Assembly (NCBI GenBank): GCA_003136575.1
Contig: PLEX01000030.1
Span: 2,071 to 66,070 of the forward strand
From: Bryobacterales bacterium
GTDB taxonomy: Bacteria > Acidobacteriota > Terriglobia > Bryobacterales > Bryobacteraceae
Length of the DNA stretch: 64,000 nt
Direction: 5' to 3'
Numbering within the stretch: the first letter of the stretch is position 1; the number at the start of each line of letters is the position of its first letter. The position numbers and the translations under genes are program-made. The notes under the pieces are model-generated. The model made no database searches and was not told where the DNA came from. It saw only the letters and a list, made by a program, of their open reading frames with translations. Of this stretch, positions 1-64,000 are shown piece by piece.

Positions 1-558
1 CACGTCTTTCAGGACGCACCATGGCAATATTCTAACCTGCGAAGGGCCTAAGACGGTTACGACCGCATGAACCGTCTTCGGTTTCTCATAGTAGGCGATC
101 CACCGGCCCATCGACAGAATGCCGAGCCATAGAGCCAGCGACAGGATGGCGGCAATTCTGGCGTTGCGAGGTGCGACCGCGGCACCGTTGCCGTAGACGC
201 TTCGCCGGAAAACAAGAGCGTGCACCCCGACGAGCGCAAGCAGGAGTAACTTGATCCTGAAGTATGGATTGGGGTAGTAGGTGTCTGCTTTCGCGGAGGC
301 GAGCAGAATACCGCAGGTGATGATGAGGACGAAGCCCGCCCATTTCCAGGGACGCAATTGGCGCACGACGTCCGCTACGGGACTGTTCGGCATGGCGAGA
401 CCCAACAGACGCAGATTGGTCATCAGAATCGCAACGCCGAAGAAAGCGATGCTGCACAAATGCAGCGACAATACGACCGGATAAGCAAAGTCGGACTCCC
501 GGAGGGCGTTCGCCCACCCGGTGCTTTGAATCCAATGGAAGATCTGCGCGGTTGACAT
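1..558 (-). CDS. DUF6644-type integral membrane protein, 3' end beyond the window
   Basis: The frame opens at ATG 558 (MSTAQIFHWIQSTGWANALR) and stays open for 186 codons to base 1, so the C-terminus is outside the window. It aligns with the three paralogues just upstream: an N-terminal Trp-rich start, a Glu/Ser-Asp 'FAYPVVLSLHL' helix, an 'NLRLLGLAM' segment, a central 'ILLASAKADTYYPNPYFRIKLLLLALVG' region and a last helix ending 'SMGRWIAYYE'. The paralogues stop soon after this helix, whereas this one continues, so it has a C-terminal extension or fusion. About four membrane helices are predicted by eye. The function is unknown. It is the last visible member of a same-strand run of four DUF6644-like genes. 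Confidence 0.75.
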   Translation of the reverse strand, partial: MSTAQIFHWIQSTGWANALRESDFAYPVVLSLHLCSIAFFGVAILMTNLRLLGLAMPNSPVADVVRQLRPWKWAGFVLIITCGILLASAKADTYYPNPYFRIKLLLLALVGVHALVFRRSVYGNGAAVAPRNARIAAILSLALWLGILSMGRWIAYYEKPKTVHAVVTVLGPSQVRILPWCVLKDV

Positions 559-573
559 GATCACGGGAACCCT

Positions 574-1017
574 TTACCAGAAGGCGATGAATATGGACGA
601 AAAAACAAGAGCGGCCCATAGAGCCAGAGAAAACCCGGCGATGACGAAGCGGAAGCCGGAAGGCGGACTCGACTGCGCCACTTTGCGATGGAGCGTGTAG
701 TTATAAATGATGCCAAGCAGGAGCAGCGCCATTTTCAGCTGAAAAGGCGCGCTGTGCAGGTACTTCAGCGGGTCCGACGAGAAGATCAGCAGACCGGAAG
801 TAATGACGATGCTGAAGCCCGCGATCGTCCAGCCCTCCGTGCCGCGGACAAGCTGCGCCGCTGTCTGATTCCGCAGGCCGACACCCAGCAGGCGAAGATC
901 GACCACGGCGATCGTCCCGATGCACAGAGCCATGGAGGCGACGTGAAAACATTCGGTGAGCGGGAAAGACCACTCATTACTATTGAGAGGATTGGCTGCG
1001 AGATCGTAGATCAGCAT
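574..1017 (-). CDS. DUF6644-type integral membrane protein
   Basis: A 147-residue multi-helix membrane protein beginning MLIYDLAANPLNSNEWSFPL. Upstream in-frame codons exist, but this ATG aligns with the paralogues' N-termini, so I chose it. It keeps the family landmarks: an entry helix with 'ECFHVASMALCIGTIAVVDLRLLGVGLR', a middle block 'SSDPLKYLHSAPFQLKMALLLLG' and a last helix 'GFSLALWAALVFSSIFIAFW'. It is more divergent than its two upstream neighbours and lacks the usual Gly-Arg-Ala-Ile tail. It overlaps or nearly abuts the upstream paralogue, consistent with one transcript. The function is unknown; a role as a small membrane subunit of a redox or transport complex is only a guess from the gene neighbours. 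Confidence 0.7.
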   Translation of the reverse strand: MLIYDLAANPLNSNEWSFPLTECFHVASMALCIGTIAVVDLRLLGVGLRNQTAAQLVRGTEGWTIAGFSIVITSGLLIFSSDPLKYLHSAPFQLKMALLLLGIIYNYTLHRKVAQSSPPSGFRFVIAGFSLALWAALVFSSIFIAFW

Positions 1018-1030
1018 GGTTTGAAGGAGG

Positions 1031-1508
1031 CTACAGATATCCGATCGCCCGTCCGGCGACGCCAACTCCCAGCCAAAGCACGAGAGAGAGGCCCGCCGCC
1101 AGTTTCATCGCGCGGCCCGGAGTCGGGTGGTCCACCGGAACGCGTCAGCTTCCGGTGTGTGCCCAAGCTGAGAAGCAGCGCAGGCACGAACAGGAGCAAC
1201 TTCAATCGGAAGGCGGTACTGTGGTAACACTTCATGGTTTCCTCCGAAACCATGAGAATTCCTGTCACCGTCAATACCGCCATACTGGCAACCAGCAATG
1301 GCAACAGATCTCGCGCGATTCGGTCTGCGGGCCGCTCGCGAAGAATCACGCCGAACAGCCGCAGATTTACGATCAGCACGGCGCCGCCCAACAGCGCGAG
1401 TCCGATCAGGTGAATCATCTCCACCACCGCGAAGGCCCAGGTGGATTTGCGCATAACCGCGGCGAGAGCCGTGTGGTCGTACCAGTGAAATAAGTGGAGC
1501 AGTGACAT
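1031..1508 (-). pseudogene. DUF6644-type membrane protein with a one-base frameshift
   Basis: Reading starts at ATG 1508 (MSLLHLFHWYDHTALAAVMR) and follows the family to 'HRKLTRS', then runs out of register into Gly/Arg-rich nonsense. Shifting by one base near 1134-1137 restores a perfect family tail: 'VDHPTPGRAMKLAAGLSL' and then 'VLWLGVGVAGRAIGYL', with TAG at 1031-1033. The neighbouring paralogue at 1528-2025 reads 'RSVDRWDEAPRTPGRARLAA' at the same place, which fixes the break to an extra base in a short GG/CC run. It is either a very young pseudogene or a sequencing or assembly indel. Without the shift the frame would run on to 1011 with a C-terminus unrelated to the family. Confidence 0.75.
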
Positions 1509-1527
1509 TGTCAATTGAAATAGGCCG

Positions 1528-2025
1528 CTATTTGAAGTAAGCGATTGCGCGGCCCGCGACTATAATGCCGCTCCAAAGAGTCAGCGAAAGGACGGCGGCG
1601 AGCCGCGCGCGTCCGGGCGTCCGCGGAGCTTCGTCCCAGCGATCCACGCTCCGGAAGATAGTGAAATGAAAGACCAGCGGATTGAGTCCCACCAGCGCGA
1701 GCAAAATCAACTTTAGGCGAAAGGCGGGATTGTGATAGCACTTCTCCGCTTCCGCCGCGAAAAGCATCAGCCCGCTGACCAGCATCACTCCGAACCCGAC
1801 CCAGGTGAGCGGGAGGATCTGTCCCGCCACCTTTGAGACCGGCTCTTTCTTCAGGACGATTCCTAACAAGCGGAGGTCTACCATCGCGACCGTACCGACA
1901 ACCAGCGTAATCGCCAGGGTGTGAATCGACTCCACAATCGGGAACACAATCGTCGATTCACGCAGCGCAGCGGCGGGGCCTGTGTCGTTCAGCCATTGGC
2001 AGAATTCAAATAACGAAAGGGACAT
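1528..2025 (-). CDS. DUF6644-type integral membrane protein
   Basis: A 165-residue protein (MSLSLFEFCQWLNDTGPAAA) that is the best preserved copy of the paralogue set. Hydrophobic segments lie at about residues 28-55, 75-100, 115-135 and 145-163, ending 'GIIVAGRAIAYFK'. Its ATG shares one base with the TAA of the upstream DUF6152 gene, so translation is probably coupled. Four consecutive copies of this family in one run is unusual and suggests tandem duplication followed by divergence. I recognise the family (DUF6644 in acidobacterial genomes) but no biochemical role is known to me. The close link to a small exported DUF6152 protein and redox proteins suggests an envelope role. Confidence 0.8.
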   Translation of the reverse strand: MSLSLFEFCQWLNDTGPAAALRESTIVFPIVESIHTLAITLVVGTVAMVDLRLLGIVLKKEPVSKVAGQILPLTWVGFGVMLVSGLMLFAAEAEKCYHNPAFRLKLILLALVGLNPLVFHFTIFRSVDRWDEAPRTPGRARLAAVLSLTLWSGIIVAGRAIAYFK

Positions 2026-2441
2026 TACTGACCGGTGTCTCCTGGTCCGCCGTCACCCGGGCTGCCGCCATAGATGCTGCGGCCATCGGGCAGCGTGACT
2101 CGCCGCGCGTCGACCAGATTCGAGCCGTCCTTGGCCCGATAACCGTCGACCACGATGGTGTCGCCGAGCTTAAGGTCGCCCTTCTTCAGGCCGCGCCGCG
2201 AAAGCGCTCCGGGTCCGCCGCCTTCGCATGCCCAGTTGGTGGTTTTGCCCTTGTCGTCCTTCACATCCAGATAGAAGTAGGTGTGTGGATTCGACCAGTC
2301 GACTTTCGTCAGCGCACCGACTAGCCGGATCGCCTTACTTCCGTCAAACTCCGCCGCAAAGGAATGGTGGGCACTCACGGGCGCCACAAATGTTGCCAGG
2401 CCAGCGGCCAAAGCCGCGATTATTCCAAGTCTGTATCTCAT
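2025..2441 (-). CDS. Exported DUF6152 family protein
   Basis: A 138-residue protein with a clear Sec signal peptide (MRYRLGIIAALAAGLATFVA, cleavage near PVSA-HH) followed by the family's 'HHSFAAEFD' start. The body carries 'LTKVDWSNPHTYFYLDVKDD' and 'LKLGDTIVVDGYRAKDGSNL', typical of the small DUF6152 beta-barrel-like proteins common in Acidobacteriota. The C-terminal tail is rich in Gly, Asp and Pro. It should act in the periplasm. It is coupled to the DUF6644 gene downstream by a 1-base overlap and follows an exported protein 24 bases upstream. The biochemical role is unknown; a small-ligand-binding fold has been suggested for similar domains, which I treat as inference. Confidence 0.8.
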   Translation of the reverse strand: MRYRLGIIAALAAGLATFVAPVSAHHSFAAEFDGSKAIRLVGALTKVDWSNPHTYFYLDVKDDKGKTTNWACEGGGPGALSRRGLKKGDLKLGDTIVVDGYRAKDGSNLVDARRVTLPDGRSIYGGSPGDGGPGDTGQ

Positions 2442-2465
2442 TTTTCTTTGGTCTCCAGTAGTCGT

Positions 2466-3416
2466 TTACTGCAAAGTCGTTTTCGCGGGATTCGTCTTCG
2501 ATGGCGGCGGCGGCAAAGGCGCAGGGTTGTCGTAGCCGCGCGTTCCGTCGGAGCGTATCGGTCCGGGCCCGAATCCAAGATGCCCGCCGACGACGTCGAA
2601 ATTATTTTCGGAGCAAGCCTGCTCCCTCGTGTGTCCTCCCACCGAGGCGACCCACGACCGCTGGTAGTGAACTGGTTCCTTATAGAACTTCGGATCGTCC
2701 ACGATCAGGTCGAGATGCAGATGTCCCGCATCGGCACGCGTCCATCGTTCGATCGTGTGAAGCTGATCGCTGTGCGGATCGGCGTTCTCATCGGCCCACG
2801 TCTTCTGGTCCTTGAACGCGATGGAGTCGATGACGAGCGTGTCCCCGTCCCAGCTTCCAACCTCTTCGCCGAAGAACGTGGGATCGGGATCCTCGGTGTG
2901 CTTGCGGCCATCGATCGGGACGTCGCGGAAGGTACCGTACATGTATAGAAACACCGCGTCGGGGCCAGACTGTACCAGCTGAAAACCGCCGTCGCCGATA
3001 TCTTCGCGGGGCAGGCCGCCGGGGAGGCAGAGGCTTTCGGGATCGATCGTGTGCTCCACGTTGTACGAGTGGGCCGATTCACCGGCGGCAGTGAACGGTA
3101 ACTTGAAGCCTGGATAGTCTTTGCCCAGGTTGCCGTGCGGCTTTGCATTCCCGTCGTCTCTCCAGGAGCCGGACAAATCCGGATGTCCATCGGCGGTGCG
3201 TGGCGTCGGACCGGTCGGAACGGCGCCGCCGCGGCCTCCTCTGCCTCCCCTTCCGCCGTTAGGCCCACCGCCGGGCGCGGTGCTGGGTGAGTTGGGCGCT
3301 TGCGCAGCCGATGTGCCACCACCGCTCGCCTGCGCGCGCAGTGCAACGGCAGTGAAAATCAATACGGGGACCGCCGCTACAACCGCTAATAGTGGTCCGC
3401 AAATCAGTCTCTTCAT
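2466..3416 (-). CDS. Exported hypothetical protein with Gly/Arg-rich linker
   Basis: A 316-residue protein with an N-terminal signal sequence (MKRLICGPLLAVVAAVPVLI), then a low-complexity linker of GGGPNGGRGGRGGRGG type at about residues 45-65. The folded part begins with 'PRTADGHPDLSGSWRDDG', a motif that recurs in many exported Acidobacteriota proteins of unknown function encoded beside DUF6152 genes. The remainder contains 'DPTFFGEEVGSWDGDTLVIDSIAFKD', another hallmark of this group, and ends in a Pro-rich tail. It presumably folds in the periplasm. It lies between the DsbD-alpha-like gene and the DUF6152 gene on the same strand with short gaps. No enzymatic motif is recognisable. Confidence 0.7.
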   Translation of the reverse strand: MKRLICGPLLAVVAAVPVLIFTAVALRAQASGGGTSAAQAPNSPSTAPGGGPNGGRGGRGGRGGAVPTGPTPRTADGHPDLSGSWRDDGNAKPHGNLGKDYPGFKLPFTAAGESAHSYNVEHTIDPESLCLPGGLPREDIGDGGFQLVQSGPDAVFLYMYGTFRDVPIDGRKHTEDPDPTFFGEEVGSWDGDTLVIDSIAFKDQKTWADENADPHSDQLHTIERWTRADAGHLHLDLIVDDPKFYKEPVHYQRSWVASVGGHTREQACSENNFDVVGGHLGFGPGPIRSDGTRGYDNPAPLPPPPSKTNPAKTTLQ

Positions 3417-3438
3417 GCAAATCTCCTTACACGTTCTT

Positions 3439-3930
3439 CTACTTCACGATTTCCAGGGGCAAAGACACTTCAATTGTCTTCGGCGGAAGACATGACCGGT
3501 CATCACAGGCCTGGTAATGCAACTTACCCTGCACCGCGACCTTCCCCAGGGCCGCATCGCCCGCTATTTTGAATTTGGTCACAATATCGAAATTGCCGGT
3601 AAACACCGATACCGGTTTCGCCGAAAAACCGAGCTTCTGGATCTGCGGCTTCGGAAACACGATGGCAACGGTTTCCAGCGGGCCGGGATTCCATATCAAT
3701 GTCAACGGAATCAGGTAACTGTCGGCCGGCTTGTTACTGTTGGCGTGATAGCCCGTAGCCACCGTGATGGAGAGCGTTGATTGTCCCGCGGTTCCCGCCT
3801 TTGCCGTAACGGCTGCCAGCGGAGCAAGACTCAGCACCGTCGGGCCGCCCTGAGCGAACGCGACCGGCACAAGACCAGCAGCGGTCATCACGGCGAAGAG
3901 CATCGAATACTTTCTGATCGTTGGACTCAT
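3439..3930 (-). CDS. Stand-alone DsbD N-terminal (alpha) domain protein
   Basis: A 163-residue exported protein (signal peptide MSPTIRKYSMLFAVMTAAGL, cleaved near FAQG) that matches the periplasmic alpha domain of thiol:disulfide interchange protein DsbD. The typical features are 'SITVATGYHANSNKPADSYLIPL', an Ig-like beta pattern, and the redox pair in 'YQACDDRSC' (Cys142 and Cys147) followed by 'LPPKTIEVSLPL'. In DsbD this domain is fused to a membrane and a thioredoxin domain. Here it stands alone, next to a TlpA-like thioredoxin gene, so the two may pass electrons or disulfides between them. The partner that would supply electrons across the membrane is not in the window. Confidence 0.8.
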   Translation of the reverse strand: MSPTIRKYSMLFAVMTAAGLVPVAFAQGGPTVLSLAPLAAVTAKAGTAGQSTLSITVATGYHANSNKPADSYLIPLTLIWNPGPLETVAIVFPKPQIQKLGFSAKPVSVFTGNFDIVTKFKIAGDAALGKVAVQGKLHYQACDDRSCLPPKTIEVSLPLEIVK

Positions 3931-4000
3931 TGGTATAGAGAAGGCGCCCCCCCGTCGGCCCTTTGGGGGACCGACGGGGATTACGCCTCATTCCAACTCC

Positions 4001-5308
4001 TTAGAACCCAGCCTTCGACGCCACCGGCGTCGCCGCACTGACTGGCTTCTCCGCAAGCAACTTCTCAACCGTCGACGTGAATTCCGCTTTCAACTGGTCG
4101 TTGAATACTCCTGCCGCGGGAGACGCGAAGCCGGAATGAACACCCTTCACGAGTCCATCGCGGCCCACGAAGATGGTCGCCGGCCACGTGTTCAGGTTGA
4201 CCGCCTGCGGCACTTTTTCCCACATTTCCACCGGCGCACCCGCGATCAGGTAGGGGTACGGAACCCCATACTGCTTCACAAAAGCGTGGACCCGCTCCAG
4301 GCTGCCCTGCTGTTCTGCTTCCTCGAAATCCAACGCGACGATTTCGAGGCCTTTGTCGTGATACTTCTTGTACAGCTGCACCAGATACTGCGCTTCGTCG
4401 TGGCAGTTCGGGCACCAGGTTCCGGTGACGATCGCCAGCACTACCTTGCCCTTGAATTCGGGGTCTGTGTTGGAGCGGAGCTTGCCATTCGCGTCCGGGA
4501 AACTGAATGCGAACGGCTCATTCGGATCGCGAACCGTGGTGTGCGTCAGATAATTCTCCGGCTCCGGGAAACCCTTCGCGCGAGCAATTTCCGGGCGATA
4601 GGCGATCAGCTTGGCCGGCCCTGCATCTTCGCCGCCTGCCGCAGCCGGACGGCGTCCACCACCCTGGCTGATTTCGAGCGTCCCGTCACTGTTCAACTTC
4701 ACTTCCAGTTGTCCCGGACGCGATCCGTCAAAGTGACTGATCACCCATTTGCCGTCCTTGTAAGTGCCAACATGCGAGCCGCTATCGCCATCCACGCGCA
4801 GTGTCGTTGCCGCGATATTCGGACCATCCTGCTGCACAACGAACCGCTGCGTCTTCTCGCCTTTTGCGGTGGGCTTATCGAGCGGGATTTCCCATGTGCC
4901 GGCGATGTTGGGATAGTCCGTGGCCAGGTTAGTCGGCGTTACGTAAGGCTTCGCCTCGAAGCCGTAACTGGAACTCCCCTGACGTGAGGTGGATCCCAGC
5001 GTCCCCGTCAGTTTCCCGTCCTTGTAAGTTGCCGTAATAGCTGTGAGGTAATGCTCCAGTTCGAGTGTCAGAACGCCGTTCTCGAACTTAGCGGCTGTGG
5101 TTGTTTCATTGGCCTTCCAGCCGTCATAGAACGTCGCCTTCAGGTTCGATCCCGAGCCGGAAATGTCGAGACGGAACGGGATTACTGCATTCTTCTGGAC
5201 CAGGCTGGCATCCCATCTCCCCTCTAGAGACTGGGCGCTGGCTGCGGTTGCGAATGTGGACAGAATGCCGACCGCAAGGGCGGCGCTTGTTTTGGTAAAC
5301 GTGTTCAT
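4001..5308 (-). CDS. TlpA-family thioredoxin-like protein with extra N-terminal domain
   Basis: A 435-residue exported protein (signal peptide MNTFTKTSAALAVGILSTFA). Residues of about 28-265 form a beta-rich domain of the kind found N-terminal to TlpA domains in Bacteroidota and Acidobacteriota ('LEGRWDASLVQKNAVIPFRL'). Residues of about 275-420 form the thioredoxin fold with the active site 'TGTWCPNCHDEA' (CxxC near residues 300-303) and 'LEIVALDFEE', and a cis-Pro region 'NTWPATIFVGRDG'. It should act as a periplasmic disulfide reductase, for example in cytochrome c maturation. The mono-haem-type protein just upstream fits that role. The gene stands in a same-strand run with short spacers. 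Confidence 0.85.
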   Translation of the reverse strand: MNTFTKTSAALAVGILSTFATAASAQSLEGRWDASLVQKNAVIPFRLDISGSGSNLKATFYDGWKANETTTAAKFENGVLTLELEHYLTAITATYKDGKLTGTLGSTSRQGSSSYGFEAKPYVTPTNLATDYPNIAGTWEIPLDKPTAKGEKTQRFVVQQDGPNIAATTLRVDGDSGSHVGTYKDGKWVISHFDGSRPGQLEVKLNSDGTLEISQGGGRRPAAAGGEDAGPAKLIAYRPEIARAKGFPEPENYLTHTTVRDPNEPFAFSFPDANGKLRSNTDPEFKGKVVLAIVTGTWCPNCHDEAQYLVQLYKKYHDKGLEIVALDFEEAEQQGSLERVHAFVKQYGVPYPYLIAGAPVEMWEKVPQAVNLNTWPATIFVGRDGLVKGVHSGFASPAAGVFNDQLKAEFTSTVEKLLAEKPVSAATPVASKAGF

Positions 5309-5332
5309 ACGGATTTGGTTCCTTTCAGTTTT

Positions 5333-6700
5333 TTAGTGACGCTTCGCGCCACCGGGTGCGTCTTCTTTCACTGCTTTTGCGTCTTGTACTGCTTGTTGCG
5401 CGCTGTAGTCCTTCCACGCCTCCTGCACCGCAGGCTTCGTGGCGAGGAGGATCTCCAGCACATCCTTCCGGTCCTTTGCGGTCAACCTGGCAAAGTCCGG
5501 ACTCTGATCGCGGCCGGTGAGAACATCCAGTAACCGGCGGTACACATACTCTCTGGCTGGCTTGGGCAAAGAATCGAAAGCATCCGAGTAGATGAGATAA
5601 CTGCACGGATACCTGAAAATGCGGGTTTGCAAATCGAAATCGCGCAGTGATCGCCCCTGCGTGTCGCGAATGCCGCGCGCGGCGAACTCTTCCGTGAAGC
5701 CGGAATCGCCCTTCACGGGTGCCGTCAGCGAAGCCTCGTTGGCGAACAGCAGATACCGCACCAGTTCTTCGGCCGGAGCCTCGTACTTCTTTCGCGCGGC
5801 TTCGGAAAGAGGCGTATCTTCGGGTAATCCCGCCGCCTTGTTCTTCGCCGCCTCGTTATACGCCGCGATCCGGGCCTGGTAGTTCGTCTGCGTAATCAGG
5901 TTATGCATCTGTGTCTGATGCGCCAGTACCAGATGCGCCACGATGTCGCTGTGAGCCGACAGATAAGCCGAAGTGTCGAATTTCTTCGCAAGATCCGCGA
6001 CAACTTCATCGCTGGCGCCCGCGTCGCCGGTCAGCAGATTTCCCAGATGCGCCTGGTTGCCCGCCGTCCCGGTCACATACCATCCACCCCAGCGTTCTGC
6101 TATCGGGCTCTGTTGTCCCGTGATGTATTGCGGCGTCTTCGCTACCAGGGTGCCGGCCGGATGGGTGGAAACCGAGCGGAGAAAGACGCCGGGAACATTG
6201 CGCGTGGAGGGCGCAATATGGCATTGTGTGCAATCCAGTTCCGCGCGCTGGAGCACCGGATGTTCCGCCTTCTGCTCGTCCAGCAGATAGAAGATCGCTC
6301 CCTGCATCGGGTCGAACGAAACGAACTCCAGCGCTTTGCCGTCATGCACCTGGCCGACATAGACATCGTCGTTGAAGAAGAGCGCTCGCGGTGTTTCGGG
6401 AGAGATCTTCTTGTACTGGAAACTCGTCTTCGAGTAGACCAGCGTCTGCGAGCTGACGGGAATATCCAGCAGTCGCAGAACGGATCTCAGATACCCGTTC
6501 TTCGGTTCATACTCCAGCTTTGCCTCGCCCTTGTCCAGTCGCTTCTGAAGCCTGGCGACCGGATCGTTCAGGTCGTTCGACCGGTAGTTGATCGGCTCGT
6601 CGGTGAATGGGATGTAACCCTGCTTCTGCACGGCAATCTGTCCGTGCAGAAGCAGCGTCAGCGAGATCAGGACGATAATTGCGATCGAGAGGTTTCTCAT
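5333..6700 (-). CDS. Exported protein with a single CxxCH haem-binding motif
   Basis: A 455-residue protein beginning with a hydrophobic signal sequence (MRNLSIAIIVLISLTLLLHG). It contains one c-type haem motif, 'LDCTQCHIAPSTR' near residues 157-161, inside a long domain without other Cys-His pairs. 'TPQYITGQQSPIAERWGGWYVTGT' and 'SDIVAHLVLAHQTQMHNLIT' are its most distinctive stretches, and I have seen similar ones only in uncharacterised proteins. His residues in the second block could supply the distal haem ligand. It would be a periplasmic electron carrier or haem enzyme. It lies between an Oar-like receptor and a TlpA thioredoxin on one strand, so the neighbours could handle its haem attachment. 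The function is not known. Confidence 0.7.
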   Translation of the reverse strand: MRNLSIAIIVLISLTLLLHGQIAVQKQGYIPFTDEPINYRSNDLNDPVARLQKRLDKGEAKLEYEPKNGYLRSVLRLLDIPVSSQTLVYSKTSFQYKKISPETPRALFFNDDVYVGQVHDGKALEFVSFDPMQGAIFYLLDEQKAEHPVLQRAELDCTQCHIAPSTRNVPGVFLRSVSTHPAGTLVAKTPQYITGQQSPIAERWGGWYVTGTAGNQAHLGNLLTGDAGASDEVVADLAKKFDTSAYLSAHSDIVAHLVLAHQTQMHNLITQTNYQARIAAYNEAAKNKAAGLPEDTPLSEAARKKYEAPAEELVRYLLFANEASLTAPVKGDSGFTEEFAARGIRDTQGRSLRDFDLQTRIFRYPCSYLIYSDAFDSLPKPAREYVYRRLLDVLTGRDQSPDFARLTAKDRKDVLEILLATKPAVQEAWKDYSAQQAVQDAKAVKEDAPGGAKRH

Positions 6701-6724
6701 AGCTCTGCCCTCGGGCTACCGCCG

Positions 6725-9700
6725 TTAGAAAGTGACCCGCACACCCAGCTGCACAATCCGGGGATGGTTGATCTGCGTCGTGATCTGGCCGAACGTAGCG
6801 CTGTTGATCGACGTGCTCGGATTCCCGAACTGCGCCGTGTTGGTTGCATTCAGCGCTTCAGCGCGGAACTGGGCCTTGACGCGTTCGCGCACCGTGAACG
6901 TCTTGAACAGCGAAGCGTCCCAGTTGTAAAGGCCTGGGCCGCGAACATTCAGGAAACGGCTGATATTCCCGAATGTCAACACAGGCGCCTGTGAGAACGC
7001 CGCGGGATTGAGCCACCCCGTGCTGCCATTCGCACCGCCCAGGCGCGAATCGGTGGATCCGCTTGTCTGCGGCGAAATGCCCGTCGCGTTGGGAAGCTGA
7101 TAGCTGGCGCCGATCACGCTGTTGGCGTTGGTCTGCGTTACGTCCAGCGGGAATCCGGATTGAACGATATTCGTGATGTTGGCCTGCCATCCACCCACAA
7201 CGTAATCGAGTGCGCGGCTGTCTCTCAGGAACTGCTGGCCTTTGCCGAACGGCAGCTGATAAGTGATCGCGGACGTGAACCGGTTCGGCACGTCCTGTGT
7301 GGCCAGGCTCCGTTCGGCGGCCAGGTTATATGCATTCTGCGCTCCCGATATGCCGGTGATGCCAGAGGCCCCGGCAGTGCTCACGCCGAGCACATCCGTC
7401 TCGTTGCGCGACCACGTATAAGACGCCAGCAGTGTGAGTCCCTTCGCCAGGCGCCGTTGCCCGCGAACGTAGACCGAGTAGTAAATCGCCCGCCCCGCAT
7501 CGTTATTGTTCAGCGCTACCGACGTGTATTGCGGGAAGGGCAGCAGCAGTTGCTCCTGGCTTACGGTCTTGTTCGCCAGCGAACCAACACCCACGTTGGG
7601 AATCCCGTAGAACGGATTGGCCACCGCTTTCGTCAACGCGGCGCTCCCCAGCCCAAAGTAAGACGGATTGAGTTGATCGATGTTCTGGCCGCTGTCATTG
7701 AGATGCAGCGAGTGCGATCCAATAAATCCGGTCGTCAGGACGATTCCGGCCGGCGCCTGCCTCTGCAGTTCGAACGAGTATTCCTGAACATAGCCGGCCG
7801 ATCTCGAGGTCGGCGAAAACACCGTGAGCGCCTGGCCGAGTCCTGAAAGTCCTCCGAGAGTGTTGCCCGTGGGCTGAATGAGGCCATTCGGATAGGGGTT
7901 GGCGAGCGAACCGGAGGGCGTCACGTTGCCGTTCGTCGACGTGATGATAGATGTGGTCTGCGAGTATCCGAGTGTGTTCTGGAAGCTGAAGAACGAGGGC
8001 GCCCAATAGATTCCGTAGCCGCCGCGAACCACAGTCTTCTGGTCCAGCGAATAAGCGAAGCCGGCCCGTGGCGAGAACTTGACAGCCAGAGGATTCCCGG
8101 TGTGCACGGGGTTGCCGTTCACCCCCGCATACTCAACGACCCCGTTGACCGGAATTCCTGCCAGGGCCGTCGCCGGATTCACGGCCGCAGGGTTGAACGA
8201 GCTGATCAGATGGTTGTTCTCCTCCTGAATCCCCGACTCATGTTCCAGCCGTAGCCCGAAATTCACAGTCAGTTTGGAAGATGCGCGATAGTCGTCCTGG
8301 ACATAGCCGCCGAAGTAGCGCAGAAAGTCGTCGAACGGTGAGATCACCGTCATACTGCCGCCGGTCGGGTAACCCAGCAACATAGTTGCGAGGCTGGCCC
8401 CGGTTCCCGGTGTTGCGGTTGTGCCGTTGGCCTGCGTGAACACGGGAGAGAAGCTCAGGCTCGTCGGCCCGGTGGCCGGGATGCCGTAATCATGCAGCGT
8501 GCGGAAATCGAAGCCTGCCTTAAAGCTGTGCTTGCCCAGGAACTTAGCCAGCGTTGTGCTGAAGGTTCGCGAATAGTAAACGTCGCTGTTCGTCGAACCG
8601 CCGCCAAAGCTGGTGAGATCGCTTGTGGAGATGGAGGGAAATGCCGTATCGGGAGTGATCGCCTGCAGGGACGATGGCAAGCCCAGCGATGTCAGCTGAA
8701 AGCCCGCGCTGGCCGTCGGGAATGTCGCCGAGTAGAATCGATTGAACCCCCACCGGACCGTCAGCACTGTCGAAGGATTCAGCGTGACTGTAGCATTTGC
8801 CGCCGTAGCGTCGATCCTTCGGAACAGCAGCGTCTGCCCAGGCGATGCAATATTGCCGAACGTCGACGGATTATCCGTCTCGCCGGTCTTCTGGTGAATG
8901 TACGACCCGGATAAGCGTAACCAGCTTGTCAGTTGATCATCTGCCTTGGTGGTGTATTGATCGCCGCGATTCGGATACGCTCCTGTGTAGATATAGTCGT
9001 TCGATCCGTAATACGGAACGGTCGTGTTGGGCAGCGGATAGTAAGACGCCAGAGCCAGTCCGACCGGACTCAGACGGCTGGCGGGAATCACATTGCCCGG
9101 AAACTGAAGCCTCGCTCCGGCCGCGTTCGTGTTGAACGGGTCGTAGATGATCTGTTGCCCACCCTTGCTGTAGAGGCTCTGTGAGAAATCGCCCTGGCGT
9201 TCCAGTGCTGTCGGGACCTCGTTATAAGTGTTCGAGGGGTCCAACTCACGATATGACTCCGTGGCCACAAAAAAGAACAGCCTGTTGCGGCCGTTGAAGA
9301 CTTTGGGGATGATGACAGGCCCACCCAGCGAGCCTGCCCAGTCCTTGAACGGCTGATTCGGCCTCGCCTGACCGGATGCGTTGGAGAAGAAGTTGTTCGC
9401 CAGTAAATCGGTAAATCGGATGTGTCCCACCGCGCTGCCGTGCAGATCGTTGGTGCCGGATTTGAGCGTGGAATTGAACGTGCCCCCGCCCGTTCGTCCG
9501 GCGTCCGCGTCATAAGTGTTGGCCTGCAGCTTAACTTCCTGAACGGCTTCCGGCGATGGAATAAATACCGCGCGGTTATTCGAATCCGTAATAGAAATGC
9601 CGTCCACCAGCGCGTTGTTAGTGCGGATCGGCCCGCCCGCGATGGAAACCTGTGAGTTGGCGTTCTGGTCCTGCATGCGGCCCATGACCGGGTTGTTGGC

Positions 9701-10174
9701 AAACACCACCGACTGCGCAAGTTTCGCGAAGAAGAACGAATTGCGGCCCAGCGACGGCAGGTCCTCGATCTGCTGTGTAGAAACAACCTGTCCCGTGGAC
9801 GCAGACTCGGTATCGAGAGGCGGAGCGTCCGCTACGACATTGACCGACTCTGTCACCTGACCCAGTTCAAGCGTGACGTCAACGCCTACAGCCGAGTGTG
9901 TGGCGACTTCAACTCCCTTGCGTTCCGATTTCTTGAAGCCGGTTGCTTCTACGGCCAGGGTGTAAGTCGACGGAGTAACAGCGGTGAATACGTACTCCCC
10001 CTGGTCGTTGGTCACGGTTGAGCGGCTGAAATGCGTCCCTTCGTCCGTGATGGTCACTTTGGCGGATGGTTCGCTGGCCCCACTCTGGTCCAGAATCCGG
10101 CCGCGCAAACTACCCTGAAAAGTCTGGCCGAAAGTCAGGCCTGCAAATACTACGGCGATTATGAAAAACTTCAT
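6725..10174 (-). CDS. Oar-like TonB-dependent outer-membrane receptor
   Basis: A 1149-residue outer-membrane protein. The signal peptide (MKFFIIAVVFAGLTFG) is followed by a carboxypeptidase-regulatory-like beta sandwich at about residues 20-100 ('GSLRGRILDQSGASEPSAKV'), a plug domain at about 105-240 ('PSLGRNSFFFAKLAQSVV') and a long beta barrel that ends in the canonical aromatic residue ('RIVQLGVRVTF'). This domain order is typical of the large Oar/Cna-B type receptors that are greatly expanded in Acidobacteriota. The ligand cannot be deduced; saccharides, peptides or metal complexes are possible. It is the most upstream gene of the minus-strand run extending to the window edge, with 24 bases to the next gene. 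Confidence 0.9.
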   Translation of the reverse strand: MKFFIIAVVFAGLTFGQTFQGSLRGRILDQSGASEPSAKVTITDEGTHFSRSTVTNDQGEYVFTAVTPSTYTLAVEATGFKKSERKGVEVATHSAVGVDVTLELGQVTESVNVVADAPPLDTESASTGQVVSTQQIEDLPSLGRNSFFFAKLAQSVVFANNPVMGRMQDQNANSQVSIAGGPIRTNNALVDGISITDSNNRAVFIPSPEAVQEVKLQANTYDADAGRTGGGTFNSTLKSGTNDLHGSAVGHIRFTDLLANNFFSNASGQARPNQPFKDWAGSLGGPVIIPKVFNGRNRLFFFVATESYRELDPSNTYNEVPTALERQGDFSQSLYSKGGQQIIYDPFNTNAAGARLQFPGNVIPASRLSPVGLALASYYPLPNTTVPYYGSNDYIYTGAYPNRGDQYTTKADDQLTSWLRLSGSYIHQKTGETDNPSTFGNIASPGQTLLFRRIDATAANATVTLNPSTVLTVRWGFNRFYSATFPTASAGFQLTSLGLPSSLQAITPDTAFPSISTSDLTSFGGGSTNSDVYYSRTFSTTLAKFLGKHSFKAGFDFRTLHDYGIPATGPTSLSFSPVFTQANGTTATPGTGASLATMLLGYPTGGSMTVISPFDDFLRYFGGYVQDDYRASSKLTVNFGLRLEHESGIQEENNHLISSFNPAAVNPATALAGIPVNGVVEYAGVNGNPVHTGNPLAVKFSPRAGFAYSLDQKTVVRGGYGIYWAPSFFSFQNTLGYSQTTSIITSTNGNVTPSGSLANPYPNGLIQPTGNTLGGLSGLGQALTVFSPTSRSAGYVQEYSFELQRQAPAGIVLTTGFIGSHSLHLNDSGQNIDQLNPSYFGLGSAALTKAVANPFYGIPNVGVGSLANKTVSQEQLLLPFPQYTSVALNNNDAGRAIYYSVYVRGQRRLAKGLTLLASYTWSRNETDVLGVSTAGASGITGISGAQNAYNLAAERSLATQDVPNRFTSAITYQLPFGKGQQFLRDSRALDYVVGGWQANITNIVQSGFPLDVTQTNANSVIGASYQLPNATGISPQTSGSTDSRLGGANGSTGWLNPAAFSQAPVLTFGNISRFLNVRGPGLYNWDASLFKTFTVRERVKAQFRAEALNATNTAQFGNPSTSINSATFGQITTQINHPRIVQLGVRVTF

Positions 10175-10326
10175 GGTCTCCCCTCGATGTCACTGAATTC
10201 GTCTTCGGTGCGTCGCGGCGAAACTAAGGCTGCTCGGGGAGCCTTCCAGTCAGGGGAACCTCTCGGGTCACGCCGGGCGGCGGACAAGGGAGGCTAGTTC
10301 AGATATCTGGTACTTTGTACAGCTTT

Positions 10327-11046
10327 CTACTTCGTTATTACGTTTTCTCTCAGAGGATGACGCCCGATCAGATCCACGGCGACATCTTTCAGCTTTCTTC
10401 GCGTCTTCCGGCTGGTCTGCCGAAGATGCGCATGAGCCTCTTCCTCGGACATTCCGTGCACGCTCTGCAGAATTGCCTTGGCCCGATTTGTCAGTCGGCG
10501 TTCTTCCACTTCTTCCTCCAGAGTCCTGGACAACTGCTCCAACACGCGTCCCGCGGAAGCGGGCCGCAGAACTCCCTCGACGTGCCGGGTGATAGCCTCC
10601 ACAGGGTTTGAATCACTGCGGTTGCCCAGAATGCCCCGCACCCGGTCCGCTATCTTCGAGTCCATCAGACGCACTTCCAGATCGGCAACTTCACTCGCGA
10701 GTTCCGAATACCTCCCGGTCGTTTGTGCCGCAGACCACACTGCATCAATGGATGCTGCAATGCGATCCAGTTGCTCCCGCACCCGCCTCGCCCGGCTTTC
10801 GTCCTGAAAAGAAAATGCGAGAATTCCGTCGGTGCCCATTCTGTAAGTCACGACGCCTGCCGGAGCGCTCGTGACGGCGCTTTCGTCGATCCCGATTCCG
10901 AACGCGTCCTGGCGAACCAGCGATTGGCCATCCTGGTTTTTCCTGAACAGCGCATATCCATCCGCCCCAGTCTCACGCATTGCGAACTGTGCGAGTGCGG
11001 ACAGGCTGTTTTGAAATGGCTTGGGTCTCGTTTTCCGCTCTTGCAT
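10327..11046 (-). CDS. ANTAR-domain RNA-binding antiterminator with GAF-like sensor
   Basis: A 239-residue protein. Residues of about 15-110 look like a degenerate GAF sensor ('RETGADGYALFRKNQDGQSL'). A helical linker follows, and residues of about 178-232 are an ANTAR domain: 'EERRLTNRAKAILQSVHGMS' then 'EEEAHAHLRQTSRKTRRKLKDVA', with the family's conserved Ala and aromatic/hydrophobic spacing. ANTAR proteins bind paired RNA hairpins in leader transcripts and prevent termination. It is the third gene of a unit transcribed from 12708-12736, preceded by a PIG-L deacetylase and a second GAF-like protein. The RNA target is unknown; the operon's own leader is a candidate. Confidence 0.8.
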   Translation of the reverse strand: MQERKTRPKPFQNSLSALAQFAMRETGADGYALFRKNQDGQSLVRQDAFGIGIDESAVTSAPAGVVTYRMGTDGILAFSFQDESRARRVREQLDRIAASIDAVWSAAQTTGRYSELASEVADLEVRLMDSKIADRVRGILGNRSDSNPVEAITRHVEGVLRPASAGRVLEQLSRTLEEEVEERRLTNRAKAILQSVHGMSEEEAHAHLRQTSRKTRRKLKDVAVDLIGRHPLRENVITK

Positions 11047-11058
11047 GTAGTTGGTCCG

Positions 11059-12033
11059 TTACGCCACGTTCTGAACGCTGTGGCGCGAATGGGATTGCTG
11101 TTCCATAGCTTGCACCAGCTCTCGCCAGCGTGCCGCGCCAGCCTCGCCGCTGGCCTCAAAGAGCCAGAAATGTTCGTGAGTTCTTCGTCCGAGTTCCATC
11201 TGGAAGAACCCCTGCGACTTGTGTTCGGCGATCACCCAGTTCACGACGATGCCGTAGTCGAGCGACGGATGGCAGCTCAGCGGCGTCCTCCGGTCGAAAA
11301 CCCAGACCGGTTCCGGGCTGGTTGTTCGGGTCACCGGATAGCCGTCCAACTCCGAAAACCCGCGAGGTTCTTCGGCGGCGAAGGCTACGGTCCGGACGCC
11401 CAGTGCCGCCGGACGGTCTTCGGGTTCCAGTTCGGCCACTGCTTCCAGCGTGAGCGCCGCCACGGTCTGGTGATGCCCGTGCGTATGCGCTGTCGGCAGC
11501 AGAAGCAGAACCAGATCGTATTTCCCGAATTGCAGCAGAGAACGGAGTTCCTGTTGGATCCGCCTGATATCCCAGGCGTCGAATGCGTCCGCCGCATTCA
11601 GTGTCATTCCCGTGTCGAGCTGGCCGAGGAAATAGCTGTTGCGGATGCCAAGAATCCGGCTGGCACGCATGACTTCTTCGCGCCGGATCTGCCCGAGCAG
11701 TTCACGCCGGTCTGCCGCGGTCGTCAGCGGCAGCCGGTAGTAAGCCTCGGCCAGAGCTGCGTATTGATGTCCCCCTTCGCCATTCGTCACCACCACCTGA
11801 TCCACAATGCCACCGCACTCGTGCGCAATCCGATAGACCACCGCGGCACTTTCCGATTCGTCATCGGGGTGGGCATTCACCAGCAGCGCCTTGATTTGCC
11901 TGTCGTCTTCCGCCGCCACCGCGGTGAAGGCCGCGGCGTCCGGCCACATTGCGGCGCTGGCTGTGATCGACCATTGAAACCGGTCATCCGATCGATGCCG
12001 GGGCCGCTGAAATCGTGCCGCCGTGCTCATCAC
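11059..12033 (-). CDS. PIG-L/LmbE family deacetylase
   Basis: A 324-residue protein with the hallmark zinc-binding motif 'ALLVNAHPDDESESAAVVYR' (His55-Pro-Asp-Asp58) and a second metal-ligand block 'PTAHTHGHHQTVAALTLEA'. These define the N-acetylglucosaminyl-phosphatidylinositol / mycothiol-type deacetylase family, which removes acetyl groups from N-acetylglucosamine-like substrates. The first 45 residues precede the fold and contain no signal peptide. The ATG overlaps the stop of the GAF-like gene upstream (ATGA). Finding this enzyme between two GAF/ANTAR regulators suggests a signalling role on a sugar conjugate, but the substrate cannot be read from sequence. Confidence 0.85.
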   Translation of the reverse strand: MMSTAARFQRPRHRSDDRFQWSITASAAMWPDAAAFTAVAAEDDRQIKALLVNAHPDDESESAAVVYRIAHECGGIVDQVVVTNGEGGHQYAALAEAYYRLPLTTAADRRELLGQIRREEVMRASRILGIRNSYFLGQLDTGMTLNAADAFDAWDIRRIQQELRSLLQFGKYDLVLLLLPTAHTHGHHQTVAALTLEAVAELEPEDRPAALGVRTVAFAAEEPRGFSELDGYPVTRTTSPEPVWVFDRRTPLSCHPSLDYGIVVNWVIAEHKSQGFFQMELGRRTHEHFWLFEASGEAGAARWRELVQAMEQQSHSRHSVQNVA

Positions 12034-12428
12034 GCTGCCTCCGGAACCGCATGCGGAAACGTCTGTGTTCGCCTCAGCACTTCAACCAATTGCCGGGCAA
12101 CATGCGACGTGAGATCCGGCAGCATCTTTCCCGGCACCCCGAACGTTCCGAAGCACGCGATCAACCGTCCCACTTTCCGGTTCCCCACTGTTAACGGCGC
12201 CGTGTACAGTCCGCGAAAGGGAAATTCCCGCGAATCCATGAATGCCGCGGTCGATTTCGCCACCGAGGGCGACATTCCTTCGTCGGTCAGGTCGACTAAC
12301 AGCGCCGCGCTCCCGATCTCCCCCGATAGCACCGACTGAAACATCTCAATCGCCTCATCGATGTTCTTCGATTGACGCGAGAGCCGGGTGATTACAGGTA
12401 CAAGATCTCTTTCACTTCCCAGTGTCAT
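12030..12428 (-). CDS. Small GAF-like protein, first gene of the ANTAR operon
   Basis: A 132-residue protein (MTLGSERDLVPVITRLSRQS) that resembles a single GAF domain: an N-terminal helix, 'EIGSAALLVDLTDEGMSPSV' and 'LYTAPLTVGNRKVGRLIACFG', with a terminal helix 'DLTSHVARQLVEVLRRTQ'. The start is supported by a GGAAGG ribosome-binding site about 8 bases upstream. It overlaps the PIG-L gene by 4 bases. No DNA-binding or enzymatic domain is attached, so it may sense a small ligand and act on the PIG-L or ANTAR partner. The assignment rests on overall pattern and context rather than a diagnostic motif. Confidence 0.55.
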   Translation of the reverse strand: MTLGSERDLVPVITRLSRQSKNIDEAIEMFQSVLSGEIGSAALLVDLTDEGMSPSVAKSTAAFMDSREFPFRGLYTAPLTVGNRKVGRLIACFGTFGVPGKMLPDLTSHVARQLVEVLRRTQTFPHAVPEAA

Positions 12429-12700
12429 GACATTTTCCTTCCGAATGAAAACTGAATCGCCTGTCTCGCCAGTCCGTCAAAGGCCACGGGATGACACCCA
12501 TGGGTTGCTCAATAACCCGAATTTCGACGAGTCACCGACGACAACGATAGGTAAGAAAGGGGGAAGTGCGGCTGGACGGGTTTTGGATGAAGTCGTTGGA
12601 CATGGGCAGCTCCTGAGACTGATGGCGACCGCAACCCGAGCGGCCTGGCCAGTGCGGCAAATACAAGGTGCCATTGAGACTGGCGTTAAAGTCTACTAAC
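12429..12700 (-). promoter_or_regulatory. Leader of the GAF/PIG-L/ANTAR operon with short ORF and hairpins
   Basis: About 270 bases lie between the promoter and the first ATG. They hold a possible 23-codon ORF from ATG 12603 to a TGA at 12532 (MSNDFIQNPSSRTS...), preceded by AGGAG at a good distance, and two adjacent hairpins near 12490-12525: GGGTT-ATTGAGC-AACCC and CATGGG-TGTCAT-CCCGTG. Because the operon encodes an ANTAR protein, paired hairpins in its leader are of interest. Loop one has A at position 1 and G at position 4 but seven bases instead of six, so the match to a known ANTAR target is incomplete. Confidence 0.35.
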
Positions 12701-12707
12701 ATGATCG

Positions 12708-12736
12708 AGTATAGGGCAATTTCAAAAGCTTGTCAA
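12708..12736 (-). promoter_or_regulatory. Near-consensus sigma-70 promoter of the GAF/PIG-L/ANTAR operon
   Basis: On the minus strand the sequence reads TTGACA (12736-12731), 17 bases, then TATACT (12713-12708). The -35 matches consensus perfectly, the spacing is optimal and the -10 has one mismatch. Transcription would start near 12700 and read into the operon. The strand is AT-rich locally compared with the surroundings. Confidence 0.7.
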
Positions 12737-13040
12737 GACAAAAAGAGAGGCAAGGTGAGCACCCTGATGCAGCGGTCGATGGCCAGACGGATCAGTCGTG
12801 TGGGCGACCATCCGGCGAATGGTGTGACACGGGGCGTTTTCGATACTTGTTCGCGTGGCAGCAGTTGCGGGCAGGACGGAGCAAGGTCCCGGCCCCCACC
12901 CCCCGTAGATTCATTTTGCGATACAGTCATCTTGTCGGACATGCGCCTTTTATCGAATAGTGTCTTAACCGTTTGTTTGAGTTCAGCGCGGCTTACCCCA
13001 GATCGGCACGGTGTGTCTTTAAGTTCAAAGGACGTAAAAT

Positions 13041-13594
13041 ATGACGACGAATACGACGAGAATCGCAATAGCGAAGGACTTTCTTGCCCTGACGAAGCCC
13101 CGGATTACCTGGCTCATCGTGGTTACCACGGCGGTTGGATATTTCTTCGGGGCAAAGCCCGGGCTGTGGCATTGGGCGACGATTTTGCGTCTGGCCCATA
13201 CATTGATTGGGACGGCATTGTTGGCTTCGGCGACGGCTACGCTAAATGAGTGGTACGAACGGGAATCCGACGCCAAAATGCGCCGTACATCGCGCCGACC
13301 GCTTCCAGCCGGAACGATTGGGCCGAACCGCGCCCTCGGTTTTGGCATCTCGTTAGCGATTTGCGGCGCCGCAGAGCTGGCCTGGGCCGTCAATCCGTTA
13401 AGCCGCCGGCCATTGGTGTCTTGACGCTCGCAGCCTATCTTTTCGTATACACGCCGCTGAAACGGTATTCCCCGGTATCCACAACGGTGGCCGCGTTTGC
13501 GGGTGCGATGCCTCCACTGATCGGGTATGCTGCGGCAAATGGAAACCTGAGCGCGGATGCATGGGCGCTCGCCGCGATTCTTTTCGTGTGGCAG
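13041..13594 (+). pseudogene. ctaB: Haem O synthase (protoheme IX farnesyltransferase), 5' part, interrupted
   Basis: The start MTTNTTRIAIAKDFLALTKP, the 'TKPRITWLIVVTTAVGY' helix and the prenyl-diphosphate-binding block 'TLNEWYERESDAKMRRTSRR' followed by 'PLPAG' identify the UbiA-type enzyme that farnesylates haem B for cytochrome oxidases. At about 13400-13425 the reading frame is lost by one missing base: 'AWAVNPLS' is followed in the shifted frame by 'IGVLTLAAYLFVYTPLKRYS' and 'MPPLIGYAAANG'. The gene then stops making sense after 'ILFVWQ' at 13594, exactly where a mobile element begins. The remainder is at 17564-17912. Two independent lesions mean this copy is dead unless the frameshift is a sequence error. 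Confidence 0.9.
13588..13594 (+). repeat. 7-bp direct repeat flanking the element, left copy
   Basis: GTGGCAG lies immediately left of the inverted repeat and recurs immediately right of the element at 17564-17570. Joining the two flanks through a single copy restores the expected haem O synthase residues Trp-Gln-Phe-Pro-His. Confidence 0.9.
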
Positions 13595-13607
13595 TTGACC
13601 GGCCAAT
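13595..13607 (+). repeat. Left 13-bp terminal inverted repeat
   Basis: TTGACCGGCCAAT, the exact reverse complement of 17551-17563. Similarity ends after base 13, apart from two T residues at positions 16 and 17. Confidence 0.9.
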
Positions 13608-13610
13608 CCT

Positions 13611-14285
13611 TTGAGCCGCAGCACAAATAGTGGCCAGCGGAAAAGCGGTATTCTTTTCCAGTTGAGATTTTTTACTGGGAGGCGAGGACTCCGCTTTGGG
13701 TTTCAGATCTGGGCAGGTCGTAACCCGCGCAGAGTCCCCATTGCTACGATTCTCTTTATCCCACTTTCCGATGGGCAGAGCAACCCGGAAACTGTCTGGG
13801 CCGCAGAATGGACCGCCGTCATACTGCGACGATGCCCGGTTTGTGATCGCGACTCGATCATTGGCCACGGCCGCCGGCGCAAGCAGGCTCACGATGAACA
13901 TCATGACTGGATTGAGATCCGGCGCGGCATTTGTAATTGTTGCGGCACGACCTTCACCTTCTTGCCGTCTTTTTCTCTCCCCTACACACACTACAGCCTG
14001 TTGGCTCGCAGTGAGGCATTGCGGCTCTACTTTGTGGAAGACTGCTCGCTGGAATCCGCGGCGCCCACCGTCATCGATCCCGACCGAGTAGCCGATCCTT
14101 CTACCCTTCTCCGTTGGTTTCGCAGCCTGGATTGCTCTCAGCCGTCGTTTTCGTTCCTGCGCAAGACTCTGGCGGCAGCGGCCCAGTGTCTTGCGCGCGG
14201 CGAGGTTATCCGTCACGGTGCTTTACAGTTATCCTGGCCTTCGCTCGCTTCTTTTCTACAACTGCTTTGGCCGCTGCGTCTCTAA
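13611..14285 (+). CDS. DUF6431-like zinc-ribbon protein of the transposon
   Basis: The longest frame gives 224 residues from a TTG just inside the left inverted repeat; the true start may be further in, near 'IATILFIPLSDG' (around 13743), as there is no ATG. A zinc ribbon is formed by C75-PV-C78 and C108-N-CC111 around a basic loop 'GHGRRRKQAHDEHHDWIEIR'. It continues 'TFTFLPSFSLPYTHYSLLAR' and a helix-turn-helix-like segment ending 'DPSTLLRWFRSLD'. This is the pattern of DUF6431 proteins found in transposon contexts. It probably binds the element's DNA ends or helps target choice; this is inference from the zinc ribbon and from position. Confidence 0.6.
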   Translation: MSRSTNSGQRKSGILFQLRFFTGRRGLRFGFQIWAGRNPRRVPIATILFIPLSDGQSNPETVWAAEWTAVILRRCPVCDRDSIIGHGRRRKQAHDEHHDWIEIRRGICNCCGTTFTFLPSFSLPYTHYSLLARSEALRLYFVEDCSLESAAPTVIDPDRVADPSTLLRWFRSLDCSQPSFSFLRKTLAAAAQCLARGEVIRHGALQLSWPSLASFLQLLWPLRL

Positions 14286-14363
14286 GAAGTTCTTCCACCC
14301 ACCATCCTTGCCTGGGAAAGCGGACTGATTCCGCGTAGCCTCGATTTTGAGAGGAGCGGCCCC

Positions 14364-15371
14364 ATGGACCCGGATCTGGAACAACTCAAACAGCACCTGC
14401 CAATGCTGGAATATCTGCAGCGGCATAACTGGACCCCTCGCCGACGCAGTGCCCGGCAGGAGTTTGTGGGCTTGTGTCCCCTGCACGAGGAAGCACGCCC
14501 TTCCTTTTACGTCAACGCCTGTAAAAACTTGTTCTATTGCCACGGATGTGGGCACGGCGGCGATCTGATTCGGTTTGTGGAACTCTTCCTCCACGTTTCA
14601 TTCCGCCAGAGTGTTGCGCATCTGCAGCAGGAACTGGCATCGAGGGCCCGCTCCGCGGCTGCCGCTGAGTTGCTGGCGCAGACCGTCGCCTACTATCAGC
14701 TTCAACTTCATCGCACTTCGGAAGCGGTTCGATATCTGGAACATCGTGGCCTGCGGGATTCCGCCATCATCGAAGAACTCGGCATTGGCTACGCTCCCGG
14801 CGGGAGACTGCGGGGTCATCTCACCGCCCAGGGCTATCCGTTCGATCTGCTGCTCCATACTGGCCTGATTGACAACCAGGGTCGCGACGCTTTCTGCCGA
14901 CGTGTAATCTTCCCGTGCCGGCAGCATGGCCGGATCGTGAACCTCTACGGCCGCAGTATCGGAACGGCTTTTCCGCATCGTTTGCTGCCGCGATCTAAGG
15001 GCGGCCTCTTTGCCTGGGACTCCGTCAGCCAATGCTCTACAGTAATTCTGGTCGAAGGACTGTTCGACTTGGCCGTGCTCTGGCAGTCCGGCTTCCGCAA
15101 CACCACATCCGCACTGGGCACCCATCTTACTCCCGCTCAACTCGATCAGCTCTGCGACCGGCCTGGTCGCCTGATCTACATCGTCTTCGATCAGGATGAA
15201 AACCAGGCAGGCCAGCAGGCTTCTCAGCACCTCAGGCTTCGTCTGGAACGCGCCGGCGGGACCGCCCTCATCGTCCGGTTACCGGCTGGACATGATCCTA
15301 ACAGCTATTTCGTCTCCGGAGCCACCGCTAACGACTTCGCCGCTCGCCTCGAAGGAGCACAACCGTTGTGA
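14364..15371 (+). CDS. DnaG-like primase, CHC2 zinc finger plus TOPRIM domain
   Basis: A 335-residue protein with a CHC2 zinc finger at residues 38-62 (C38-PL-H41 and C59-HG-C62), a helical middle part ('VRYLEHRGLRDSAIIEELGI' is a DnaG-core signature) and a TOPRIM domain at about 225-300 with the catalytic Glu in 'TVILVEGLFDLAVLW' and the Asp pair in 'YIVFDQDENQAG'. All the metal-binding landmarks of an active primase are present, but the C-terminal helicase-binding domain of chromosomal DnaG is missing. It lies in an element with two recombinases and overlaps the first of them by 4 bases (GTGA). Priming replication of an excised circle or of a transposition intermediate is a reasonable inference. 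Confidence 0.85.
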   Translation: MDPDLEQLKQHLPMLEYLQRHNWTPRRRSARQEFVGLCPLHEEARPSFYVNACKNLFYCHGCGHGGDLIRFVELFLHVSFRQSVAHLQQELASRARSAAAAELLAQTVAYYQLQLHRTSEAVRYLEHRGLRDSAIIEELGIGYAPGGRLRGHLTAQGYPFDLLLHTGLIDNQGRDAFCRRVIFPCRQHGRIVNLYGRSIGTAFPHRLLPRSKGGLFAWDSVSQCSTVILVEGLFDLAVLWQSGFRNTTSALGTHLTPAQLDQLCDRPGRLIYIVFDQDENQAGQQASQHLRLRLERAGGTALIVRLPAGHDPNSYFVSGATANDFAARLEGAQPL

Positions 15372-16393
15372 AACTCTACGTGGTTTATAGATCTCTCGTT
15401 CCCGCCAGCGCTTCGCCTTATCGTTTGCTCGATGAGCGCGAAGAGATCGCCTGGGCAAACTCGTTCCTCGATGCCCAGCGCATTCGCCAGCTGTCTGTGC
15501 GTTCGCTACGCGCTTACGCCTACGATCTGCTGCACTTTGCCCGCTGGTGGTCACAACATCCGGCGAAGCCTCTGTCCGAGCTCACTGAATCCACGCTGCT
15601 CGATTATGTTCGCTATCAACTCGACCAGCAACCGAAGCCCACGCCCCAGACCGTAAATCACCGCCTGGTCGTCCTGCATTGCTTGTATCGATTCCACCTG
15701 GGCACAGAGATTCCCGCCGGCCAGTCCCACTTCCAGCGCACTTATACGAAGCGATCCCCGCTCGGTTACGGCCGGCCACGTCGCGCCATAGCGCTGGGGT
15801 TGCGCTTGAAGCAACCCCGGCGAATTATTGTGCCGCTCTCCGCCCAACAAGTCGCCACGTTCTGGCACAGCTTTCATTCGTTTCGCGATCTCGCTCTGGT
15901 GGGTCTGATGTTGCTGGATGGCTTGCGTTCCGGTGAAGCCCTCTCTCTCCAGATGGAAGATCTTCAACTCGCTGATGCGCAGATTCGAGTTATCGGCAAA
16001 GGGAATAAACCGCGTGTGCTGCCTCTGCCCCATGAAGTCATTGATGTCCTGCAAAGCTATCTGCGGCTGGAAAGGCCTTTAACCAACTCGCCTTCGCTGT
16101 TCGTCTGTTTGAAAGGCCGGCGACGCGGACACTCGATGACCCCGGCCGGACTTCGCTCGCTTTTCCGAAGCCATCGTATGCGCTGCCAGGTCCCCCAAGC
16201 CAATCCACATCGTCTTCGGCACACCTTTGGAGCGGATATGGTGCGCGCCGGCATTTCGTTGCCCGCCCTGCAGCATCTCATGGGTCATTCGCAAATCCAC
16301 ACCACGATGCTGTATGTCCTGCTGGCGCCACAGGATGTTTGGCGCGAATACGCTCGTGCTATCGAGAAGCGGGCGCACCCGGAGCTTTTGTAG
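15368..16393 (+). CDS. Tyrosine recombinase A of the transposon
   Basis: A 341-residue XerC/D-type recombinase starting at GTG 15368, overlapping the primase stop. An N-terminal SAM-like DNA-binding domain spans about residues 25-125 ('SVRSLRAYAYDLLHFARWWS'). The catalytic domain has Arg187 in 'DGLRSGEALSLQ', the second box 'NPHRLRHTFGADMVR', the His of 'LMGHSQIHTTMLY' and the nucleophile Tyr316. All catalytic residues appear intact. It precedes a second, different recombinase by 6 bases. Two consecutive tyrosine recombinases recall TnpA/TnpB of Tn554-type elements, but those lack a primase. It should cut at the inverted repeats. Confidence 0.9.
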   Translation: MKLYVVYRSLVPASASPYRLLDEREEIAWANSFLDAQRIRQLSVRSLRAYAYDLLHFARWWSQHPAKPLSELTESTLLDYVRYQLDQQPKPTPQTVNHRLVVLHCLYRFHLGTEIPAGQSHFQRTYTKRSPLGYGRPRRAIALGLRLKQPRRIIVPLSAQQVATFWHSFHSFRDLALVGLMLLDGLRSGEALSLQMEDLQLADAQIRVIGKGNKPRVLPLPHEVIDVLQSYLRLERPLTNSPSLFVCLKGRRRGHSMTPAGLRSLFRSHRMRCQVPQANPHRLRHTFGADMVRAGISLPALQHLMGHSQIHTTMLYVLLAPQDVWREYARAIEKRAHPELL

Positions 16394-16399
16394 GTCTAT

Positions 16400-17533
16400 A
16401 TGAAACGGATAACACCGAGCCTTGATCAGATCTTTGCAACGCACCTCAATACTCTCGCCCTGACTCTGCGCCCCAACAGCATGACTGACTATCGCTGCGT
16501 CGTTGGCCGCTTCCTCTCCTGGCTCCACGCTGATTTCCCCCAGGTATGCCGGCTCTCTCTGCTTCGCCGCGATCCGCATCTGCTTGCCTGGTTCCGCCAC
16601 CTCTGCGAACGAGAACCGCCTTTGTCCAACCAAACCCGCCGCTGCTATCTTCTCTGTCTTCGCCGTGTGTTCGACGATCTGGCCGCCAACGGCAACGCCA
16701 TCGCGCCAGACCTCATCCGCCGCGAGGACTTTCCTCCCGCGCCGCGGTATCTGCCACGACCGCTTTCTCTCCAGGACGATCAACTGCTCCAGCAGGAACT
16801 GCAACGCGCAGACGACTGGACTGCCAACGCGTTGCTGCTCGTTCGTGGTACAGGTCTCCGCATTCGCGAATGCATCGATCTGCCTTTGGATTGCCTTCGC
16901 CAGTTAGGCAGTGAGGCGTGGGCTCTCCATGTCCCCATCGGCAAACTGCACAACGAACGCCTGGTTCCCGTCGATGCTGACGCTCGACGCGCCATATCCC
17001 GTCTTCTGGAACTACGTGCTCTGGCTTCGCCCGCACAACTGGCAAGATCCGATGGCTTCTTACTGCCACGTCTCGGTCGCTGTCAACCCTTGTATCACCG
17101 GCTTCGGAAAGACCTCGCGGCGGCCGGCAATCGAGCGGCCTGCTCCTGTGCGATAACGCCACACAGCTTGAGGCACAGCTATGCCTCCGAGATGATCCGC
17201 CTCGGGGTCAGCCTTCCGGCTCTCATGCAACTGCTCGGGCACAAAGACATCCGCATGACCCTGCGCTACGTGCAGGTTACTCAACACGACTTACAACGTG
17301 AATTCCACGCGGCCCGATTGAATGCGCCTCAATCGCATCGCCTTTCTATACCCTCCGTTTCCAACTGCTCTGCTACCGCCGATCTTCCAGGGGTCCGCCA
17401 AGCCATCGCTGCCGCTCGCCACCTGCTGGAGATGTACCGACGTCAGCTTGCCGACTCAAGAGTCCAGCGCACGATTCAGCGCCTCGACAAGCGATTGCTC
17501 GCTGTCGCGTCGCAACTGGATCAATTGAAATAG
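16400..17533 (+). CDS. Tyrosine recombinase B of the transposon
   Basis: A 377-residue recombinase with its own SAM-like domain ('LRPNSMTDYRCVVGRFLSWL') and catalytic domain: Arg154 in 'RGTGLRIRECIDLPL', 'TPHSLRHSYASEMIR', 'LLGHKDIRMTLRY' with nucleophile Tyr290. A C-terminal extension of about 85 residues ends in a predicted helical or coiled segment ('ARHLLEMYRRQLADSRVQRT') absent from recombinase A. The stop at 17531-17533 is 17 bases from the right inverted repeat. The difference in C-termini suggests that A and B have separate roles, for instance one per strand exchange or one acting as accessory factor, as with paired recombinases of other transposons. Confidence 0.9.
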   Translation: MKRITPSLDQIFATHLNTLALTLRPNSMTDYRCVVGRFLSWLHADFPQVCRLSLLRRDPHLLAWFRHLCEREPPLSNQTRRCYLLCLRRVFDDLAANGNAIAPDLIRREDFPPAPRYLPRPLSLQDDQLLQQELQRADDWTANALLLVRGTGLRIRECIDLPLDCLRQLGSEAWALHVPIGKLHNERLVPVDADARRAISRLLELRALASPAQLARSDGFLLPRLGRCQPLYHRLRKDLAAAGNRAACSCAITPHSLRHSYASEMIRLGVSLPALMQLLGHKDIRMTLRYVQVTQHDLQREFHAARLNAPQSHRLSIPSVSNCSATADLPGVRQAIAAARHLLEMYRRQLADSRVQRTIQRLDKRLLAVASQLDQLK

Positions 17534-17550
17534 CCGAAGAATGAGGAAAA

Positions 17551-17563
17551 ATTGGCCGGTCAA
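17551..17563 (-). repeat. Right 13-bp terminal inverted repeat
   Basis: ATTGGCCGGTCAA on the plus strand, exact inverse of 13595-13607 and directly followed by the second GTGGCAG. Confidence 0.9.
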
Positions 17564-17570
17564 GTGGCAG
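17564..17570 (+). repeat. 7-bp direct repeat flanking the element, right copy
   Basis: GTGGCAG, identical to 13588-13594. The preceding base differs between the two copies, so the repeat is exactly 7 bp on that side. Confidence 0.9.
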
Positions 17571-17912
17571 TTTCCGCACTCGCTTGCAATCGCGTGGATT
17601 TACCGCGACGATTATGCGCGGGCTGGCATACGGATGTTGCCGGTTATAGAGCCCGATGGGAAATCTACCACCCGGCACATCGTCGCGTTTGCGTCCACGT
17701 TGATTCCGGTCAGCCTCATTCCCGTCTTGCTGGGGATGACCGGACAAATCTATCTTGTCGGTGCCTTGGTTCTCGGTGGATGCTTCCTTTATTGCGGGAT
17801 TCGTGTCGCGATGGAACGAACAAACACTCGGGCACGACAGGTTCTCCTCGCGTCGGTAGTGTATCTCCCGCTGATTATGGGGCTGCTCGTCATCGACCGG
17901 AGAAGTTTTTGA
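17564..17912 (+). pseudogene. ctaB: Haem O synthase, 3' part, displaced by the transposon
   Basis: After the element the sequence resumes the haem O synthase frame: 'WQFPHSLAIAWIYRDDYARA' and 'GIRMLPVIEPDGKSTTRHIV', the second Asp-rich prenyltransferase region, followed by the last three transmembrane helices and a TGA at 17910-17912 ('LLVIDRRSF'). No start codon belongs to this piece; an ATG at 17541 is inside the transposon and gives a spurious frame. Together with 13041-13594 it forms one complete ctaB gene of about 300 codons. The cell would need another haem O synthase or an oxidase independent of haem O/A. Confidence 0.9.
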
Positions 17913-18612
17913 ATTTGCGGGATTGCCGCGAAGTTATTCTGCCAAACGTCACCGGCTTCATTTTCCCGCATCCGTTCTTTGCAGCCGGATTAAGGGCGGT
18001 GCTGGCATTCCGAGCCGTTCGTGCCATCTTCGCCAGATATCCTGGGTAGACAGTCCGGCGGGACCCTCGGGGGTGCCATCGTGGGTTTTCAGCGGCCTTG
18101 TGCGTGTCCTTTGGGCAAATCACGGATCTTCGCGTTGGCCTCGAGCGCTGCCTCGGCGATTGCGAGCGGGTCGAGTTGGCTGTAACTGCTTCCGTCCTTC
18201 GCCGTCCCTGTTGCGAATGGTCGGTGAGGACGCCTTTTCGAATCGCACGTCGAACTCTCAGCCTACGGCGACGGCGGTGATCAGCATAAATAAGACTGAG
18301 GGGTCGAAACCGATCCTCAACAAGAACGCTATGTTCTTTGTCGTCACTCGAAAGCCATTTTGGGAAGACGACTGTAAATTGGAAACAAGGAACATTGCGT
18401 TTCCCTGCACCTCGTTCTGGCGATTGAGAATACCGCGTTTTCACTCTGTGCTCTCTTCACGACGCAAACGGAGCACAAATGGAGCACAGATTTCCTCACC
18501 ATAGCAGCGGGTTAGCGCGGCGTTCGAGAATTTGCGTACAATTGCAGGATGGACGTCACGTTCGCATCGTAGATTTGCATGTCGTTGCCTCAGTATCGAC
18601 CTTTTCAATATA
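17913..18612. other. Non-coding stretch with a gene relic and tandem motif
   Basis: No intact gene is visible over these 700 bases. The minus strand keeps short coding-like tracts: one ending at 18089 ('DPLAIAEAALEANAKIRDLP' then 'KGHAQGR') and a second ending at 17958 that resembles the partner protein at 19308-19640. Near the right end, at 18469-18490, two 11-bp units CGGAGCACAAA and TGGAGCACAGA follow each other. Such decay beside an insertion suggests repeated accessory-DNA turnover. Confidence 0.5.
17958..18079 (-). pseudogene. Relic of a toxin-partner-like gene
   Basis: The minus strand reads 'TPEGPAGLSTQDIWRRWHER' and continues 'LGMPAPPLIRLQRTDAGK' before TGA at 17958-17960. This matches the C-terminal part of the 110-residue protein at 19308-19640 ('APAGVFTEDVWRRWHERYGI'). 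The 5' half is missing or out of frame, so it is a decayed second copy of that family. It is on the opposite strand to the intact copy. Confidence 0.5.
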
Positions 18613-19311
18613 ATGTCCCCGACCTTCGAGCCCCGCCTGGATGTGCTGCCACAGCCCCAACGGCGATTATGGCTGGAACTCGATGCTGTCCCGTCGGATT
18701 TTGTGCTCTATGGTGGCACCGGGCTGGCGCTTCATCTGGGCCACCGGGTCTCCGAGGATTTTGATTTCTTTTCGTCGTCTGGTTTTGAACCGAGCCGGCT
18801 GAGGGCGAGCCTACCCTTTTTTCGCGAGCTCGATCCAGCTAATCCCGACGCCTGGGTGCAATACAAGCGCGACAACCTGGAAGCCTTCGTAGATCGCGCC
18901 GGTTTGGTCAAAGTGTCATTTTTCGGCCGACTCGATTCGCTACAACGAGTTCAGGATCCTAAGCGAGCGGTGGGATCGCGCGTGCGCGTGGCGTCACTGG
19001 TCGATCTGGCTGGCATGAAGATGCGGGTGATTCAGGTCAGGGGAAGCTGGAAGGACTACGCGGACATTCACGCTCTGGCGGCGCATGGGATCGACCTGCC
19101 GACTGCGCTTGCAGCAGCCAATGCGATCGACAAGCGGTTCGATCCAGCTATCAGCATTCGGGCGTTGCAGTATTATGGTGATGGAACGCTGGATCGGGTC
19201 CCAATAGCCATGCAGCGGGATCTGACCGGATGGGCGAGAGTCGTTGATTTGGGCAAGCTGCCCACGCTTCATTCGCGGCGGGGACTGAGCCCGGAAGGGT
19301 TGGAACGATGA
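18613..19311 (+). CDS. AbiEii/AbiGii-like nucleotidyltransferase toxin family protein
   Basis: A 232-residue protein from ATG 18613 (MSPTFEPRLDVLPQPQRRLW). The nucleotidyltransferase signature is clear: 'FVLYGGTGLALHLGHRVSED' followed by 'FDFFSS', i.e. GGT at residues 34-36 and the metal-binding Asp/Glu cluster E48-D49 and D51. 'VSFFGRLDSLQRV' and 'VASLVDLAGMKMRVIQVRGS' complete the fold. Members of this family are toxins of type IV toxin-antitoxin pairs or phage-defence systems and transfer nucleotides to tRNA or other targets. It overlaps the next gene by 4 bases. The downstream partner is unlike the usual AbiEi antitoxin, which precedes the toxin. Confidence 0.75.
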   Translation: MSPTFEPRLDVLPQPQRRLWLELDAVPSDFVLYGGTGLALHLGHRVSEDFDFFSSSGFEPSRLRASLPFFRELDPANPDAWVQYKRDNLEAFVDRAGLVKVSFFGRLDSLQRVQDPKRAVGSRVRVASLVDLAGMKMRVIQVRGSWKDYADIHALAAHGIDLPTALAAANAIDKRFDPAISIRALQYYGDGTLDRVPIAMQRDLTGWARVVDLGKLPTLHSRRGLSPEGLER

Positions 19312-19640
19312 ACCTGACAATTCCCTATCCCGCAGAGCTTGTGCGAGTGGCGCGGAAGGTGGTTTGGTACGACAAGCCTGAACAAACGCTGGCCGATCTC
19401 AACACTTTTCTGGCGCACCTTATGGTTTACGGCGCCGCCGCTGATGTGGCCGTAGTCGAGCGGTATGTTCCGGCCGAGGAATTCCGAAGGGCTATTGAGA
19501 ATGCCCCCGCCGGGGTATTTACGGAGGACGTTTGGCGGAGATGGCACGAACGTTACGGAATACCCGTGCGAGCCTTGCCGCGGCGCCAGTTTCCCGATGG
19601 TTCGTTTGGTCCGGAGCCGGGAAACTTTTCAGGCCGTTAG
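19308..19640 (+). CDS. Small partner of the AbiEii-like protein
   Basis: A 110-residue protein of unknown function (MNLTIPYPAELVRVARKVVW), translationally coupled to the nucleotidyltransferase by an ATGA overlap. It is helical, with 'LADLNTFLAHLMVYGAAADV' and a distinctive 'FTEDVWRRWHERYGIP' near residues 72-87, and a Pro/Gly-rich tail. No DNA-binding motif stands out. Because the gene is coupled to a toxin-like enzyme, an antitoxin or specificity role is likely. A decayed relative is present at 17958-18079. The family is not known to me by name. Confidence 0.6.
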   Translation: MNLTIPYPAELVRVARKVVWYDKPEQTLADLNTFLAHLMVYGAAADVAVVERYVPAEEFRRAIENAPAGVFTEDVWRRWHERYGIPVRALPRRQFPDGSFGPEPGNFSGR

Positions 19641-19773
19641 GCACGATGTTTGGCGAAACAGGCCTCGTCGGCCGTCAGACTGGAAGTGATTTCATGCGCT
19701 CCCTCAGACTTACGAATTCACCCCTGCGTAGCCCGCTTGGCGGCATTATCCAAAAACTGGAACGCGGGGTTCA

Positions 19774-20881
19774 TCAAGCGGCCCGGTCATAATAATTGAG
19801 CATTCCTCCGAGGCGGCTGCGGCATCGAATCGGTCCCGCGTGATCAGCAGGACCGGGCGCGGGGAAAACGAGTACATTACCGATGCCCTGATGGTTTCGC
19901 TCGTTATCATAATGCGCCATAAATTCGCGAATGGCGATTCGCAAAGCGTCCTCTCCGAACAGAATCATGCGCTCCAGGCAGCACTCCTTAATGGTGCGTA
20001 CGAAAATGGTGCGTACGAATCGAATGGTGCGTACGAATCGCTCGGCGTAGCTGTTCAGGTTCGGCGACCGGGGTGGTAGTTTTACAGACTCCGTACCGGT
20101 CTCGGGGAGCATTGACAGAAACTCCGCCGAATAACGGATCCCGGTCATTAATCAGATACCTTTTGCCCTTAAGTAACCCATCATCGGCGTCGGTCAGATT
20201 GCGCGCAATCTGGCTCATCCACAAACCGTTTGCAGCAGCCGAGATGCCAGCGATCTGCACGCGACGCGTGGACAGTTCGATGCAGAACAGAACCATGAAG
20301 CGGCGGAGTCCCTGGCGGGTCCAGACCTCCACCGTGAAGAAATCCGCCGCCACGATCTGCTCCCAGTGCTGAACGAGAAACTCTTTCCATGTCGTTTTCC
20401 GAATTCGTTCCGGTGCGGGTTCGATGGCGTTGCGTTTCAGGATGTTGGCAATCGTGCCGTGGGCCAGTTCATGGCCGAGATTCGACAGCGCTCCCTGGAT
20501 TCGCACATAACCCCAGCTACGGTTCTCACTCGCCAAACGGACGACCAGTTCTTCGATCTCCTTCCCGGTCGCCGGTCGCCCGGGGCTGCGTCGCGCGCTA
20601 CCGTCATATTTATTCGCGATCAGTTTCCGGTGCCAGCCGAGCAAGGTCTGTGGCGTTACGATGGTTGCCATTTCCGCCAGCATCTTTCTTCCGAGCAGCC
20701 GGGCTTTGACCGCCAGACTGCGGCGCTGGTCGTCGTTGAACCGAAGGCGTCGTCCGCCCAACTGAGCACGAAGGACTCGGTTTTCTTCCCGCAGATACTC
20801 GATCGCATGTTGTTGCTGCTGATTCATCCAGCCGGCGACCGCGAAGAGAAGAAAGCGGAACGGATCTAATGTTTTTGGCAT
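19774..20881 (-). pseudogene. Integrase-core transposase, frameshifted
   Basis: The first part (20881 down to about 20130) encodes an N-terminal helix-turn-helix region ('[20 protein letters not shown]') and an rve-type integrase core ('[20 protein letters not shown]' carries the first catalytic Asp, '[10 protein letters not shown]' the second). At about 20130 a 2-bp loss moves the frame; the other frame resumes '[20 protein letters not shown]' then '[16 protein letters not shown]' with the terminal Glu and 'YDNERNHQGIGN'. Within that motif the block FVRTI is repeated in-frame (see 19990-20040). The gene resembles single-ORF transposases common in Acidobacteriota and Planctomycetota. I found no convincing terminal inverted repeats. 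Confidence 0.85.
19990..20040. repeat. Short tandem repeat inside the dead transposase
   Basis: Three in-frame units begin AATGGTGCGTACGAA: one of 15 bases (19990-20004) and two of 18 bases (20005-20022 and 20023-20040, extended by TCG). On the minus strand they encode FVRTI three times in the place where related transposases have it once, close to the catalytic Glu. Confidence 0.85.
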
Positions 20882-21323
20882 CGTTTCAGCAGCCTAACAC
20901 CTCTCACGTCCGCAGTTCTCCACGTCCGCCGTTTCGCCCTTCGTTTTCAGGCAGTTCGAGTTTTTGGATAACACGGGGTACAAGTCCTGCAGGCTCTGAC
21001 GAAACAGTTGGGGGCATCCCTGAAAATTTCGGAGGAAGGTGGCACACGGTTTGCATTGCAATGGCCACTGCCGAACGGCGCGCCGCGCACTTTGCCGCGA
21101 GACGAAGAGGAACTCGCGTCGAGCCAGTCGGCCTGAGGGACGCTTACCATCCGCCGAACCCGCCCGGTATCGGGCGAACTTTCAAAAGCCGCGGTAAACC
21201 GCGCTGCCGACGGTGGGCATTCCATACTTTCGGCCGCGGAATGGAGGCGCGCGGGGACTCGAAACCACGGACATCCTGGTGTGAGGCCCGATTCGGGCCT
21301 GTCGGCAACGGGTACGGACGAGG
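20882..21323. other. Non-coding stretch between transposase and selenoprotein gene
   Basis: About 440 bases separate the dead transposase from the AhpD-like gene. Long open frames exist on both strands but have poor composition (Arg/Ser/Pro-rich, no domain) and oppose each other, so I do not call them. I see no hairpin-plus-T-run terminator. Confidence 0.5.
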
Positions 21324-21956
21324 CTATTTTTCTTCGGTAAAGGGTTGAGGCGGAGGCTGTGAACTCCGCGAATATCCATGAATCGCCGAACGCTTGCCGC
21401 CCAGACGGTGCGCCTCGTCGCTCATCGGGTGAACGCCGCTCGAATCGATCCATCGATTGTAAAAATTGAACAGCGCGCAGACGGTCAGCGCGTAGTAGAT
21501 TGCCTCGTCGGTAAAGCCCGCGCCGTGCAGTAATGAAATATCCGCCGGCCCGATGCTGACCGAATCCCCGTTTACTTTCCGGACAAAGCGAAACAGCACC
21601 TTCTCCTGTGCGGACAGGCCGGAAGTCTCAACATCGTTGATGACGCCTTCGACCAGTTCCCGACTCTTCAACAGTTCCGCCGCGACCGCGGCGTGCGATT
21701 TCAGTCAAAACGGGCAGTGATTGAGGGCCGAAGTGTACGCCGCGATTAACTCGCGAATGCCGGGCGAAAGCGGAGCCTCCTCCCGCATGATTTCCTGCGT
21801 GAAACGCTCCAGGTGCACCGTCGCTTTGGTCCTAAAGGCGAACATATGGAGGATCTGCGGGTATTCCGAGCCCATACCCTTCATCATCTGAATCGCTTTG
21901 GTGTAGTTATCGTCGCCTTCGTGCTTTTCTACATCTGAAAGGAACATGGGATCCAT
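21324..21956 (-). CDS. AhpD-like (carboxymuconolactone decarboxylase fold) selenoprotein with in-frame UGA
   Basis: Read with TGA 21707-21705 as selenocysteine, this is one 210-residue gene from ATG 21956. Residues 72-88 give 'AYTSALNHCPF-U-LKSH', i.e. C81-P-F-U84-x3-H88, which exactly matches the CxxCxxxH redox motif of AhpD/peroxidase-related proteins with Sec in place of the second Cys. The frame continues without a break ('AAVAAELLKSRELVEGVIND' and 'KVNGDSVSIGPADISLLHGA') with the family's usual length. A hairpin sits 11 bases after the UGA (21678-21693). It would act as a thiol or selenol peroxidase-type reductase. It follows the other selenoprotein gene by 55 bases and is the last of the selD-selC series. 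Confidence 0.88.
21678..21693 (-). promoter_or_regulatory. Bacterial SECIS hairpin of the AhpD-like gene
   Basis: On the minus strand the mRNA reads CGCCGC-GGTC-GCGGCG, a perfect 6-bp stem with a GGUC loop, starting 11 bases after the UGA. Position and a loop with GGU match the E. coli fdhF SECIS, whose loop is AGGUCU. Confidence 0.75.
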
Positions 21957-22011
21957 AAGTAAGCCTCTTTCCGAGATTAACCTGTGCCTTGGTTTGCCGT
22001 CAATACCCGCG

Positions 22012-23271
22012 TCAACGTTTGAAGATGCCGGTATCGGGATGGTAGTTTCGCCAGTCGAACCAGTAATCCTTTACGGCCGATACGGGCGTCAGGCACCGTC
22101 CCGACGATTTACCGCTCACCGCGCACCCGTCAAAGTTCCATTCGCTCGCGGTTTTCGTGTCGAGGAACAGTGGCACCTTCGCGTCAGCCACGGCGACAGG
22201 GTTGGGTCCCTGTCCGGGATCCGGCTTTCTGTAGAACTCCGAGACCGTCTCGCCATCATCCAGCCTCGTGCGGAATGCCCGGATTGATCTTCGATCCGGA
22301 CCGGTCACGATCAGCAGCGGTTCGCCACCCAGCCGGTCTTCGATCAATGTGGCATCCAGTATGCGGCTCACGCTGTATGCGCGACTTTCGCCGGCAAGCT
22401 GAATTCCCAGTACGAGGTCCCGCGACTTCAGGGGCGTGTTCGGAAAATCGAGTACCGTTCTCGCCTTGGCCATGTGTTCTTCCCAATCCTTAGTTTCGTA
22501 GTCGGGGACGAACCCCGGCACCGGCAACAGGACACTGCCGCCGGGCTCCAGTTTGCGCCACAGGTCGAACGTGAGTTCATCACTGTATACGAGCGTGAGT
22601 TGGGAGCCGGCAAGAGGTCCGGACACGGCCTTACCGCTGATTTGCTGCCAAAACGTCCCAGTCTGGTCGTCCCGCATCAGAAAGTTCTGATTGTTGATAC
22701 CAGCCAGGTGAAAGGTCAGTATCAGGCCGTTGGCCTTCCGGTTCCACACCAGACCGGTGTGGCAGAGCGTTCAATAAGTAGCGGCGATCGGCTCGCCGCC
22801 CAGGGTATCGTTCACGATGTGATGGTAGGCCATCTCGCGGATCGGATAGGCTCGCCGCGCGCCGTTTACCTTGACGGCGATCACCATGTCGTCGAGATCG
22901 ACCTTGACTTTGTCGGCGACTGCGAACTGAGGCGAGTCGATCGGATGAAACATCAGTTCGTAAACATCGATTCGCGCCAGAAACGCGCCGCCGATGGCCA
23001 ACAACGAGAACAGAACGGCAGTGAAGCGGGGCAACTTCCTGCTGAAGGTGGCCCAAACGAACCACGCGAGCGCAATTCCGAGCACCGCGCATACAATGGA
23101 AACGGCCGGCCCGAATCGCGCAACCAGCAATGCCAAGGCCAGTTCCCGCGGCCCTTGCGAACGGAACGGCCGGATGACATACAGCGGGAATGCGAAGCAA
23201 GCCAGCGAGGCGATTGCCAACCCGAGGGAAAGCAGGAGCGAAACAGCCCGGCGACGCAAGACGTTTGTCAT
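22012..23271 (-). CDS. DUF3179 membrane protein, predicted selenoprotein (UxxC)
   Basis: The gene starts at ATG 23271 (MTNVLRRRAVSLLLSLGLAI), chosen over an upstream ATG because it begins the hydrophobic region. Three or so membrane helices occupy residues 10-100; the DUF3179 domain follows. In-frame TGA 22773-22771 is residue 167: 'HIVNDTLGGEPIAATY-U-TLCHTGLVWNR', with the frame open for another 252 codons to 22012. Typical DUF3179 proteins have 'TYCPLC' here, so Sec replaces the first Cys of a CxxC pair (U167-T-L-C170). A 7-bp stem with a GGTCT loop begins 8 bases after the UGA. It is preceded by tRNA-Sec and selD on the same strand. The function of DUF3179 is unknown; a redox or metal role of the pair is inferred. 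Confidence 0.88.
22744..22762 (-). promoter_or_regulatory. Bacterial SECIS hairpin of the DUF3179 gene
   Basis: CCACACC-GGTCT-GGTGTGG, a perfect 7-bp stem with the loop GGUCU, which includes the G and U bases that SelB contacts in the E. coli fdhF SECIS. It starts 8 bases after the UGA. Confidence 0.85.
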
Positions 23272-23370
23272 GACGGGAACCCGATCTTTCTGTATACCAG
23301 AAAACGGCACGGCCGGGCAATAGCGGATTCATATCATCGGGCTGCCGAACGTCGCGCGCGGGGAGAGGTG

Positions 23371-23465
23371 TGGCGGAAGTGCATGTGAGTCGAACACACC
23401 GTCGCCTCGAAGAAACGACCACCGGTTTTGAAGACCGGGAGGATCACCGGATCCTATGCACTTCC
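23371..23465 (-). tRNA. selC: tRNA-Sec (anticodon UCA)
   Basis: Minus strand, 95 bases including an encoded CCA. The long acceptor stem GGAAGTGCA pairs with TGCACTTCC, the D arm has a 6-bp stem with a 4-base loop (AGGATC-CGGT-GATCCT), the anticodon stem-loop reads CCGGT-CTTCAAA-ACCGG with anticodon TCA, a long variable arm GTCG...CGAC follows and the T arm is TGTG-TTCGACT-CACA. These are the hallmarks of bacterial selenocysteine tRNA. It lies between selD and the DUF3179 gene. Confidence 0.95.
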
Positions 23466-23493
23466 GAAAGAAAGCTGGACTGCCCGCGGGTTC

Positions 23494-24564
23494 CTAACAA
23501 AGCTGAATGCAGCCTTTCCCCGCCAGCGCTCTATCGCGATCGAGTACTCTGCCAATAGTCCACGCTCCGCATCCCTGAGCCGTCAATGCGTCGGCGAGAG
23601 CTTCCGCTCTTTCAGGACCGATCGCGATCAGCAGGCCGCCCGAGGTCTGCGGGTCAAACAATAAAGTCTTCCTTTCAGCGGAAACGTGGCAGTTCGGCGC
23701 CTCATATACAACGCACTCCGCGAACTCGCGGTTGGCAATCAGTCCGCCGGGAATCGCCCCGAGGCGGACAGCTTCCAGCGCGCCATCCAGAAGGGGCACA
23801 TGTTCTGTCTCGATTTCGAGGACCACGGCGCTGCCAAGGGCCATTTCCCGCCCATGTCCCATCAGACCGAAGCCGGTAACGTCGGTCATGGCGTGCACTT
23901 CGAACCGGCCCTTTGCCAGGACTTCGGCTGCTTTCGCATTCGACGTGGTCATGGAGCGGACAGCCCCGTCCACCCAGACCTCACTCGCCTTGCCCTGCTT
24001 CAGCGCGGTTGTGATCACGCCGGTGCCGATCGCTTTCGTCAGCAGCAGAATGTCTCCGGGCTTCGCGCCCGTGTTGGTGTAAACTCGTGCCGGATCGATG
24101 AGACCCGTGACCGAATAGCCAAACTTGATTTCCGCGTCCTTGACGCTATGCCCGCCGATTACGGAGCAACCGGCCTCGCGCATGACGGACAATCCACCCG
24201 CCATGATCTGACCGAGCGTTTCGAGGTCGCCGTGCTCGGGGTAGCAGACCAGCGCCAGGCTGGTTACGGGCCGGCCGCCCATAGCGTACACGTCACTCAG
24301 CGCGTTTGTCGCCGCAATCCGGCCATAGGTGAACGGATCGTCCACCATGGGCGTGAAAAAATCCACGGTTTGGACAAGGGCGAGGTTCTCGCCGATCCTG
24401 TAAACGCCCGCGTCGTCAGACGTGTCGAATCCCACTAACACCTTGGGATCGGACTGCCGCGGCAGTCTGGACAGAACCTGCTGCAAAGAGCCCGGCGGCA
24501 ACTTGCTTGCGCACCCGCCCGCTTTTACCTGCTGAGTCAGCCGAACCCGATCTTTGGTTTCCAT
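23494..24564 (-). CDS. selD: Selenide, water dikinase (selenophosphate synthetase)
   Basis: A 356-residue enzyme making selenophosphate from selenide and ATP, the selenium donor for SelA. Start chosen at ATG 24564 (METKDRVRLTQQVKAGGCAS), which puts the catalytic Cys at residue 18, the equivalent of E. coli Cys17. The next motif Cys is Ser20 and the essential Lys follows at 21. Further motifs are 'LVGFDTSDDAGVYRIGENLA', 'TVDFFTPMVDDPFTYGRIAA' and 'NALSDVYAMGGRP'. This is a Cys-type SelD with no UGA in the active site. It is divergent from selA (63 bases between starts) and 28 bases upstream of tRNA-Sec. Confidence 0.95.
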   Translation of the reverse strand: METKDRVRLTQQVKAGGCASKLPPGSLQQVLSRLPRQSDPKVLVGFDTSDDAGVYRIGENLALVQTVDFFTPMVDDPFTYGRIAATNALSDVYAMGGRPVTSLALVCYPEHGDLETLGQIMAGGLSVMREAGCSVIGGHSVKDAEIKFGYSVTGLIDPARVYTNTGAKPGDILLLTKAIGTGVITTALKQGKASEVWVDGAVRSMTTSNAKAAEVLAKGRFEVHAMTDVTGFGLMGHGREMALGSAVVLEIETEHVPLLDGALEAVRLGAIPGGLIANREFAECVVYEAPNCHVSAERKTLLFDPQTSGGLLIAIGPERAEALADALTAQGCGAWTIGRVLDRDRALAGKGCIQLC

Positions 24565-24627
24565 GCAAAAATAAGATGGTCGCACAAAGCCGATACCCGC
24601 GACACCGACACGCACGATCCCATCACG

Positions 24628-26061
24628 ATGGCCGACGACAACCTCCATGCCCTGTATCGCGAACTGCCGTCCGTCGATCAGTTACTCGGCTCGCTGCCCG
24701 CCGGTCTGCCAGCGACTGATGCGGCCCACGCCAATGCGACCTTTGCCGCGCGCTACGTGCTCGATAAATTGCGCCTTGAGATTGCGGCGGGTCAACACGA
24801 CGCCGATAGCCTGGCGCGGGCAACCGGAAAACTGGGCGAAACTCTGGCTGCGGCAATCCCGGACTTTTCCCGCTATTCGCTCCGCCCCGTTGTCAACGCG
24901 ACCGGTGTTATTCTGCACACGAATCTGGGGCGCGCACCTCTGAGCCGACGCGCTCTGGACCACATACTCGAAACCGCAGGCGGCTACTGTAATCTCGAAT
25001 TCGATCTCGGCACCGGTAAACGGAGCCGACGCGAACAGATCGCCGAAGAGCGTTTCCTCATGGTGGTGGCTCGGCAAACAAAGATCCCGTTCCGGGTTCT
25101 CAGAGACACCTATGGGCTTTCTGTGGCGAACAACTGCGCCGGAGCGATGTTCCTGGTGCTGAATGCGCTTGCCGCAGGCGGAGAAGTCCTTGTCTCACGA
25201 GGTGAACTGATCGAAATCGGCGGCGGCTTCCGGATCCCGGAGATTCTGGAGCGCGCCGGCGCGGTACTGCGCGAGGTGGGCTCTACGAACAAGACGCGCC
25301 CCGAAGACTACGAGAACGCCGTCACGGATCGGACCAGGCTGATCCTGCGCGTCCATCGATCCAACTTTCGCATCAGCGGGTTTACCGCGCGTCCGGATCT
25401 TGCGCAGTTGGTTCTACTCGGCAGAAGACGCAACCTGCCGGTGGTGGAAGATCAGGGTACGGGAGCGCTTGCTCCTCTGGCTTCGTATGGCGTCAGCGGG
25501 GAACCAACCTTTTTCGACAGCGTGGCGGCGGGTGTCGACGTCATCACCGCCAGCGGAGATAAACTACTCGGCGGACCACAGGCCGGATTGGTATTCGGAC
25601 GCCGCGACCTGATGAAGCAGATCGGCGGCAGTCCTCTGGCCCGGGCATTCCGCGTCGACAAATTGACGTATGCCGGACTGGAGGGTACGCTAGCGGACTA
25701 TGCCGCGGGGACCGAAGCCGCCATCCCCGCGATCAGCATGCTGAGCCTGCGGCCCGAAGCCATTTTGCGCCGCGCCGAGGCCCTTGCCGCGACCATCAAC
25801 AGGGTCGACTTTAAGGTGTCGATACGTCCCGGGTACAGCGTTGTTGGCGGCGGGACGTCACCGGGCACTAGGCTGCCGACACATCTCGTCAGGCTCGCAC
25901 ACCGCACGCAGACGGCCGCAACTCTGCTGACGGCCCTGCGGGAATCGTCTCCCGCGGTAATCGCACGTATCGCGAAGGATCGCGTACTGCTGGATCTGCG
26001 CACGGTGGCTCCAGAGCACGATTCCGTCGTCGCCCGTATTCTCAACACAATCGCCGCATGA
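24628..26061 (+). CDS. selA: L-seryl-tRNA(Sec) selenium transferase
   Basis: A 477-residue PLP enzyme converting Ser-tRNA(Sec) to Sec-tRNA(Sec) with selenophosphate. The N-terminal tRNA-binding domain (residues 1-70) begins 'LYRELPSVDQLLGSLPAGLP'; the core has 'RPVVNATGVILHTNLGRAPL', 'SVANNCAGAMFLVLNALAAG' and the PLP lysine K312 in 'ITASGDKLLGGPQAGLVFGR'. The length is normal for bacterial SelA (about 460-470). Its stop overlaps selB (ATGA), so the two are coupled, and it is divergent from selD. All expected landmarks are present. Confidence 0.96.
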   Translation: MADDNLHALYRELPSVDQLLGSLPAGLPATDAAHANATFAARYVLDKLRLEIAAGQHDADSLARATGKLGETLAAAIPDFSRYSLRPVVNATGVILHTNLGRAPLSRRALDHILETAGGYCNLEFDLGTGKRSRREQIAEERFLMVVARQTKIPFRVLRDTYGLSVANNCAGAMFLVLNALAAGGEVLVSRGELIEIGGGFRIPEILERAGAVLREVGSTNKTRPEDYENAVTDRTRLILRVHRSNFRISGFTARPDLAQLVLLGRRRNLPVVEDQGTGALAPLASYGVSGEPTFFDSVAAGVDVITASGDKLLGGPQAGLVFGRRDLMKQIGGSPLARAFRVDKLTYAGLEGTLADYAAGTEAAIPAISMLSLRPEAILRRAEALAATINRVDFKVSIRPGYSVVGGGTSPGTRLPTHLVRLAHRTQTAATLLTALRESSPAVIARIAKDRVLLDLRTVAPEHDSVVARILNTIAA

Positions 26062-27974
26062 GACCGATCGTCATCGGAACGGCTGGGCACATCGATCACG
26101 GGAAAACAGCCCTTGTGAAAGCGATCACCGGCATCGATCCCAGCCGTCTGCGCGAAGAAAAGACCCGCGGTATCACGATTGACCTCGGCTTTGCGCATCG
26201 TATCGTTGCCGCGCGAGACGGCGCTTCTTTGCAGCTTAGCTTCGTCGATGTTCCAGGCCACAGCGCGTTTATTCGCAACATGCTGGCTGGTGTGGGCGGT
26301 ATCGATATCGTATTGCTTGTGATTTCCGCCGAAGAGGGCGTGAAGCCGCAAACCCGGGAACATCTTGCAATTTGCAGCCTGCTTGGGATACGCAGGGGAA
26401 TTGCGGTTTTGTCGAAAGCCGATGCCGTTTCGTCCGAGAGGCTGGCAGTGGTGCGCGAAGAGGTCAGGGTTTTTCTTAAGGGATCCTTTCTCGAGGGTGG
26501 CCTGGAGAGTGGACCCGACTGGCCGCTGCCAACGAGCGCGCAAACCGGTGACGGCCTTGGCGAACTCGCCGAGCGTCTTACCGCCCTTGCGGGCCAGATC
26601 GATTCCCGCGACGGCGCCGGTCTGGTTCGCCTCCCCATCGATCGGAGTTTCAGCATGCGCGGCTTTGGCACCGTTGTGACCGGCACTCTGATGGCAGGCA
26701 CTATTGAAGTGGATCAAAAACTGCGGCTCGAACCCGGAGGCCGGGACACTCGAATCAGGAGCATCCAGGTGCATGGACAGAGCTGCGATCGCGCTCCGGC
26801 GGGCTCCCGAGTGGCGTTGAATCTGGCTGGCATCGATCACTCTTCCGTCGTGCGGGGCGACACGATTGTTGCGGCGGAAACGCTCGCCGCAGTGGATGAG
26901 ATCGACGCGGAAGTCACGTTGCTGCCGGATGCCGCGCCGCTTAAACATGGCTCGCGCGTTACGTTTCACGCGTATACTTCGGACAGCCCCGCGGCTATCC
27001 TGCTCTATAGCCAATCGAGAATGGAACCCGGCTCCATGGCGCTGGCCCGTCTGAAACTGGGGCGGCCCGTTGTCCTCGTGCCCGGCGACCGCTTTATCTT
27101 ACGGCTGCCATCGCCGTCGGAAACCATCGCGGGTGGTACGGTGCTGGATGCTGCTCCTCTGCCGAAACAATCCAGACTGGAAGCGCGGCGTTGGCTTGCG
27201 TCTTTGCGAGATGCAGGCGAAAGCGCGGAGAGACGGTTGCTTTGTCGCGTGACGCGAAGACAAATGGCAGGTCTCGATCTCGCTACCGCAGTCCGTGAGA
27301 TGGGAATGACACCGGCGAGAATTCGCGAAATCTCCGGGCGCTGCGTCGTTGCAGGGAAGTTAGGTGAATCCGGCAGGGCGCATTTTTTCGAACGGGAACT
27401 CTATGAGATGGCGTTGAGGCGGATCGAGACCGAAGTTACGCGATATCACGTCAGTTCACCGGAACAGGCCGGGATCAAACGAGCGGACCTGCAGGCCCGA
27501 ACCAGTCTGCCTTCCGCGTTGTTCAACTTCGCCGTGGATGAGCTGACAACAGGGAAAGTTATCGGGGTTGGCGGAGATACGATTTCAAGGTACGGATTCG
27601 CTGCGAGGTTGATCGCGGGCGATCCGGCCAACCTGGACGCGCTGGCGAGGATATACGCAAAGGCGGGGCTGGAAACTCCCGCTCTGCGCGACGTAGTTGC
27701 CGAGTTGCGACTTGCAGAACGCGAAGTACAACGGCTCCTGGTGGTTCTGGTGAAAGAAAGCGTTCTGGTGAAGATCGGGAACGACGCTTATGTGCACCGG
27801 GACAGGCTGGCTGAGCTGCGGCGGACGCTGGCAGGCATGCGCGGGAAGTCGATGGATGTTCCCCACTTCAAGCAAATTACCGGCCTGTCGCGGAAGCACG
27901 CGATCCCCTGGCTTGAATTTCTGGACCGGGAGAGAATTACGCGCAGAGTTGGCGATGCGCGGCTGGTGCTGTAA
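26058..27974 (+). CDS. selB: Selenocysteine-specific elongation factor SelB
   Basis: A 638-residue GTPase that carries Sec-tRNA to the ribosome at UGA codons next to a SECIS. The G motifs are intact: 'GTAGHIDHGKTALVKAITGI', 'EEKTRGITIDLGFAHR', 'DVPGHSAFIRNMLAGV' and 'LSKADAV'. Beta-barrel domains II-III follow ('IDRSFSMRGFGTVVTGTLMA'). The C-terminal winged-helix array (from about residue 430) binds the SECIS; it includes 'RDVVAELRLAEREVQRLLVV' and 'SMDVPHFKQITGLSRKHAIP'. Coupled to selA. The SECIS hairpins at 21678 and 22744 are its expected ligands. Confidence 0.96.
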   Translation: MRPIVIGTAGHIDHGKTALVKAITGIDPSRLREEKTRGITIDLGFAHRIVAARDGASLQLSFVDVPGHSAFIRNMLAGVGGIDIVLLVISAEEGVKPQTREHLAICSLLGIRRGIAVLSKADAVSSERLAVVREEVRVFLKGSFLEGGLESGPDWPLPTSAQTGDGLGELAERLTALAGQIDSRDGAGLVRLPIDRSFSMRGFGTVVTGTLMAGTIEVDQKLRLEPGGRDTRIRSIQVHGQSCDRAPAGSRVALNLAGIDHSSVVRGDTIVAAETLAAVDEIDAEVTLLPDAAPLKHGSRVTFHAYTSDSPAAILLYSQSRMEPGSMALARLKLGRPVVLVPGDRFILRLPSPSETIAGGTVLDAAPLPKQSRLEARRWLASLRDAGESAERRLLCRVTRRQMAGLDLATAVREMGMTPARIREISGRCVVAGKLGESGRAHFFERELYEMALRRIETEVTRYHVSSPEQAGIKRADLQARTSLPSALFNFAVDELTTGKVIGVGGDTISRYGFAARLIAGDPANLDALARIYAKAGLETPALRDVVAELRLAEREVQRLLVVLVKESVLVKIGNDAYVHRDRLAELRRTLAGMRGKSMDVPHFKQITGLSRKHAIPWLEFLDRERITRRVGDARLVL

Positions 27975-28016
27975 ATCAAGTAGCCGGTGCGGCCACCGAA
28001 ACTCTCTCATCCGTTG

Positions 28017-29252
28017 CTAGTGACGCTTCGCGTCACCATGCGCTGTCAGCACAGGATAAGCCGGCAGCGATGCCAGGACTGCCGCGCCGACGAACATCGC
28101 CATCGCCAGCCCCACCAGGGCCAGCGTATACGAATGAAGACGGTCGTAGCTCCAGGCCATCAGCAGCGGACCCAGCGCTCCGGCCAGCGCGTAACCGGTA
28201 AACGTATAGCCATAGATTTCAGAAAACGACCGCAGTCCGAAATAGCGCGACACCAGGAACGGCATCACATCCGCCTCCGCTCCCATCCCCAGTCCGATGA
28301 GCGCGGCCGCGGTGAATGCCACCGTCACGGTATGCGCCTGACTGAGCATCGCGACTCCCACCGCCGCGACAGCGAAAAAAACTCCGGAGACGCGCGATCC
28401 GGAGTAACGATCGAGCAGCACACCCGTCAGCAGACGTCCGGCGAGCGTCAAAACTCCCATCATGCTCACTGCGAGCGCAGCCGTCTGGTTGCCGATGCCG
28501 CGGTCGGTGAGCAGCGGAACCAGATGGGCCACCGATCCGTTCACGCTCACCGAAAACAGAAAGAAGCCCGTCAGAAGGAGCCAGAACACCGGCGTGCGCA
28601 GGGCTTGCGATCCGCCGATACCTGGCGGCGGGACTACCTTCGCGGTTGCACGATTCTTGCCGCCTGCATCGGGCGGCGTTTCGCGCAGCCATAGCCCGGC
28701 CGGAATCATCCCGAGCACAAAGATGGCCGAGCCCAATATCAGGTACGCCGCGCGCCAGCCGTACGCGCCGATCAGCCACGTCGCCAGCGGCGGAATTCCG
28801 ATCGCACCCGCGCCTACGCCGGCCATCATTGTCGCCAGCGCGAGGCCGCGCCTTCGGTCGAACCAGGCCGCAATCACACGGCCGTAGCAGAGTTGCGTGG
28901 TACCGTTACCCACGACGCCGAGCAGCACATAGATCGCGTAGAACTCCGGCAGCGTTTTGATGAGCGCGAGACTACAGAACGCCGCGCCATACACCGCTAC
29001 GCACGGCAGCAAAACCCTGCGCGCGCCCACGCGGTCCACGAGCCGCCCGATGAAGGGCGAGAACACCGCGACCATCAGCGCAGTCAGGGTGAAGGCCGTG
29101 GAAATGGCCGTCCGATTCCAGCCGAACTGCTCGCTCAGCGGCTTGACGAACACGCCGAACGCGAAGATCACCAGTGAGCCGAAGCTCACCGCGATCCCCA
29201 TTACCGCGGTCATCACGATGACCCACCCGCGCGTCACACGATCGGCAAACAT
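28017..29252 (-). CDS. MFS transporter (oxalate/formate antiporter-like)
   Basis: A 411-residue protein with 12 predicted membrane helices and the major facilitator pattern: N-half 'WVIVMTAVMGIAVSFGSLVI', loop 2-3 'FSPFIGRLVDRVGARRVLLP' (the G-x3-D-R-x-G-x-R motif), and C-half 'LVSRYFGLRSFSEIYGYTFT'. The order of motifs fits the OFA/monocarboxylate group, which exchanges small organic acids. Its 3' end converges with selB at 42 bases distance and it is divergent from the receptor at 29391. The substrate is not predictable. Confidence 0.85.
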   Translation of the reverse strand: MFADRVTRGWVIVMTAVMGIAVSFGSLVIFAFGVFVKPLSEQFGWNRTAISTAFTLTALMVAVFSPFIGRLVDRVGARRVLLPCVAVYGAAFCSLALIKTLPEFYAIYVLLGVVGNGTTQLCYGRVIAAWFDRRRGLALATMMAGVGAGAIGIPPLATWLIGAYGWRAAYLILGSAIFVLGMIPAGLWLRETPPDAGGKNRATAKVVPPPGIGGSQALRTPVFWLLLTGFFLFSVSVNGSVAHLVPLLTDRGIGNQTAALAVSMMGVLTLAGRLLTGVLLDRYSGSRVSGVFFAVAAVGVAMLSQAHTVTVAFTAAALIGLGMGAEADVMPFLVSRYFGLRSFSEIYGYTFTGYALAGALGPLLMAWSYDRLHSYTLALVGLAMAMFVGAAVLASLPAYPVLTAHGDAKRH

Positions 29253-29390
29253 TCATTCATTTTCACTAACGGGCCGGAAGCCCGCTATAGTATTTTCCCA
29301 CTATCCGGACAAAGGCCCGGCAACTAATGGGTTTGCGTTATTGTCACAAACTACGCCAATCTTTAACATCGATAAAAGCACCAGGTCCAG

Positions 29391-32300
29391 ATGCTCACAA
29401 AATCGTTCTACACTCTCCCATGCCTAGTCGCGTTGGTGTGTTTATCCGCCAGGGCGCAGGATCCGATCGCCACTCTCGAAGGACGGATCACCGACCCGTC
29501 TTCGGGGCTGGTCGCCGGCGCCGACGTCAGCGTCACCAATCCGCGGACCGGGCTCACACGCGCCGCCAAATCGGCGCGCGACGGCGAATACCATTTCTCC
29601 AATCTTCCCGTCGGCGAATACACGCTGACGGTGAATGCGACAGGCTTCGCGGCCTTTTCGGCGACGTCCGTCCGGCTCGACATTGGTCAGGTGGTCACCT
29701 TTCCGGTCGCGCTGCAGTTGTCCGGTGCGCACGCGGAAGTGAACGTCGCCGCGCAGGCAGTTATGGTCGATACCAGTCAAACCATCGGTAATACGGTTCT
29801 GGCAGACGAAGCCACCGACCTTCCGTTGAACGGCCGCGATCTCACCCAGCTTGGTCTGCTGCAGCCTGGCGTCGCTCCCATGACCACGGGACTGCAGACC
29901 GCCGGTGGCATCGCCCGCGCGGGGCAGGCCTTCGCGGTTAACGGCGAGCCGCCCGAAATGAACAACTATCTGCTCGACGGATCTTCCAACGTCGACAGCG
30001 TCAATGGTGGCTACGCTATCCGCATCCCCGTGGACGCCGTTGCCGAGTTCCGCATTCTCACTCTGAACGCGCCCGCCGAATACGGCCAGACGGGCGGAGC
30101 CACAACCTCCATTGTCACCAAGTCCGGCACCAACGCCTTCCACGGCGATGTTTACGATTTTTTCCGCAACAGCGCGCTCGACGCCCGCAATTTTTTCGCA
30201 GTTACGACCGATCCCCTGCACCGCAACCAGTACGGCGGCACGCTGGGGGGACCGGTCCACAAGGATAAGGATTTCTTCTTCCTCTATTACGAAGGCCAGC
30301 GCGATTCCCAGGGAACAACTCAGGGCGCCATCGTGCCCACGTCCGCCGAGCGCGCCGGCATCTTTCCGGGCCTCATCAATGTGTTCATACAGCAGCCGTT
30401 CAATTTCCCCAACAGCCAGATTCCCAAGTCTCTGCTCAGCCCTGTTGCCCAGAACGCGACGCTGCTCTATCCGCTCCCCAACGCCCCCGGGCAGGTCTAC
30501 GAATCCACCCAGATCGGAATCAATAACTACGATCAGGGCGGTTTCCGTTTCGATCACTACTTCGGTAAGAAAGACCAGTTCTTCGTGCGCTACTCTTCCT
30601 CGCGTCTGCATGAGTTCGATCCGCTGCCCATATCAGGCGCAGGCGTGCCCGGTTTCCCCGTGGTCGACGACATCTCGACCAACTCTGCTACGATGTCCCA
30701 CGTTCATCTCACGTCGTCACAGACCGTCCAGACTTTTCGCGAGTCTTACTTCCGGAACGTTTTTCTGGACGGTCAGGCCGTCAACCACACTCCAGGCAGC
30801 AGCCTCGGCTTCAGTTACTCGCCCACTCTCGCACTCAACCAGGGCGTGCCCTATCTGATCGTCAGCGGCTATGCCTCGCTCGGCAATCCGATCACCGGCC
30901 CCCAAAACACTTTCCAGAACGAGTATTGGGGTTCCTACTCGATCGCAATGACTCGTGGTAAACACAACCTGAAGTTCGGCGCCGAACTGGACCGCCAACA
31001 GATCAACGTTCTCTTCGGCATCGCTACGAACGGCTTCTTCGTATTCGCTCCGGCCCCCGCCAGCGACTCCTTCGCCAGCTTTCTACTCGGCCAATCCGTG
31101 CAGTTTTTCCAGGGCGGAGGCCAGTTCGACCGCGGCCTTCGCAAGTGGGTCGCAGGCAGTTACGCGCAGGACGAGTGGCGCATCACTTCGCATCTGACTT
31201 TGAACTTCGGTCTTCGCTACGAGGTCAATACGCCATACACCGAAATTCGCAACCGTTTGAACGCATGGGACCCCGGCCATGAATCCACCATTTTCCCCAA
31301 TGCGCCGGAAGGCCTCTTGTTCCCCGGCGATAAAGGCGTTCCCGCCGGTATTGCGCCTATCGACTGGAAGGAGTTCATGCCCCGCGTCGGCTTCGCCTGG
31401 GACCCCTTTGGAGACGCAAAGACGACCGTCCGCGCCGGCTACGGAATTTTCTACGACGGCTTCACGAACGGTGCCGGTGGACCGCTTCAGGCAGCCATAA
31501 GCGCTCTGCCGTGGACTCAGGCCTACCAACTCGGCGGCCCCGGCTTCAATATCGCTAACCCGTACGCCGGCGGACCGTCGCCCTTCGGTCTGAATAACTT
31601 CGTCCAGCCCGCGACAGTTTTGACCGTGGCTTCCGGTATGCGCCCGCCCTACTCGCAGAACTGGAATTTCTCGATTGAGCGCGTGCTTCGGAAGAACTAT
31701 CTGCTGGACGTCCGGTATGTCGGCAACAAAGGTACGCACCTGCCGCGCTTCATCGAAGCCAATCCCACGGTCTTTGCCAATAACGACCAGCGCGAATACT
31801 CAACCTGCAATGCCGCGGGCCTCTGCAACTACGGTTCCGTCGGTATTCTCACCGATATCGCCAACTCAACCTATAACGCGCTGCAGGTCTCTTTTTCGCG
31901 GCAATACTCGAACGGACTTCGCTTTACGGCATCTTATTGGTATTCGAAGAGTCTCGACGATATCTCCACGTTGAATGTCGCAGGCTCCGCACCCACGCTG
32001 GTTGCCGGCGAGAACGACCTCGCGCAGAACCCATCCGATCTCGCAGCCGAACACGGCCCATCGCTTTTCGATGCCACGCATCGCTTCGTATTCAGCGGGA
32101 CTTACGCGCTGCCGCAATGGAAGAATGCCGCGAAGGCCGCAGCCGTACTGGTGAACGGATGGCAGGCGAACGTCATCGCGACTCTCTCGACAGGCACGCC
32201 GTTCACGGTTTACGACAGCGCCAATGTCTCCCAGCAGGGAAGTGCGCCGGAGATCACCGGCTTCTATTCCAGCAAGCCCAATCTGGTCTCCAATCCCAAT

Positions 32301-32624
32301 CAGAACCAGCCGCATAACGCCAGCGAATGGATAAGCCGCACGCCGTTCCAGCAACTCAACCCCGTCACTCAGGCCGGCGAGTTCGGCAACGAGGGGCGCA
32401 ACGTGGTGCGCGGACCAGGCATTGAAGATGTCGACCTCTCGCTCGTCAAGAACTTCAGCATCACCGAAAGAACGCGCATGCAGTTCCGCGCGGAGTTGTT
32501 CAATCTATTCAATCACGCCAATCTCGGGCTGCCGGAGAACGATCTGCAATCGCCGGCGTTCGGACAGATCCTGCAGGCGGGTCCGGCGCGCCAACTCCAA
32601 CTCGCCCTCAAACTGATGTTCTGA
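29391..32624 (+). CDS. Oar-like TonB-dependent outer-membrane receptor
   Basis: A 1077-residue receptor: signal peptide MLTKSFYTLPCLVALVCLSA, carboxypeptidase-regulatory domain at about residues 28-105 ('IATLEGRITDPSSGLVAGAD'), plug at about 115-235 ('NTVLADEATDLPLNGRDLTQ', 'YLLDGSSNVDSVNGGYAIR') and a beta barrel ending 'LQLALKLMF'. It is related in layout but not close in sequence to the receptor at 6725-10174. Its last 17 bases overlap, on the other strand, the 3' end of the FAD oxidoreductase. The start at ATG 29391 is preceded by AT-rich sequence typical of a promoter. Confidence 0.9.
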   Translation: MLTKSFYTLPCLVALVCLSARAQDPIATLEGRITDPSSGLVAGADVSVTNPRTGLTRAAKSARDGEYHFSNLPVGEYTLTVNATGFAAFSATSVRLDIGQVVTFPVALQLSGAHAEVNVAAQAVMVDTSQTIGNTVLADEATDLPLNGRDLTQLGLLQPGVAPMTTGLQTAGGIARAGQAFAVNGEPPEMNNYLLDGSSNVDSVNGGYAIRIPVDAVAEFRILTLNAPAEYGQTGGATTSIVTKSGTNAFHGDVYDFFRNSALDARNFFAVTTDPLHRNQYGGTLGGPVHKDKDFFFLYYEGQRDSQGTTQGAIVPTSAERAGIFPGLINVFIQQPFNFPNSQIPKSLLSPVAQNATLLYPLPNAPGQVYESTQIGINNYDQGGFRFDHYFGKKDQFFVRYSSSRLHEFDPLPISGAGVPGFPVVDDISTNSATMSHVHLTSSQTVQTFRESYFRNVFLDGQAVNHTPGSSLGFSYSPTLALNQGVPYLIVSGYASLGNPITGPQNTFQNEYWGSYSIAMTRGKHNLKFGAELDRQQINVLFGIATNGFFVFAPAPASDSFASFLLGQSVQFFQGGGQFDRGLRKWVAGSYAQDEWRITSHLTLNFGLRYEVNTPYTEIRNRLNAWDPGHESTIFPNAPEGLLFPGDKGVPAGIAPIDWKEFMPRVGFAWDPFGDAKTTVRAGYGIFYDGFTNGAGGPLQAAISALPWTQAYQLGGPGFNIANPYAGGPSPFGLNNFVQPATVLTVASGMRPPYSQNWNFSIERVLRKNYLLDVRYVGNKGTHLPRFIEANPTVFANNDQREYSTCNAAGLCNYGSVGILTDIANSTYNALQVSFSRQYSNGLRFTASYWYSKSLDDISTLNVAGSAPTLVAGENDLAQNPSDLAAEHGPSLFDATHRFVFSGTYALPQWKNAAKAAAVLVNGWQANVIATLSTGTPFTVYDSANVSQQGSAPEITGFYSSKPNLVSNPNQNQPHNASEWISRTPFQQLNPVTQAGEFGNEGRNVVRGPGIEDVDLSLVKNFSITERTRMQFRAELFNLFNHANLGLPENDLQSPAFGQILQAGPARQLQLALKLMF

Positions 32625-34191
32625 TGAACCCGTGTGACCGGCGGACGCCATGAAAATCGCACTGGTCGAGCAGACGAGCTATTTCCTCCCGGCTGGCCCC
32701 TAGCTTTGGCGCGCCGCGCAGCAAGTCTTCGGCATCGACCGGATACCAGTTGTGACGCTCGGGATTGCCGAGGCCCGCAACATTTACAGGCTCTATGGCG
32801 CGAAGAATGTCTTCACACAGTCTTTCTGTTTCGTCCTTCCCCTGCGCCGAGCGGGCGCGCCTGAAAATCTGAGGCAAGCGAAGCTGCAAAGAAGGATGAT
32901 CGTGCAGAAGAAAGGCGCTGGCCAGATGGGGTTTCTCCAGCCGTCGCGCGGTCTCGGCATAACTGGCAACGGCGAAATAGATAAGCGACAGATGCGTGAA
33001 CAGCTTGAAGTTGCCCATGCATGCGTAGAGGCTGCCAATCAGCCGCGCAGCCGCCAGCAACTCGCCGCTGGTTGTGTCGGCATACGCTGAAAGTTCCGCG
33101 CGGAATCGGTCTGTGTCCCAGTGTTCTTCCATCATTGTTGCCAGCCGCGCGACGCCCAGAAGCGCCAACGGAAACCCTGTCGAAAGCAGAGGGTCGACGA
33201 AGCCTGCGGCGGACGGCAATATCGCCCATCGCTCTCCAGCTACGACCGCGCTGCGAAAGGTTAGACGAGGCGCATAAGTGAATGGACGAATCGCGCTGGC
33301 ATCGGCGAATTGATCGCGCACGGTCGGCAGGCACTCTAAGAGCCTTTCCCACGCCGGAGCACCTTCACTAAACTGTATGCGTGCCGCCAGCGATTTCCGC
33401 ATTGCGACTCCGGCGCTGGTGATTCCACTGCGGAAACGCAGAACCCAGATCCAGCCGCCATCGAAGACGTGGTGAACGGCCGCGTCGTCGATCGGATACG
33501 GCGGTTCGTCGCTGCCCGGTTCAGTGAGGTCTTCTATGCGGTGAACGCCCCGAAAATGAGTGTAGAGGCCCTGCGTCTCGGGAAAATCGGGCAGCGCGAG
33601 TTCGGCCAGTCCGAAGGCATGGTGCAGGAATCCGCGCGGGCCGGTGGCGTCTACTACGAAACGAGCGGATATGCCGATCTCCGCTCCGTGGCGCTTTCCC
33701 GTCAGTCTCACTGAAGCGTTTAACTCGACGGCGGCGTTCAGTTCGACTTCATCGAGATACTCGACGCCGCAATTCCGTGCTTCGCGAACGAAGTGTGCGT
33801 CCACTGGTGCGCGGTGCCAGTGTGTGTCCGCAATGCCATCGTGGGGACTGGCGGAGACCAGCAGTTGGTCTTCGCGATCAGGACCTGTTGCCGTTCGCTC
33901 GCCAAATCTGTGGTGATAGAAAGTGAAGCCGCGTTTGAGTCCGCAATCGAGTTCCGGGTAAGCGGTCTGCCAGGTACCCAATTTCGCGAGTGGCGCAATG
34001 GCGGGAAGGTTGTACCTGCGGGCCAGGTCTTCGAGCAGGAGATTGGATAGCGGCGTGGATGATTCCCCGATGGCAAAGCGCGGGTGCTTGTTTTTTTCGA
34101 GCAAAACGACCGAGCGTCCCTGACGGCGGGCGATCATGGCAAGCAGCGAACCTGCAAACCCGGAGCCGACCACGGCGACATCATAGACCAC
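32608..34191 (-). CDS. FAD-dependent oxidoreductase (flavin halogenase/geranylgeranyl-reductase-like)
   Basis: A 527-residue protein starting at GTG 34191 (VVYDVAVVGSGFAGSLLAMI), since the GxGxxG dinucleotide motif at residues 9-14 must lie near the N-terminus; a TTG at 34197 is an alternative. Other FAD motifs are 'ARFVVDATGPRGFLHHAFG' and 'GERWAILPSAAGFVDPLLST' ('AGFVDPL' contacts FAD). It resembles the flavin-dependent halogenase/monooxygenase group but lacks a canonical WxWxIP motif ('GGWIWVLRF' occurs instead), so halogenation is unproven. Last gene of the operon beginning at 42690. A modification step on a small molecule or peptide is likely. Confidence 0.75.
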   Translation of the reverse strand: MVYDVAVVGSGFAGSLLAMIARRQGRSVVLLEKNKHPRFAIGESSTPLSNLLLEDLARRYNLPAIAPLAKLGTWQTAYPELDCGLKRGFTFYHHRFGERTATGPDREDQLLVSASPHDGIADTHWHRAPVDAHFVREARNCGVEYLDEVELNAAVELNASVRLTGKRHGAEIGISARFVVDATGPRGFLHHAFGLAELALPDFPETQGLYTHFRGVHRIEDLTEPGSDEPPYPIDDAAVHHVFDGGWIWVLRFRSGITSAGVAMRKSLAARIQFSEGAPAWERLLECLPTVRDQFADASAIRPFTYAPRLTFRSAVVAGERWAILPSAAGFVDPLLSTGFPLALLGVARLATMMEEHWDTDRFRAELSAYADTTSGELLAAARLIGSLYACMGNFKLFTHLSLIYFAVASYAETARRLEKPHLASAFLLHDHPSLQLRLPQIFRRARSAQGKDETERLCEDILRAIEPVNVAGLGNPERHNWYPVDAEDLLRGAPKLGASREEIARLLDQCDFHGVRRSHGFIRTSV

Positions 34192-34193
34192 AC

Positions 34194-35114
34194 TCAAGTT
34201 CTGTCTCCGCAATGAGGGCACTCGAACGTAGGTGCAATCGTCTGTCGAAGGTTCATCTCTTGCAAACGGTTGTACCGCTTCTCGTAGCAATGAGCGCAGA
34301 CAGAAAAACGCTCCAGATCCCACAGGTCGGCGAAGACGCGGCCTTGCCGCAGCCCGAGTCCGTATTCCTGACAAGCCTCAAGCGTCTCGATTCGCGGTGG
34401 CGCGAACTCGCCCCGCGCAGCCAGTTCGTCCAGAGCTGGATTACCAGGGCGCGTGGGAATCAGAGAGGCAGCGGTCGAGCCGCATGACATTGCGCAGTCG
34501 AGCGATTTCAAGGTCCAACGGAGACCTTCGGATTCACTCAGAAACGGCGGCTGGACCAGAATAAACGTGCGCAGGTCTACGCCGTGCCCGCGGAGTGCTC
34601 CCGTTACGGAAGAGAACTGTTCCAGGGTCATCCCCTTGTTCAGCTTTCGCAGCCCTTCCGGATGCACAGTTTCAAGACCCAAAGCTACTTCGAGCCTCCC
34701 CGCAATCAGTTCCTGGAAACGAAAACAAGAGTCGCCGATCAGTGCCGGATGGCATTCGACGATCACACGCTGGAAGCCTTCGAGCAGCCTCGCGATGGCC
34801 GGATAATCGGCCACGGGAATCGCACGCGGGTCGAAAAAGCTTCCGCTGTTATAGAGCTTGATAACGGGCGCCGCCGGCAAGCGGGCTATCGCATATTCGA
34901 TTTGCGCCGGGATCGCGCCGGCAGGTAGGCTGGTTGGAAGAGTGTTCTTCCAGAGGTCGCACATCACGCAGCGCCACGGACACTCGCGGTTGGTAAGAAA
35001 CACGGTGTTGACGGCCGTGATCGTGCCTTCAGCGGAACATTCCTGTTCTGCGAGAAAGTTCCAGGGCCGCAGTACGTCGAGAGCCTCGCGCGCCTGCCTG
35101 GTGCCGGTCGTCAT
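34194..35114 (-). CDS. Radical SAM protein
   Basis: A 306-residue protein from ATG 35114 (MTTGTRQAREALDVLRPWNF), whose ATGA overlaps the upstream stop. The [4Fe-4S] cluster motif is C45-x3-C49-x2-C52 in 'LTNRECPWRCVMCDLW'. 'VIKLYNSGSFFDPRAIPVAD' and 'LEVALGLETVHPEGLRKLNK' follow the TIM-barrel pattern of B12-independent Elp3-like or MiaB-like relatives. The C-terminus carries additional Cys pairs ('CAHCYEKRYNRLQEMN' and 'ECPHCGDRT') that could hold a metal. It stands between an asparagine-synthetase-like gene and an FAD enzyme, a mix seen in natural-product operons. The substrate is unknown. Confidence 0.8.
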   Translation of the reverse strand: MTTGTRQAREALDVLRPWNFLAEQECSAEGTITAVNTVFLTNRECPWRCVMCDLWKNTLPTSLPAGAIPAQIEYAIARLPAAPVIKLYNSGSFFDPRAIPVADYPAIARLLEGFQRVIVECHPALIGDSCFRFQELIAGRLEVALGLETVHPEGLRKLNKGMTLEQFSSVTGALRGHGVDLRTFILVQPPFLSESEGLRWTLKSLDCAMSCGSTAASLIPTRPGNPALDELAARGEFAPPRIETLEACQEYGLGLRQGRVFADLWDLERFSVCAHCYEKRYNRLQEMNLRQTIAPTFECPHCGDRT

Positions 35115-36430
35115 GAATAGAGAGAAAGAAAGCGCTTTCGGTACTCGGCCTCGCGATAAGGCAACTGTTTTCGCAGTGCCGTTTCCGGCATCGCGCCATG
35201 CTGAAAGCGGCGTTTGGGGAAGACGGGCATCTTCATTCCCGTGACGGCGGCAATACCTCGCGAAACGATCTCCCCTTTGAGATCGTAAAGGCGCGGCACA
35301 TCGTAACCGGTCAATTCGACAAAAGGTATCGCTTCCGCGACCGCGATCAAAGCGGGTTGAAGGAAGGGACTGAAACCCTCGAAACCGTAACGGCGGCCCG
35401 GAGCGTAGGTGCGCGTATAAGACCGGCTGAGCCCTCCGCTGTAAGTCAGCGAATGCTTGATCTTGCCGACGCCCCAACCTTCCTGATAAAGCATCTGGTT
35501 GTTAATGACGCTGCGAATGGTCAGTTCGGGGTTTTCTTCGATCGGATAGTCCTTCAGATTTTCATCGCCCCCGTCGCCGTCGATCAGAAAACGCCATTCC
35601 GGATATCGCGCCCGAATGCCGCGGCAGAGCGCCGCCGCCATAGTCGCCGATTCGACATCGAGGGGCTTGTAGTCTTCGATCAGGCGTATAGTCTCATTCA
35701 CATCCAATTCCGATGCCGCGGCCTCGATAGGCTCGAGAAACAGCCCCAGCCCAACAGCGTCGAGAAAAGCGCGAGCCTGTTGCAGGTCGGGGCCGTTTCC
35801 TAAGTCGAGAACAAATGCCTTCAGCCGGGCGGGGCTCACTCCGAGTTTGCGCATTACATGATACGTCGCGAGAAAGACGCTGCCGCTGTCGATTCCGCCG
35901 GAAAAACAGACGCCCAGCGGTTCGCGATCCGGAACGGTCTGCAGAAACTTCGAAATCTCATTTGTCAGAGCGCCGATATATGCCCGGCCAATCTCGTCCC
36001 GGTCGCCGGGCAAAAGCGCCGGTGCGGGATCGAAAAAGCGTGTGTGCTTCGGATCGGGATCGGGACACCCGATAAGTTGCAGCTCAACGACATAGTGCGC
36101 GGGCACCATGCGTGTATAACTGGGATGAAACTGGGCAACCAAACCCTCGCTGCGCAGCCATTCATAAATAACATCGATTCTGTCGGCCACAACGAGCACG
36201 GGTCCTGCCTGCCGCTTGGCCAGGAAATAACGCATCGGCCTGTCGAGTGATCGCGCCATAACGACCGTCTTGCCGCGGCGCGCGATGAGAGCGAAGGAGC
36301 CCTCGATCTGACGCGCCGCTTCTGCCGGATGATTCAGAAGCAACTCCCGCGCCGCATCGGCCGTGAGGTTATAAATCCGATTCGTGCCCGGGTCCAGGAG
36401 ATCGACGACGCGTTCTATGTACTCTTCCAT
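35111..36430 (-). CDS. Asparagine-synthetase-like protein without N-terminal nucleophile Cys
   Basis: A 439-residue relative of asparagine synthetase B. The C-terminal ATP-pyrophosphatase part has 'GVCFSGGIDSGSVFLATYHV' (SGGxDS PPi loop, about residues 172-178) and 'WRFLIDGDGGDENLKDYP'. The N-terminal glutaminase-like part ('IEGSFALIARRGKTVVMARS') is shortened and lacks the Met-Cys start needed for glutamine hydrolysis, so a different amine donor is likely. This pattern recurs in beta-lactam and lasso-peptide cyclases, which close amide rings. The stop overlaps the radical SAM gene. A ring-closing or amidating role is inference. Confidence 0.8.
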   Translation of the reverse strand: MEEYIERVVDLLDPGTNRIYNLTADAARELLLNHPAEAARQIEGSFALIARRGKTVVMARSLDRPMRYFLAKRQAGPVLVVADRIDVIYEWLRSEGLVAQFHPSYTRMVPAHYVVELQLIGCPDPDPKHTRFFDPAPALLPGDRDEIGRAYIGALTNEISKFLQTVPDREPLGVCFSGGIDSGSVFLATYHVMRKLGVSPARLKAFVLDLGNGPDLQQARAFLDAVGLGLFLEPIEAAASELDVNETIRLIEDYKPLDVESATMAAALCRGIRARYPEWRFLIDGDGGDENLKDYPIEENPELTIRSVINNQMLYQEGWGVGKIKHSLTYSGGLSRSYTRTYAPGRRYGFEGFSPFLQPALIAVAEAIPFVELTGYDVPRLYDLKGEIVSRGIAAVTGMKMPVFPKRRFQHGAMPETALRKQLPYREAEYRKRFLSLYS

Positions 36431-36448
36431 TTGTGCCTCGATCTTCGT

Positions 36449-37264
36449 TTAAGCCGTCACGAGCCGAGGCTCCGCAACCGGAATGCCGGATGTCCACCAG
36501 ATCTCGACAACATTCGCCGTGGTCCCCACAATCGCCAGAGCGTAGTATGGCGCGTGGATGTTCTGCGCAAGGCGCAGGGCCATTTCGACCGCGGCTACAA
36601 GGAAAGCGACCAGGCACTGGCCCCGGCGCGTGTGTACCGTGGTCTTCGGATCCGTAATCATAAAGAAGATGAACAACTGGTACATAGGCCCTGTTATGGG
36701 CGCGACTTCGGCCAGAAACGAATGGCCCGTAATACCGCTTCTGACCAGCGACAGCACGATAAACGAAAGCACGTAAACGGCGGTTATATGCAGCCGCTTC
36801 ACGCGCCAGACAATCAGCGCGCCCAGCACCCAGACGATCAGCATCGGCCAGACGTTGTTTCCCCATTGAACGCTCAGCGTTGACATGTAATCCGGCGCCA
36901 GTATCAGCAAAGCCACAATTCCCAGGTTGGACGGGTTCCAGAGATGCCGGCCTTTCCAGCGCACTACGTATTTCGATGTGATCGCGATCGCGCTGCACAA
37001 TGCGTAAGGCCAAAAATCCGGACAACGAAGCAGAATGCCAACGCTGATCCCGGTGATGTACGAACTCGCCAGGTTGGCAAACTTGCCGGTAATCAGACGC
37101 GAGAGAAAGAGTTCCGTCGCCATCGACGCCGCAATGGCCAGGATTGTGCGTGAAAAGCTTTCCAGAAGCCCGAACGAGAGCTGCCCGGCAAGCAGAATGC
37201 ACGTGATCAGAATCGGTGGAAGGTAGCGATTTTCGATACTGAAGAATCTGGCGAGCGTTTTCAT
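36449..37264 (-). CDS. RnfD/NqrB-like integral membrane protein
   Basis: A 271-residue protein with about eight membrane helices (MKTLARFFSIENRYLPPILI). The pattern 'TSKYVVRWKGRHLWNPSNLG', 'PMYQLFIFFMITDPKTTVHT' and the following 'RRGQCLVAFLVAAVEMALRL' matches the RnfD/NqrB family, where the 'DPKT' region is near the covalent FMN site of true RnfD (S/T-G-A-T). A clear FMN-attachment motif is not obvious. No other rnf subunits lie nearby, so it is not part of a full Rnf complex. It overlaps the CRTAC1 gene upstream by 4 bases (ATGA). The role in this operon is unknown. Confidence 0.7.
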   Translation of the reverse strand: MKTLARFFSIENRYLPPILITCILLAGQLSFGLLESFSRTILAIAASMATELFLSRLITGKFANLASSYITGISVGILLRCPDFWPYALCSAIAITSKYVVRWKGRHLWNPSNLGIVALLILAPDYMSTLSVQWGNNVWPMLIVWVLGALIVWRVKRLHITAVYVLSFIVLSLVRSGITGHSFLAEVAPITGPMYQLFIFFMITDPKTTVHTRRGQCLVAFLVAAVEMALRLAQNIHAPYYALAIVGTTANVVEIWWTSGIPVAEPRLVTA

Positions 37265-39096
37265 GCGGGTTCCTCTATTTTATAAATGCGATCAACCGCG
37301 GGGGCAGTCAGCGTCTGCAACCTGCCTGAGGGCCAGCGGATTTCGACGCGATCCACGGCACCCGTCCCGCCGAGTCCGAAGTGGAGCGTACGCTGGTTCT
37401 GAGCGCAAAACCCGCTCCCGCCGGATACTTCCTGCGCTTGCCTTTGTCCCTTCCAGAAAACCGTAACGTGCGCTCCGATCGCACTCCGATTGGATGCGCG
37501 GCCCTGCAAATCGAACTCGATCCAGCTATTGCCCGGCTTCACCGAATTTCGGTAGTACAGCATCGGACCATTCTGGTTGGCGACAACGGCATCCAGAACT
37601 CCCCGGTTTTCGAAATCCGCCAGCGCGACTGCGCGGCCATCGTAGACGTCGGTCACTCCCACCAGTTGAGCCACTTCGCGAAACCGGCCGGCGCCGTCGT
37701 TAAACCATACCCGCTTCTGCTCATACCCGGAAAGGCTGCGGCCATTCAAAGGTGGCCAGTTAGCCGCATCGGAGATGATGGCCTCGTTTCCTCCCGCGAC
37801 TTTCGAATAGTCGTACCAATAACTGCTCTTCCGGTCGAGCGACACGTTGCCATTGACCACGTAAAGATCCAGCAGACCGTCGTTGTTCAGGTCGCCGAAC
37901 TGCGCGCCGAAGCTCCAGCCGCCCGATTCGATACCCAGTGCGCTGGCCATGTTCTCGTACTGAATCTTCGCTCCGGGCGTGCCGGCTTTCGGCATCCAAA
38001 AGTTGTTGCCCTGCACCAGTATCCCGTCTTCCGAGATATTCGATACGTAAATTCCTGGAGTGCCCTGATTCAGTACATCGCCCGTGGACGCGCTCATGCC
38101 GCTCTTGGGAGCAAACCCGACGCCGGTCTCCCGACCCGCTTCATGGAATGCCCGGCCATGATCGTTGAAGAAAAGTTCGGAAACCCCGTAGTCGTTGGCG
38201 ACGAACAGATCCGGATATCCCGTGCCGCGCAGATCCGCCGCAACGGAAGCCAGCGCCCAGCGGCGCGACGAAATTCCCATCTTCGCTGAAACTTCTTCAA
38301 AGCGCCCGCCGCCGAGGTTATGGAACAGATACTTCCGGCCTCCGTTCGCCGCATACTCAAAGCTCTGCGGCATGATCTTCGTGTCTTTCAAATGCCAGAG
38401 ATCAATGCGCTCGTCGTAGTAACCGCCGAGAAACAGATCGAGCCTGCCATCGCCGTCGTAATCCAGCCAGACCGCGGTGTTGGCATTGACCCAGCCGGGC
38501 AATCCGGCCTGCTCCGTTACACGCGTGAAGTGTTGGCCGCCATCGTTGTGGTAAAGCTCGGGCTTGCCCCATTTGTACAGAAACAGGTCTTCGTAACCAT
38601 CGTTATCGTAGTCTCCCCAAACCGCTCCCATGGAGACTCCGGTGCCCGGCAGATTCACGTCGGCAAGCCCGACCTGATCCGCGACGTCCACAAACTTTCC
38701 GTTGCCCAGATTGCGATAGAGGGCGTTCTTCGATCCTTCGCCGCTGTTCGTCACGTAGAAGTCGGCGAGGCCGTCACGATCGAAATCGACAACGGAAACC
38801 GCCGCGCCCATGGATGCGACCTGCTCCCTGATGTGATCGAGCTTGCTGTCCAGATGGGGCGAAGTATGACGGAAGCGAATCCCAGCGGCTTGCGAGGATT
38901 CCGTCAGATAGAACCCGTAGTTTGCCAGCGCCGAAGCGCGTGCGGCCTCCGTGCCGGCGGATGCTGGGCTCGCGGGGCGGCGGGGATCGAAGCGCCGATA
39001 GGTCGATGGCACGCACAGCAGCGCCACAAAGAAAATATAGGCGAACACCTGCGCGGGGCGCACATCCTTGCGCGGCTGACTCTGCCTCAATTCCAT
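37261..39096 (-). CDS. CRTAC1/ASPIC-type FG-GAP repeat protein
   Basis: A 611-residue protein with a hydrophobic N-terminal segment ('QVFAYIFFVALLCVPSTYRR') and a seven-bladed beta-propeller-like core of FG-GAP/VCBS repeats with calcium-binding loops such as 'DFDRDGLADFYVTNSG', 'DYDNDGYEDLFLYKWG', 'DYDGDGRLDLFLGG' and 'DLNNDGLLDLYVVNG'. The C-terminus ends in an UnbV/ASPIC domain ('GAHVTVFWKGQRQAQEVSGG' and 'VDRVEIRWPSGRLQTL'). I start at ATG 39096, which overlaps the end of the gene upstream. Such proteins are exported and bind calcium. The gene is a smaller companion of the next one. Confidence 0.8.
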   Translation of the reverse strand: MELRQSQPRKDVRPAQVFAYIFFVALLCVPSTYRRFDPRRPASPASAGTEAARASALANYGFYLTESSQAAGIRFRHTSPHLDSKLDHIREQVASMGAAVSVVDFDRDGLADFYVTNSGEGSKNALYRNLGNGKFVDVADQVGLADVNLPGTGVSMGAVWGDYDNDGYEDLFLYKWGKPELYHNDGGQHFTRVTEQAGLPGWVNANTAVWLDYDGDGRLDLFLGGYYDERIDLWHLKDTKIMPQSFEYAANGGRKYLFHNLGGGRFEEVSAKMGISSRRWALASVAADLRGTGYPDLFVANDYGVSELFFNDHGRAFHEAGRETGVGFAPKSGMSASTGDVLNQGTPGIYVSNISEDGILVQGNNFWMPKAGTPGAKIQYENMASALGIESGGWSFGAQFGDLNNDGLLDLYVVNGNVSLDRKSSYWYDYSKVAGGNEAIISDAANWPPLNGRSLSGYEQKRVWFNDGAGRFREVAQLVGVTDVYDGRAVALADFENRGVLDAVVANQNGPMLYYRNSVKPGNSWIEFDLQGRASNRSAIGAHVTVFWKGQRQAQEVSGGSGFCAQNQRTLHFGLGGTGAVDRVEIRWPSGRLQTLTAPAVDRIYKIEEPA

Positions 39097-42000
39097 AAAG
39101 CCTGTCGAAACCATTGCGGCGTTATATAGCGCGTATGAAAGGTCTGCCAGTCGTTCGGATGCAATTGGTAAGCCGGATCGTCCAACAGTGTCGTCGGCGG
39201 TCTGTCGTAGTTCTTCATGCCGTGATACGGAAGCGGCAGGACAGTCTTCGAGAAGACGCAGTTGTAGTCGCCGTCCTTGATCCAGCCATCGCCGACCATG
39301 ACATAATCGCGCTTCCATCCCGCCTTAGGCGCGGGTAACGCAGTGAACTGAAGCCGCAATTCATCGCCTGCGTTCATGATCGTGATCCGGTCGTCAACTT
39401 TCTCAAGCAACTCGCGGACATCGCCATACCGCGTGTAGTACCCTTCGAGATCGCGCCACTTCTGCGCGGTGCCCTGAAGGTGATTGTAGTCGGGAACTTC
39501 CGGCGAAGAAGCGTTCGCCGCCTTCATCAGAGAGAAGCCCCGATAAAGCAGATCCCCTTTCTGAAGTAGCGCGTCCAGGACCGTGGTCTGATTTGTATCG
39601 AGGCCCGTTGCCCATGCCAATCGATCCCAGTAGATTTCCAGGTTTGTACGCAGGCGCATCCGGCGCGCGGCCCCCGGCACAAACATGTGGCTGATGTCGA
39701 TCACCATCGTCTTGCCCTTACCGGCCAGAAAGCCCAGGCCCGACTTCCGCGTCAGCCAATGGCCGGCGGCATCCGGCACTTCGATACTCAATCCCTGAGG
39801 GGACGGATCGCTGTTCTGGCTGATCGCAATGTTCACCGTGGCGTCGGTCGGATGCATCCATCCGGTACCGAGGAGATACAAGCTGCCGGACGAAGGCGCA
39901 CTGGCGGGGAGTTCCAGTTCCACCCAATGATCCCGCGTCACACCCTGATAGCGTCCACGGCCGAAGTTGTCGAGATAGGTTCCGTCCACATGGCCAACGA
40001 TATCGCGAACGTCGTTTCCGGCATCGTCGGTCGCCTTCGAAAAGGATTGAGGCTCGGTTACGGTAAAGATCTTCAACGGCGGCGCATCCACGGCAAAACG
40101 TTCGTCTGTGAATATCTCCGTGCCTTCCGGATGATCTACCGCTTTCAGCGCGTAGCGATCGATGTAAAACGCTTCCCACAACTCCGCAGTCACTCGCAGA
40201 TCGTAAAATCCGTTATGAGCCGCCAGTGCCGCGCCTGGTACTTTGAACCATTCCTCGGTCTGATGAATTCCCGCCACGGCCTGAGCATTGATATGTAACC
40301 CAAGCGCGGGGGACCATGGCGTACCATCCTTCACGAAGCTGATTTGCCTGCCGTCCCACGCGAACAGCATGGGGCACGATCCTTTGAGCCGCTGCTCCGC
40401 GAGTATTGAAGTATTCGGCGCCAACTCGAATTCAGCCTGCACCGATCCGTTAGGCCACACAATGCGAGCCACCTCCGTCTGCCGATGCTCGCCTAATCCG
40501 AAATGCAAGAGGGGCGAAGTGATGATCTGCTTTTGCGTCAGCAGAGCGGAGCGAATCTCAATCTCACCCCCGATGCCAAACGAATTGATACGCTGATCGC
40601 CCGTCGCCTTGGCCGCGCGGACTCGTATGGTTTGCCAATTGTAATTCTTCGATCCGTGATTCAGTAACTGAACGGGCTTGCCGTCCGCCGCGATGCCAAC
40701 CAGGTCCAAACGGCCATCGTTATTAAGGTCGGCTGCAGCGTAGAACTGCATTCCCGCCGGAAGCACGATCGCCGAATACTTCCGGCCATCGCCCAACAAG
40801 AGACGTCCGTCTCCGGCAAGGATGTCCATGCTCCCGTTATTATCGAAGTCCGCCAGCAGCAAACTGGCCGAAGATGGCCGTATTCGCCCAGATCCAGCCT
40901 GAGCGATCCGTTCGGTCGACCATCCGCTTCCGCCTTCCGGCACCGAGAGCCTCGTCAAAGTGCCATCTTCGGCGAGCACGACCAAGTCCGGCGTGCCATC
41001 TCCGTTGATATCGGCGACCGCAATGGCGGCATTCGTGCCGCTAACCGGCACAGGCCGCTCCAGAAAGGCTCCGAACTTCTGGTTCATCATCACGTGCAAG
41101 GCACCGGAAGCATCCAGTATTGCCACGTCGGGCGCGCCATCTCCATCGAGATCCGCTGCGGCAAATGCAATCAAGCCATCGATTCCCGGAAACGGACCGA
41201 TCACCGCAAACGTGTTGTCACCGTTGTTTCGCAATACGATCGGCTGGCCATGCGGGACACCCAGAACGATATCCAGATCGCCATCCAGGTCAATGTCGAA
41301 CGCCCATGCTCCGGTGTAATCGGCTTTCAGTATGTCGGGCGGAATCTTCGTCCTGGCCGTAATGTCTTCGAAGTTGCTGGTCGTCTTCTGCAGATAAATA
41401 CGGATACCGGAGGAATTCGCCAGCACCAGATCGGACTTGAAGTCGTAGTTAAGGTCGGCGGCTAAAACGCTGTTGCGCGTCGGCGTACCCCCTCCGGCAA
41501 AAGGCAGATGCGCCCCGCCCTGAACGCGCACCTCGTTCGTATCCGCGTAAAGTATCCGCAGGTCCCCGGAATCGTCCAGCGGCAGCGCGCTCACCCACAG
41601 GGCGGGGCTGCCTTCTTCGTCTGCCGTGGTGAAGCCAAGGGATAAATCGGGTGCGGCAGATTTCGAATCCACCGGCTGCAGTTTGACAAATCCGACCAGC
41701 GGGTCCGCCACAAAAATCGCCGGAGTCCGCACGGCGTCCAGACTGTGACGATACGCCGGTACGCGTGCAAGGACGTTACGCAGAAACACCGCCTGCATTG
41801 CCGCACCTTCCGGGCTCGGCCCGCCGGCGCTTTGCTTAAGAAGCGCCAGACGATCCCGAGCTTCCGCCGGCCAATCCGCCGATTCGGCATCCAGTTCCCC
41901 GATCATGCGACGCACGGTTGCCGTATCGCCACGCCTGGCGGCAAGCCTGGCGACGTCCAGTTGAACCGAGATATTACCCGGCAACCCCGCAAGAACCTCT

Positions 42001-42503
42001 TCCAACTCCGCCTGTGCGTCGCCGTCCGAAGTCGCAGTCGATTGCCGCTCGATTTCCGAAGCAAGCGCCTCGCGCGCTTTCATATTCCCGCCATCGCGCG
42101 CAACTGCGTTCCGGTAATGCGCGATTGCATCGGGAAGCTTGCCCCGCTTGCTCTCGATAGCGCCCAGCAACGCTTCAATCGCGCTGTTTTCCGGCGCAAG
42201 AGACCGCGCTGTTTCCGCGTACTGCGCAGCCTTGTCGAAATCCTGCTGTCTTGCGTTAAGCAGGGCGAGGTCTGCCCAGGCTGCCGGTTCCCCCGGAACC
42301 AACTGCGTCGCCAGCGTGAGTTTTTCGGTCGCACGACCGTCCTCGCCGGTCTGCAAGCCTGCCAGTCCGATATAGAACGCGGACGCGAAGGCTGCGTATT
42401 CCCTGGAATCCACACCGGGAAGACTGCGACGGGAGCATGCAAGGGACAAACAAAGCGAGATACAGGCGAAGGCTGCCAGCGCGCGCCCGGAACGAAAGGA
42501 CAT
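39087..42503 (-). CDS. TPR + FG-GAP/ASPIC lipoprotein
   Basis: An 1138-residue protein beginning MSFRSGRALAAFACISLCLS with a lipobox near 'LSLAC', so probably a lipoprotein. Residues of about 35-190 are tetratricopeptide repeats ('ALLNARQQDFDKAAQYAETA', 'SAIEALLGAIESKRGKLPDA'). About 280-560 are FG-GAP repeats ('DIDLDGDLDIVLG', 'DLDGDGAPDVAILD', 'DFDNNGSMDILAG', 'DLNNDGRLDLVG'), and an ASPIC-like block follows ('RIVWPNGSVQAEFELAPNTS'). The C-terminal 450 residues are a separate large domain with 'FSLMKAANASSPEVPDYNHL'. It starts 34 bases after the small peptide gene. Confidence 0.8.
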   Translation of the reverse strand: MSFRSGRALAAFACISLCLSLACSRRSLPGVDSREYAAFASAFYIGLAGLQTGEDGRATEKLTLATQLVPGEPAAWADLALLNARQQDFDKAAQYAETARSLAPENSAIEALLGAIESKRGKLPDAIAHYRNAVARDGGNMKAREALASEIERQSTATSDGDAQAELEEVLAGLPGNISVQLDVARLAARRGDTATVRRMIGELDAESADWPAEARDRLALLKQSAGGPSPEGAAMQAVFLRNVLARVPAYRHSLDAVRTPAIFVADPLVGFVKLQPVDSKSAAPDLSLGFTTADEEGSPALWVSALPLDDSGDLRILYADTNEVRVQGGAHLPFAGGGTPTRNSVLAADLNYDFKSDLVLANSSGIRIYLQKTTSNFEDITARTKIPPDILKADYTGAWAFDIDLDGDLDIVLGVPHGQPIVLRNNGDNTFAVIGPFPGIDGLIAFAAADLDGDGAPDVAILDASGALHVMMNQKFGAFLERPVPVSGTNAAIAVADINGDGTPDLVVLAEDGTLTRLSVPEGGSGWSTERIAQAGSGRIRPSSASLLLADFDNNGSMDILAGDGRLLLGDGRKYSAIVLPAGMQFYAAADLNNDGRLDLVGIAADGKPVQLLNHGSKNYNWQTIRVRAAKATGDQRINSFGIGGEIEIRSALLTQKQIITSPLLHFGLGEHRQTEVARIVWPNGSVQAEFELAPNTSILAEQRLKGSCPMLFAWDGRQISFVKDGTPWSPALGLHINAQAVAGIHQTEEWFKVPGAALAAHNGFYDLRVTAELWEAFYIDRYALKAVDHPEGTEIFTDERFAVDAPPLKIFTVTEPQSFSKATDDAGNDVRDIVGHVDGTYLDNFGRGRYQGVTRDHWVELELPASAPSSGSLYLLGTGWMHPTDATVNIAISQNSDPSPQGLSIEVPDAAGHWLTRKSGLGFLAGKGKTMVIDISHMFVPGAARRMRLRTNLEIYWDRLAWATGLDTNQTTVLDALLQKGDLLYRGFSLMKAANASSPEVPDYNHLQGTAQKWRDLEGYYTRYGDVRELLEKVDDRITIMNAGDELRLQFTALPAPKAGWKRDYVMVGDGWIKDGDYNCVFSKTVLPLPYHGMKNYDRPPTTLLDDPAYQLHPNDWQTFHTRYITPQWFRQALWN

Positions 42504-42537
42504 TAGGGCAGGCCCGGATCTTGCGGTGCCGCCCGTA

Positions 42538-42690
42538 TTATCTGGAGAGCAACGCCAGGATCTTTTCCTGGTTCGCCAGAATCTGCTGCAGCGCCTTCTG
42601 GTTGTCCTGAATCTGCTGCTGATTCGCAATTATCGCCTTCTGGTTGTCGATGATGATTCGTTGATTGGAAAGAACGTCGGACTCAGCCAT
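42538..42690 (-). CDS. Small 50-residue Asn/Gln-rich helical protein
   Basis: ATG 42690 to TAA 42538-42540, 50 residues, preceded by AAGGA 5 bases upstream. The sequence starts MAESDVLSNQRIIIDNQ and continues with repeated NQ units spaced about seven or eight residues apart ('DNQKAIIANQQQIQDNQ', 'KALQQILANQEKILALLSR'), predicting one long amphipathic or coiled-coil helix. It is the first gene of a tightly coupled operon and lies just downstream of an inverted repeat that may be an operator. It could be an oligomerising subunit, a regulator or a substrate peptide. I know no named family for it. Confidence 0.7.
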   Translation of the reverse strand: MAESDVLSNQRIIIDNQKAIIANQQQIQDNQKALQQILANQEKILALLSR

Positions 42691-42736
42691 ATTAATCCTT
42701 GTGCCTTACATCATTTCACCGCCGGCGGATCCAGGT

Positions 42737-42758
42737 CAATAGTGTGATTCTACTATTG
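42737..42758. promoter_or_regulatory. Inverted repeat, candidate operator
   Basis: CAATAGT and its exact inverse ACTATTG are separated by 8 bases, about 47 bases upstream of the small-peptide ATG and overlapping the stop codon of the HMA gene. It could instead be a weak terminator, but no T-run follows. Two further copies of the left arm occur at 46523 and 46597. Confidence 0.45.
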
Positions 42759-43040
42759 CAGATTTTGCGTGGTAAAGCCGATCCCTTCGATGAAGGCCCT
42801 GATTTTGGCTTCCGTGACCAGATCGGGATCGAACTCGATGACAGCCGTCCTTTCGGCGTAGCTGGATTTCGACCTAACGATCCCCTTTTGGTCGCTAAGC
42901 ATCGTATCGAGTCCGATCGCGCAGGTGATGCAGGTAAATCCGGTAATCCGGTAGGTGACGGTTCGTCTGGTACGGGCAGCGGCGGGACTCACAGCCGCCA
43001 GTCCGCAACTCACCTGTTGAATGAACTTTCTGCGAACCAT
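42753..43040 (-). CDS. HMA-domain (MerP/copper-chaperone-like) exported protein
   Basis: A 95-residue protein. A signal-like N-terminus with a twin-Arg start (MVRRKFIQQVSCGLAAVSPA) is followed by a heavy-metal-associated fold: 'VTYRITGFTCITCAIGLDTM' with the CxxC metal site, then 'VSKSSYAERTAVIEFD'-like strands and 'KIRAFIEGIGFT'. MerP and CopZ-type proteins bind single soft-metal ions. It is encoded directly after an ABC importer substrate-binding protein (39 bases), so it may deliver or receive a metal or metal complex, or act as a redox partner. Which metal is not predictable. Confidence 0.75.
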   Translation of the reverse strand: MVRRKFIQQVSCGLAAVSPAAARTRRTVTYRITGFTCITCAIGLDTMLSDQKGIVRSKSSYAERTAVIEFDPDLVTEAKIRAFIEGIGFTTQNLQ

Positions 43041-43079
43041 ATTCGTTATCTCCTCAATTTAACGGGCGGGCGCGACGCC

Positions 43080-44138
43080 TCAACGGGCCGTCCCGACGCC
43101 CGCCTCATATCTCCACGCAGTCTGGGTCTTCGCTCCGTCCGAGAAACGGGTATCCGCGTAGTCGTCAAACTCGATCCTCTTATTCAGGACGCCTGTTTCG
43201 ATCATCAGGTCGCGAACCAGGTCGAAATCCGCCTTACGCGGCGCGAGCGGAGTATAGACGACGCGATCCATCGGTTTCGTAAGAGCCCACCGCAGCAACG
43301 CGGGTTTCTGGTTGTAATAAAACCGACCAACGAAATCGGCGGCATCTTCGCGATGAGGCTTCCCCTGGTCCAGCCAGAGTCCGGAGCGGGCGATGCCGTC
43401 GACCAGAGCCTGCACCACATGCGGGCGATTGTCGATAAGGCTCTGCTGCACCACGAGAATGCAGGACATGTAGTCAGGCCAGTATTCACGAGCCTGGAAC
43501 AGAATCCGGCCATAGCCTCCCAGTTCCGCCTGGGACGGAAAAGGCTCACCCATAACGTAGGCATCGATGGCTCCGGCCGCGAGCGCGCCCGCGACATCCG
43601 GCGGGGCCATCTCCACCATCTTGACCTCGCTCGGCTTAATCCCCCATATCTTCATCGCCCGAAAGACGAGGAGACGCTCGTCGGAAAAACGGTTCGGAAT
43701 CGCGATCGTTTTTCCGCGCACATCCGCGAAGGTCTTAATCGGGCCGTTTTTCTTCACTACGAACGCACTGCCGTAACGATGTCCCAGATAGACCACCTTA
43801 ATTGGCACGCCCTGCGCCCTGAGAGCGATTGCAAGCGGGGCGACAATGAAAGCCGCCTGCATTCGATTGGAAATCAGTGCCTCCTTGATTTCCGGAAACC
43901 CCTGAAACAAGCGGGGCAAAAAGATTTCCCCGTTGTCGGACAGTTTGGAAATGTAGTCCGTAACCGGGCAGGTAAGCTGGCACGTCACGGGAATATAGGC
44001 AACGCTGATCCTGCGTTTCGCAGCGGGGCGATAATCGTTCAGAACGCCCGCCCAGTCGACATTCAGCCAGGCGTGCAGCGCGGTAATCAGCACCAGCCAT
44101 CCACCTCCGAACACGAAGATTTTTCGCTTAAGACTCAT
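43080..44138 (-). CDS. ABC transporter substrate-binding protein (NrtA/SsuA-like)
   Basis: A 352-residue protein starting at ATG 44138 (MSLKRKIFVFGGGWLVLITA), which has an N-terminal membrane or signal segment. It then follows the periplasmic-binding type II fold of the nitrate/sulfonate/taurine group: 'RISVAYIPVTCQLTCPVTDY', 'EALISNRMQAAFIVAPLAIA', 'FADVRGKTIAIPNRFSDERL' and 'AAGAIDAYVMGEPFPSQAEL'. The Cys pair in 'TCQLTC' near the N-terminus is unusual and could bind metal or form a disulfide. It overlaps the permease upstream by 11 bases. The ligand is unknown; the HMA neighbour hints at a metal-linked substrate. Confidence 0.8.
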   Translation of the reverse strand: MSLKRKIFVFGGGWLVLITALHAWLNVDWAGVLNDYRPAAKRRISVAYIPVTCQLTCPVTDYISKLSDNGEIFLPRLFQGFPEIKEALISNRMQAAFIVAPLAIALRAQGVPIKVVYLGHRYGSAFVVKKNGPIKTFADVRGKTIAIPNRFSDERLLVFRAMKIWGIKPSEVKMVEMAPPDVAGALAAGAIDAYVMGEPFPSQAELGGYGRILFQAREYWPDYMSCILVVQQSLIDNRPHVVQALVDGIARSGLWLDQGKPHREDAADFVGRFYYNQKPALLRWALTKPMDRVVYTPLAPRKADFDLVRDLMIETGVLNKRIEFDDYADTRFSDGAKTQTAWRYEAGVGTAR

Positions 44139-44910
44139 CACGGAACCCCCAACGAACGGATCGGATTTTTCGCAGGCTGCGAAAGCCAAGATCCAGCACC
44201 AGACCAATGAGCCCGATCATCAGCATAGCCGCTACCACGAGATCGTAACGCTTGCCGGAATTTCGTGCGTCGATCACGAGATAGCCGAGTCCCGAATCGA
44301 CCGCGATCATTTCGGCGGCCACCACGACCAGCCAGGCAATGCCCAGCGCCAGGCGCAACCCGACAATAATCTGCGGAAGCGCCGCCGGAAAAACCACCCT
44401 TAACAGAAGCTGCGGCGCCGAAAGTCCGAAATTGCGGCCTGCTCGCCTGTAAATAGCCGGCACGGTGGCCACGCCGCTGATGCACGCGACCACGATGGGG
44501 AAAACGGCGGCCAGGAAAATCAGGAAGACCGCGGTGCCGTCGCCGACGCCGAAAAGAAGAATTGCCACCGGTATCCAGGCGATGGGGCTGATGGGACGGA
44601 GCATTTGCAAGACGGGATTAACAACCTGGTTGACGGCCGGATACCAGCCGAGCGTCAATCCGATCGGCACCCCCACCGCAACCGCAGCCCCGAATCCCAG
44701 CGCGACGCGCCGCAGGGAATCGCCGATATACGCCCAGAGGACGCCTTTTCGGGATAGCTCGGCTATCCCTTGTTCGACCATCAATGGCGAAGGGAACACC
44801 TTCGTCGCCGTATGGACGACAGCGTAGTCCCACATAACCAGGAACAAAGCCGAGGCAACAACCGGCCATAGGAATCTTTCCCACTTTCGTGGCGCGGAGA
44901 GAGCGTTCAT
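44128..44910 (-). CDS. ABC transporter permease (SsuC/TauC-like), second copy
   Basis: A 260-residue inner-membrane protein with six predicted helices and the BPD permease signature: 'QMLRPISPIAWIPVAILLFG', 'AGRNFGLSAPQLLLRVVFPA' and 'GLRLALGIAWLVVVAAEMIA'. The ATG overlaps the ATPase stop (ATGA). It is clearly homologous to the permease at 45689-46447 (same motifs, about half the residues), so the importer has two distinct permeases, likely a heterodimer. It is followed with overlap by the substrate-binding protein. Confidence 0.85.
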   Translation of the reverse strand: MNALSAPRKWERFLWPVVASALFLVMWDYAVVHTATKVFPSPLMVEQGIAELSRKGVLWAYIGDSLRRVALGFGAAVAVGVPIGLTLGWYPAVNQVVNPVLQMLRPISPIAWIPVAILLFGVGDGTAVFLIFLAAVFPIVVACISGVATVPAIYRRAGRNFGLSAPQLLLRVVFPAALPQIIVGLRLALGIAWLVVVAAEMIAVDSGLGYLVIDARNSGKRYDLVVAAMLMIGLIGLVLDLGFRSLRKIRSVRWGFRDES

Positions 44911-45689
44911 ACGTGATGGGCAATGCCCAGCTGTTCCAAAATTCCGTTGCGAAGTTCCAGGTACCGCGGCGCGCTGATATCGCGTGGATGGGCGATGTCG
45001 ATGTCGATCGTTTGCTGGATTCCGGCCGGTCGGCCGCTCATCACTGCTACACGGTCGGCCAGTTGCACGGCCTCATCGATATCGTGGGTCACGAAAATCA
45101 CCGTATTGCGCTCCTCCCGCCATATGCCCAGCAGTTCTCCGCGCATGATCAGACGCGTAATGGAGTCGAGCGCGCCAAAGGGTTCGTCCAGAAGCAGCAT
45201 GTCGGGATTCACGGCGAGGGCGCGGGCGACTTCAAGCCGCTGCTTCATTCCACCCGAAAGTTCCGACGGGTAGGCTTTTTCAAATCCCCTGAGTCCCACC
45301 ATTTCGATGTAGTGCGCCACACGCGCCCTTCGTTCCCGCTGCGCCAGCTTAAACAGGCCGAACTCGATGTTGCCTTCGACTGTGAGCCAGGGGAAGACGC
45401 CGCGCTCCTGAAAAACAAAGATCCGGCGGGGATCCGGACCGCTCACCACCTCGCCGTCGATTCTGATCTCTCCGCCGGTGGGCGACAGGAAACCGCCAAT
45501 CGCACTCAACAGCGTTGACTTGCCGCACCCGGAAGGCCCCACGATGCACAGAAACTCGCCTTTGGCAACCTGCAGATTGACATCGTTCAGAACGGGCGTT
45601 GTCTTACCGTCCCGCGAAAACGCCATTTGCACATGTTGTGCCGACAGCTTTGTCCCTGCCCGCGTCGTAATAGATTCCGCTAAAGCCAT
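44907..45689 (-). CDS. ABC transporter ATP-binding protein (SsuB/TauB-like)
   Basis: A 260-residue ATPase from ATG 45689 (MALAESITTRAGTKLSAQHV); the longer frame upstream belongs to the permease gene in another register. Walker A at residues 51-59 ('GPSGCGKST'), signature 'ELSGGMKQRLEVARAL', Walker B 'MLLLDEPFGALD', H-loop 'FVTHDIDEAVQLADRVAVMS'. The sequence resembles the nitrate/sulfonate/taurine group. Stop-start overlaps connect it to both permeases (TGATG and ATGA). Confidence 0.9.
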   Translation of the reverse strand: MALAESITTRAGTKLSAQHVQMAFSRDGKTTPVLNDVNLQVAKGEFLCIVGPSGCGKSTLLSAIGGFLSPTGGEIRIDGEVVSGPDPRRIFVFQERGVFPWLTVEGNIEFGLFKLAQRERRARVAHYIEMVGLRGFEKAYPSELSGGMKQRLEVARALAVNPDMLLLDEPFGALDSITRLIMRGELLGIWREERNTVIFVTHDIDEAVQLADRVAVMSGRPAGIQQTIDIDIAHPRDISAPRYLELRNGILEQLGIAHHV

Positions 45690-46447
45690 CAATCCTCCGA
45701 GTAGTCCCATTGAAGCGATCTCGCACCCTCCAGCGACCGCATTCCGATATCCAGCAGGAGTCCGATAACCCCGATGATCGCCATGGCGGCCACAACGAGG
45801 TCGTACCTGTTGCCGGCGTTCCGTGCATCGACGATGAGAAAACCCAGGCCTGAATTGACCGCGATCATCTCGGCCGCCACCACCACCAGCCATGCGACAC
45901 CGAGACTGATCCGCAATCCGGTGAATAGCTCAGGGAGCACTGCGGGAAACAAAACACCGTAGACAAGGCGGGCCGGACTCAGGCCGAAATTGCGCCCCGC
46001 ATTCACGTAAACGGCCGGAATTCTCTGAACCGCGTTGATAGCGGTGAGGAGCAGCGGGAAGAAGCAGCTCAGGAAGATCAGAAACATCGCGGAAAGATCC
46101 CCGACGCCGAACCAAAGGATCGCAATGGGAATCCACGCCAGCGGGGATATGGGCCGAAAAACCTGAATCAGCGGATTCAGGGCCATCTCAAAGCGCCGGT
46201 ACCAGCCGATGACAAGACCCAGAGGAATCGCCAGAACGGCGGCTGCTACGAAGCCCCATGTAACGCGAAACAGCGACGCCGTGACGTATTTCAACAGCAA
46301 TCCATGACGCACGAGGTCGGCAAGACCGCCCACAGCTTCCCAAGGTCCGGGCAGAAGATGGGTGGAGTTCCGACTGGCCGTGACTTGCCATAAGGCCAGC
46401 AGAAAGGCAATGAATGCAAATGGTCTAAGCCGGACGAGCAGACTCAA
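45689..46447 (-). CDS. ABC transporter permease (SsuC/TauC-like), first copy
   Basis: A 252-residue inner-membrane protein, first gene of the importer operon. Six helices with 'QVFRPISPLAWIPIAILWFG', 'AGRNFGLSPARLVYGVLFPA' and 'GLRISLGVAWLVVVAAEMIA' give the BPD permease signature. It lies in front of the ATPase (1-base overlap). The promoter should lie in 46448-46720, shared with the divergent DUF169 gene. Order permease-ATPase-permease-binding protein-HMA is atypical for the group, where one permease is normal. Confidence 0.85.
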   Translation of the reverse strand: MSLLVRLRPFAFIAFLLALWQVTASRNSTHLLPGPWEAVGGLADLVRHGLLLKYVTASLFRVTWGFVAAAVLAIPLGLVIGWYRRFEMALNPLIQVFRPISPLAWIPIAILWFGVGDLSAMFLIFLSCFFPLLLTAINAVQRIPAVYVNAGRNFGLSPARLVYGVLFPAVLPELFTGLRISLGVAWLVVVAAEMIAVNSGLGFLIVDARNAGNRYDLVVAAMAIIGVIGLLLDIGMRSLEGARSLQWDYSED

Positions 46448-46720
46448 CTCCCTTGGTCCCTGAACGGCAATAAGCCGTGTGCGGACATGGAAAAGAGATT
46501 AGCGCTCATCCGCCCGCCGAGACAATAGTATGAATCGATTAGCGGTCTGTTTCGCGGCGATTAGTGGCGCATCAGAAAGGGATCGACCTGTGTTGTGAAT
46601 AGTATGATCCCGTTATTGACCGGGCTGGGTCCGAGGGGCACTCTGGTGTATGTTGCTTTGACCCGGAATGTTGAGAAGGCTCGCGCCGGGTAAACGACGT
46701 TTCTTGACGATCATACTGCC
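46448..46720. promoter_or_regulatory. Divergent control region of ABC operon and DUF169 gene
   Basis: This 273-base AT-richer region carries two copies of a 14-base motif on the plus strand, CAATAGTATGAATC (46523-46536) and GAATAGTATGATCC (46597-46610). The second also contains a possible -10 TAGTAT. A third copy is the left half of the inverted repeat at 42737. No coding frame is plausible. Confidence 0.5.
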
Positions 46721-47500
46721 ATGAAGCCGACTCCTATACAACTTCAATCCCGTGCTGAACTGTCCCAAACCCTGACCGAATCGCTGAAACTCAGACAACC
46801 GCCCGTGGCAGTGTGTCTGACCGACGATGTGCCGGTTGGTGTCGCATCGTGGTCGGGCCAGAGTCCCGCAGGCTGCCGTTTTTGGCAGGAGGCGGTGAAC
46901 AGGGTATTCGCCACGGCGGCTCAGGACCACAGCCTCTGTTCCATTGGCCAGTACACGCACAACCTGGATATGACCCCGGCCGCGGGCCAGGATCTTGGCG
47001 ACGCACTCAGGGTCTTTGCCGACCTTGGCTATGTACGCGAGCAGGACATTCCGCAGATCCCGGTCCTTGCGTCGAAGCCAAAACACGTCCTCTACGGACC
47101 GCTGTCGCAGGTTCCGGTTGAACCGGACGTGGTCCTGCTGTTTGTCCGTGCCGACCAGACGTTGATCCTTTCGGAAGCCTCCCAGCAGTTGGAAAGCGGA
47201 CTGCCGCCGGCAATGGGCCGTCCCGCCTGCGCGATCATCCCGCAGGCAAAGAATACGGGTCGCTCCGCACTTAGCCTCGGTTGTTGTGGTGCACGAGCCT
47301 ACCTCGATGTGCTCTCCGGCGATATCGCCATCTATGCCGTTCCGGGAGCGACGCTGAACGCGTTCGTCGAAAGAATCGCCGCGCTGACAGAGGCAAACAC
47401 GATCCTGACCAGGTTTCACCAGATCCGCCGCAAGGACGTGGAGAACGGGAATAGTCCAACGATTCGGGAATCACTGGCGGCCCTGACGGCTGTCGGCTGA
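46721..47500 (+). CDS. DUF169 family protein
   Basis: A 259-residue protein from ATG 46721 (MKPTPIQLQSRAELSQTLTE). The landmarks of DUF169 are present: 'LKLRQPPVAVCLTDDVPVGV' at the start, 'AGCRFWQEAV' and 'AAQDHSLCSIGQYTHNLDMT' (conserved Cys residues), and 'SALSLGCCGARAYLDVLSGD'. The Cys cluster suggests metal or cofactor binding. The family is uncharacterised. Here it is divergent from a metal-linked ABC importer and may share its regulator. Soluble, with no signal peptide. Confidence 0.8.
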   Translation: MKPTPIQLQSRAELSQTLTESLKLRQPPVAVCLTDDVPVGVASWSGQSPAGCRFWQEAVNRVFATAAQDHSLCSIGQYTHNLDMTPAAGQDLGDALRVFADLGYVREQDIPQIPVLASKPKHVLYGPLSQVPVEPDVVLLFVRADQTLILSEASQQLESGLPPAMGRPACAIIPQAKNTGRSALSLGCCGARAYLDVLSGDIAIYAVPGATLNAFVERIAALTEANTILTRFHQIRRKDVENGNSPTIRESLAALTAVG

Positions 47501-47940
47501 GCAAGTGAAGGCTCCTGAAGCGAGCCGCATCCCACCCACCCGGCAGAGTCCCCTGCAATCGGGGGGTAGCTGGATTGTCGCGCTTCGCGTCTGCTCTGTC
47601 TTGTCGCATTTCCAGGCATCCCGGTGGCTTTTCCACAAGTTGGCAACCGTCCTTCCCGGTGCTAAACACATGCTAAACGACGAAGTCAATTTGCACAACA
47701 CTCTAAACCCCTGAAGATGGGGCGCATAGATCCGGGAAACAACACTCCTGCTAAACAATCCTTTATGTTCCACTACCGGGTCTTTGTTGCCGATTGTTGC
47801 GGTCCTACCCCCGATGCCGCGTTTTGCGATGGTCCTGGGCAAGAGAAGATACCGAACAACACCGAAAATAGCCACACAACCTCGAACTACATTCGGTTGT
47901 GTTCGGTATTGAATCAGATACAATAAAGTCGCGTTCAAAG
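47501..47940. other. Non-coding stretch with TGCTAAAC repeats
   Basis: No gene is convincing. TGCTAAACAC is followed 2 bases later by TGCTAAACGA near 47661-47682, and CTGCTAAACA recurs near 47750. The same CTAAACGACG core is seen near 53991-54000 on the other side of the accessory region. These may be protein-binding repeats at island ends. The stretch marks the left end of the accessory DNA. Confidence 0.4.
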
Positions 47941-48375
47941 ATGGCTATGGACCCCAGTATCAGCAGATTGTTGGATGATATCTCCGAGAAACCACCGCGA
48001 TCAAAGCTTGAGGTTCATGCGGACGTAATTGCCACGCTGCGACGCAAACGCCGCACTTATCGCGAGATCGCGGAGTTCTTCCGGGAACATCTGGCGCTTA
48101 CGGTTGCTCCCAGTACAATCCACGACTTTGTCCGCGTCCGCCGACGGCGGGGAAAACGAGGCATTGTCTTCGGCGGAGAGCAGTCTTCCACCGAGGCGAA
48201 TGATGTTTCTTCGCCGCCAGTGCCTGGCCTATCAGCAACCGAGGATGACGTGCAGCGAAGAATTACCGCCTTGAAGAGGCGAACCCCGGCAGAACAATTC
48301 CAGCCACTCTTCACCTACAAGGAAGACGAGCCGCTGAAATTGCAGCGAAGACCGGCATCAGACGAGATCGATTGA
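47941..48375 (+). CDS. Hypothetical helical, basic protein of the accessory region
   Basis: A 144-residue protein from ATG 47941 (MAMDPSISRLLDDISEKPPR). The middle carries a helix-turn-helix-like segment ('DVIATLRRKRRTYREIAEFF' then 'REHLALTVAPSTIHDFVRVR') rich in Arg, typical of small DNA-binding proteins on plasmids and integrative elements. The C-terminus ends with 'QFQPLFTYKEDEPLKLQ'. It precedes a ParA-like gene by 180 bases. A partition or relaxosome accessory role is possible; no family name is known to me. Confidence 0.6.
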   Translation: MAMDPSISRLLDDISEKPPRSKLEVHADVIATLRRKRRTYREIAEFFREHLALTVAPSTIHDFVRVRRRRGKRGIVFGGEQSSTEANDVSSPPVPGLSATEDDVQRRITALKRRTPAEQFQPLFTYKEDEPLKLQRRPASDEID

Positions 48376-48553
48376 GAGACCGGTCTTCAACTATTTTTAG
48401 CTCTCCGCAAGAATTAATGTCCAAAAATCCCTTCCTGAGCCCTTATATGTAGGGGCTCGCGAAATCTTCTGCGGCCATGTGTTCGGATTCTTCGCCGCCA
48501 CCCCTGACAAGCGAGGCCGCAATTTCAGGAGCAATGGAAAGGAAGGTGGAACC

Positions 48554-49312
48554 GTGCCAGACCAGACGCAAAAAATATCAACCGATGCGCCCCAGCCACG
48601 CAAGCGAGTCGTGTTCACTCAAGGTGGGAAGGGTGGCGCTGGCAAGACTGGATTCATGATTCATCTGGCGGAGTGGTTTCTCGCCAATGAAATCCCATTC
48701 ACGCTTCTCGATCTCGATACCGAGAACAAGTCGCGCGGCAGCCTCAAGCACTACTTCAACGGACTCGCCAGGAAGATCAACATCCACACCGAGGCTGGAC
48801 TCGACATGTTCATAGATTGCCTCTCCGAGGGTGCGCCCGTCGTGCTGGCCGACATGGGTGCCGGATCGGGTCAAGTGGCCCTGAAATGGTTTGAGACGAT
48901 GTACCCGGATCTGGCAGACCAGGGGATAGTGTTCACCGCGTTCGGAGTCGTTACCCCCGACCCGGCCAGCGTCGAAAGCGTATTGGGTTGGGCTGCCCGC
49001 CTCCAGAACCGCGTGGAGTACCTGATTGTAGAGAACGCGGTGACCCCGCAGGCCGACTTCTCCTACTGGAGAGACAGCGATCAGTGCCTCCGCTTTCGCG
49101 AGGCATTTCGGCCGGTGGTGCTATCGATGGAATACCGGCTGGCGGATCTTGAGAACGCATCGCGGCAGCATGGCGTCACGCCCGCGCAGATTGCCCAGCG
49201 AACGACGAACGTTACGGAATTGCAAAAGGCTTCGTTCGTCATCAGGGCACAGAGTTACCGCCGACGCTTGTTTCAGGAATTTGAAAAGGCGAAGGAGCTC
49301 TTTCTGCCATGA
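48554..49312 (+). CDS. ParA/MobD-like P-loop ATPase
   Basis: A 252-residue protein from GTG 48554 with GGAAGG upstream; an ATG further upstream lacks a ribosome-binding site. It has a deviant Walker A motif 'FTQGGKGGAGKTGFMIHLAE' (KGGxGKT), switch I-like 'LLDLDTENKSRGSLKHYF' and 'PVVLADMGAGSGQVALKWFE'. These are features of the ParA/MinD family, and the whole pattern resembles MobD-type ATPases encoded on plasmids and integrative elements. It could segregate the element or assist transfer. It is coupled (ATGA) to the next gene. Confidence 0.75.
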   Translation: MPDQTQKISTDAPQPRKRVVFTQGGKGGAGKTGFMIHLAEWFLANEIPFTLLDLDTENKSRGSLKHYFNGLARKINIHTEAGLDMFIDCLSEGAPVVLADMGAGSGQVALKWFETMYPDLADQGIVFTAFGVVTPDPASVESVLGWAARLQNRVEYLIVENAVTPQADFSYWRDSDQCLRFREAFRPVVLSMEYRLADLENASRQHGVTPAQIAQRTTNVTELQKASFVIRAQSYRRRLFQEFEKAKELFLP

Positions 49313-50147
49313 AGCAATCCGCCGTAGCGGCGGTCCGAGACACCGGTACGGTCCAGTTGCGACGACCGAGCCGGAGCCGACCGCTGCACGAGACCTGCAA
49401 TGGGTGGAAGAAGTGGCGGCGCTACTCCCTGAGGAATCGCGCCTCGGCTGGTACCAGAATGTCCGGCCGTGGTTGCGCATGCTTCCGCCTGACGATGAGG
49501 TCGCACACCTGGCGTATTCGATGGGATACCTTGCTCTGCTCACTCGCAGTACACCAGCACTGGTCGCCGCGGAAAGAGTGAAGCTGTCGGCGATACTTCA
49601 GCGACTTACCGACGAGATGACCGGCGCTGTAAAGACGACTGCGCAGTACCATCAGAAGCTCACCGACCGGCTAGATGGATTGCCCGCAGAGATCGCCCAA
49701 GGCCTTAGTCCCAACGCCCTGGCCGCCGAGATCGTTACCGGAGTGCGGGAGCAATTCCTGAAGTGCGGAGTTCCGGAGGCGGGAAGACTGCTCAGAGAAC
49801 AGGGCGACAGTCTCAGGAAACTGGCGGCAGCCCACGCTCATACGCTCGCCGACTTGCGGCAACAACTGGATGATTCGCGAAGCCGTGCCAAGTACGTGCT
49901 GGATAGTGTGGCATGTAGTGCGGACGTGGCAAAGAAATCCATTGATCAATGGAATAGCGAGATGCGCCAGGTGCAGTGGATACAGATGGGATGGACGTTG
50001 TTAACCGGTCTGCTTCTGGGCGCGCTGTTGTATTGGTGGGCGGTCGATCCTCACGACGTCGGCACGCCACCGCCAGTGCAGGCAAATCAGCCAGTGTGGC
50101 ACGCGCCCGCCGCTTCAGGAAAGGCAACCCGACGTGCAACGAAATGA
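49309..50147 (+). CDS. Membrane-anchored coiled-coil protein, start uncertain or frameshifted
   Basis: The protein body is clear from about 49390 ('LQWVEEVAALLPEESRLGWY', 'TTAQYHQKLTDRLDGLPAEI', 'LAAAHAHTLADLRQQLDDSR') and ends with a membrane helix 'GWTLLTGLLLGALLYWW' and a Pro-rich tail. The natural start, ATG 49309 overlapping the ParA stop, is in another register (MKQSAVAAVRDTGTVQL), so one extra base near 49340-49390 is likely, or a rarer start such as GTG 49404. The pattern recalls TraM-like or MobE-like proteins of transfer modules. The role is unknown. Confidence 0.5.
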
Positions 50148-50310
50148 TCGCGGTCCCGACGATCAACGCGGCGCAACAGAGTTCCAACCTGCGCCCCTTT
50201 CTGATTTAAAGAGGTTGGGCAGCGGAGGGCAATTGTTGACACGGTTCGGGATCGCGGAAGGCGGCGGATACGCCCGGAGTTCGGACGGCAAACGAATGGA
50301 GGAAATGGCA

Positions 50311-50652
50311 ATGCTGAGCGGTGTCAACGGCAGTCCAGCGACGGACAGGAATCCGATGCGTTCCGCCGAACTGATCGGAAGCGACGAATTTTCACGCCAG
50401 CACCCAGCACCAAACCTGTCAGGAATCCTCACGCTCTCCGAGGCCGCCCTCCAATTGCGATGCTCGAAGGCTCACCTCTGCAACATCCTCAGCGGTAAGG
50501 TTTCGGGCCTGCCGGTTCTGCCAGTAATGCGGATCGGCCGGAGGGTTCTTATCCGCTCGGCGGCTCTCCTCGATTGGATGAAAACCCTCGAAACAGGTGC
50601 GATAATGCGACTAGACCTGAATTCATCGCTTGCGACGCACAGAAAGGCTTAA
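50311..50652 (+). CDS. Helix-turn-helix excisionase-like protein
   Basis: About 113 residues from ATG 50311, which has GGAGGAA at a proper distance (alternative starts 50296 and 50305). The C-terminal half is an MerR/Xis-type helix-turn-helix with wing: 'LTLSEAALQLRCSKAHLCNI' then 'LPVMRIGRRVLIRSAALLDW' and 'MKTLE'. Such proteins direct integrase-mediated excision. The gene overlaps the integrase by 23 bases, the usual position of an excisionase. Confidence 0.7.
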   Translation: MLSGVNGSPATDRNPMRSAELIGSDEFSRQHPAPNLSGILTLSEAALQLRCSKAHLCNILSGKVSGLPVLPVMRIGRRVLIRSAALLDWMKTLETGAIMRLDLNSSLATHRKA

Positions 50653-51760
50653 AGTGCATCGAGAGCGAAATCAAAAAGGCAGTTTGCAAGTACGTTCACA
50701 CGGTAAGAGAAAAATGTGGGTCTGGCTCTATCGCGAGGGAGGTTCGAGGAAATACATCACCCTCGGACTGTTCCACAAGATGACGAAAGCGCAGGCGGAA
50801 AAGAAGCGGGATGAAGCGTTAGATGAAGTCCAATGCCGCCAAGCAAGCGCCCCGAATCCAGACATCACTTTCGGGCAGTTTTTGAACGGAGTCGTTTTGC
50901 CGTTCTACCGCTCGAAATGGAAACGGTCCACCGCATCAACCACGGAAAGCCGAATCCAGCATCACCTCGCAGGCGAGTTTGGCGAAGCGAAATTGCAGAG
51001 CCTGACGCTGAAGGGATTTCAAAAGTTCCTTCACGAAAAGGCAAAGCAGTTCTCGCGCAGCATCGTCGCTCATCTGCGGTGGGATTTACGGGCGATTTTT
51101 AAACTCGCCCTTGCCGAGGGTTACATACAGCGCGATCCGACAGCCGCCCTCTACACCCCAAAAGAGGCAACGGTCGCCGAGGCGCGAGTCATGACAGGAG
51201 AGGAGGTCGAGAAATATATCGGTGCTTTGGAGGTTCGCGAGAGGGTCATCGCCCACATCGCTATCTTCGCTGGAATCCGGCCGGGCGAAATTCTGGCACT
51301 CCAGCGGCGGCACGTAACTGATGATTGTCGGCAGGCGGTTATCGAACAGCGCATTTACCGAGGCGATGTCGATACGCCGAAAACCCTGACATCACGCCGG
51401 AAGGTTGCCATTCCTCCAAAGACCGCAGGTCTGCTAAAGGGATGGATGCAGGCGGTAGGGGATGAACCGACAGCATGGTTATTTGTTTCAGAGAACCCTC
51501 TGAAGCCAATGTGGAAGGACAACATCTGGCACCGGGAGATGAAACCCTTGCTCAAGCCACTTGGGCTTGAATGGGCAAATTTTCAGGTGATGCGCCGGAC
51601 TCATGCGAGTCTGGGCCACGACGCCGGAATCGATCCGAAAGTATCCGCTGACCAGCGGGGACATGGAATCGGTGTTGCGCTGGATGTTTATACGCACGCA
51701 AGTATGGGGGAGCGTGCGAAGGCGGCAGAACAGCTCGAAAACGCCGTTCTAACCGCTTAA
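50630..51760 (+). CDS. Phage-type tyrosine integrase
   Basis: A 376-residue integrase. An N-terminal arm-binding/SAM region ('SKWKRSTASTTESRIQHHLA') precedes the catalytic domain with 'HIAIFAGIRPGEILALQRRH' (catalytic Arg), 'FQVMRRTHASLGHDAGID' (second Arg; the usual His is Gln here), 'DQRGHGIGVALDVYTHAS' (His and nucleophile Tyr354). The gene ends 53 bases from a 3' fragment of tRNA-Gly, so it probably integrated an island at that tRNA. It is preceded by a likely excisionase. Confidence 0.85.
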   Translation: MRRTERLKVHRERNQKGSLQVRSHGKRKMWVWLYREGGSRKYITLGLFHKMTKAQAEKKRDEALDEVQCRQASAPNPDITFGQFLNGVVLPFYRSKWKRSTASTTESRIQHHLAGEFGEAKLQSLTLKGFQKFLHEKAKQFSRSIVAHLRWDLRAIFKLALAEGYIQRDPTAALYTPKEATVAEARVMTGEEVEKYIGALEVRERVIAHIAIFAGIRPGEILALQRRHVTDDCRQAVIEQRIYRGDVDTPKTLTSRRKVAIPPKTAGLLKGWMQAVGDEPTAWLFVSENPLKPMWKDNIWHREMKPLLKPLGLEWANFQVMRRTHASLGHDAGIDPKVSADQRGHGIGVALDVYTHASMGERAKAAEQLENAVLTA

Positions 51761-51780
51761 TGGAGTGAAATGGAGTGGAA
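51761..51780. repeat. Tandem 10-bp motif next to the integrase
   Basis: TGGAGTGAAA followed by TGGAGTGGAA directly after the integrase stop, 34 bases from the tRNA-Gly fragment. Comparable pairs occur at 18469-18490 and 54166-54187. Candidate arm-type integrase sites. Confidence 0.5.
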
Positions 51781-51813
51781 GATTTTAGCGGTGTTCCTAA
51801 GTTATTGAAAAGA

Positions 51814-51863
<50 letters not shown>

Positions 51864-52012
51864 AAATCATGAAGATCAAGGAGCTCACGAAGTCGGCAGC
51901 TACTGCTGGATACCAGCTTAAGTCAGATTATAGTGACAATTTTTTGACATAGAGTGTTATAGTTTTGGGAGTGTCAGGATATTGCAGCATTGTTCTGACA
52001 TGGGGGTAACCA

Positions 52013-52750
52013 TTGCCAAATCACCTATCCAGCATCCCAGCTGCTATCCGGGACCGCGTCTCCGTCCCGGCGAAGCCGCACGTCTGGACCCCGGACGACT
52101 TTGCCGACCTTGGGCCGCGTACCGCCGTCGATCAGGCCCTCCACCGTCTGGTTGCGTCGAAGCACCTTCGGCGGATCGCCCGCGGCCTCTACGACACCCC
52201 TCAACCCAACCGTCTCACTGGCAAGTCTACCCATCCCGATCCGCGCGACGTGATCGACGCACTGGCCCGGAAAGGCAATGTCCGGGTAGTAGTCGACGGC
52301 ATCACCGCCGCCAATGACCTTGGCCTCACCGACGCCGTTCCGGCCCGGATCACAGTGCTGACCGATGGGCGCCTGCGGCCGATAACACTCGGTAAGTTGA
52401 CTCTCGACTTCAAGTACGCCGCGCCCAGCCGCCTCTACTGGGCTGGCCATCCTGCCATGCGGTTTGTCCAGGCGCTCTATTGGCTGCGCGACATGCTTCC
52501 CTCCGATGATGGGCGCATCCTGAAGCGCCTTGTCGCAATCCTCAAAGACCCTGATCATGGGCAGGCCATTCAGCATGATCTACGCAGCGGTTTGTCAACC
52601 CTCCCGGACTGGATGCGCGTGATCGTGCGCGACCTGTTCCAACGTGCAAATGAAAATAAGAAGTCAAAGGCTTCCCGATCCGCGAAGGCAGTAGCACGAG
52701 GAACTGCTCCAGGGATCGGGAGCATCACGAGAACCAAGAGAAGCAGATGA
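52013..52750 (+). CDS. AbiEi-like antitoxin (DUF6088 type)
   Basis: A 245-residue protein from TTG 52013 (PNHLSSIPAAIRDRVSVPAK after the start). An N-terminal winged-helix segment ('WTPDDFADLGPRTAVDQALH' then 'RLVASKHLRRIARGLYDTPQ') matches the AbiEi/DUF6088 antitoxins that repress their operon, followed by 'VVVDGITAANDLGLTDAVPA' and a C-terminal basic tail. Its stop overlaps the toxin gene (ATGA). In type IV systems the antitoxin does not bind the toxin but counteracts its effect and represses transcription. Confidence 0.8.
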   Translation: MPNHLSSIPAAIRDRVSVPAKPHVWTPDDFADLGPRTAVDQALHRLVASKHLRRIARGLYDTPQPNRLTGKSTHPDPRDVIDALARKGNVRVVVDGITAANDLGLTDAVPARITVLTDGRLRPITLGKLTLDFKYAAPSRLYWAGHPAMRFVQALYWLRDMLPSDDGRILKRLVAILKDPDHGQAIQHDLRSGLSTLPDWMRVIVRDLFQRANENKKSKASRSAKAVARGTAPGIGSITRTKRSR

Positions 52751-53817
52751 CCGAAGCCTTTCACGCCGTTCTGGCGGCCAGCGAACGGGAGCGCCAAGAC
52801 CTGTTTATCGGAACCGGCAACCGGCTTGGTACCGCCGAGCAGAATATCGAAAAGGATTTCTGGGTTTGCTGGACGCTCGATGCGCTCTTCAATGAACTGG
52901 ACGCGGGTGGCCCACGCCTGCTCTTCAAAGGGGGCACCTCGCTCTCGAAGGGTTACGGTCTGATTGAAAGGTTTTCCGAAGACATCGATATCACCGTCTT
53001 CCGGGAGGACATTGGCCAGGCGGCGACTGTGCAGGAGCTTGAAGCTCTAAGTGGAAAGAAACGCACAGCCCGTCTGGACGCGATCAAGACAGCGTGCCAG
53101 GAATACATTCACGGCCCGATGTTGGAGCAGATTTCAGACCTTTTACGGCGAGCTCTCAAAACGGCAAATCTGAGCGGCCATCGTGCGCGTGTCGAAGCAG
53201 ACCCGGATGATCCGGACCGCCAGGGCCTGCTGCTCTGGTATCCCACCGCGACGGCCGAGGGAAATGTCTACATCCGTCGAGCCATCAAGATCGAGTCGGG
53301 CGCGAAGTCGGCGCTCGATCCGCATTCTCTCCTGACTGTCAGGCCCTACATCGCGGACGATCTTATGAGCCTCGATCTCACCATCGGCAACGTGACAACC
53401 GTCGATCCCAGACGTACTTTCTGGGACAAGGTTGTTATCCTACACGGTCTGCGCAGATGGTGGGACCGCCGTGGCGAGTTGAAGGGAGGAGGACAGCGCG
53501 TCTCGCGCCATTATTACGACGTCTATCGACTCCTGGCTTCGGAAGTTGGCCGGCAAGCGATAACAGATGCGGCAATGGCAGAAGACTGCGTTCGGCACGC
53601 GCGAATGTTCTTCAATCGGCCCGACTTTGATCTGGCATCGGCCGTTCCCGGCAGCTACACGCTAACTCCTCACAATGGAATGTTGGCCGATTTGCGGCAG
53701 GATTATGCCGCCATGTCTGGCATGATCTTCGGGCGGATACCGACCGTGGACCAGGTTGTCGCGGCCATATCCGAGTTGGAGCATCTTCTCAACGGCACCG
53801 CTGATTCCTCTTCCTGA
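52747..53817 (+). CDS. AbiEii-like nucleotidyltransferase toxin
   Basis: A 356-residue toxin with the nucleotidyltransferase signature 'LLFKGGTSLSKGYGLIERFS' and 'EDIDITVF': GGTS at residues 62-65 and the metal-binding pair D79/D81. 'FWVCWTLDALFNEL' and 'TFWDKVVILHGLRRWWDRRG' are further family landmarks. AbiEii-type enzymes block growth by modifying tRNA ends with nucleotides and can abort phage infection. It is coupled to its antitoxin. The second such family gene in the window is at 18613; the two are not close relatives. The pair lies between two tRNA fragments. Confidence 0.88.
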   Translation: MTEAFHAVLAASERERQDLFIGTGNRLGTAEQNIEKDFWVCWTLDALFNELDAGGPRLLFKGGTSLSKGYGLIERFSEDIDITVFREDIGQAATVQELEALSGKKRTARLDAIKTACQEYIHGPMLEQISDLLRRALKTANLSGHRARVEADPDDPDRQGLLLWYPTATAEGNVYIRRAIKIESGAKSALDPHSLLTVRPYIADDLMSLDLTIGNVTTVDPRRTFWDKVVILHGLRRWWDRRGELKGGGQRVSRHYYDVYRLLASEVGRQAITDAAMAEDCVRHARMFFNRPDFDLASAVPGSYTLTPHNGMLADLRQDYAAMSGMIFGRIPTVDQVVAAISELEHLLNGTADSSS

Positions 53818-54068
53818 ATTGCGCCGCGAAAGCTTTCTGAATCGAAGAATTGTTCTGCTGCCCCGCTCATTATTTCGGCAGCGCCAGCCGTGGTTCGGCT
53901 GGCGCTTCTCGTTCAGAAAACATTTAAGACTCGGGGGAACAATAAGGGAACATTGTGCGGCTGAAAACAGCCTAAACCGTCCCAATTGGTACTAAACGAC
54001 GTTTCTCGTAAGTGATTCTCCACCAAACACTTCCGTTGATTCTGAACACCTTAACGCTTATCGGTAAG

Positions 54069-54118
54069 CAGCCCTGAAAAGGCTGGCGTCGGCGGTTCAA
54101 GTCCGTCTCTGGCCACCA
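54069..54118 (+). other. tRNA-Phe(GAA) 3' fragment, attachment-site remnant
   Basis: An anticodon arm CAGCC-CTGAAAA-GGCTG (anticodon GAA), a T arm with GGTTCAAGTCC and the 3' end TCTGGCCACCA are present. A D-loop-like TCGGTAAG precedes it, but the matching 5' acceptor strand GGCCAGA is absent. It is therefore a 3' fragment, as left by a site-specific integration event. Confidence 0.75.
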
Positions 54119-54165
54119 TATTTTTCATAGACTTACGGGGAATTCTTTCCTAAGGAGGCCCTTAG

Positions 54166-54187
54166 TGGAGTCCAAATGGAGTCCACA
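54166..54187. repeat. Tandem 11-bp motif downstream of tRNA-Phe fragment
   Basis: TGGAGTCCAAA followed by TGGAGTCCACA, 47 bases after the tRNA fragment. The layout parallels the tRNA-Gly site, where a similar pair lies on the 3' side at 34 bases. Confidence 0.5.
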
Positions 54188-54656
54188 CTTCGCCTGATCT
54201 CGAGGAAGTCGGCACCATCGGCTTGGCACCAGTGGCAACGGTCCGCGTGGTATCCATCGTCATCCTTCGATCTCGCTGATTCTGGATCAGTTGGTACTCA
54301 TGATAGCCATTTCTTGCCTGTTCGCCGCTGGGGAGACAAATTAGCTCTCCTATATAGGGACGTACGCTTACCATGCCACCACGAGCGCATTTCTCGCCAA
54401 ACTGACGGGCGTCATAGCCGTCCGGCGGGCGCGTTCCGCTCGTTTTGTCGGCTTGCATGAGACAGCCAGTCCGTAGTTGTGCGTGGAGCGACCGAACAAG
54501 AATATCGCTCTGGGTAGCGAAAGTTTTCCCGGTTCTGCCGATAAGATTTGATGGGTGTCACTTTAGCCCTCGCCAGATTCTCGTGCGAACTAACAAATCC
54601 AGCACCCATCAATCACCTTCCGCTGGATTGTAGGGCTACAAGCGCTGTAGAGACGA

Positions 54657-56213
54657 ATGAGGATGACAGGCACCGTGGATAACCTCGAGCGGTCCGACGC
54701 ATCGCCGATAAAGCCGAATCTCGCATTTGCCAACGCTTCGCTCGAACGGAGCTTCGGCCTGCATTATCACGCCTTCTACTATCGCTACGCCCAGGCAAGC
54801 CTCGCCCTCGGGATAATACTGATCGCCGCCGATTTCCTGGTGGATCACCTGGCGTTCAGGACCGAACGCGCAAATGTATATCGACTTCAACTTTGTCTGC
54901 CGATCCTGGGAGCGGGTATTGCTTATTGCTTCTCGCGCTTTGCCAGGCGACACTGGCAAGCCGTGATGTCCGGATTCATCGTCCTGGTGGCCAGCAGTCT
55001 TTTCTGGGTGCTGCTGATCATCGACCGCGAGGCCGGCATGGGGCTGAGCAGCTGGGTCGGCGTGCTCAACTTCGTTTTTCTTGAGTTCTATTGTTTTGTC
55101 ATTCTTGGCGTCCAATTCAGATACGCGCTTGCATCGGGATTGTTAATCCTTCTGATGTTCGAAGGGGCGATGCTGCTCGAGTTCAAGGCCAACCGTCCGA
55201 TGTTCTACTACTGGTCCTATCACATAGTAACCCTGTTCATTCTGGCGGGCGTGGTCGGATGGTGGCGCGAATACGTTTTGCGTAAGGACTTTTCGATGCA
55301 GGTTTCCCTGAAGGAGGCGCGAAACTTCCTGAAGTGCCAAAACGATATCCTCGAGAGCGAGGTTGAAAAACGCACCCGCAAAATACGGCATACGCAGGAT
55401 GCGGCAATCATGCTTCTGGCGTCGGTGGTGGAGACGCGCGATAACGAAACCGGTGGCCACGTTCAGCGCACCCAACACTACCTCAGAGCCCTGGCAAAGC
55501 AACTGCAACTGCATCCGGATTTCGCCCGCTACCTGACAGAGCATCAGACCGATATTCTTTTCAAATCCGCTCCGCTTCACGATATCGGCAAGGTCGGCAT
55601 TCCGGACAGCATCCTGCTGAAGCCCGGCAAACTTGATCCCGAAGAGTTCGAGATCATGAAGACACATACGACACTTGGATTCGACGCCATTGAGAATGCG
55701 GAGCGGCGTCTGGGCGTTGAGGTGGAGTTCCTCGCCTGCGCGAAGGAAATTGCCCTAAATCATCAGGAAAAATGGGATGGCAGCGGGTACCCGCGAAAGC
55801 TGATGGGTTCGGAGATTCCGATTTCCGCCCGCCTCATGGCGGTTGCCGACGTGTACGACGCTTTGACGACGCGCCGTGTTTATAAGGACGCGATACCCCA
55901 TGACGCAGCCGTTGCGATCATCATCGAAGGCGCCGGAAGGCACTTCGACCCAGATGTCGTCGGCGCGTTTGCTGCCATAGCTGACGAGTTTGAGGTTATT
56001 GCGTCTCGCTATTCGGATGGGAACGGCTTCCGCGAAGCTGAGGATGTGAGCACTACGACCGAACTGGGCGGCAAGGTCTCCGGGCAAGCCCTGGTCCAGA
56101 CTGGCCGGCAGTTACGGAATTTGAGCGAGGCTGTAATTCGGTTGAATCCGCCAGATGGCAGCGATACAGAATACAGCTCGACCGCGAGATCACACCCGGC
56201 GTTAAACTCGTGA
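54657..56213 (+). CDS. Membrane-bound HD-GYP phosphodiesterase
   Basis: A 518-residue protein. Residues of about 35-215 hold several membrane helices ('GLHYHAFYYRYAQASLALGI', 'SLFWVLLIIDREAGMGLSSW'); a coiled linker follows ('KEARNFLKCQNDILESEVEK'). The HD-GYP domain spans about 250-450: 'VETRDNETGGHVQRTQHYLR', the metal-binding 'APLHDIGKVGIPDSILLKPG' near residue 308, and the GYP-type loop 'NHQEKWDGSGYPRKLMGSEI', then 'MAVADVYDALTTRRVYKDAI'. The domain degrades cyclic di-GMP. The membrane part may sense an envelope signal. Confidence 0.88.
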   Translation: MRMTGTVDNLERSDASPIKPNLAFANASLERSFGLHYHAFYYRYAQASLALGIILIAADFLVDHLAFRTERANVYRLQLCLPILGAGIAYCFSRFARRHWQAVMSGFIVLVASSLFWVLLIIDREAGMGLSSWVGVLNFVFLEFYCFVILGVQFRYALASGLLILLMFEGAMLLEFKANRPMFYYWSYHIVTLFILAGVVGWWREYVLRKDFSMQVSLKEARNFLKCQNDILESEVEKRTRKIRHTQDAAIMLLASVVETRDNETGGHVQRTQHYLRALAKQLQLHPDFARYLTEHQTDILFKSAPLHDIGKVGIPDSILLKPGKLDPEEFEIMKTHTTLGFDAIENAERRLGVEVEFLACAKEIALNHQEKWDGSGYPRKLMGSEIPISARLMAVADVYDALTTRRVYKDAIPHDAAVAIIIEGAGRHFDPDVVGAFAAIADEFEVIASRYSDGNGFREAEDVSTTTELGGKVSGQALVQTGRQLRNLSEAVIRLNPPDGSDTEYSSTARSHPALNS

Positions 56214-56517
56214 CGTTACCTAATAGGGCGTCAATCGCGCCGAGCCACCACTGGCGCGATCCAGCCGGAACAACGCCGGATTGGCGGCGCAGCAGACGAA
56301 GTAGCCCCCTACTCGCAGTACCTGGTCTGGCCGCAGGGCGACGGCGGCGAATACGGGACGGTCGCCGAAATCGAGCCGAGCTGAAATCCCGCGACGAATC
56401 CTTCCACCACGCCGCCGGGTTCGCGCCTGGCGACGTTGCTGCGTTAGGACAACACGTAGCGCCGCCAAAAACAGCCCGCACAATCGGCTGGCTTTCAGCC
56501 CGCCAAAGAGCGAAGGT
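56214..56517. other. Non-coding stretch between HD-GYP gene and integrase fragment
   Basis: About 300 bases with open frames on both strands but Arg-rich, low-information translations. I see no reliable gene, RNA or terminator in it. Confidence 0.4.
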
Positions 56518-56811
56518 GTGTTCATGCCCCAACGCTACATAAGAACGGTTATAGAGTTCATCGCTCCGAAGGTCCCGCTCCGGCTCTCCGACACCGACGT
56601 AATCGAATTGTGGCTCAACCGGCAACGCAGTCCGCTGACCCGGAGCGTTTACCTGCGCGACATCAACCGACTGCTGCGCTCGACCGATTGGAAGCTCCCG
56701 GAAATCACAGCCCTCGATCTGGAGCGATTCGCGGAATCGCTGGCCAGTTCCGGCCTCGCCCCAATCTCCCAAGGACGCACGCTCGCCGTCAACGGCCCTG
56801 TACGCGGGTAG
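56518..56811 (+). pseudogene. Tyrosine-recombinase N-terminal fragment
   Basis: A 97-residue remnant (start near MPQRYIRTVIEFIAPKVPLR). Residues of about 25-88 match the SAM-like DNA-binding domain of XerC/D-type enzymes: 'WLNRQRSPLTRSVYLRDINR' and 'ITALDLERFAESLASSGLAP'. The catalytic domain is missing, as the sequence after 'ISQGRTLAV' has no homology to it. It marks the right end of the accessory stretch. Confidence 0.65.
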
Positions 56812-56896
56812 GGTTTCATCAGTGCGCCCACGCCGCTGTGGAGGGGTGGTTCAAGGAGCCTATTCGCTGACGACGCGCTACCGCGAGCACCGGGCT

Positions 56897-57262
56897 TTAA
56901 CGCGGATTGCGCAAATACGCGTCGTCGCCCCGTATCCAGTCTTCGCGCGGCGGTGAGAACACGTCCGTCGCGATCGAGTCTTCGAGCGCCTCCACCATGT
57001 GCGGCACGTTTGGCGGGATTTGCAGCACGTCGCCGCCTTGCACCACAATCTCGCGTCCGGCCTCGGTGCCGCCGAAAACGAACCGAAGCTTTCCCGATTT
57101 CATCATCGTCACCTGCTCGTTTTCGTGGTGGTGCATGCCGACCACCGCGCCGGCGCGCAGCAGCAGTCTGGCGATGGTGAGCCGCTCGGTGTGAACCACC
57201 TGCCGCACCGTTTTTTCGTTCAGTTCTTCGGACGGAATTGTAGCCCAGTTGTATTGGTCCAT
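56897..57262 (-). CDS. Cupin-domain protein
   Basis: A 121-residue single-domain cupin (MDQYNWATIPSEELNEKTVR). Metal-binding motif 1 is 'GAVVGMHHHENEQVTMMKSG' and motif 2 'GGDVLQIPPNVPHMVEALED'. The size and motif fit small metal-dependent cupins, often isomerases, dioxygenases or sensors. It is divergent from the nucleotidyltransferase gene, with the start 27 bases from its start. The function is unknown. Confidence 0.8.
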   Translation of the reverse strand: MDQYNWATIPSEELNEKTVRQVVHTERLTIARLLLRAGAVVGMHHHENEQVTMMKSGKLRFVFGGTEAGREIVVQGGDVLQIPPNVPHMVEALEDSIATDVFSPPREDWIRGDDAYLRNPR

Positions 57263-57289
57263 TTGAAGTCAGTATCCTATAGGCTGCTC

Positions 57290-58018
57290 ATGAAAGGCAT
57301 CGTTCTCGCAGGCGGAACCGGAAGCAGGCTGTTTCCCCTCACCAAAATCACCAACAAACACCTGCTGCCTATTTACGACAAGCCGATGATCTATTATCCG
57401 ATCCAGACGCTGGTCGACGCCGGAATCACCGACATCATGGTGGTCACTGGCGGAAAGAACTCCGGCGATTTTCTGCGCCTGCTGGCTAACGGCAAGCATT
57501 TCGGCCTGAAACATATCGCCTATGCTTATCAGGAAGGCGAGGGCGGCATCGCGGAGGCTCTGGGCCTTTGCGAACACTTCGCAGCGGGGCAGTCGATCTG
57601 CGTGGTGCTTGGGGACAACATCATCGAGAAAGATATTCGCAGCGCGGCCGACGCTTTTCGCGCGCAGAAGCGTGGCGCTCGCATCCTGTTGAAGGAGGTC
57701 GACGACGCCGAACGATTTGGTGTGGCGGAGTTCGATGGCGACCGCATCGCGGGGATCGAGGAAAAGCCGAGGCACCCGAAATCCAACTACGCCGTAACCG
57801 GAATTTATATGTACGACGGCACGGTATTCGATAAGATCAAAGTTTGCAAGCCTTCGCATCGCAACGAACTGGAGATCACGGATGTGAATAACGCGTACGT
57901 CGCGGAGGGCAGCATGACCTACTCGTTCCTGGAGGGCTGGTGGACCGACGCAGGCACGTTCGATTCGCTGCTGCGCGCCGCGAACCTGGTTCGCCAGACG
58001 CGGGGAGCGACGGAATGA
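57290..58018 (+). CDS. Sugar nucleotidyltransferase (RfbA-like, short form)
   Basis: A 242-residue protein from ATG 57290 (MKGIVLAGGTGSRLFPLTKI). The nucleotide-binding signature 'LAGGTGSRLFPLT', 'NKHLLPIYDKPMIYYPIQTL', 'VVLGDNIIEKDI' and 'FGVAEFDGDRIAGIEEKPRH' matches glucose-1-phosphate thymidylyltransferases. The length is shorter than RfbA (about 290) but typical for a subgroup lacking the C-terminal helices. It would make dTDP- or UDP-glucose for the polysaccharide cluster downstream and overlaps the next gene (ATGA). Confidence 0.85.
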   Translation: MKGIVLAGGTGSRLFPLTKITNKHLLPIYDKPMIYYPIQTLVDAGITDIMVVTGGKNSGDFLRLLANGKHFGLKHIAYAYQEGEGGIAEALGLCEHFAAGQSICVVLGDNIIEKDIRSAADAFRAQKRGARILLKEVDDAERFGVAEFDGDRIAGIEEKPRHPKSNYAVTGIYMYDGTVFDKIKVCKPSHRNELEITDVNNAYVAEGSMTYSFLEGWWTDAGTFDSLLRAANLVRQTRGATE

Positions 58019-58563
58019 GTCCTGTCCACGACATCGTGATCGAACTGCCCAAATGTGAGAAAGGCATCGGGGATATCATCCTCTCGCCGGATTCGCCCAA
58101 GCTGATTGCAGGCGTGGTTTGCGCGCCGTTTGCCGTCTGGCCGGACGATCGCGGGTACTTCCTGGAGGTGCAGCGAATCGGCGTTGGCATTGCGGGGCAT
58201 TTCCCGAAGGAGACCACGCAGATTTCCGCCGCCATAAATTACCCCGGCATTATCAAGGCATTCCACTTTCATCGCCACCAGACGGATTGCTGGACGCCGG
58301 CGAATGGCATGTTTCAGGTGGTGCTGATCGATCTGCGGCCGGAATCGGCGACGTTTGGAAAGCGAAATGCGCTCTACGTCGGCCAGTTGCGACCGTGGCA
58401 GATTCTGATTCCACCCGGGGTCGCACATGGGTACAAGGTCGTCGGCACGGGACCGGCGACGCTGATATACGCCACTGATCGCTTTTACAACCCGGCCGAC
58501 GAGGGCCGGATTCCACATAACGATGCGCACCTCGCGTATGACTGGGAATTGCAACACAAGTAG
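58015..58563 (+). CDS. dTDP-4-dehydrorhamnose 3,5-epimerase-like protein
   Basis: A 182-residue RmlC-family protein from ATG 58015, coupled to the nucleotidyltransferase. 'WPDDRGYFLEVQRIGVGIAG', 'INYPGIIKAFHFHRHQTDCW' (catalytic His region), 'NGMFQVVLIDLRPESATFG' and 'ILIPPGVAHGYKVVGTGPAT' form the cupin-like fold of the family. Several true RmlC contacts appear to vary, so the reaction may be a related epimerase or a lyase. It likely works with the nucleotidyltransferase on an activated sugar. Confidence 0.78.
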   Translation: MSPVHDIVIELPKCEKGIGDIILSPDSPKLIAGVVCAPFAVWPDDRGYFLEVQRIGVGIAGHFPKETTQISAAINYPGIIKAFHFHRHQTDCWTPANGMFQVVLIDLRPESATFGKRNALYVGQLRPWQILIPPGVAHGYKVVGTGPATLIYATDRFYNPADEGRIPHNDAHLAYDWELQHK

Positions 58564-58701
58564 GCGCGGGAAGACGGAGCCGCGGAAAAATTCGCGCACG
58601 ATCTGGCCGCGTCGCACGGCCGGGCGGCCGATGTTGAATTACTCGCCGGCTCGCTTGCGGCGGCGCGGGTTACCGGACGAGCCGTCGCGGTCATTAAACC
58701 T

Positions 58702-59769
58702 GTGATTGTCGCGCTCGATGCCACGCCTCTGACCCTTACATCGGGCGGACTTGCGCGTTATGTCGCGGACCTGTCAGTGGCGCTGGCACGAGGGTATCCC
58801 GAAGACACCTATGTACTTCTCTCCGACCAGAAGTTCGTGCTTCCCGGAGGCGCCTGCGCGAACCTGGTCGAAGGGCCGGAGACGAACAAAGGGAAGCGCT
58901 GGTGGCTTCGCGGCGTCAGGCACGCTATCGCAACTGCGGGAGCTCTGGTATTTCACGGCACGAATTTCGAGGTTCCCTATCTCGGGAGAACGCCGGCGAT
59001 TCTTACAGTTCACGATTTATCCCCATGGCGCAACCCGGCATGGCACACAGTCGGGGCCGAACGGGTGCGAACGAGGACTCCCTGGCTGATCCGCCTCCGC
59101 CGTGCGCGCCTGATTCTTACTGTAAGTGAGGCGATGCGTTCCGAGATCGTGACTCATTTCGGCGTGCCGGAGGATTGTGTCAGGGCAGTTCCATTGGCCG
59201 CATCCAGCCTTTTCCGTGCCGTCGAAGGGCGACACGAGTTAAGGAACGGTAAGCCCTACTTTCTTTTTGTCGGTACACTTGAGCCACGCAAGAACCTGGC
59301 CGGTTTAATCGGTGCATGGCAGGCAACGCGGGAAGCCACCGGCGCGGAGTTGCTGATTGCCGGACGGACCCGGGCGGATTTCGTACCCATTCCTCCCATG
59401 GAAGGCATCAAATACCTGGGAGAAGTTCCGGACGATGGACTGCCAGCCTTGTTTTCCGGCGCGCTTGCGTTCGTATATCCGACTTTCTACGAAGGATTCG
59501 GACTTCCGGTGCTGGAAGCCATGCAATGCGGATGTCCGGTGATTACGTCGCGCGATCCCGCGGTGGCCGAAGCGTCGGGCGGCGCGGCGATTCAGGCCGA
59601 TTCGCCCGGGGAAATTGCGCAGGCCATGCGCGCCGTTGCAGCCAGCGCCGAACTGCGACGCGAATTGCAGGAGAAAGGCCTTGCCCGCGCGCGCCATTTT
59701 TCATGGGAGCGCACGGCCCGAGAAACTCACGCTCTTTACGAGGAAGTAATCACGGGAGCGAACCGTTGA
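58702..59769 (+). CDS. Glycosyltransferase family 4 (GT-B)
   Basis: A 355-residue glycosyltransferase from GTG 58702 (VIVALDATPLTLTSGGLARY). Donor-site features of family 4 are present: 'YFLFVGTLEPRKNLAGLIGA' and 'ALAFVYPTFYEGFGLPVLEA' with the E-x7-E motif, then 'MQCGCPVITSRDPAVAEASG'. It adds a sugar to a lipid-linked or growing glycan on the cytoplasmic side. 138 bases precede it and its stop overlaps the next gene (TTGA). Confidence 0.9.
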   Translation: MIVALDATPLTLTSGGLARYVADLSVALARGYPEDTYVLLSDQKFVLPGGACANLVEGPETNKGKRWWLRGVRHAIATAGALVFHGTNFEVPYLGRTPAILTVHDLSPWRNPAWHTVGAERVRTRTPWLIRLRRARLILTVSEAMRSEIVTHFGVPEDCVRAVPLAASSLFRAVEGRHELRNGKPYFLFVGTLEPRKNLAGLIGAWQATREATGAELLIAGRTRADFVPIPPMEGIKYLGEVPDDGLPALFSGALAFVYPTFYEGFGLPVLEAMQCGCPVITSRDPAVAEASGGAAIQADSPGEIAQAMRAVAASAELRRELQEKGLARARHFSWERTARETHALYEEVITGANR

Positions 59770-61025
59770 CCACGGCGGCGTCGGATCCCGACGCGCCTGT
59801 GCGGTCGGTTCTGATGCTCTCTCCCGAGCCGCCATACCCGATGCATGGCGGCGGCGCTTATCGGATCGCTTCTCTGGCCCACTACTTTGCGCGCTTCGCG
59901 CACGTGGATCTGGTTCTGTTTTCGGATAGCGGCATGCCCGCTGTCTTGCCTGCGGGGCTGGTAAGATCGCAGACCGTGATCCGGCTGCCAATCCACAAAA
60001 GAGGGATTTTTGCGCGCTACTTCCGGAACGCGGGCCGGGCGTTCCGGGGTGTTCCACCGCTTATCGACCGCCTGAGCGGCCACGCCGGGGAACTGGCGCA
60101 GGCGCTCTCCGGCCGGCATTACGATCTTGGCATCGTCGAACACTTCTGGTGCGCTCCCTACCTGGAACAAATCGCGGCTGTATGCGATCGAACCGCACTC
60201 GATCTGCACAATATCGAGTCGGTGCTGCATGAACGATGCGCCTTGACCAGCAGCGGCCTGGTGGCCCTTGGCCAGAGACGCTTTTTTCGTTGTTCGCGCA
60301 GGCTGGAAGCGGCGCTGTTTCCGGGCTATTCACTGTGCCTCGCGGCGTCGGCGGAGGACGCGGCGGCGGCGCGCCGGCTCGCACCGGCAGGCCGCGTGGA
60401 GGTTTATCCGAATTCTCTGCCCGAAGTCCCGGTTCCGAATGTTCGGGAGGAACCAGTCGTCGTGTTCTCGGGCAACTTTGAATACCACCCGAATATCGAC
60501 GCCGTGGAATTCCTGGCGAATTCGATATGGCCTGGTGTTCGCAGTCGTTGTCCCGAACTGCGTCTCCGGCTGGTGGGTCGGGGAGACCGGTTCGTACGGC
60601 ATCTGCTGCCTTCCGGGCTGAACATCGAAGTAACCGGACCCATTGAAGACGCGCGCGCCGAAATCGCGGCGGCGCGGATCGTGATCGCTCCGCTGCGCGC
60701 CGGGAGCGGAACGCGGATCAAGATTCTGGAAGCGTGGGCGGCGGCGAGACCGGTTGTCGCAACTTCGATTGCCGCCGAGGGTTTAGAATATAGGCAAGAT
60801 TGCGATTTGCTGATCGCAAACGAAGGCCCCTCCATCGTCGGCGCAATTGCCGGGTTGAATGCCGAACCTGCAAGGCGCGCGCGCATTGCCGCCAGCGGCC
60901 GCCGACTGTTTGAGGAGCGCTATACATGGAACGCATCGTGGCGCGCCCTTAGTACTGCCCTGTCACCCGGCCGTACCGGTACCGCTCCCCTATATACTGA
61001 GGATTCCAATGCGAATCGCCGTTGA
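59766..61025 (+). CDS. Glycosyltransferase (GT-B, family 4/1-like)
   Basis: A 419-residue protein starting at TTG 59766 overlapping the upstream stop (TTASDPDAPVRSVLMLSPEP region). It opens with 'SPEPPYPMHGGGAYRIASLA', has 'FSGNFEYHPNIDAVEFLANS' and 'VIAPLRAGSGTRIKILEAWA' with 'AARPVVATSIAAEGL', the donor-binding pattern of GT-B enzymes. A longer frame upstream is only the overlap with the first glycosyltransferase gene. Its last 17 bases overlap the next gene. Confidence 0.87.
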   Translation: MTTAASDPDAPVRSVLMLSPEPPYPMHGGGAYRIASLAHYFARFAHVDLVLFSDSGMPAVLPAGLVRSQTVIRLPIHKRGIFARYFRNAGRAFRGVPPLIDRLSGHAGELAQALSGRHYDLGIVEHFWCAPYLEQIAAVCDRTALDLHNIESVLHERCALTSSGLVALGQRRFFRCSRRLEAALFPGYSLCLAASAEDAAAARRLAPAGRVEVYPNSLPEVPVPNVREEPVVVFSGNFEYHPNIDAVEFLANSIWPGVRSRCPELRLRLVGRGDRFVRHLLPSGLNIEVTGPIEDARAEIAAARIVIAPLRAGSGTRIKILEAWAAARPVVATSIAAEGLEYRQDCDLLIANEGPSIVGAIAGLNAEPARRARIAASGRRLFEERYTWNASWRALSTALSPGRTGTAPLYTEDSNANRR

Positions 61026-62217
61026 TGCCCACGCAATCGGCCGCCATTTGACCGGTAACGAAGTATATATACGCAGCCTCCTGCGCGAATTTGCCGCGCT
61101 GGATCGGGTTTCGGATTTCATCGCCTATGTTTCCGAACCGGACGCCGAGCGGTTTGTGCCGCGGCGTTTTCAGACACGCAGGGTCGCTTCGAATCCCTAT
61201 GTCAGGCTCGGCTGGAATCTGTCGCGGAATCTGTCGTCGGACAAACCCGATCTGATGCACGTGCAATACACCGCGCCGCTGTTCAGCCGGACGCCGATCG
61301 TGGTCACGGTCCACGATGTGAGTTTCATCGAGCATCCCGAATACTTTACGAGTTGGCGGTGCAGACAGTTGCGGCTCAGCGTGGCGCGCACGGTGGAACG
61401 GGCTTCGCGCGTCATCACGGTCAGCGACTTTTCGGGCGACGCTATCCTTCGCGCCTATCCTGCGGCGAAGGGCAAGGTTCGGGTTGTCCCGAATGCCGCC
61501 AGTTCCGAGTTCAAAGTCGTCTCGCGCGGGCATGCGATGAGAATTGTGCGGGAACGTTTCGGAATCAGCGCGCCTTTTATCTTTTCGGTGGGAGATCTTC
61601 AGCCAAGGAAGAATCATATCGGACTAATTACGGCATTTGCCGGTCTTATGGCCGCGCACCCTCGATTGCCGCATCATTTGGTCCTCACTGGCCAGAATAC
61701 CTGGTTCACGCCCAAGGTTCGGGCGGCGGCGCAGGCTTCCGGACTGGCTTCCCGCATCCACTTCACCGGCTTTGTCGCCGATTCGGATCTCGTCCATCTC
61801 TACAACGCGTGCCAGTGTTTCGTCTTTCCTTCCTTTTACGAAGGCTTCGGGTTGCCGATTCTTGAAGCGATGGCCTGCGGGCGGGCGGTGGCGTGCTCGG
61901 GCACTTCGGCCATGCCGGAGGTTGCCGACGGCGCGGGCCTGTTGTTCGATCCGCGCAATCCCGCGAGCATTTCGCGCGCGATGGCCGACGTTTTGCTGGA
62001 CGCCGACCTGCGCGAAAGAATGGAAAGACGGGGATTGCAACGAGCGGGGCATTTCAACTGGCGAAAAAGCGCGCAGGCGACGCTGGACATTTACCGTGAA
62101 GTGGCTGGCGGCAGCCGCACTGCGGGCAGCGGGGCAGACGACGTTGATTCGCCGTTCGCCGTTCCTGTCAGACAGCCCGAAATGCGGGCACTCGGAAAAT
62201 CCGCCGGCAAGACATGA
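61009..62217 (+). CDS. Glycosyltransferase family 4 (GT-B)
   Basis: A 402-residue glycosyltransferase from ATG 61009 (MRIAVDAHAIGRHLTGNEVY). The family pattern includes 'PNAASSEFKVVSRGHAMRIV', 'FIFSVGDLQPRKNHIGLITA' and 'CQCFVFPSFYEGFGLPILEA' with the E-x7-E motif, followed by 'MACGRAVACSGTSAMPEVAD'. It belongs to the same polymer cluster. The C-terminal 40 residues after the helix are low in conservation. Confidence 0.9.
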   Translation: MRIAVDAHAIGRHLTGNEVYIRSLLREFAALDRVSDFIAYVSEPDAERFVPRRFQTRRVASNPYVRLGWNLSRNLSSDKPDLMHVQYTAPLFSRTPIVVTVHDVSFIEHPEYFTSWRCRQLRLSVARTVERASRVITVSDFSGDAILRAYPAAKGKVRVVPNAASSEFKVVSRGHAMRIVRERFGISAPFIFSVGDLQPRKNHIGLITAFAGLMAAHPRLPHHLVLTGQNTWFTPKVRAAAQASGLASRIHFTGFVADSDLVHLYNACQCFVFPSFYEGFGLPILEAMACGRAVACSGTSAMPEVADGAGLLFDPRNPASISRAMADVLLDADLRERMERRGLQRAGHFNWRKSAQATLDIYREVAGGSRTAGSGADDVDSPFAVPVRQPEMRALGKSAGKT

Positions 62218-63044
62218 GAGGAATTCGTTGCGCCCGTGGAAAATGGCTCGACTCCGGCAAGGCGGGCGAAACCGCCTGCCCCACAGCGTTTTACAAGCTC
62301 CTGAAGAACGCGGCGCTTCGCGGCGCCCTTGTTTTCCTCGCTTGCTTTGTGGCGAATAGCGCGGCTCAGAACGTCCCGGCGAAACCCGTTGCTCCCAAAT
62401 CCGTCCAGCCCGCTCTCACCGGATTTCCGTTCACGAATGAAAGTCTTGCCTACACCGTGACCTGGCCGAGCGGACTAAGTCTGGGCGAGGGCCATTTGTC
62501 GGCGACAGCCCAGAACGGGGGATGGAAATTTGACCTGTCTTTAGACGCGGGTATTCCCGGCTTCGTCGTGAAGGACACCTTTCGGGCCAGTTCGAGCGCC
62601 GATCTGTGCTCCTCGACGTTCGTCAAAGATTCCGTGCATGGTGCCCGCAAGAACAGTGAGACGGTCACCATAGATGCCGCTGCGGGCACAGCCACGCGCC
62701 ACTCGACGAGCGGCGGCATCAGTACCGTGAGCGTGCCGGATTGTGCGCGCGACGCGCTCACCTATCTGTTCTATGCGAGACGCGAATTGGGGCAGGGAAG
62801 AGTTCCGCCCTCCCAGGATGTTATCTTCGGGGCCAGTTACAATATCAGCCTGGAATACGCTGGAGCCGAAACTATTACCGTGAGCGATAAGAGCCTTCTG
62901 ACCGACAAGATGCTTTGCCACGTCAAAGGCCCGGCATCGGATTTCCGCTTCGAGGCTTATTTCGACCGCGATCCGGCACGGACTCCCGTAGCGATCCGGG
63001 TTCCTTTGCCGATCGGAAAATTCTCCCTGGAGCTGGTCCGCTGA
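62214..63044 (+). CDS. DUF3108 family exported protein
   Basis: A 276-residue protein, ATGA-coupled to the glycosyltransferase. The first 30 residues look unusual (MRGIRCARGKWLDSGKAGET), so a later start is possible; a hydrophobic segment 'GALVFLACFVANSAAQ' is a signal peptide. The DUF3108 fold follows with 'FPFTNESLAYTVTWPSGLSL', 'GFVVKDTFRASSSADLCSST' and 'ALTYLFYARRELGQGRVPPS'. Proteins of this family are periplasmic and often lie beside cell-surface polysaccharide genes. The function is unknown. Confidence 0.78.
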   Translation: MRGIRCARGKWLDSGKAGETACPTAFYKLLKNAALRGALVFLACFVANSAAQNVPAKPVAPKSVQPALTGFPFTNESLAYTVTWPSGLSLGEGHLSATAQNGGWKFDLSLDAGIPGFVVKDTFRASSSADLCSSTFVKDSVHGARKNSETVTIDAAAGTATRHSTSGGISTVSVPDCARDALTYLFYARRELGQGRVPPSQDVIFGASYNISLEYAGAETITVSDKSLLTDKMLCHVKGPASDFRFEAYFDRDPARTPVAIRVPLPIGKFSLELVR

Positions 63045-63049
63045 GCGGT

Positions 63050-64000
63050 TTGCACATCGCACTGTTTTCCCCGATGCCGCCGTCGAAAAGCGGCATTGCG
63101 GACTATTCCGAAGCTTTGTTGTCGGAGTTGTCGAAACGCGCCGAGGTCGATGTGTTCCGTACGCCCGATAAGCGCTTTGCAGCTGATGCGTACGACGCCA
63201 TTCTTTATCAGGTCGGCAACAATCCGGACCACGATTTCGTCTATGAGACCGCGCTCCGCCATCCGGGCTTCGTTGTCATGCATGAGGGGAACCTCCACCA
63301 TTTGATCGCGCATCTTACTATCCGGCGCGACGATTGGGACGCATACGTGACGGAATGCGGCTACGATGGCGGTCCGGCGGCGCTGGAGTTCGCTCACAGG
63401 GTCCGCCGCCTTGAAGTCGGACCCGATTATGAGGGCGTCCCGATGACACGGCGCCTGCTGGCGGTATCGAAGGCCGTGATCGTTCACAGCGATTTTGTCG
63501 CCAGCCTCACGCGCGAACAGGGGTTTACCGGGCCTGTTGCGACGATCCCCCATGGAGCGTGGCTGCCTGAGGAGACACCGGGCATGAATCGCCCGGCCGC
63601 CCGGCACGAGCTGGGGCTGGACGAATCGACGCCCCTGATCGGCGCGTTCGGCCATCTTAAACCTTACAAGCGTATCGCCGAATCTCTGCGCGCACTTCGC
63701 CGGTTGCTGAAACTGGAACCGCGCGCACGCATGATTCTGGTCGGTGAGCCGCACCCGGAATTCCGCGTCGACCAGACGATCCGTTCGCTTGGGCTGAGCG
63801 AACAGGTGAGGGTGATCGGTTTTGCGCCGATTGAAAAATTCGTGCAGTATATGGCGGCCTGCGACATCGTTTTGAATCTTCGCTACCCTACGGTTGGCGA
63901 GACATCGGGTTCGCTGCAGCGGGCCCTGGGGCTGGGCAAAGCGGTAATCGTCAGCGATGTGGGTTCGTTCTCCGAGCTGCCTGTCGATATTTGCCTGAAG
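63050..64000 (+). CDS. Glycosyltransferase (GT-B), 3' end beyond the window
   Basis: A frame from TTG 63050 (LHIALFSPMPPSKSGIADYS) open to the window edge, 317 codons so far. Motifs 'PLIGAFGHLKPYKRIAESLR' and 'RMILVGEPHPEFRVDQTIRS' plus 'ACDIVLNLRYPTVGETSGSL' are typical of GT-B glycosyltransferases. The start is 6 bases after the DUF3108 stop. It belongs to the same polymer cluster. Confidence 0.85.
   Translation, partial: MHIALFSPMPPSKSGIADYSEALLSELSKRAEVDVFRTPDKRFAADAYDAILYQVGNNPDHDFVYETALRHPGFVVMHEGNLHHLIAHLTIRRDDWDAYVTECGYDGGPAALEFAHRVRRLEVGPDYEGVPMTRRLLAVSKAVIVHSDFVASLTREQGFTGPVATIPHGAWLPEETPGMNRPAARHELGLDESTPLIGAFGHLKPYKRIAESLRALRRLLKLEPRARMILVGEPHPEFRVDQTIRSLGLSEQVRVIGFAPIEKFVQYMAACDIVLNLRYPTVGETSGSLQRALGLGKAVIVSDVGSFSELPVDICLK

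Follow-up and report, generated by a model that had tools for sequence, protein, structure and literature searches.

Comparative sequence analysis indicates that a DUF3179 (PF11376) gene from a Bryobacterales bacterium is almost certainly a bacterial selenoprotein gene, in which an in-frame UGA takes the place of a cysteine conserved among its relatives. The gene lies on the reverse strand at 22012..23271 of the window, by which we mean the whole stretch of 64,000 nucleotides analysed here, and would encode 419 residues with selenocysteine (Sec) at position 167, from an ATG start to a TGA stop. An initial annotation of this DNA had read it as a DUF3179 selenoprotein with a UxxC motif and a GGUCU SECIS element, and this core reading is upheld by the recurrence of the TGA, by a hairpin that appears to be under selection, and by selenocysteine machinery in the locus and in relatives. 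SelB and tRNA-Sec would insert selenocysteine at UGA codon 167, guided by a SECIS hairpin with a GGUCU loop inside the gene. We consider it highly probable that the selenoprotein reading holds together with a two-repeat Rieske-like architecture of the protein, the exact reaction being left out of this judgement.

A recurrent in-frame TGA beside the sel locus

Family membership of the read-through protein follows from its match to PF11376 (E 9.9e-64, residues 111-414), which scores 216 bits against a Pfam gathering cut-off of 27 and agrees with the initial assignment; NCBIfam and PDB sequence searches with the protein returned nothing useful. The internal TGA (22771..22773, reverse strand) would supply U167 of the motif U167-T-L-C170-H171 and falls, as first described, at the first cysteine of a CxxC motif, in a column that holds only cysteine or TGA in the loci read. 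The frame is open for 166 codons 5′ and 252 codons 3′ of this TGA, ending at the terminal TGA stop (22014-22012).

A search for TGA at the same place in relatives had been proposed as a check, and the codon proved recurrent: over 140 loci, in which at least 13 genomes occur twice, the column holds TGA in 100, TGC in 33, TGT in 7 and no other codon, which places an in-frame UGA at a column homologous to cysteine. One TGC row (L019), from another DUF3179 subfamily with the motif CTLCGT, carries an internal TAA elsewhere in its frame. Sequencing error in a single strain, also raised at the outset, is not the explanation, since, of the 80 top-ranked named loci out of 109 confirmed in one genome scan, 78 have TGA at the column. 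The named relatives are Acidobacteriota, many of them Bryobacterales; the protein is conserved on both sides of the TGA, and the frame is open on both sides in the relatives' loci. DUF3179 was found in 34 of 61 close genomes, with 39 matches in all, of which 16 contain a single internal TGA. The wider sample of 396 genomes of the phylum yielded DUF3179 in 133 and a listed one-TGA match in at least 46, with 20 of these 46 confirmed as TGA on the Sec column.

These observations bear on a reading in which the TGA is an ordinary stop, whether in a pseudogene, through sequencing error, or between two genes with re-initiation at GTG 22749. A mechanical ORF of 245 aa does begin at that GTG, and errors are possible in metagenome assemblies, but the recurrence of TGA in all but two of the 80 top-ranked named loci, within frames open on either side, the conservation of both flanks of the protein, the conserved hairpin described below and the adjoining Sec genes all speak against termination. 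Given the comparative data, an ordinary stop appears very unlikely, its probability lying barely above nil, and we retain the selenoprotein reading. Gene-calling programs that treat every TGA as a stop will break up or shorten genes of this kind.

The genome to which the window belongs has selA, selB, selD and tRNA-Sec, all adjoining the DUF3179 gene and all inside 6.7 kb with it. The tRNA-Sec gene (selC, 23371..23465) and then selD (selenide water dikinase, Cys form by eye; 23494..24648) lie directly upstream on the same reverse strand, and selA (24628..26061) and selB (26058..27974) run the opposite way on the forward strand. In another acidobacterium (L125, 14-3583), selD, selA and a two-piece SelB match likewise adjoin the DUF3179 gene. 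Beside the sel cluster of the window, at 14364-20881, we noted by eye a primase-like ORF, two tyrosine-recombinase-like ORFs and an IS3-like transposase; the cluster may be mobile.

Hairpin constraint and the link with selenocysteine machinery

The hairpin in the window (22744..22762, reverse strand) is as the initial annotation described it: a perfect 7-bp stem CCACACC/GGTGTGG (arms 22762-22756 and 22750-22744) around the loop GGTCT (22755-22751), starting 8 bases after the TGA. The distance from UGA to loop is 15 nt with a 5-nt loop, or 16 nt if a closing G-U pair and a GUC loop are counted; the published bSECIS model, in the part accessible to us, places this distance at 16-37 nt in most elements. 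The same part of the model describes a loop of 3-9 nt with G in the first two places, a stem of 4-16 bp and a minimum free energy (MFE) of -7.5 or lower, and the window hairpin lies within these ranges for loop, stem and MFE (GGUCU, 7 bp, -14.9 kcal/mol over 42 nt). Synonymous recodings of the same peptide yield at least 7 Watson-Crick pairs with a G-headed loop in 1321 of 20000 cases and fold at least as well in 99 of 2000, and equally good folding is reached by 19 of 200 dinucleotide-shuffled sequences (z -1.34). Taken alone, then, the window hairpin is within chance and is insufficient by itself for a Sec reading.

Conservation across relatives is another matter. Over codons 168-175 of 77 TGA genes the mean synonymous entropy is 0.34 bits, vs 1.31 for 82 other conserved columns; none of 100000 random draws was as low as 0.34 bits, and the loop codon is GGT in all 77 genes. 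This codon usage indicates that the hairpin is conserved far beyond chance and is under selection. Two synonymous changes convert the loop-closing pair from C-G to G-C in L103, L119 and L137, and also in L109, which was dropped from the 77-gene codon count. At codon 166 (Tyr), which immediately precedes the UGA, 75 of the 77 genes use TAT, which suggests that the constraint reaches upstream of the UGA too.

Stems of at least 5 pairs occur in 97 of 100 TGA genes vs 5 of 39 Cys genes, a Cys set that includes distant subfamilies. The TGA genes with shorter stems are L050 and L060 (3 pairs) and L139 (4 pairs), and when G-U pairs are allowed some Cys genes have long stems as well (L020, 8 pairs). 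In deeper subfamilies a similar position is occupied by other stems, for example CTGGCAT-CGTGT-ATGCCAG in L043, L049 and L057. In two loci, L100 and L125, the same GGTCT lies further downstream and is enclosed by another stem, possibly a natural shift of the SECIS element.

Genomes with the TGA form also tend to encode the machinery for reading it. All 16 TGA-bearing genomes among the 61 relatives, the window's own included, have selB (whole or in pieces) and/or tRNA-Sec. SelB scored over the cut-off in 41 of the 46 listed TGA genomes of the phylum sample; of the remaining five, four score 68-76 bits for tRNA-Sec and one has a SelB piece at a contig edge. Over all 396 genomes TGA and SelB are associated (with and without SelB, 41/5 vs 213/137; p 1e-4). 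Inside the genomes that have DUF3179 the link is not significant (p 0.23), SelB being present in 69 of the 87 without a listed TGA, because several DUF3179 subfamilies are simply Cys.

One family of genomes (f8, apparently Acidobacteriaceae) offers a closer view. It comprises 13 sampled genomes with a DUF3179 match, from which 11 orthologues were read, G270 (SelB present) and G412 (weak match) being left out. The orthologues from SelB-less genomes are TGC in 10 of 10 cases, and the one from SelB-bearing G144 is TGA; the ten SelB-less genomes have no strong tRNA-Sec, the best scoring 51 bits (G190). On a tree of 157 rows, 5 Sec/Cys changes are needed and 4 are forced, and the ten f8 Cys forms group with those of G007 and G032 in a single Cys clade. 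An independent-pairs test of Sec against Sec machinery found 3 pairs, too few to decide. Among genomes with Cys forms, G007 is without selB and tRNA-Sec, G016 has both, and G032 has both together with one Cys copy and one TGA copy.

Predicted Rieske-like repeats and a candidate active site

In an AlphaFold model of the whole protein (mean pLDDT 95.9), three long N-terminal helices (residues 2-32, 41-75 and 79-98 in the secondary structure of the model; 22975..23271) are followed by two beta domains, all on the reverse strand. The first repeat (residues 122-262; 22486..22908) alone carries H150, U167 and C170. The second (residues 283-415; 22027..22425) is homologous to it (hhalign probability 99.8, E 1.6e-28, in a single comparison), lacks the Sec/His/Cys site and contains C383 and C393. 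Other members begin, by eye, with signal-peptide-like or lipoprotein-like sequences, and the accessible part of PMC9230427 gives the localisation of a DUF3179 protein as cytoplasmic membrane; on these two grounds we infer an extracytoplasmic domain. The modelled N-terminal helical part, which is hydrophobic, is probably a membrane anchor.

Structure searches point to the same fold for both repeats. Modelled by itself (pLDDT 94.3), the first repeat reached a best Z of 9.7 over 98 residues at 3.4 Å among the matches listed, and the 50 of 50 listed matches, which include ferredoxins, oxygenases, bc-type Rieske proteins and NirD-type subunits, are ones that we take, partly by title, to be Rieske-fold proteins. 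When the whole model was searched, the top rows matched the N-terminal helices, and Rieske chains were hit by both repeats with Z values of 6 to 7.8, which fall inside the noise band quoted for the tool. Foldseek with the first-repeat model gave a top match of probability 1.00 and E 0.06, and neither the whole nor the domain models produced an E below 0.001. No thioredoxin-like fold appears among the listed structure matches of whole and domain models.

The Rieske ligand motif CxH...CxxH occurs in 0 of the 94 members designated A1 and is absent from the window protein. Against 33 Rieske sequences, hhalign gave probabilities of 0.4 for the first repeat and 13 for the second. A Pfam scan of the 94 members found DUF3179 in all 94 and weak matches in few members for the other families listed; the 25 listed, out of 82, include none of Rieske type. 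We therefore speak of a Rieske-like fold and not of a Rieske protein, since the ligand motif is missing and the profiles do not join the families. The models make it probable that each repeat adopts a Rieske-like beta fold without the [2Fe-2S] ligand motif. DUF3179 might instead have a fold of its own, bearing a CxxC thiol site, that matches only through a common small beta arrangement, as could be argued from the Foldseek E values, from the whole-model Z of at most 7.8 for the beta part with helices in the top rows, and from the weak hhalign scores; the domain-model Z of up to 9.7 with Rieske-fold proteins in 50 of 50 listed rows, and the agreement of both repeats in the whole model, count against this, and we regard it as unlikely. 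Replacement of the Rieske CxxH loop by U167xxC170 was considered and dropped, as strand order and the hhalign register place the motif before the first cluster loop.

Within this Rieske-like setting, conservation singles out a small set of residues. H150, C/U167, G191, D201, W208 and G218 are invariant in the 94 A1 rows and Cys170 nearly so; a distant TGA member outside A1 (L159) has Asn near the His150 position. The second cysteine of the motif is kept in 102 of 110 TGA members, the other 8 having Ala (5), Val (1), Thr (1) or Asp (1). In the second repeat, C383 and C393 are found in 61 of 61 A1 members with TLCHTG or GLCHTG and in 1 of 33 others, possibly as a disulphide or resolving pair.

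Sec167 would be the redox centre, replacing exactly the cysteine conserved in every row read, in a selenol/thiol site assisted by His150. Such a site is favoured over a classical CxxC dithiol because the second cysteine is dispensable in some Sec forms and the histidine is kept in nearly all. On this proposal, to which we give about even weight, the domain would lie outside the cytoplasm, with Sec167, at a strand end just before the turn and near His150, as the redox or catalytic residue and Cys170 as its usual, not constant, partner. The chemistry would be selenol/thiol redox chemistry, as in a thiol oxidoreductase or a peroxidase, and the AhpD-like selenoprotein described below may serve as redox partner in some species.

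Its main rival is a metal site, in which Sec/Cys, His150 and perhaps Cys170 act as ligands. Sec is a metal ligand in formate dehydrogenases and in NiFeSe hydrogenases, metal clusters are common in Rieske folds, and the invariance of His150 and Cys/Sec167 in 94 of 94 A1 rows, with Cys170 nearly so, would suit ligands as well. Loss of Cys170 in the UxxA/V/T/D forms, and a strand register that appears to put the site outside the Rieske cluster loops, argue the other way, and metal binding strikes us as rather improbable. The motif also resembles a c-type haem site (CXXCH) with Sec for the first Cys: UxxCH is present in 98 of 110 TGA members, which would suit a cytochrome-like electron carrier, and an Idiomarina DUF3179 protein is tabled together with several cytochromes (PMC9230427, accessible part). 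Yet the histidine is found in only 16 of 49 Cys members, the second cysteine is absent from 8 of 110 TGA members, and the predicted Rieske-like fold places the motif at a strand turn, so that we give a haem site very little credence and keep the selenol/thiol site as the preferred reading.

An AhpD-like neighbour and comparison with known systems

Directly downstream of the DUF3179 gene is an AhpD-like gene of 210 residues (21324..21956, reverse strand; TIGR01926, over cut-off) with its own in-frame TGA (21705..21707), giving CPFU (C-P-F-U84, a CxxU motif). The hairpin 3′ of this UGA (CGCCGC-GGTC-GCGGCG, 21678..21693, reverse strand), with its loop 17 nt downstream, is within chance when taken alone (2892 of 20000 synonymous recodings). 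The gene is likely a second selenoprotein, of known family, in the same cluster.

A search of 160 loci located close AhpD homologues (48-66% identity) in the vicinity of the DUF3179 gene in the window and in L067 (the same genome as L015), L069, L075, L102 and L022. The homologue directly adjoins the DUF3179 gene on the same strand in the window, L075 and L022, lies about 0.3 kb off on that strand in L069, is tail to tail with it in L067, and is on the opposite strand about 3.4 kb off in L102. In all but L022 the AhpD gene has a TGA with the same kind of hairpin (with Ns nearby in L069) and the DUF3179 gene has a TGA too; in L022 both genes are Cys and the AhpD hairpin is gone. L070 has a more distant AhpD in TGA form. 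L130 combines a TGA DUF3179 gene with distant Cys AhpD-like genes, which counts against strict co-variation. Together, these arrangements suggest that the two proteins may share a redox job.

Clustering of neighbours at 80 loci (the best 80 of 109 confirmed) revealed no constant partner of DUF3179; the commonest neighbour family, pilus-like by eye, is upstream in 21 of the 80. In the stretches scanned with Rfam (20 of 30 loci; 12 of 80), the matches were tRNA-Sec and, near L064 and L065, two ordinary tRNAs, with no other RNA family found.

Drawing these lines together, we tentatively propose, at somewhat less than even confidence, a new redox-enzyme architecture: a tandem Rieske-fold protein without [2Fe-2S], whose selenol/thiol site (Sec/Cys167, nearly invariant His150 and usually Cys170) would occupy a different turn of the first repeat on the outward side of the membrane, and which in some Acidobacteriota would form a two-selenoprotein relay with the AhpD-like selenoprotein encoded nearby. 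A widespread family without a function thereby gains a predicted fold, a candidate partner and a candidate active-site residue that is firm because Sec replaces exactly the conserved cysteine. The accessible part of a 2006 survey gave 3 selenoprotein families and 4 selenoproteins for the phylum (PMC1794560); the DUF3179 internal TGA alone occurs in at least 46 of the 396 phylum genomes sampled here.

Several known systems provide points of comparison. The neighbouring gene belongs with the AhpD-like selenoproteins (TIGR01926, CxxU), a family different from DUF3179 and a possible redox partner of it. Rieske ferredoxins and oxygenase domains (PF00355) resemble each DUF3179 repeat in predicted fold but carry CxH...CxxH where DUF3179 has Sec/Cys-x-x-Cys and His, and the profile match is not significant. 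The top structural matches of the first-repeat model are NirD-type nitrite reductase small subunits (3c0d, 4aiv, 2jo6), which we take to be Rieske folds without cluster ligands, so that a cluster-less Rieske fold has a precedent; we know of no Sec/CxxC site in them. The SECIS element of E. coli fdhF, whose apical loop is presumably GGUCU, shares that loop with the window hairpin and differs in its stem, the window loop lying 15 nt after the UGA.

The closest known counterpart is a DUF3179 selenoprotein family already in print. The initial annotation knew of no DUF3179 member among listed selenoprotein families, which is wrong: PF11376 is tabled as 'UxxC/T' in the accessible parts of two reviews, PMC9312934 and PMC13188914, the former crediting the entry to Zhang and Gladyshev (NAR 2007;35:4952). 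The suggestion of an unlisted family thus fails, and the gene is instead a new acidobacterial member; the string 'Acidobacteri' was not found in the main text of either paper. In the open-licence literature, as far as its text was accessible, we found no DUF3179 fold or function and no two-tandem-repeat Rieske-like architecture, and a search of that literature for a Rieske-like fold paired with a selenoprotein likewise found none. The window protein shares its Pfam family with the tabled entries and has Sec at the same motif position, as far as those tables can be compared; beyond the tabled UxxC/T, the present analysis adds UxxA, UxxV and UxxD forms, the GGUCU SECIS, and the reading of the protein as a tandem repeat of a Rieske-like fold.
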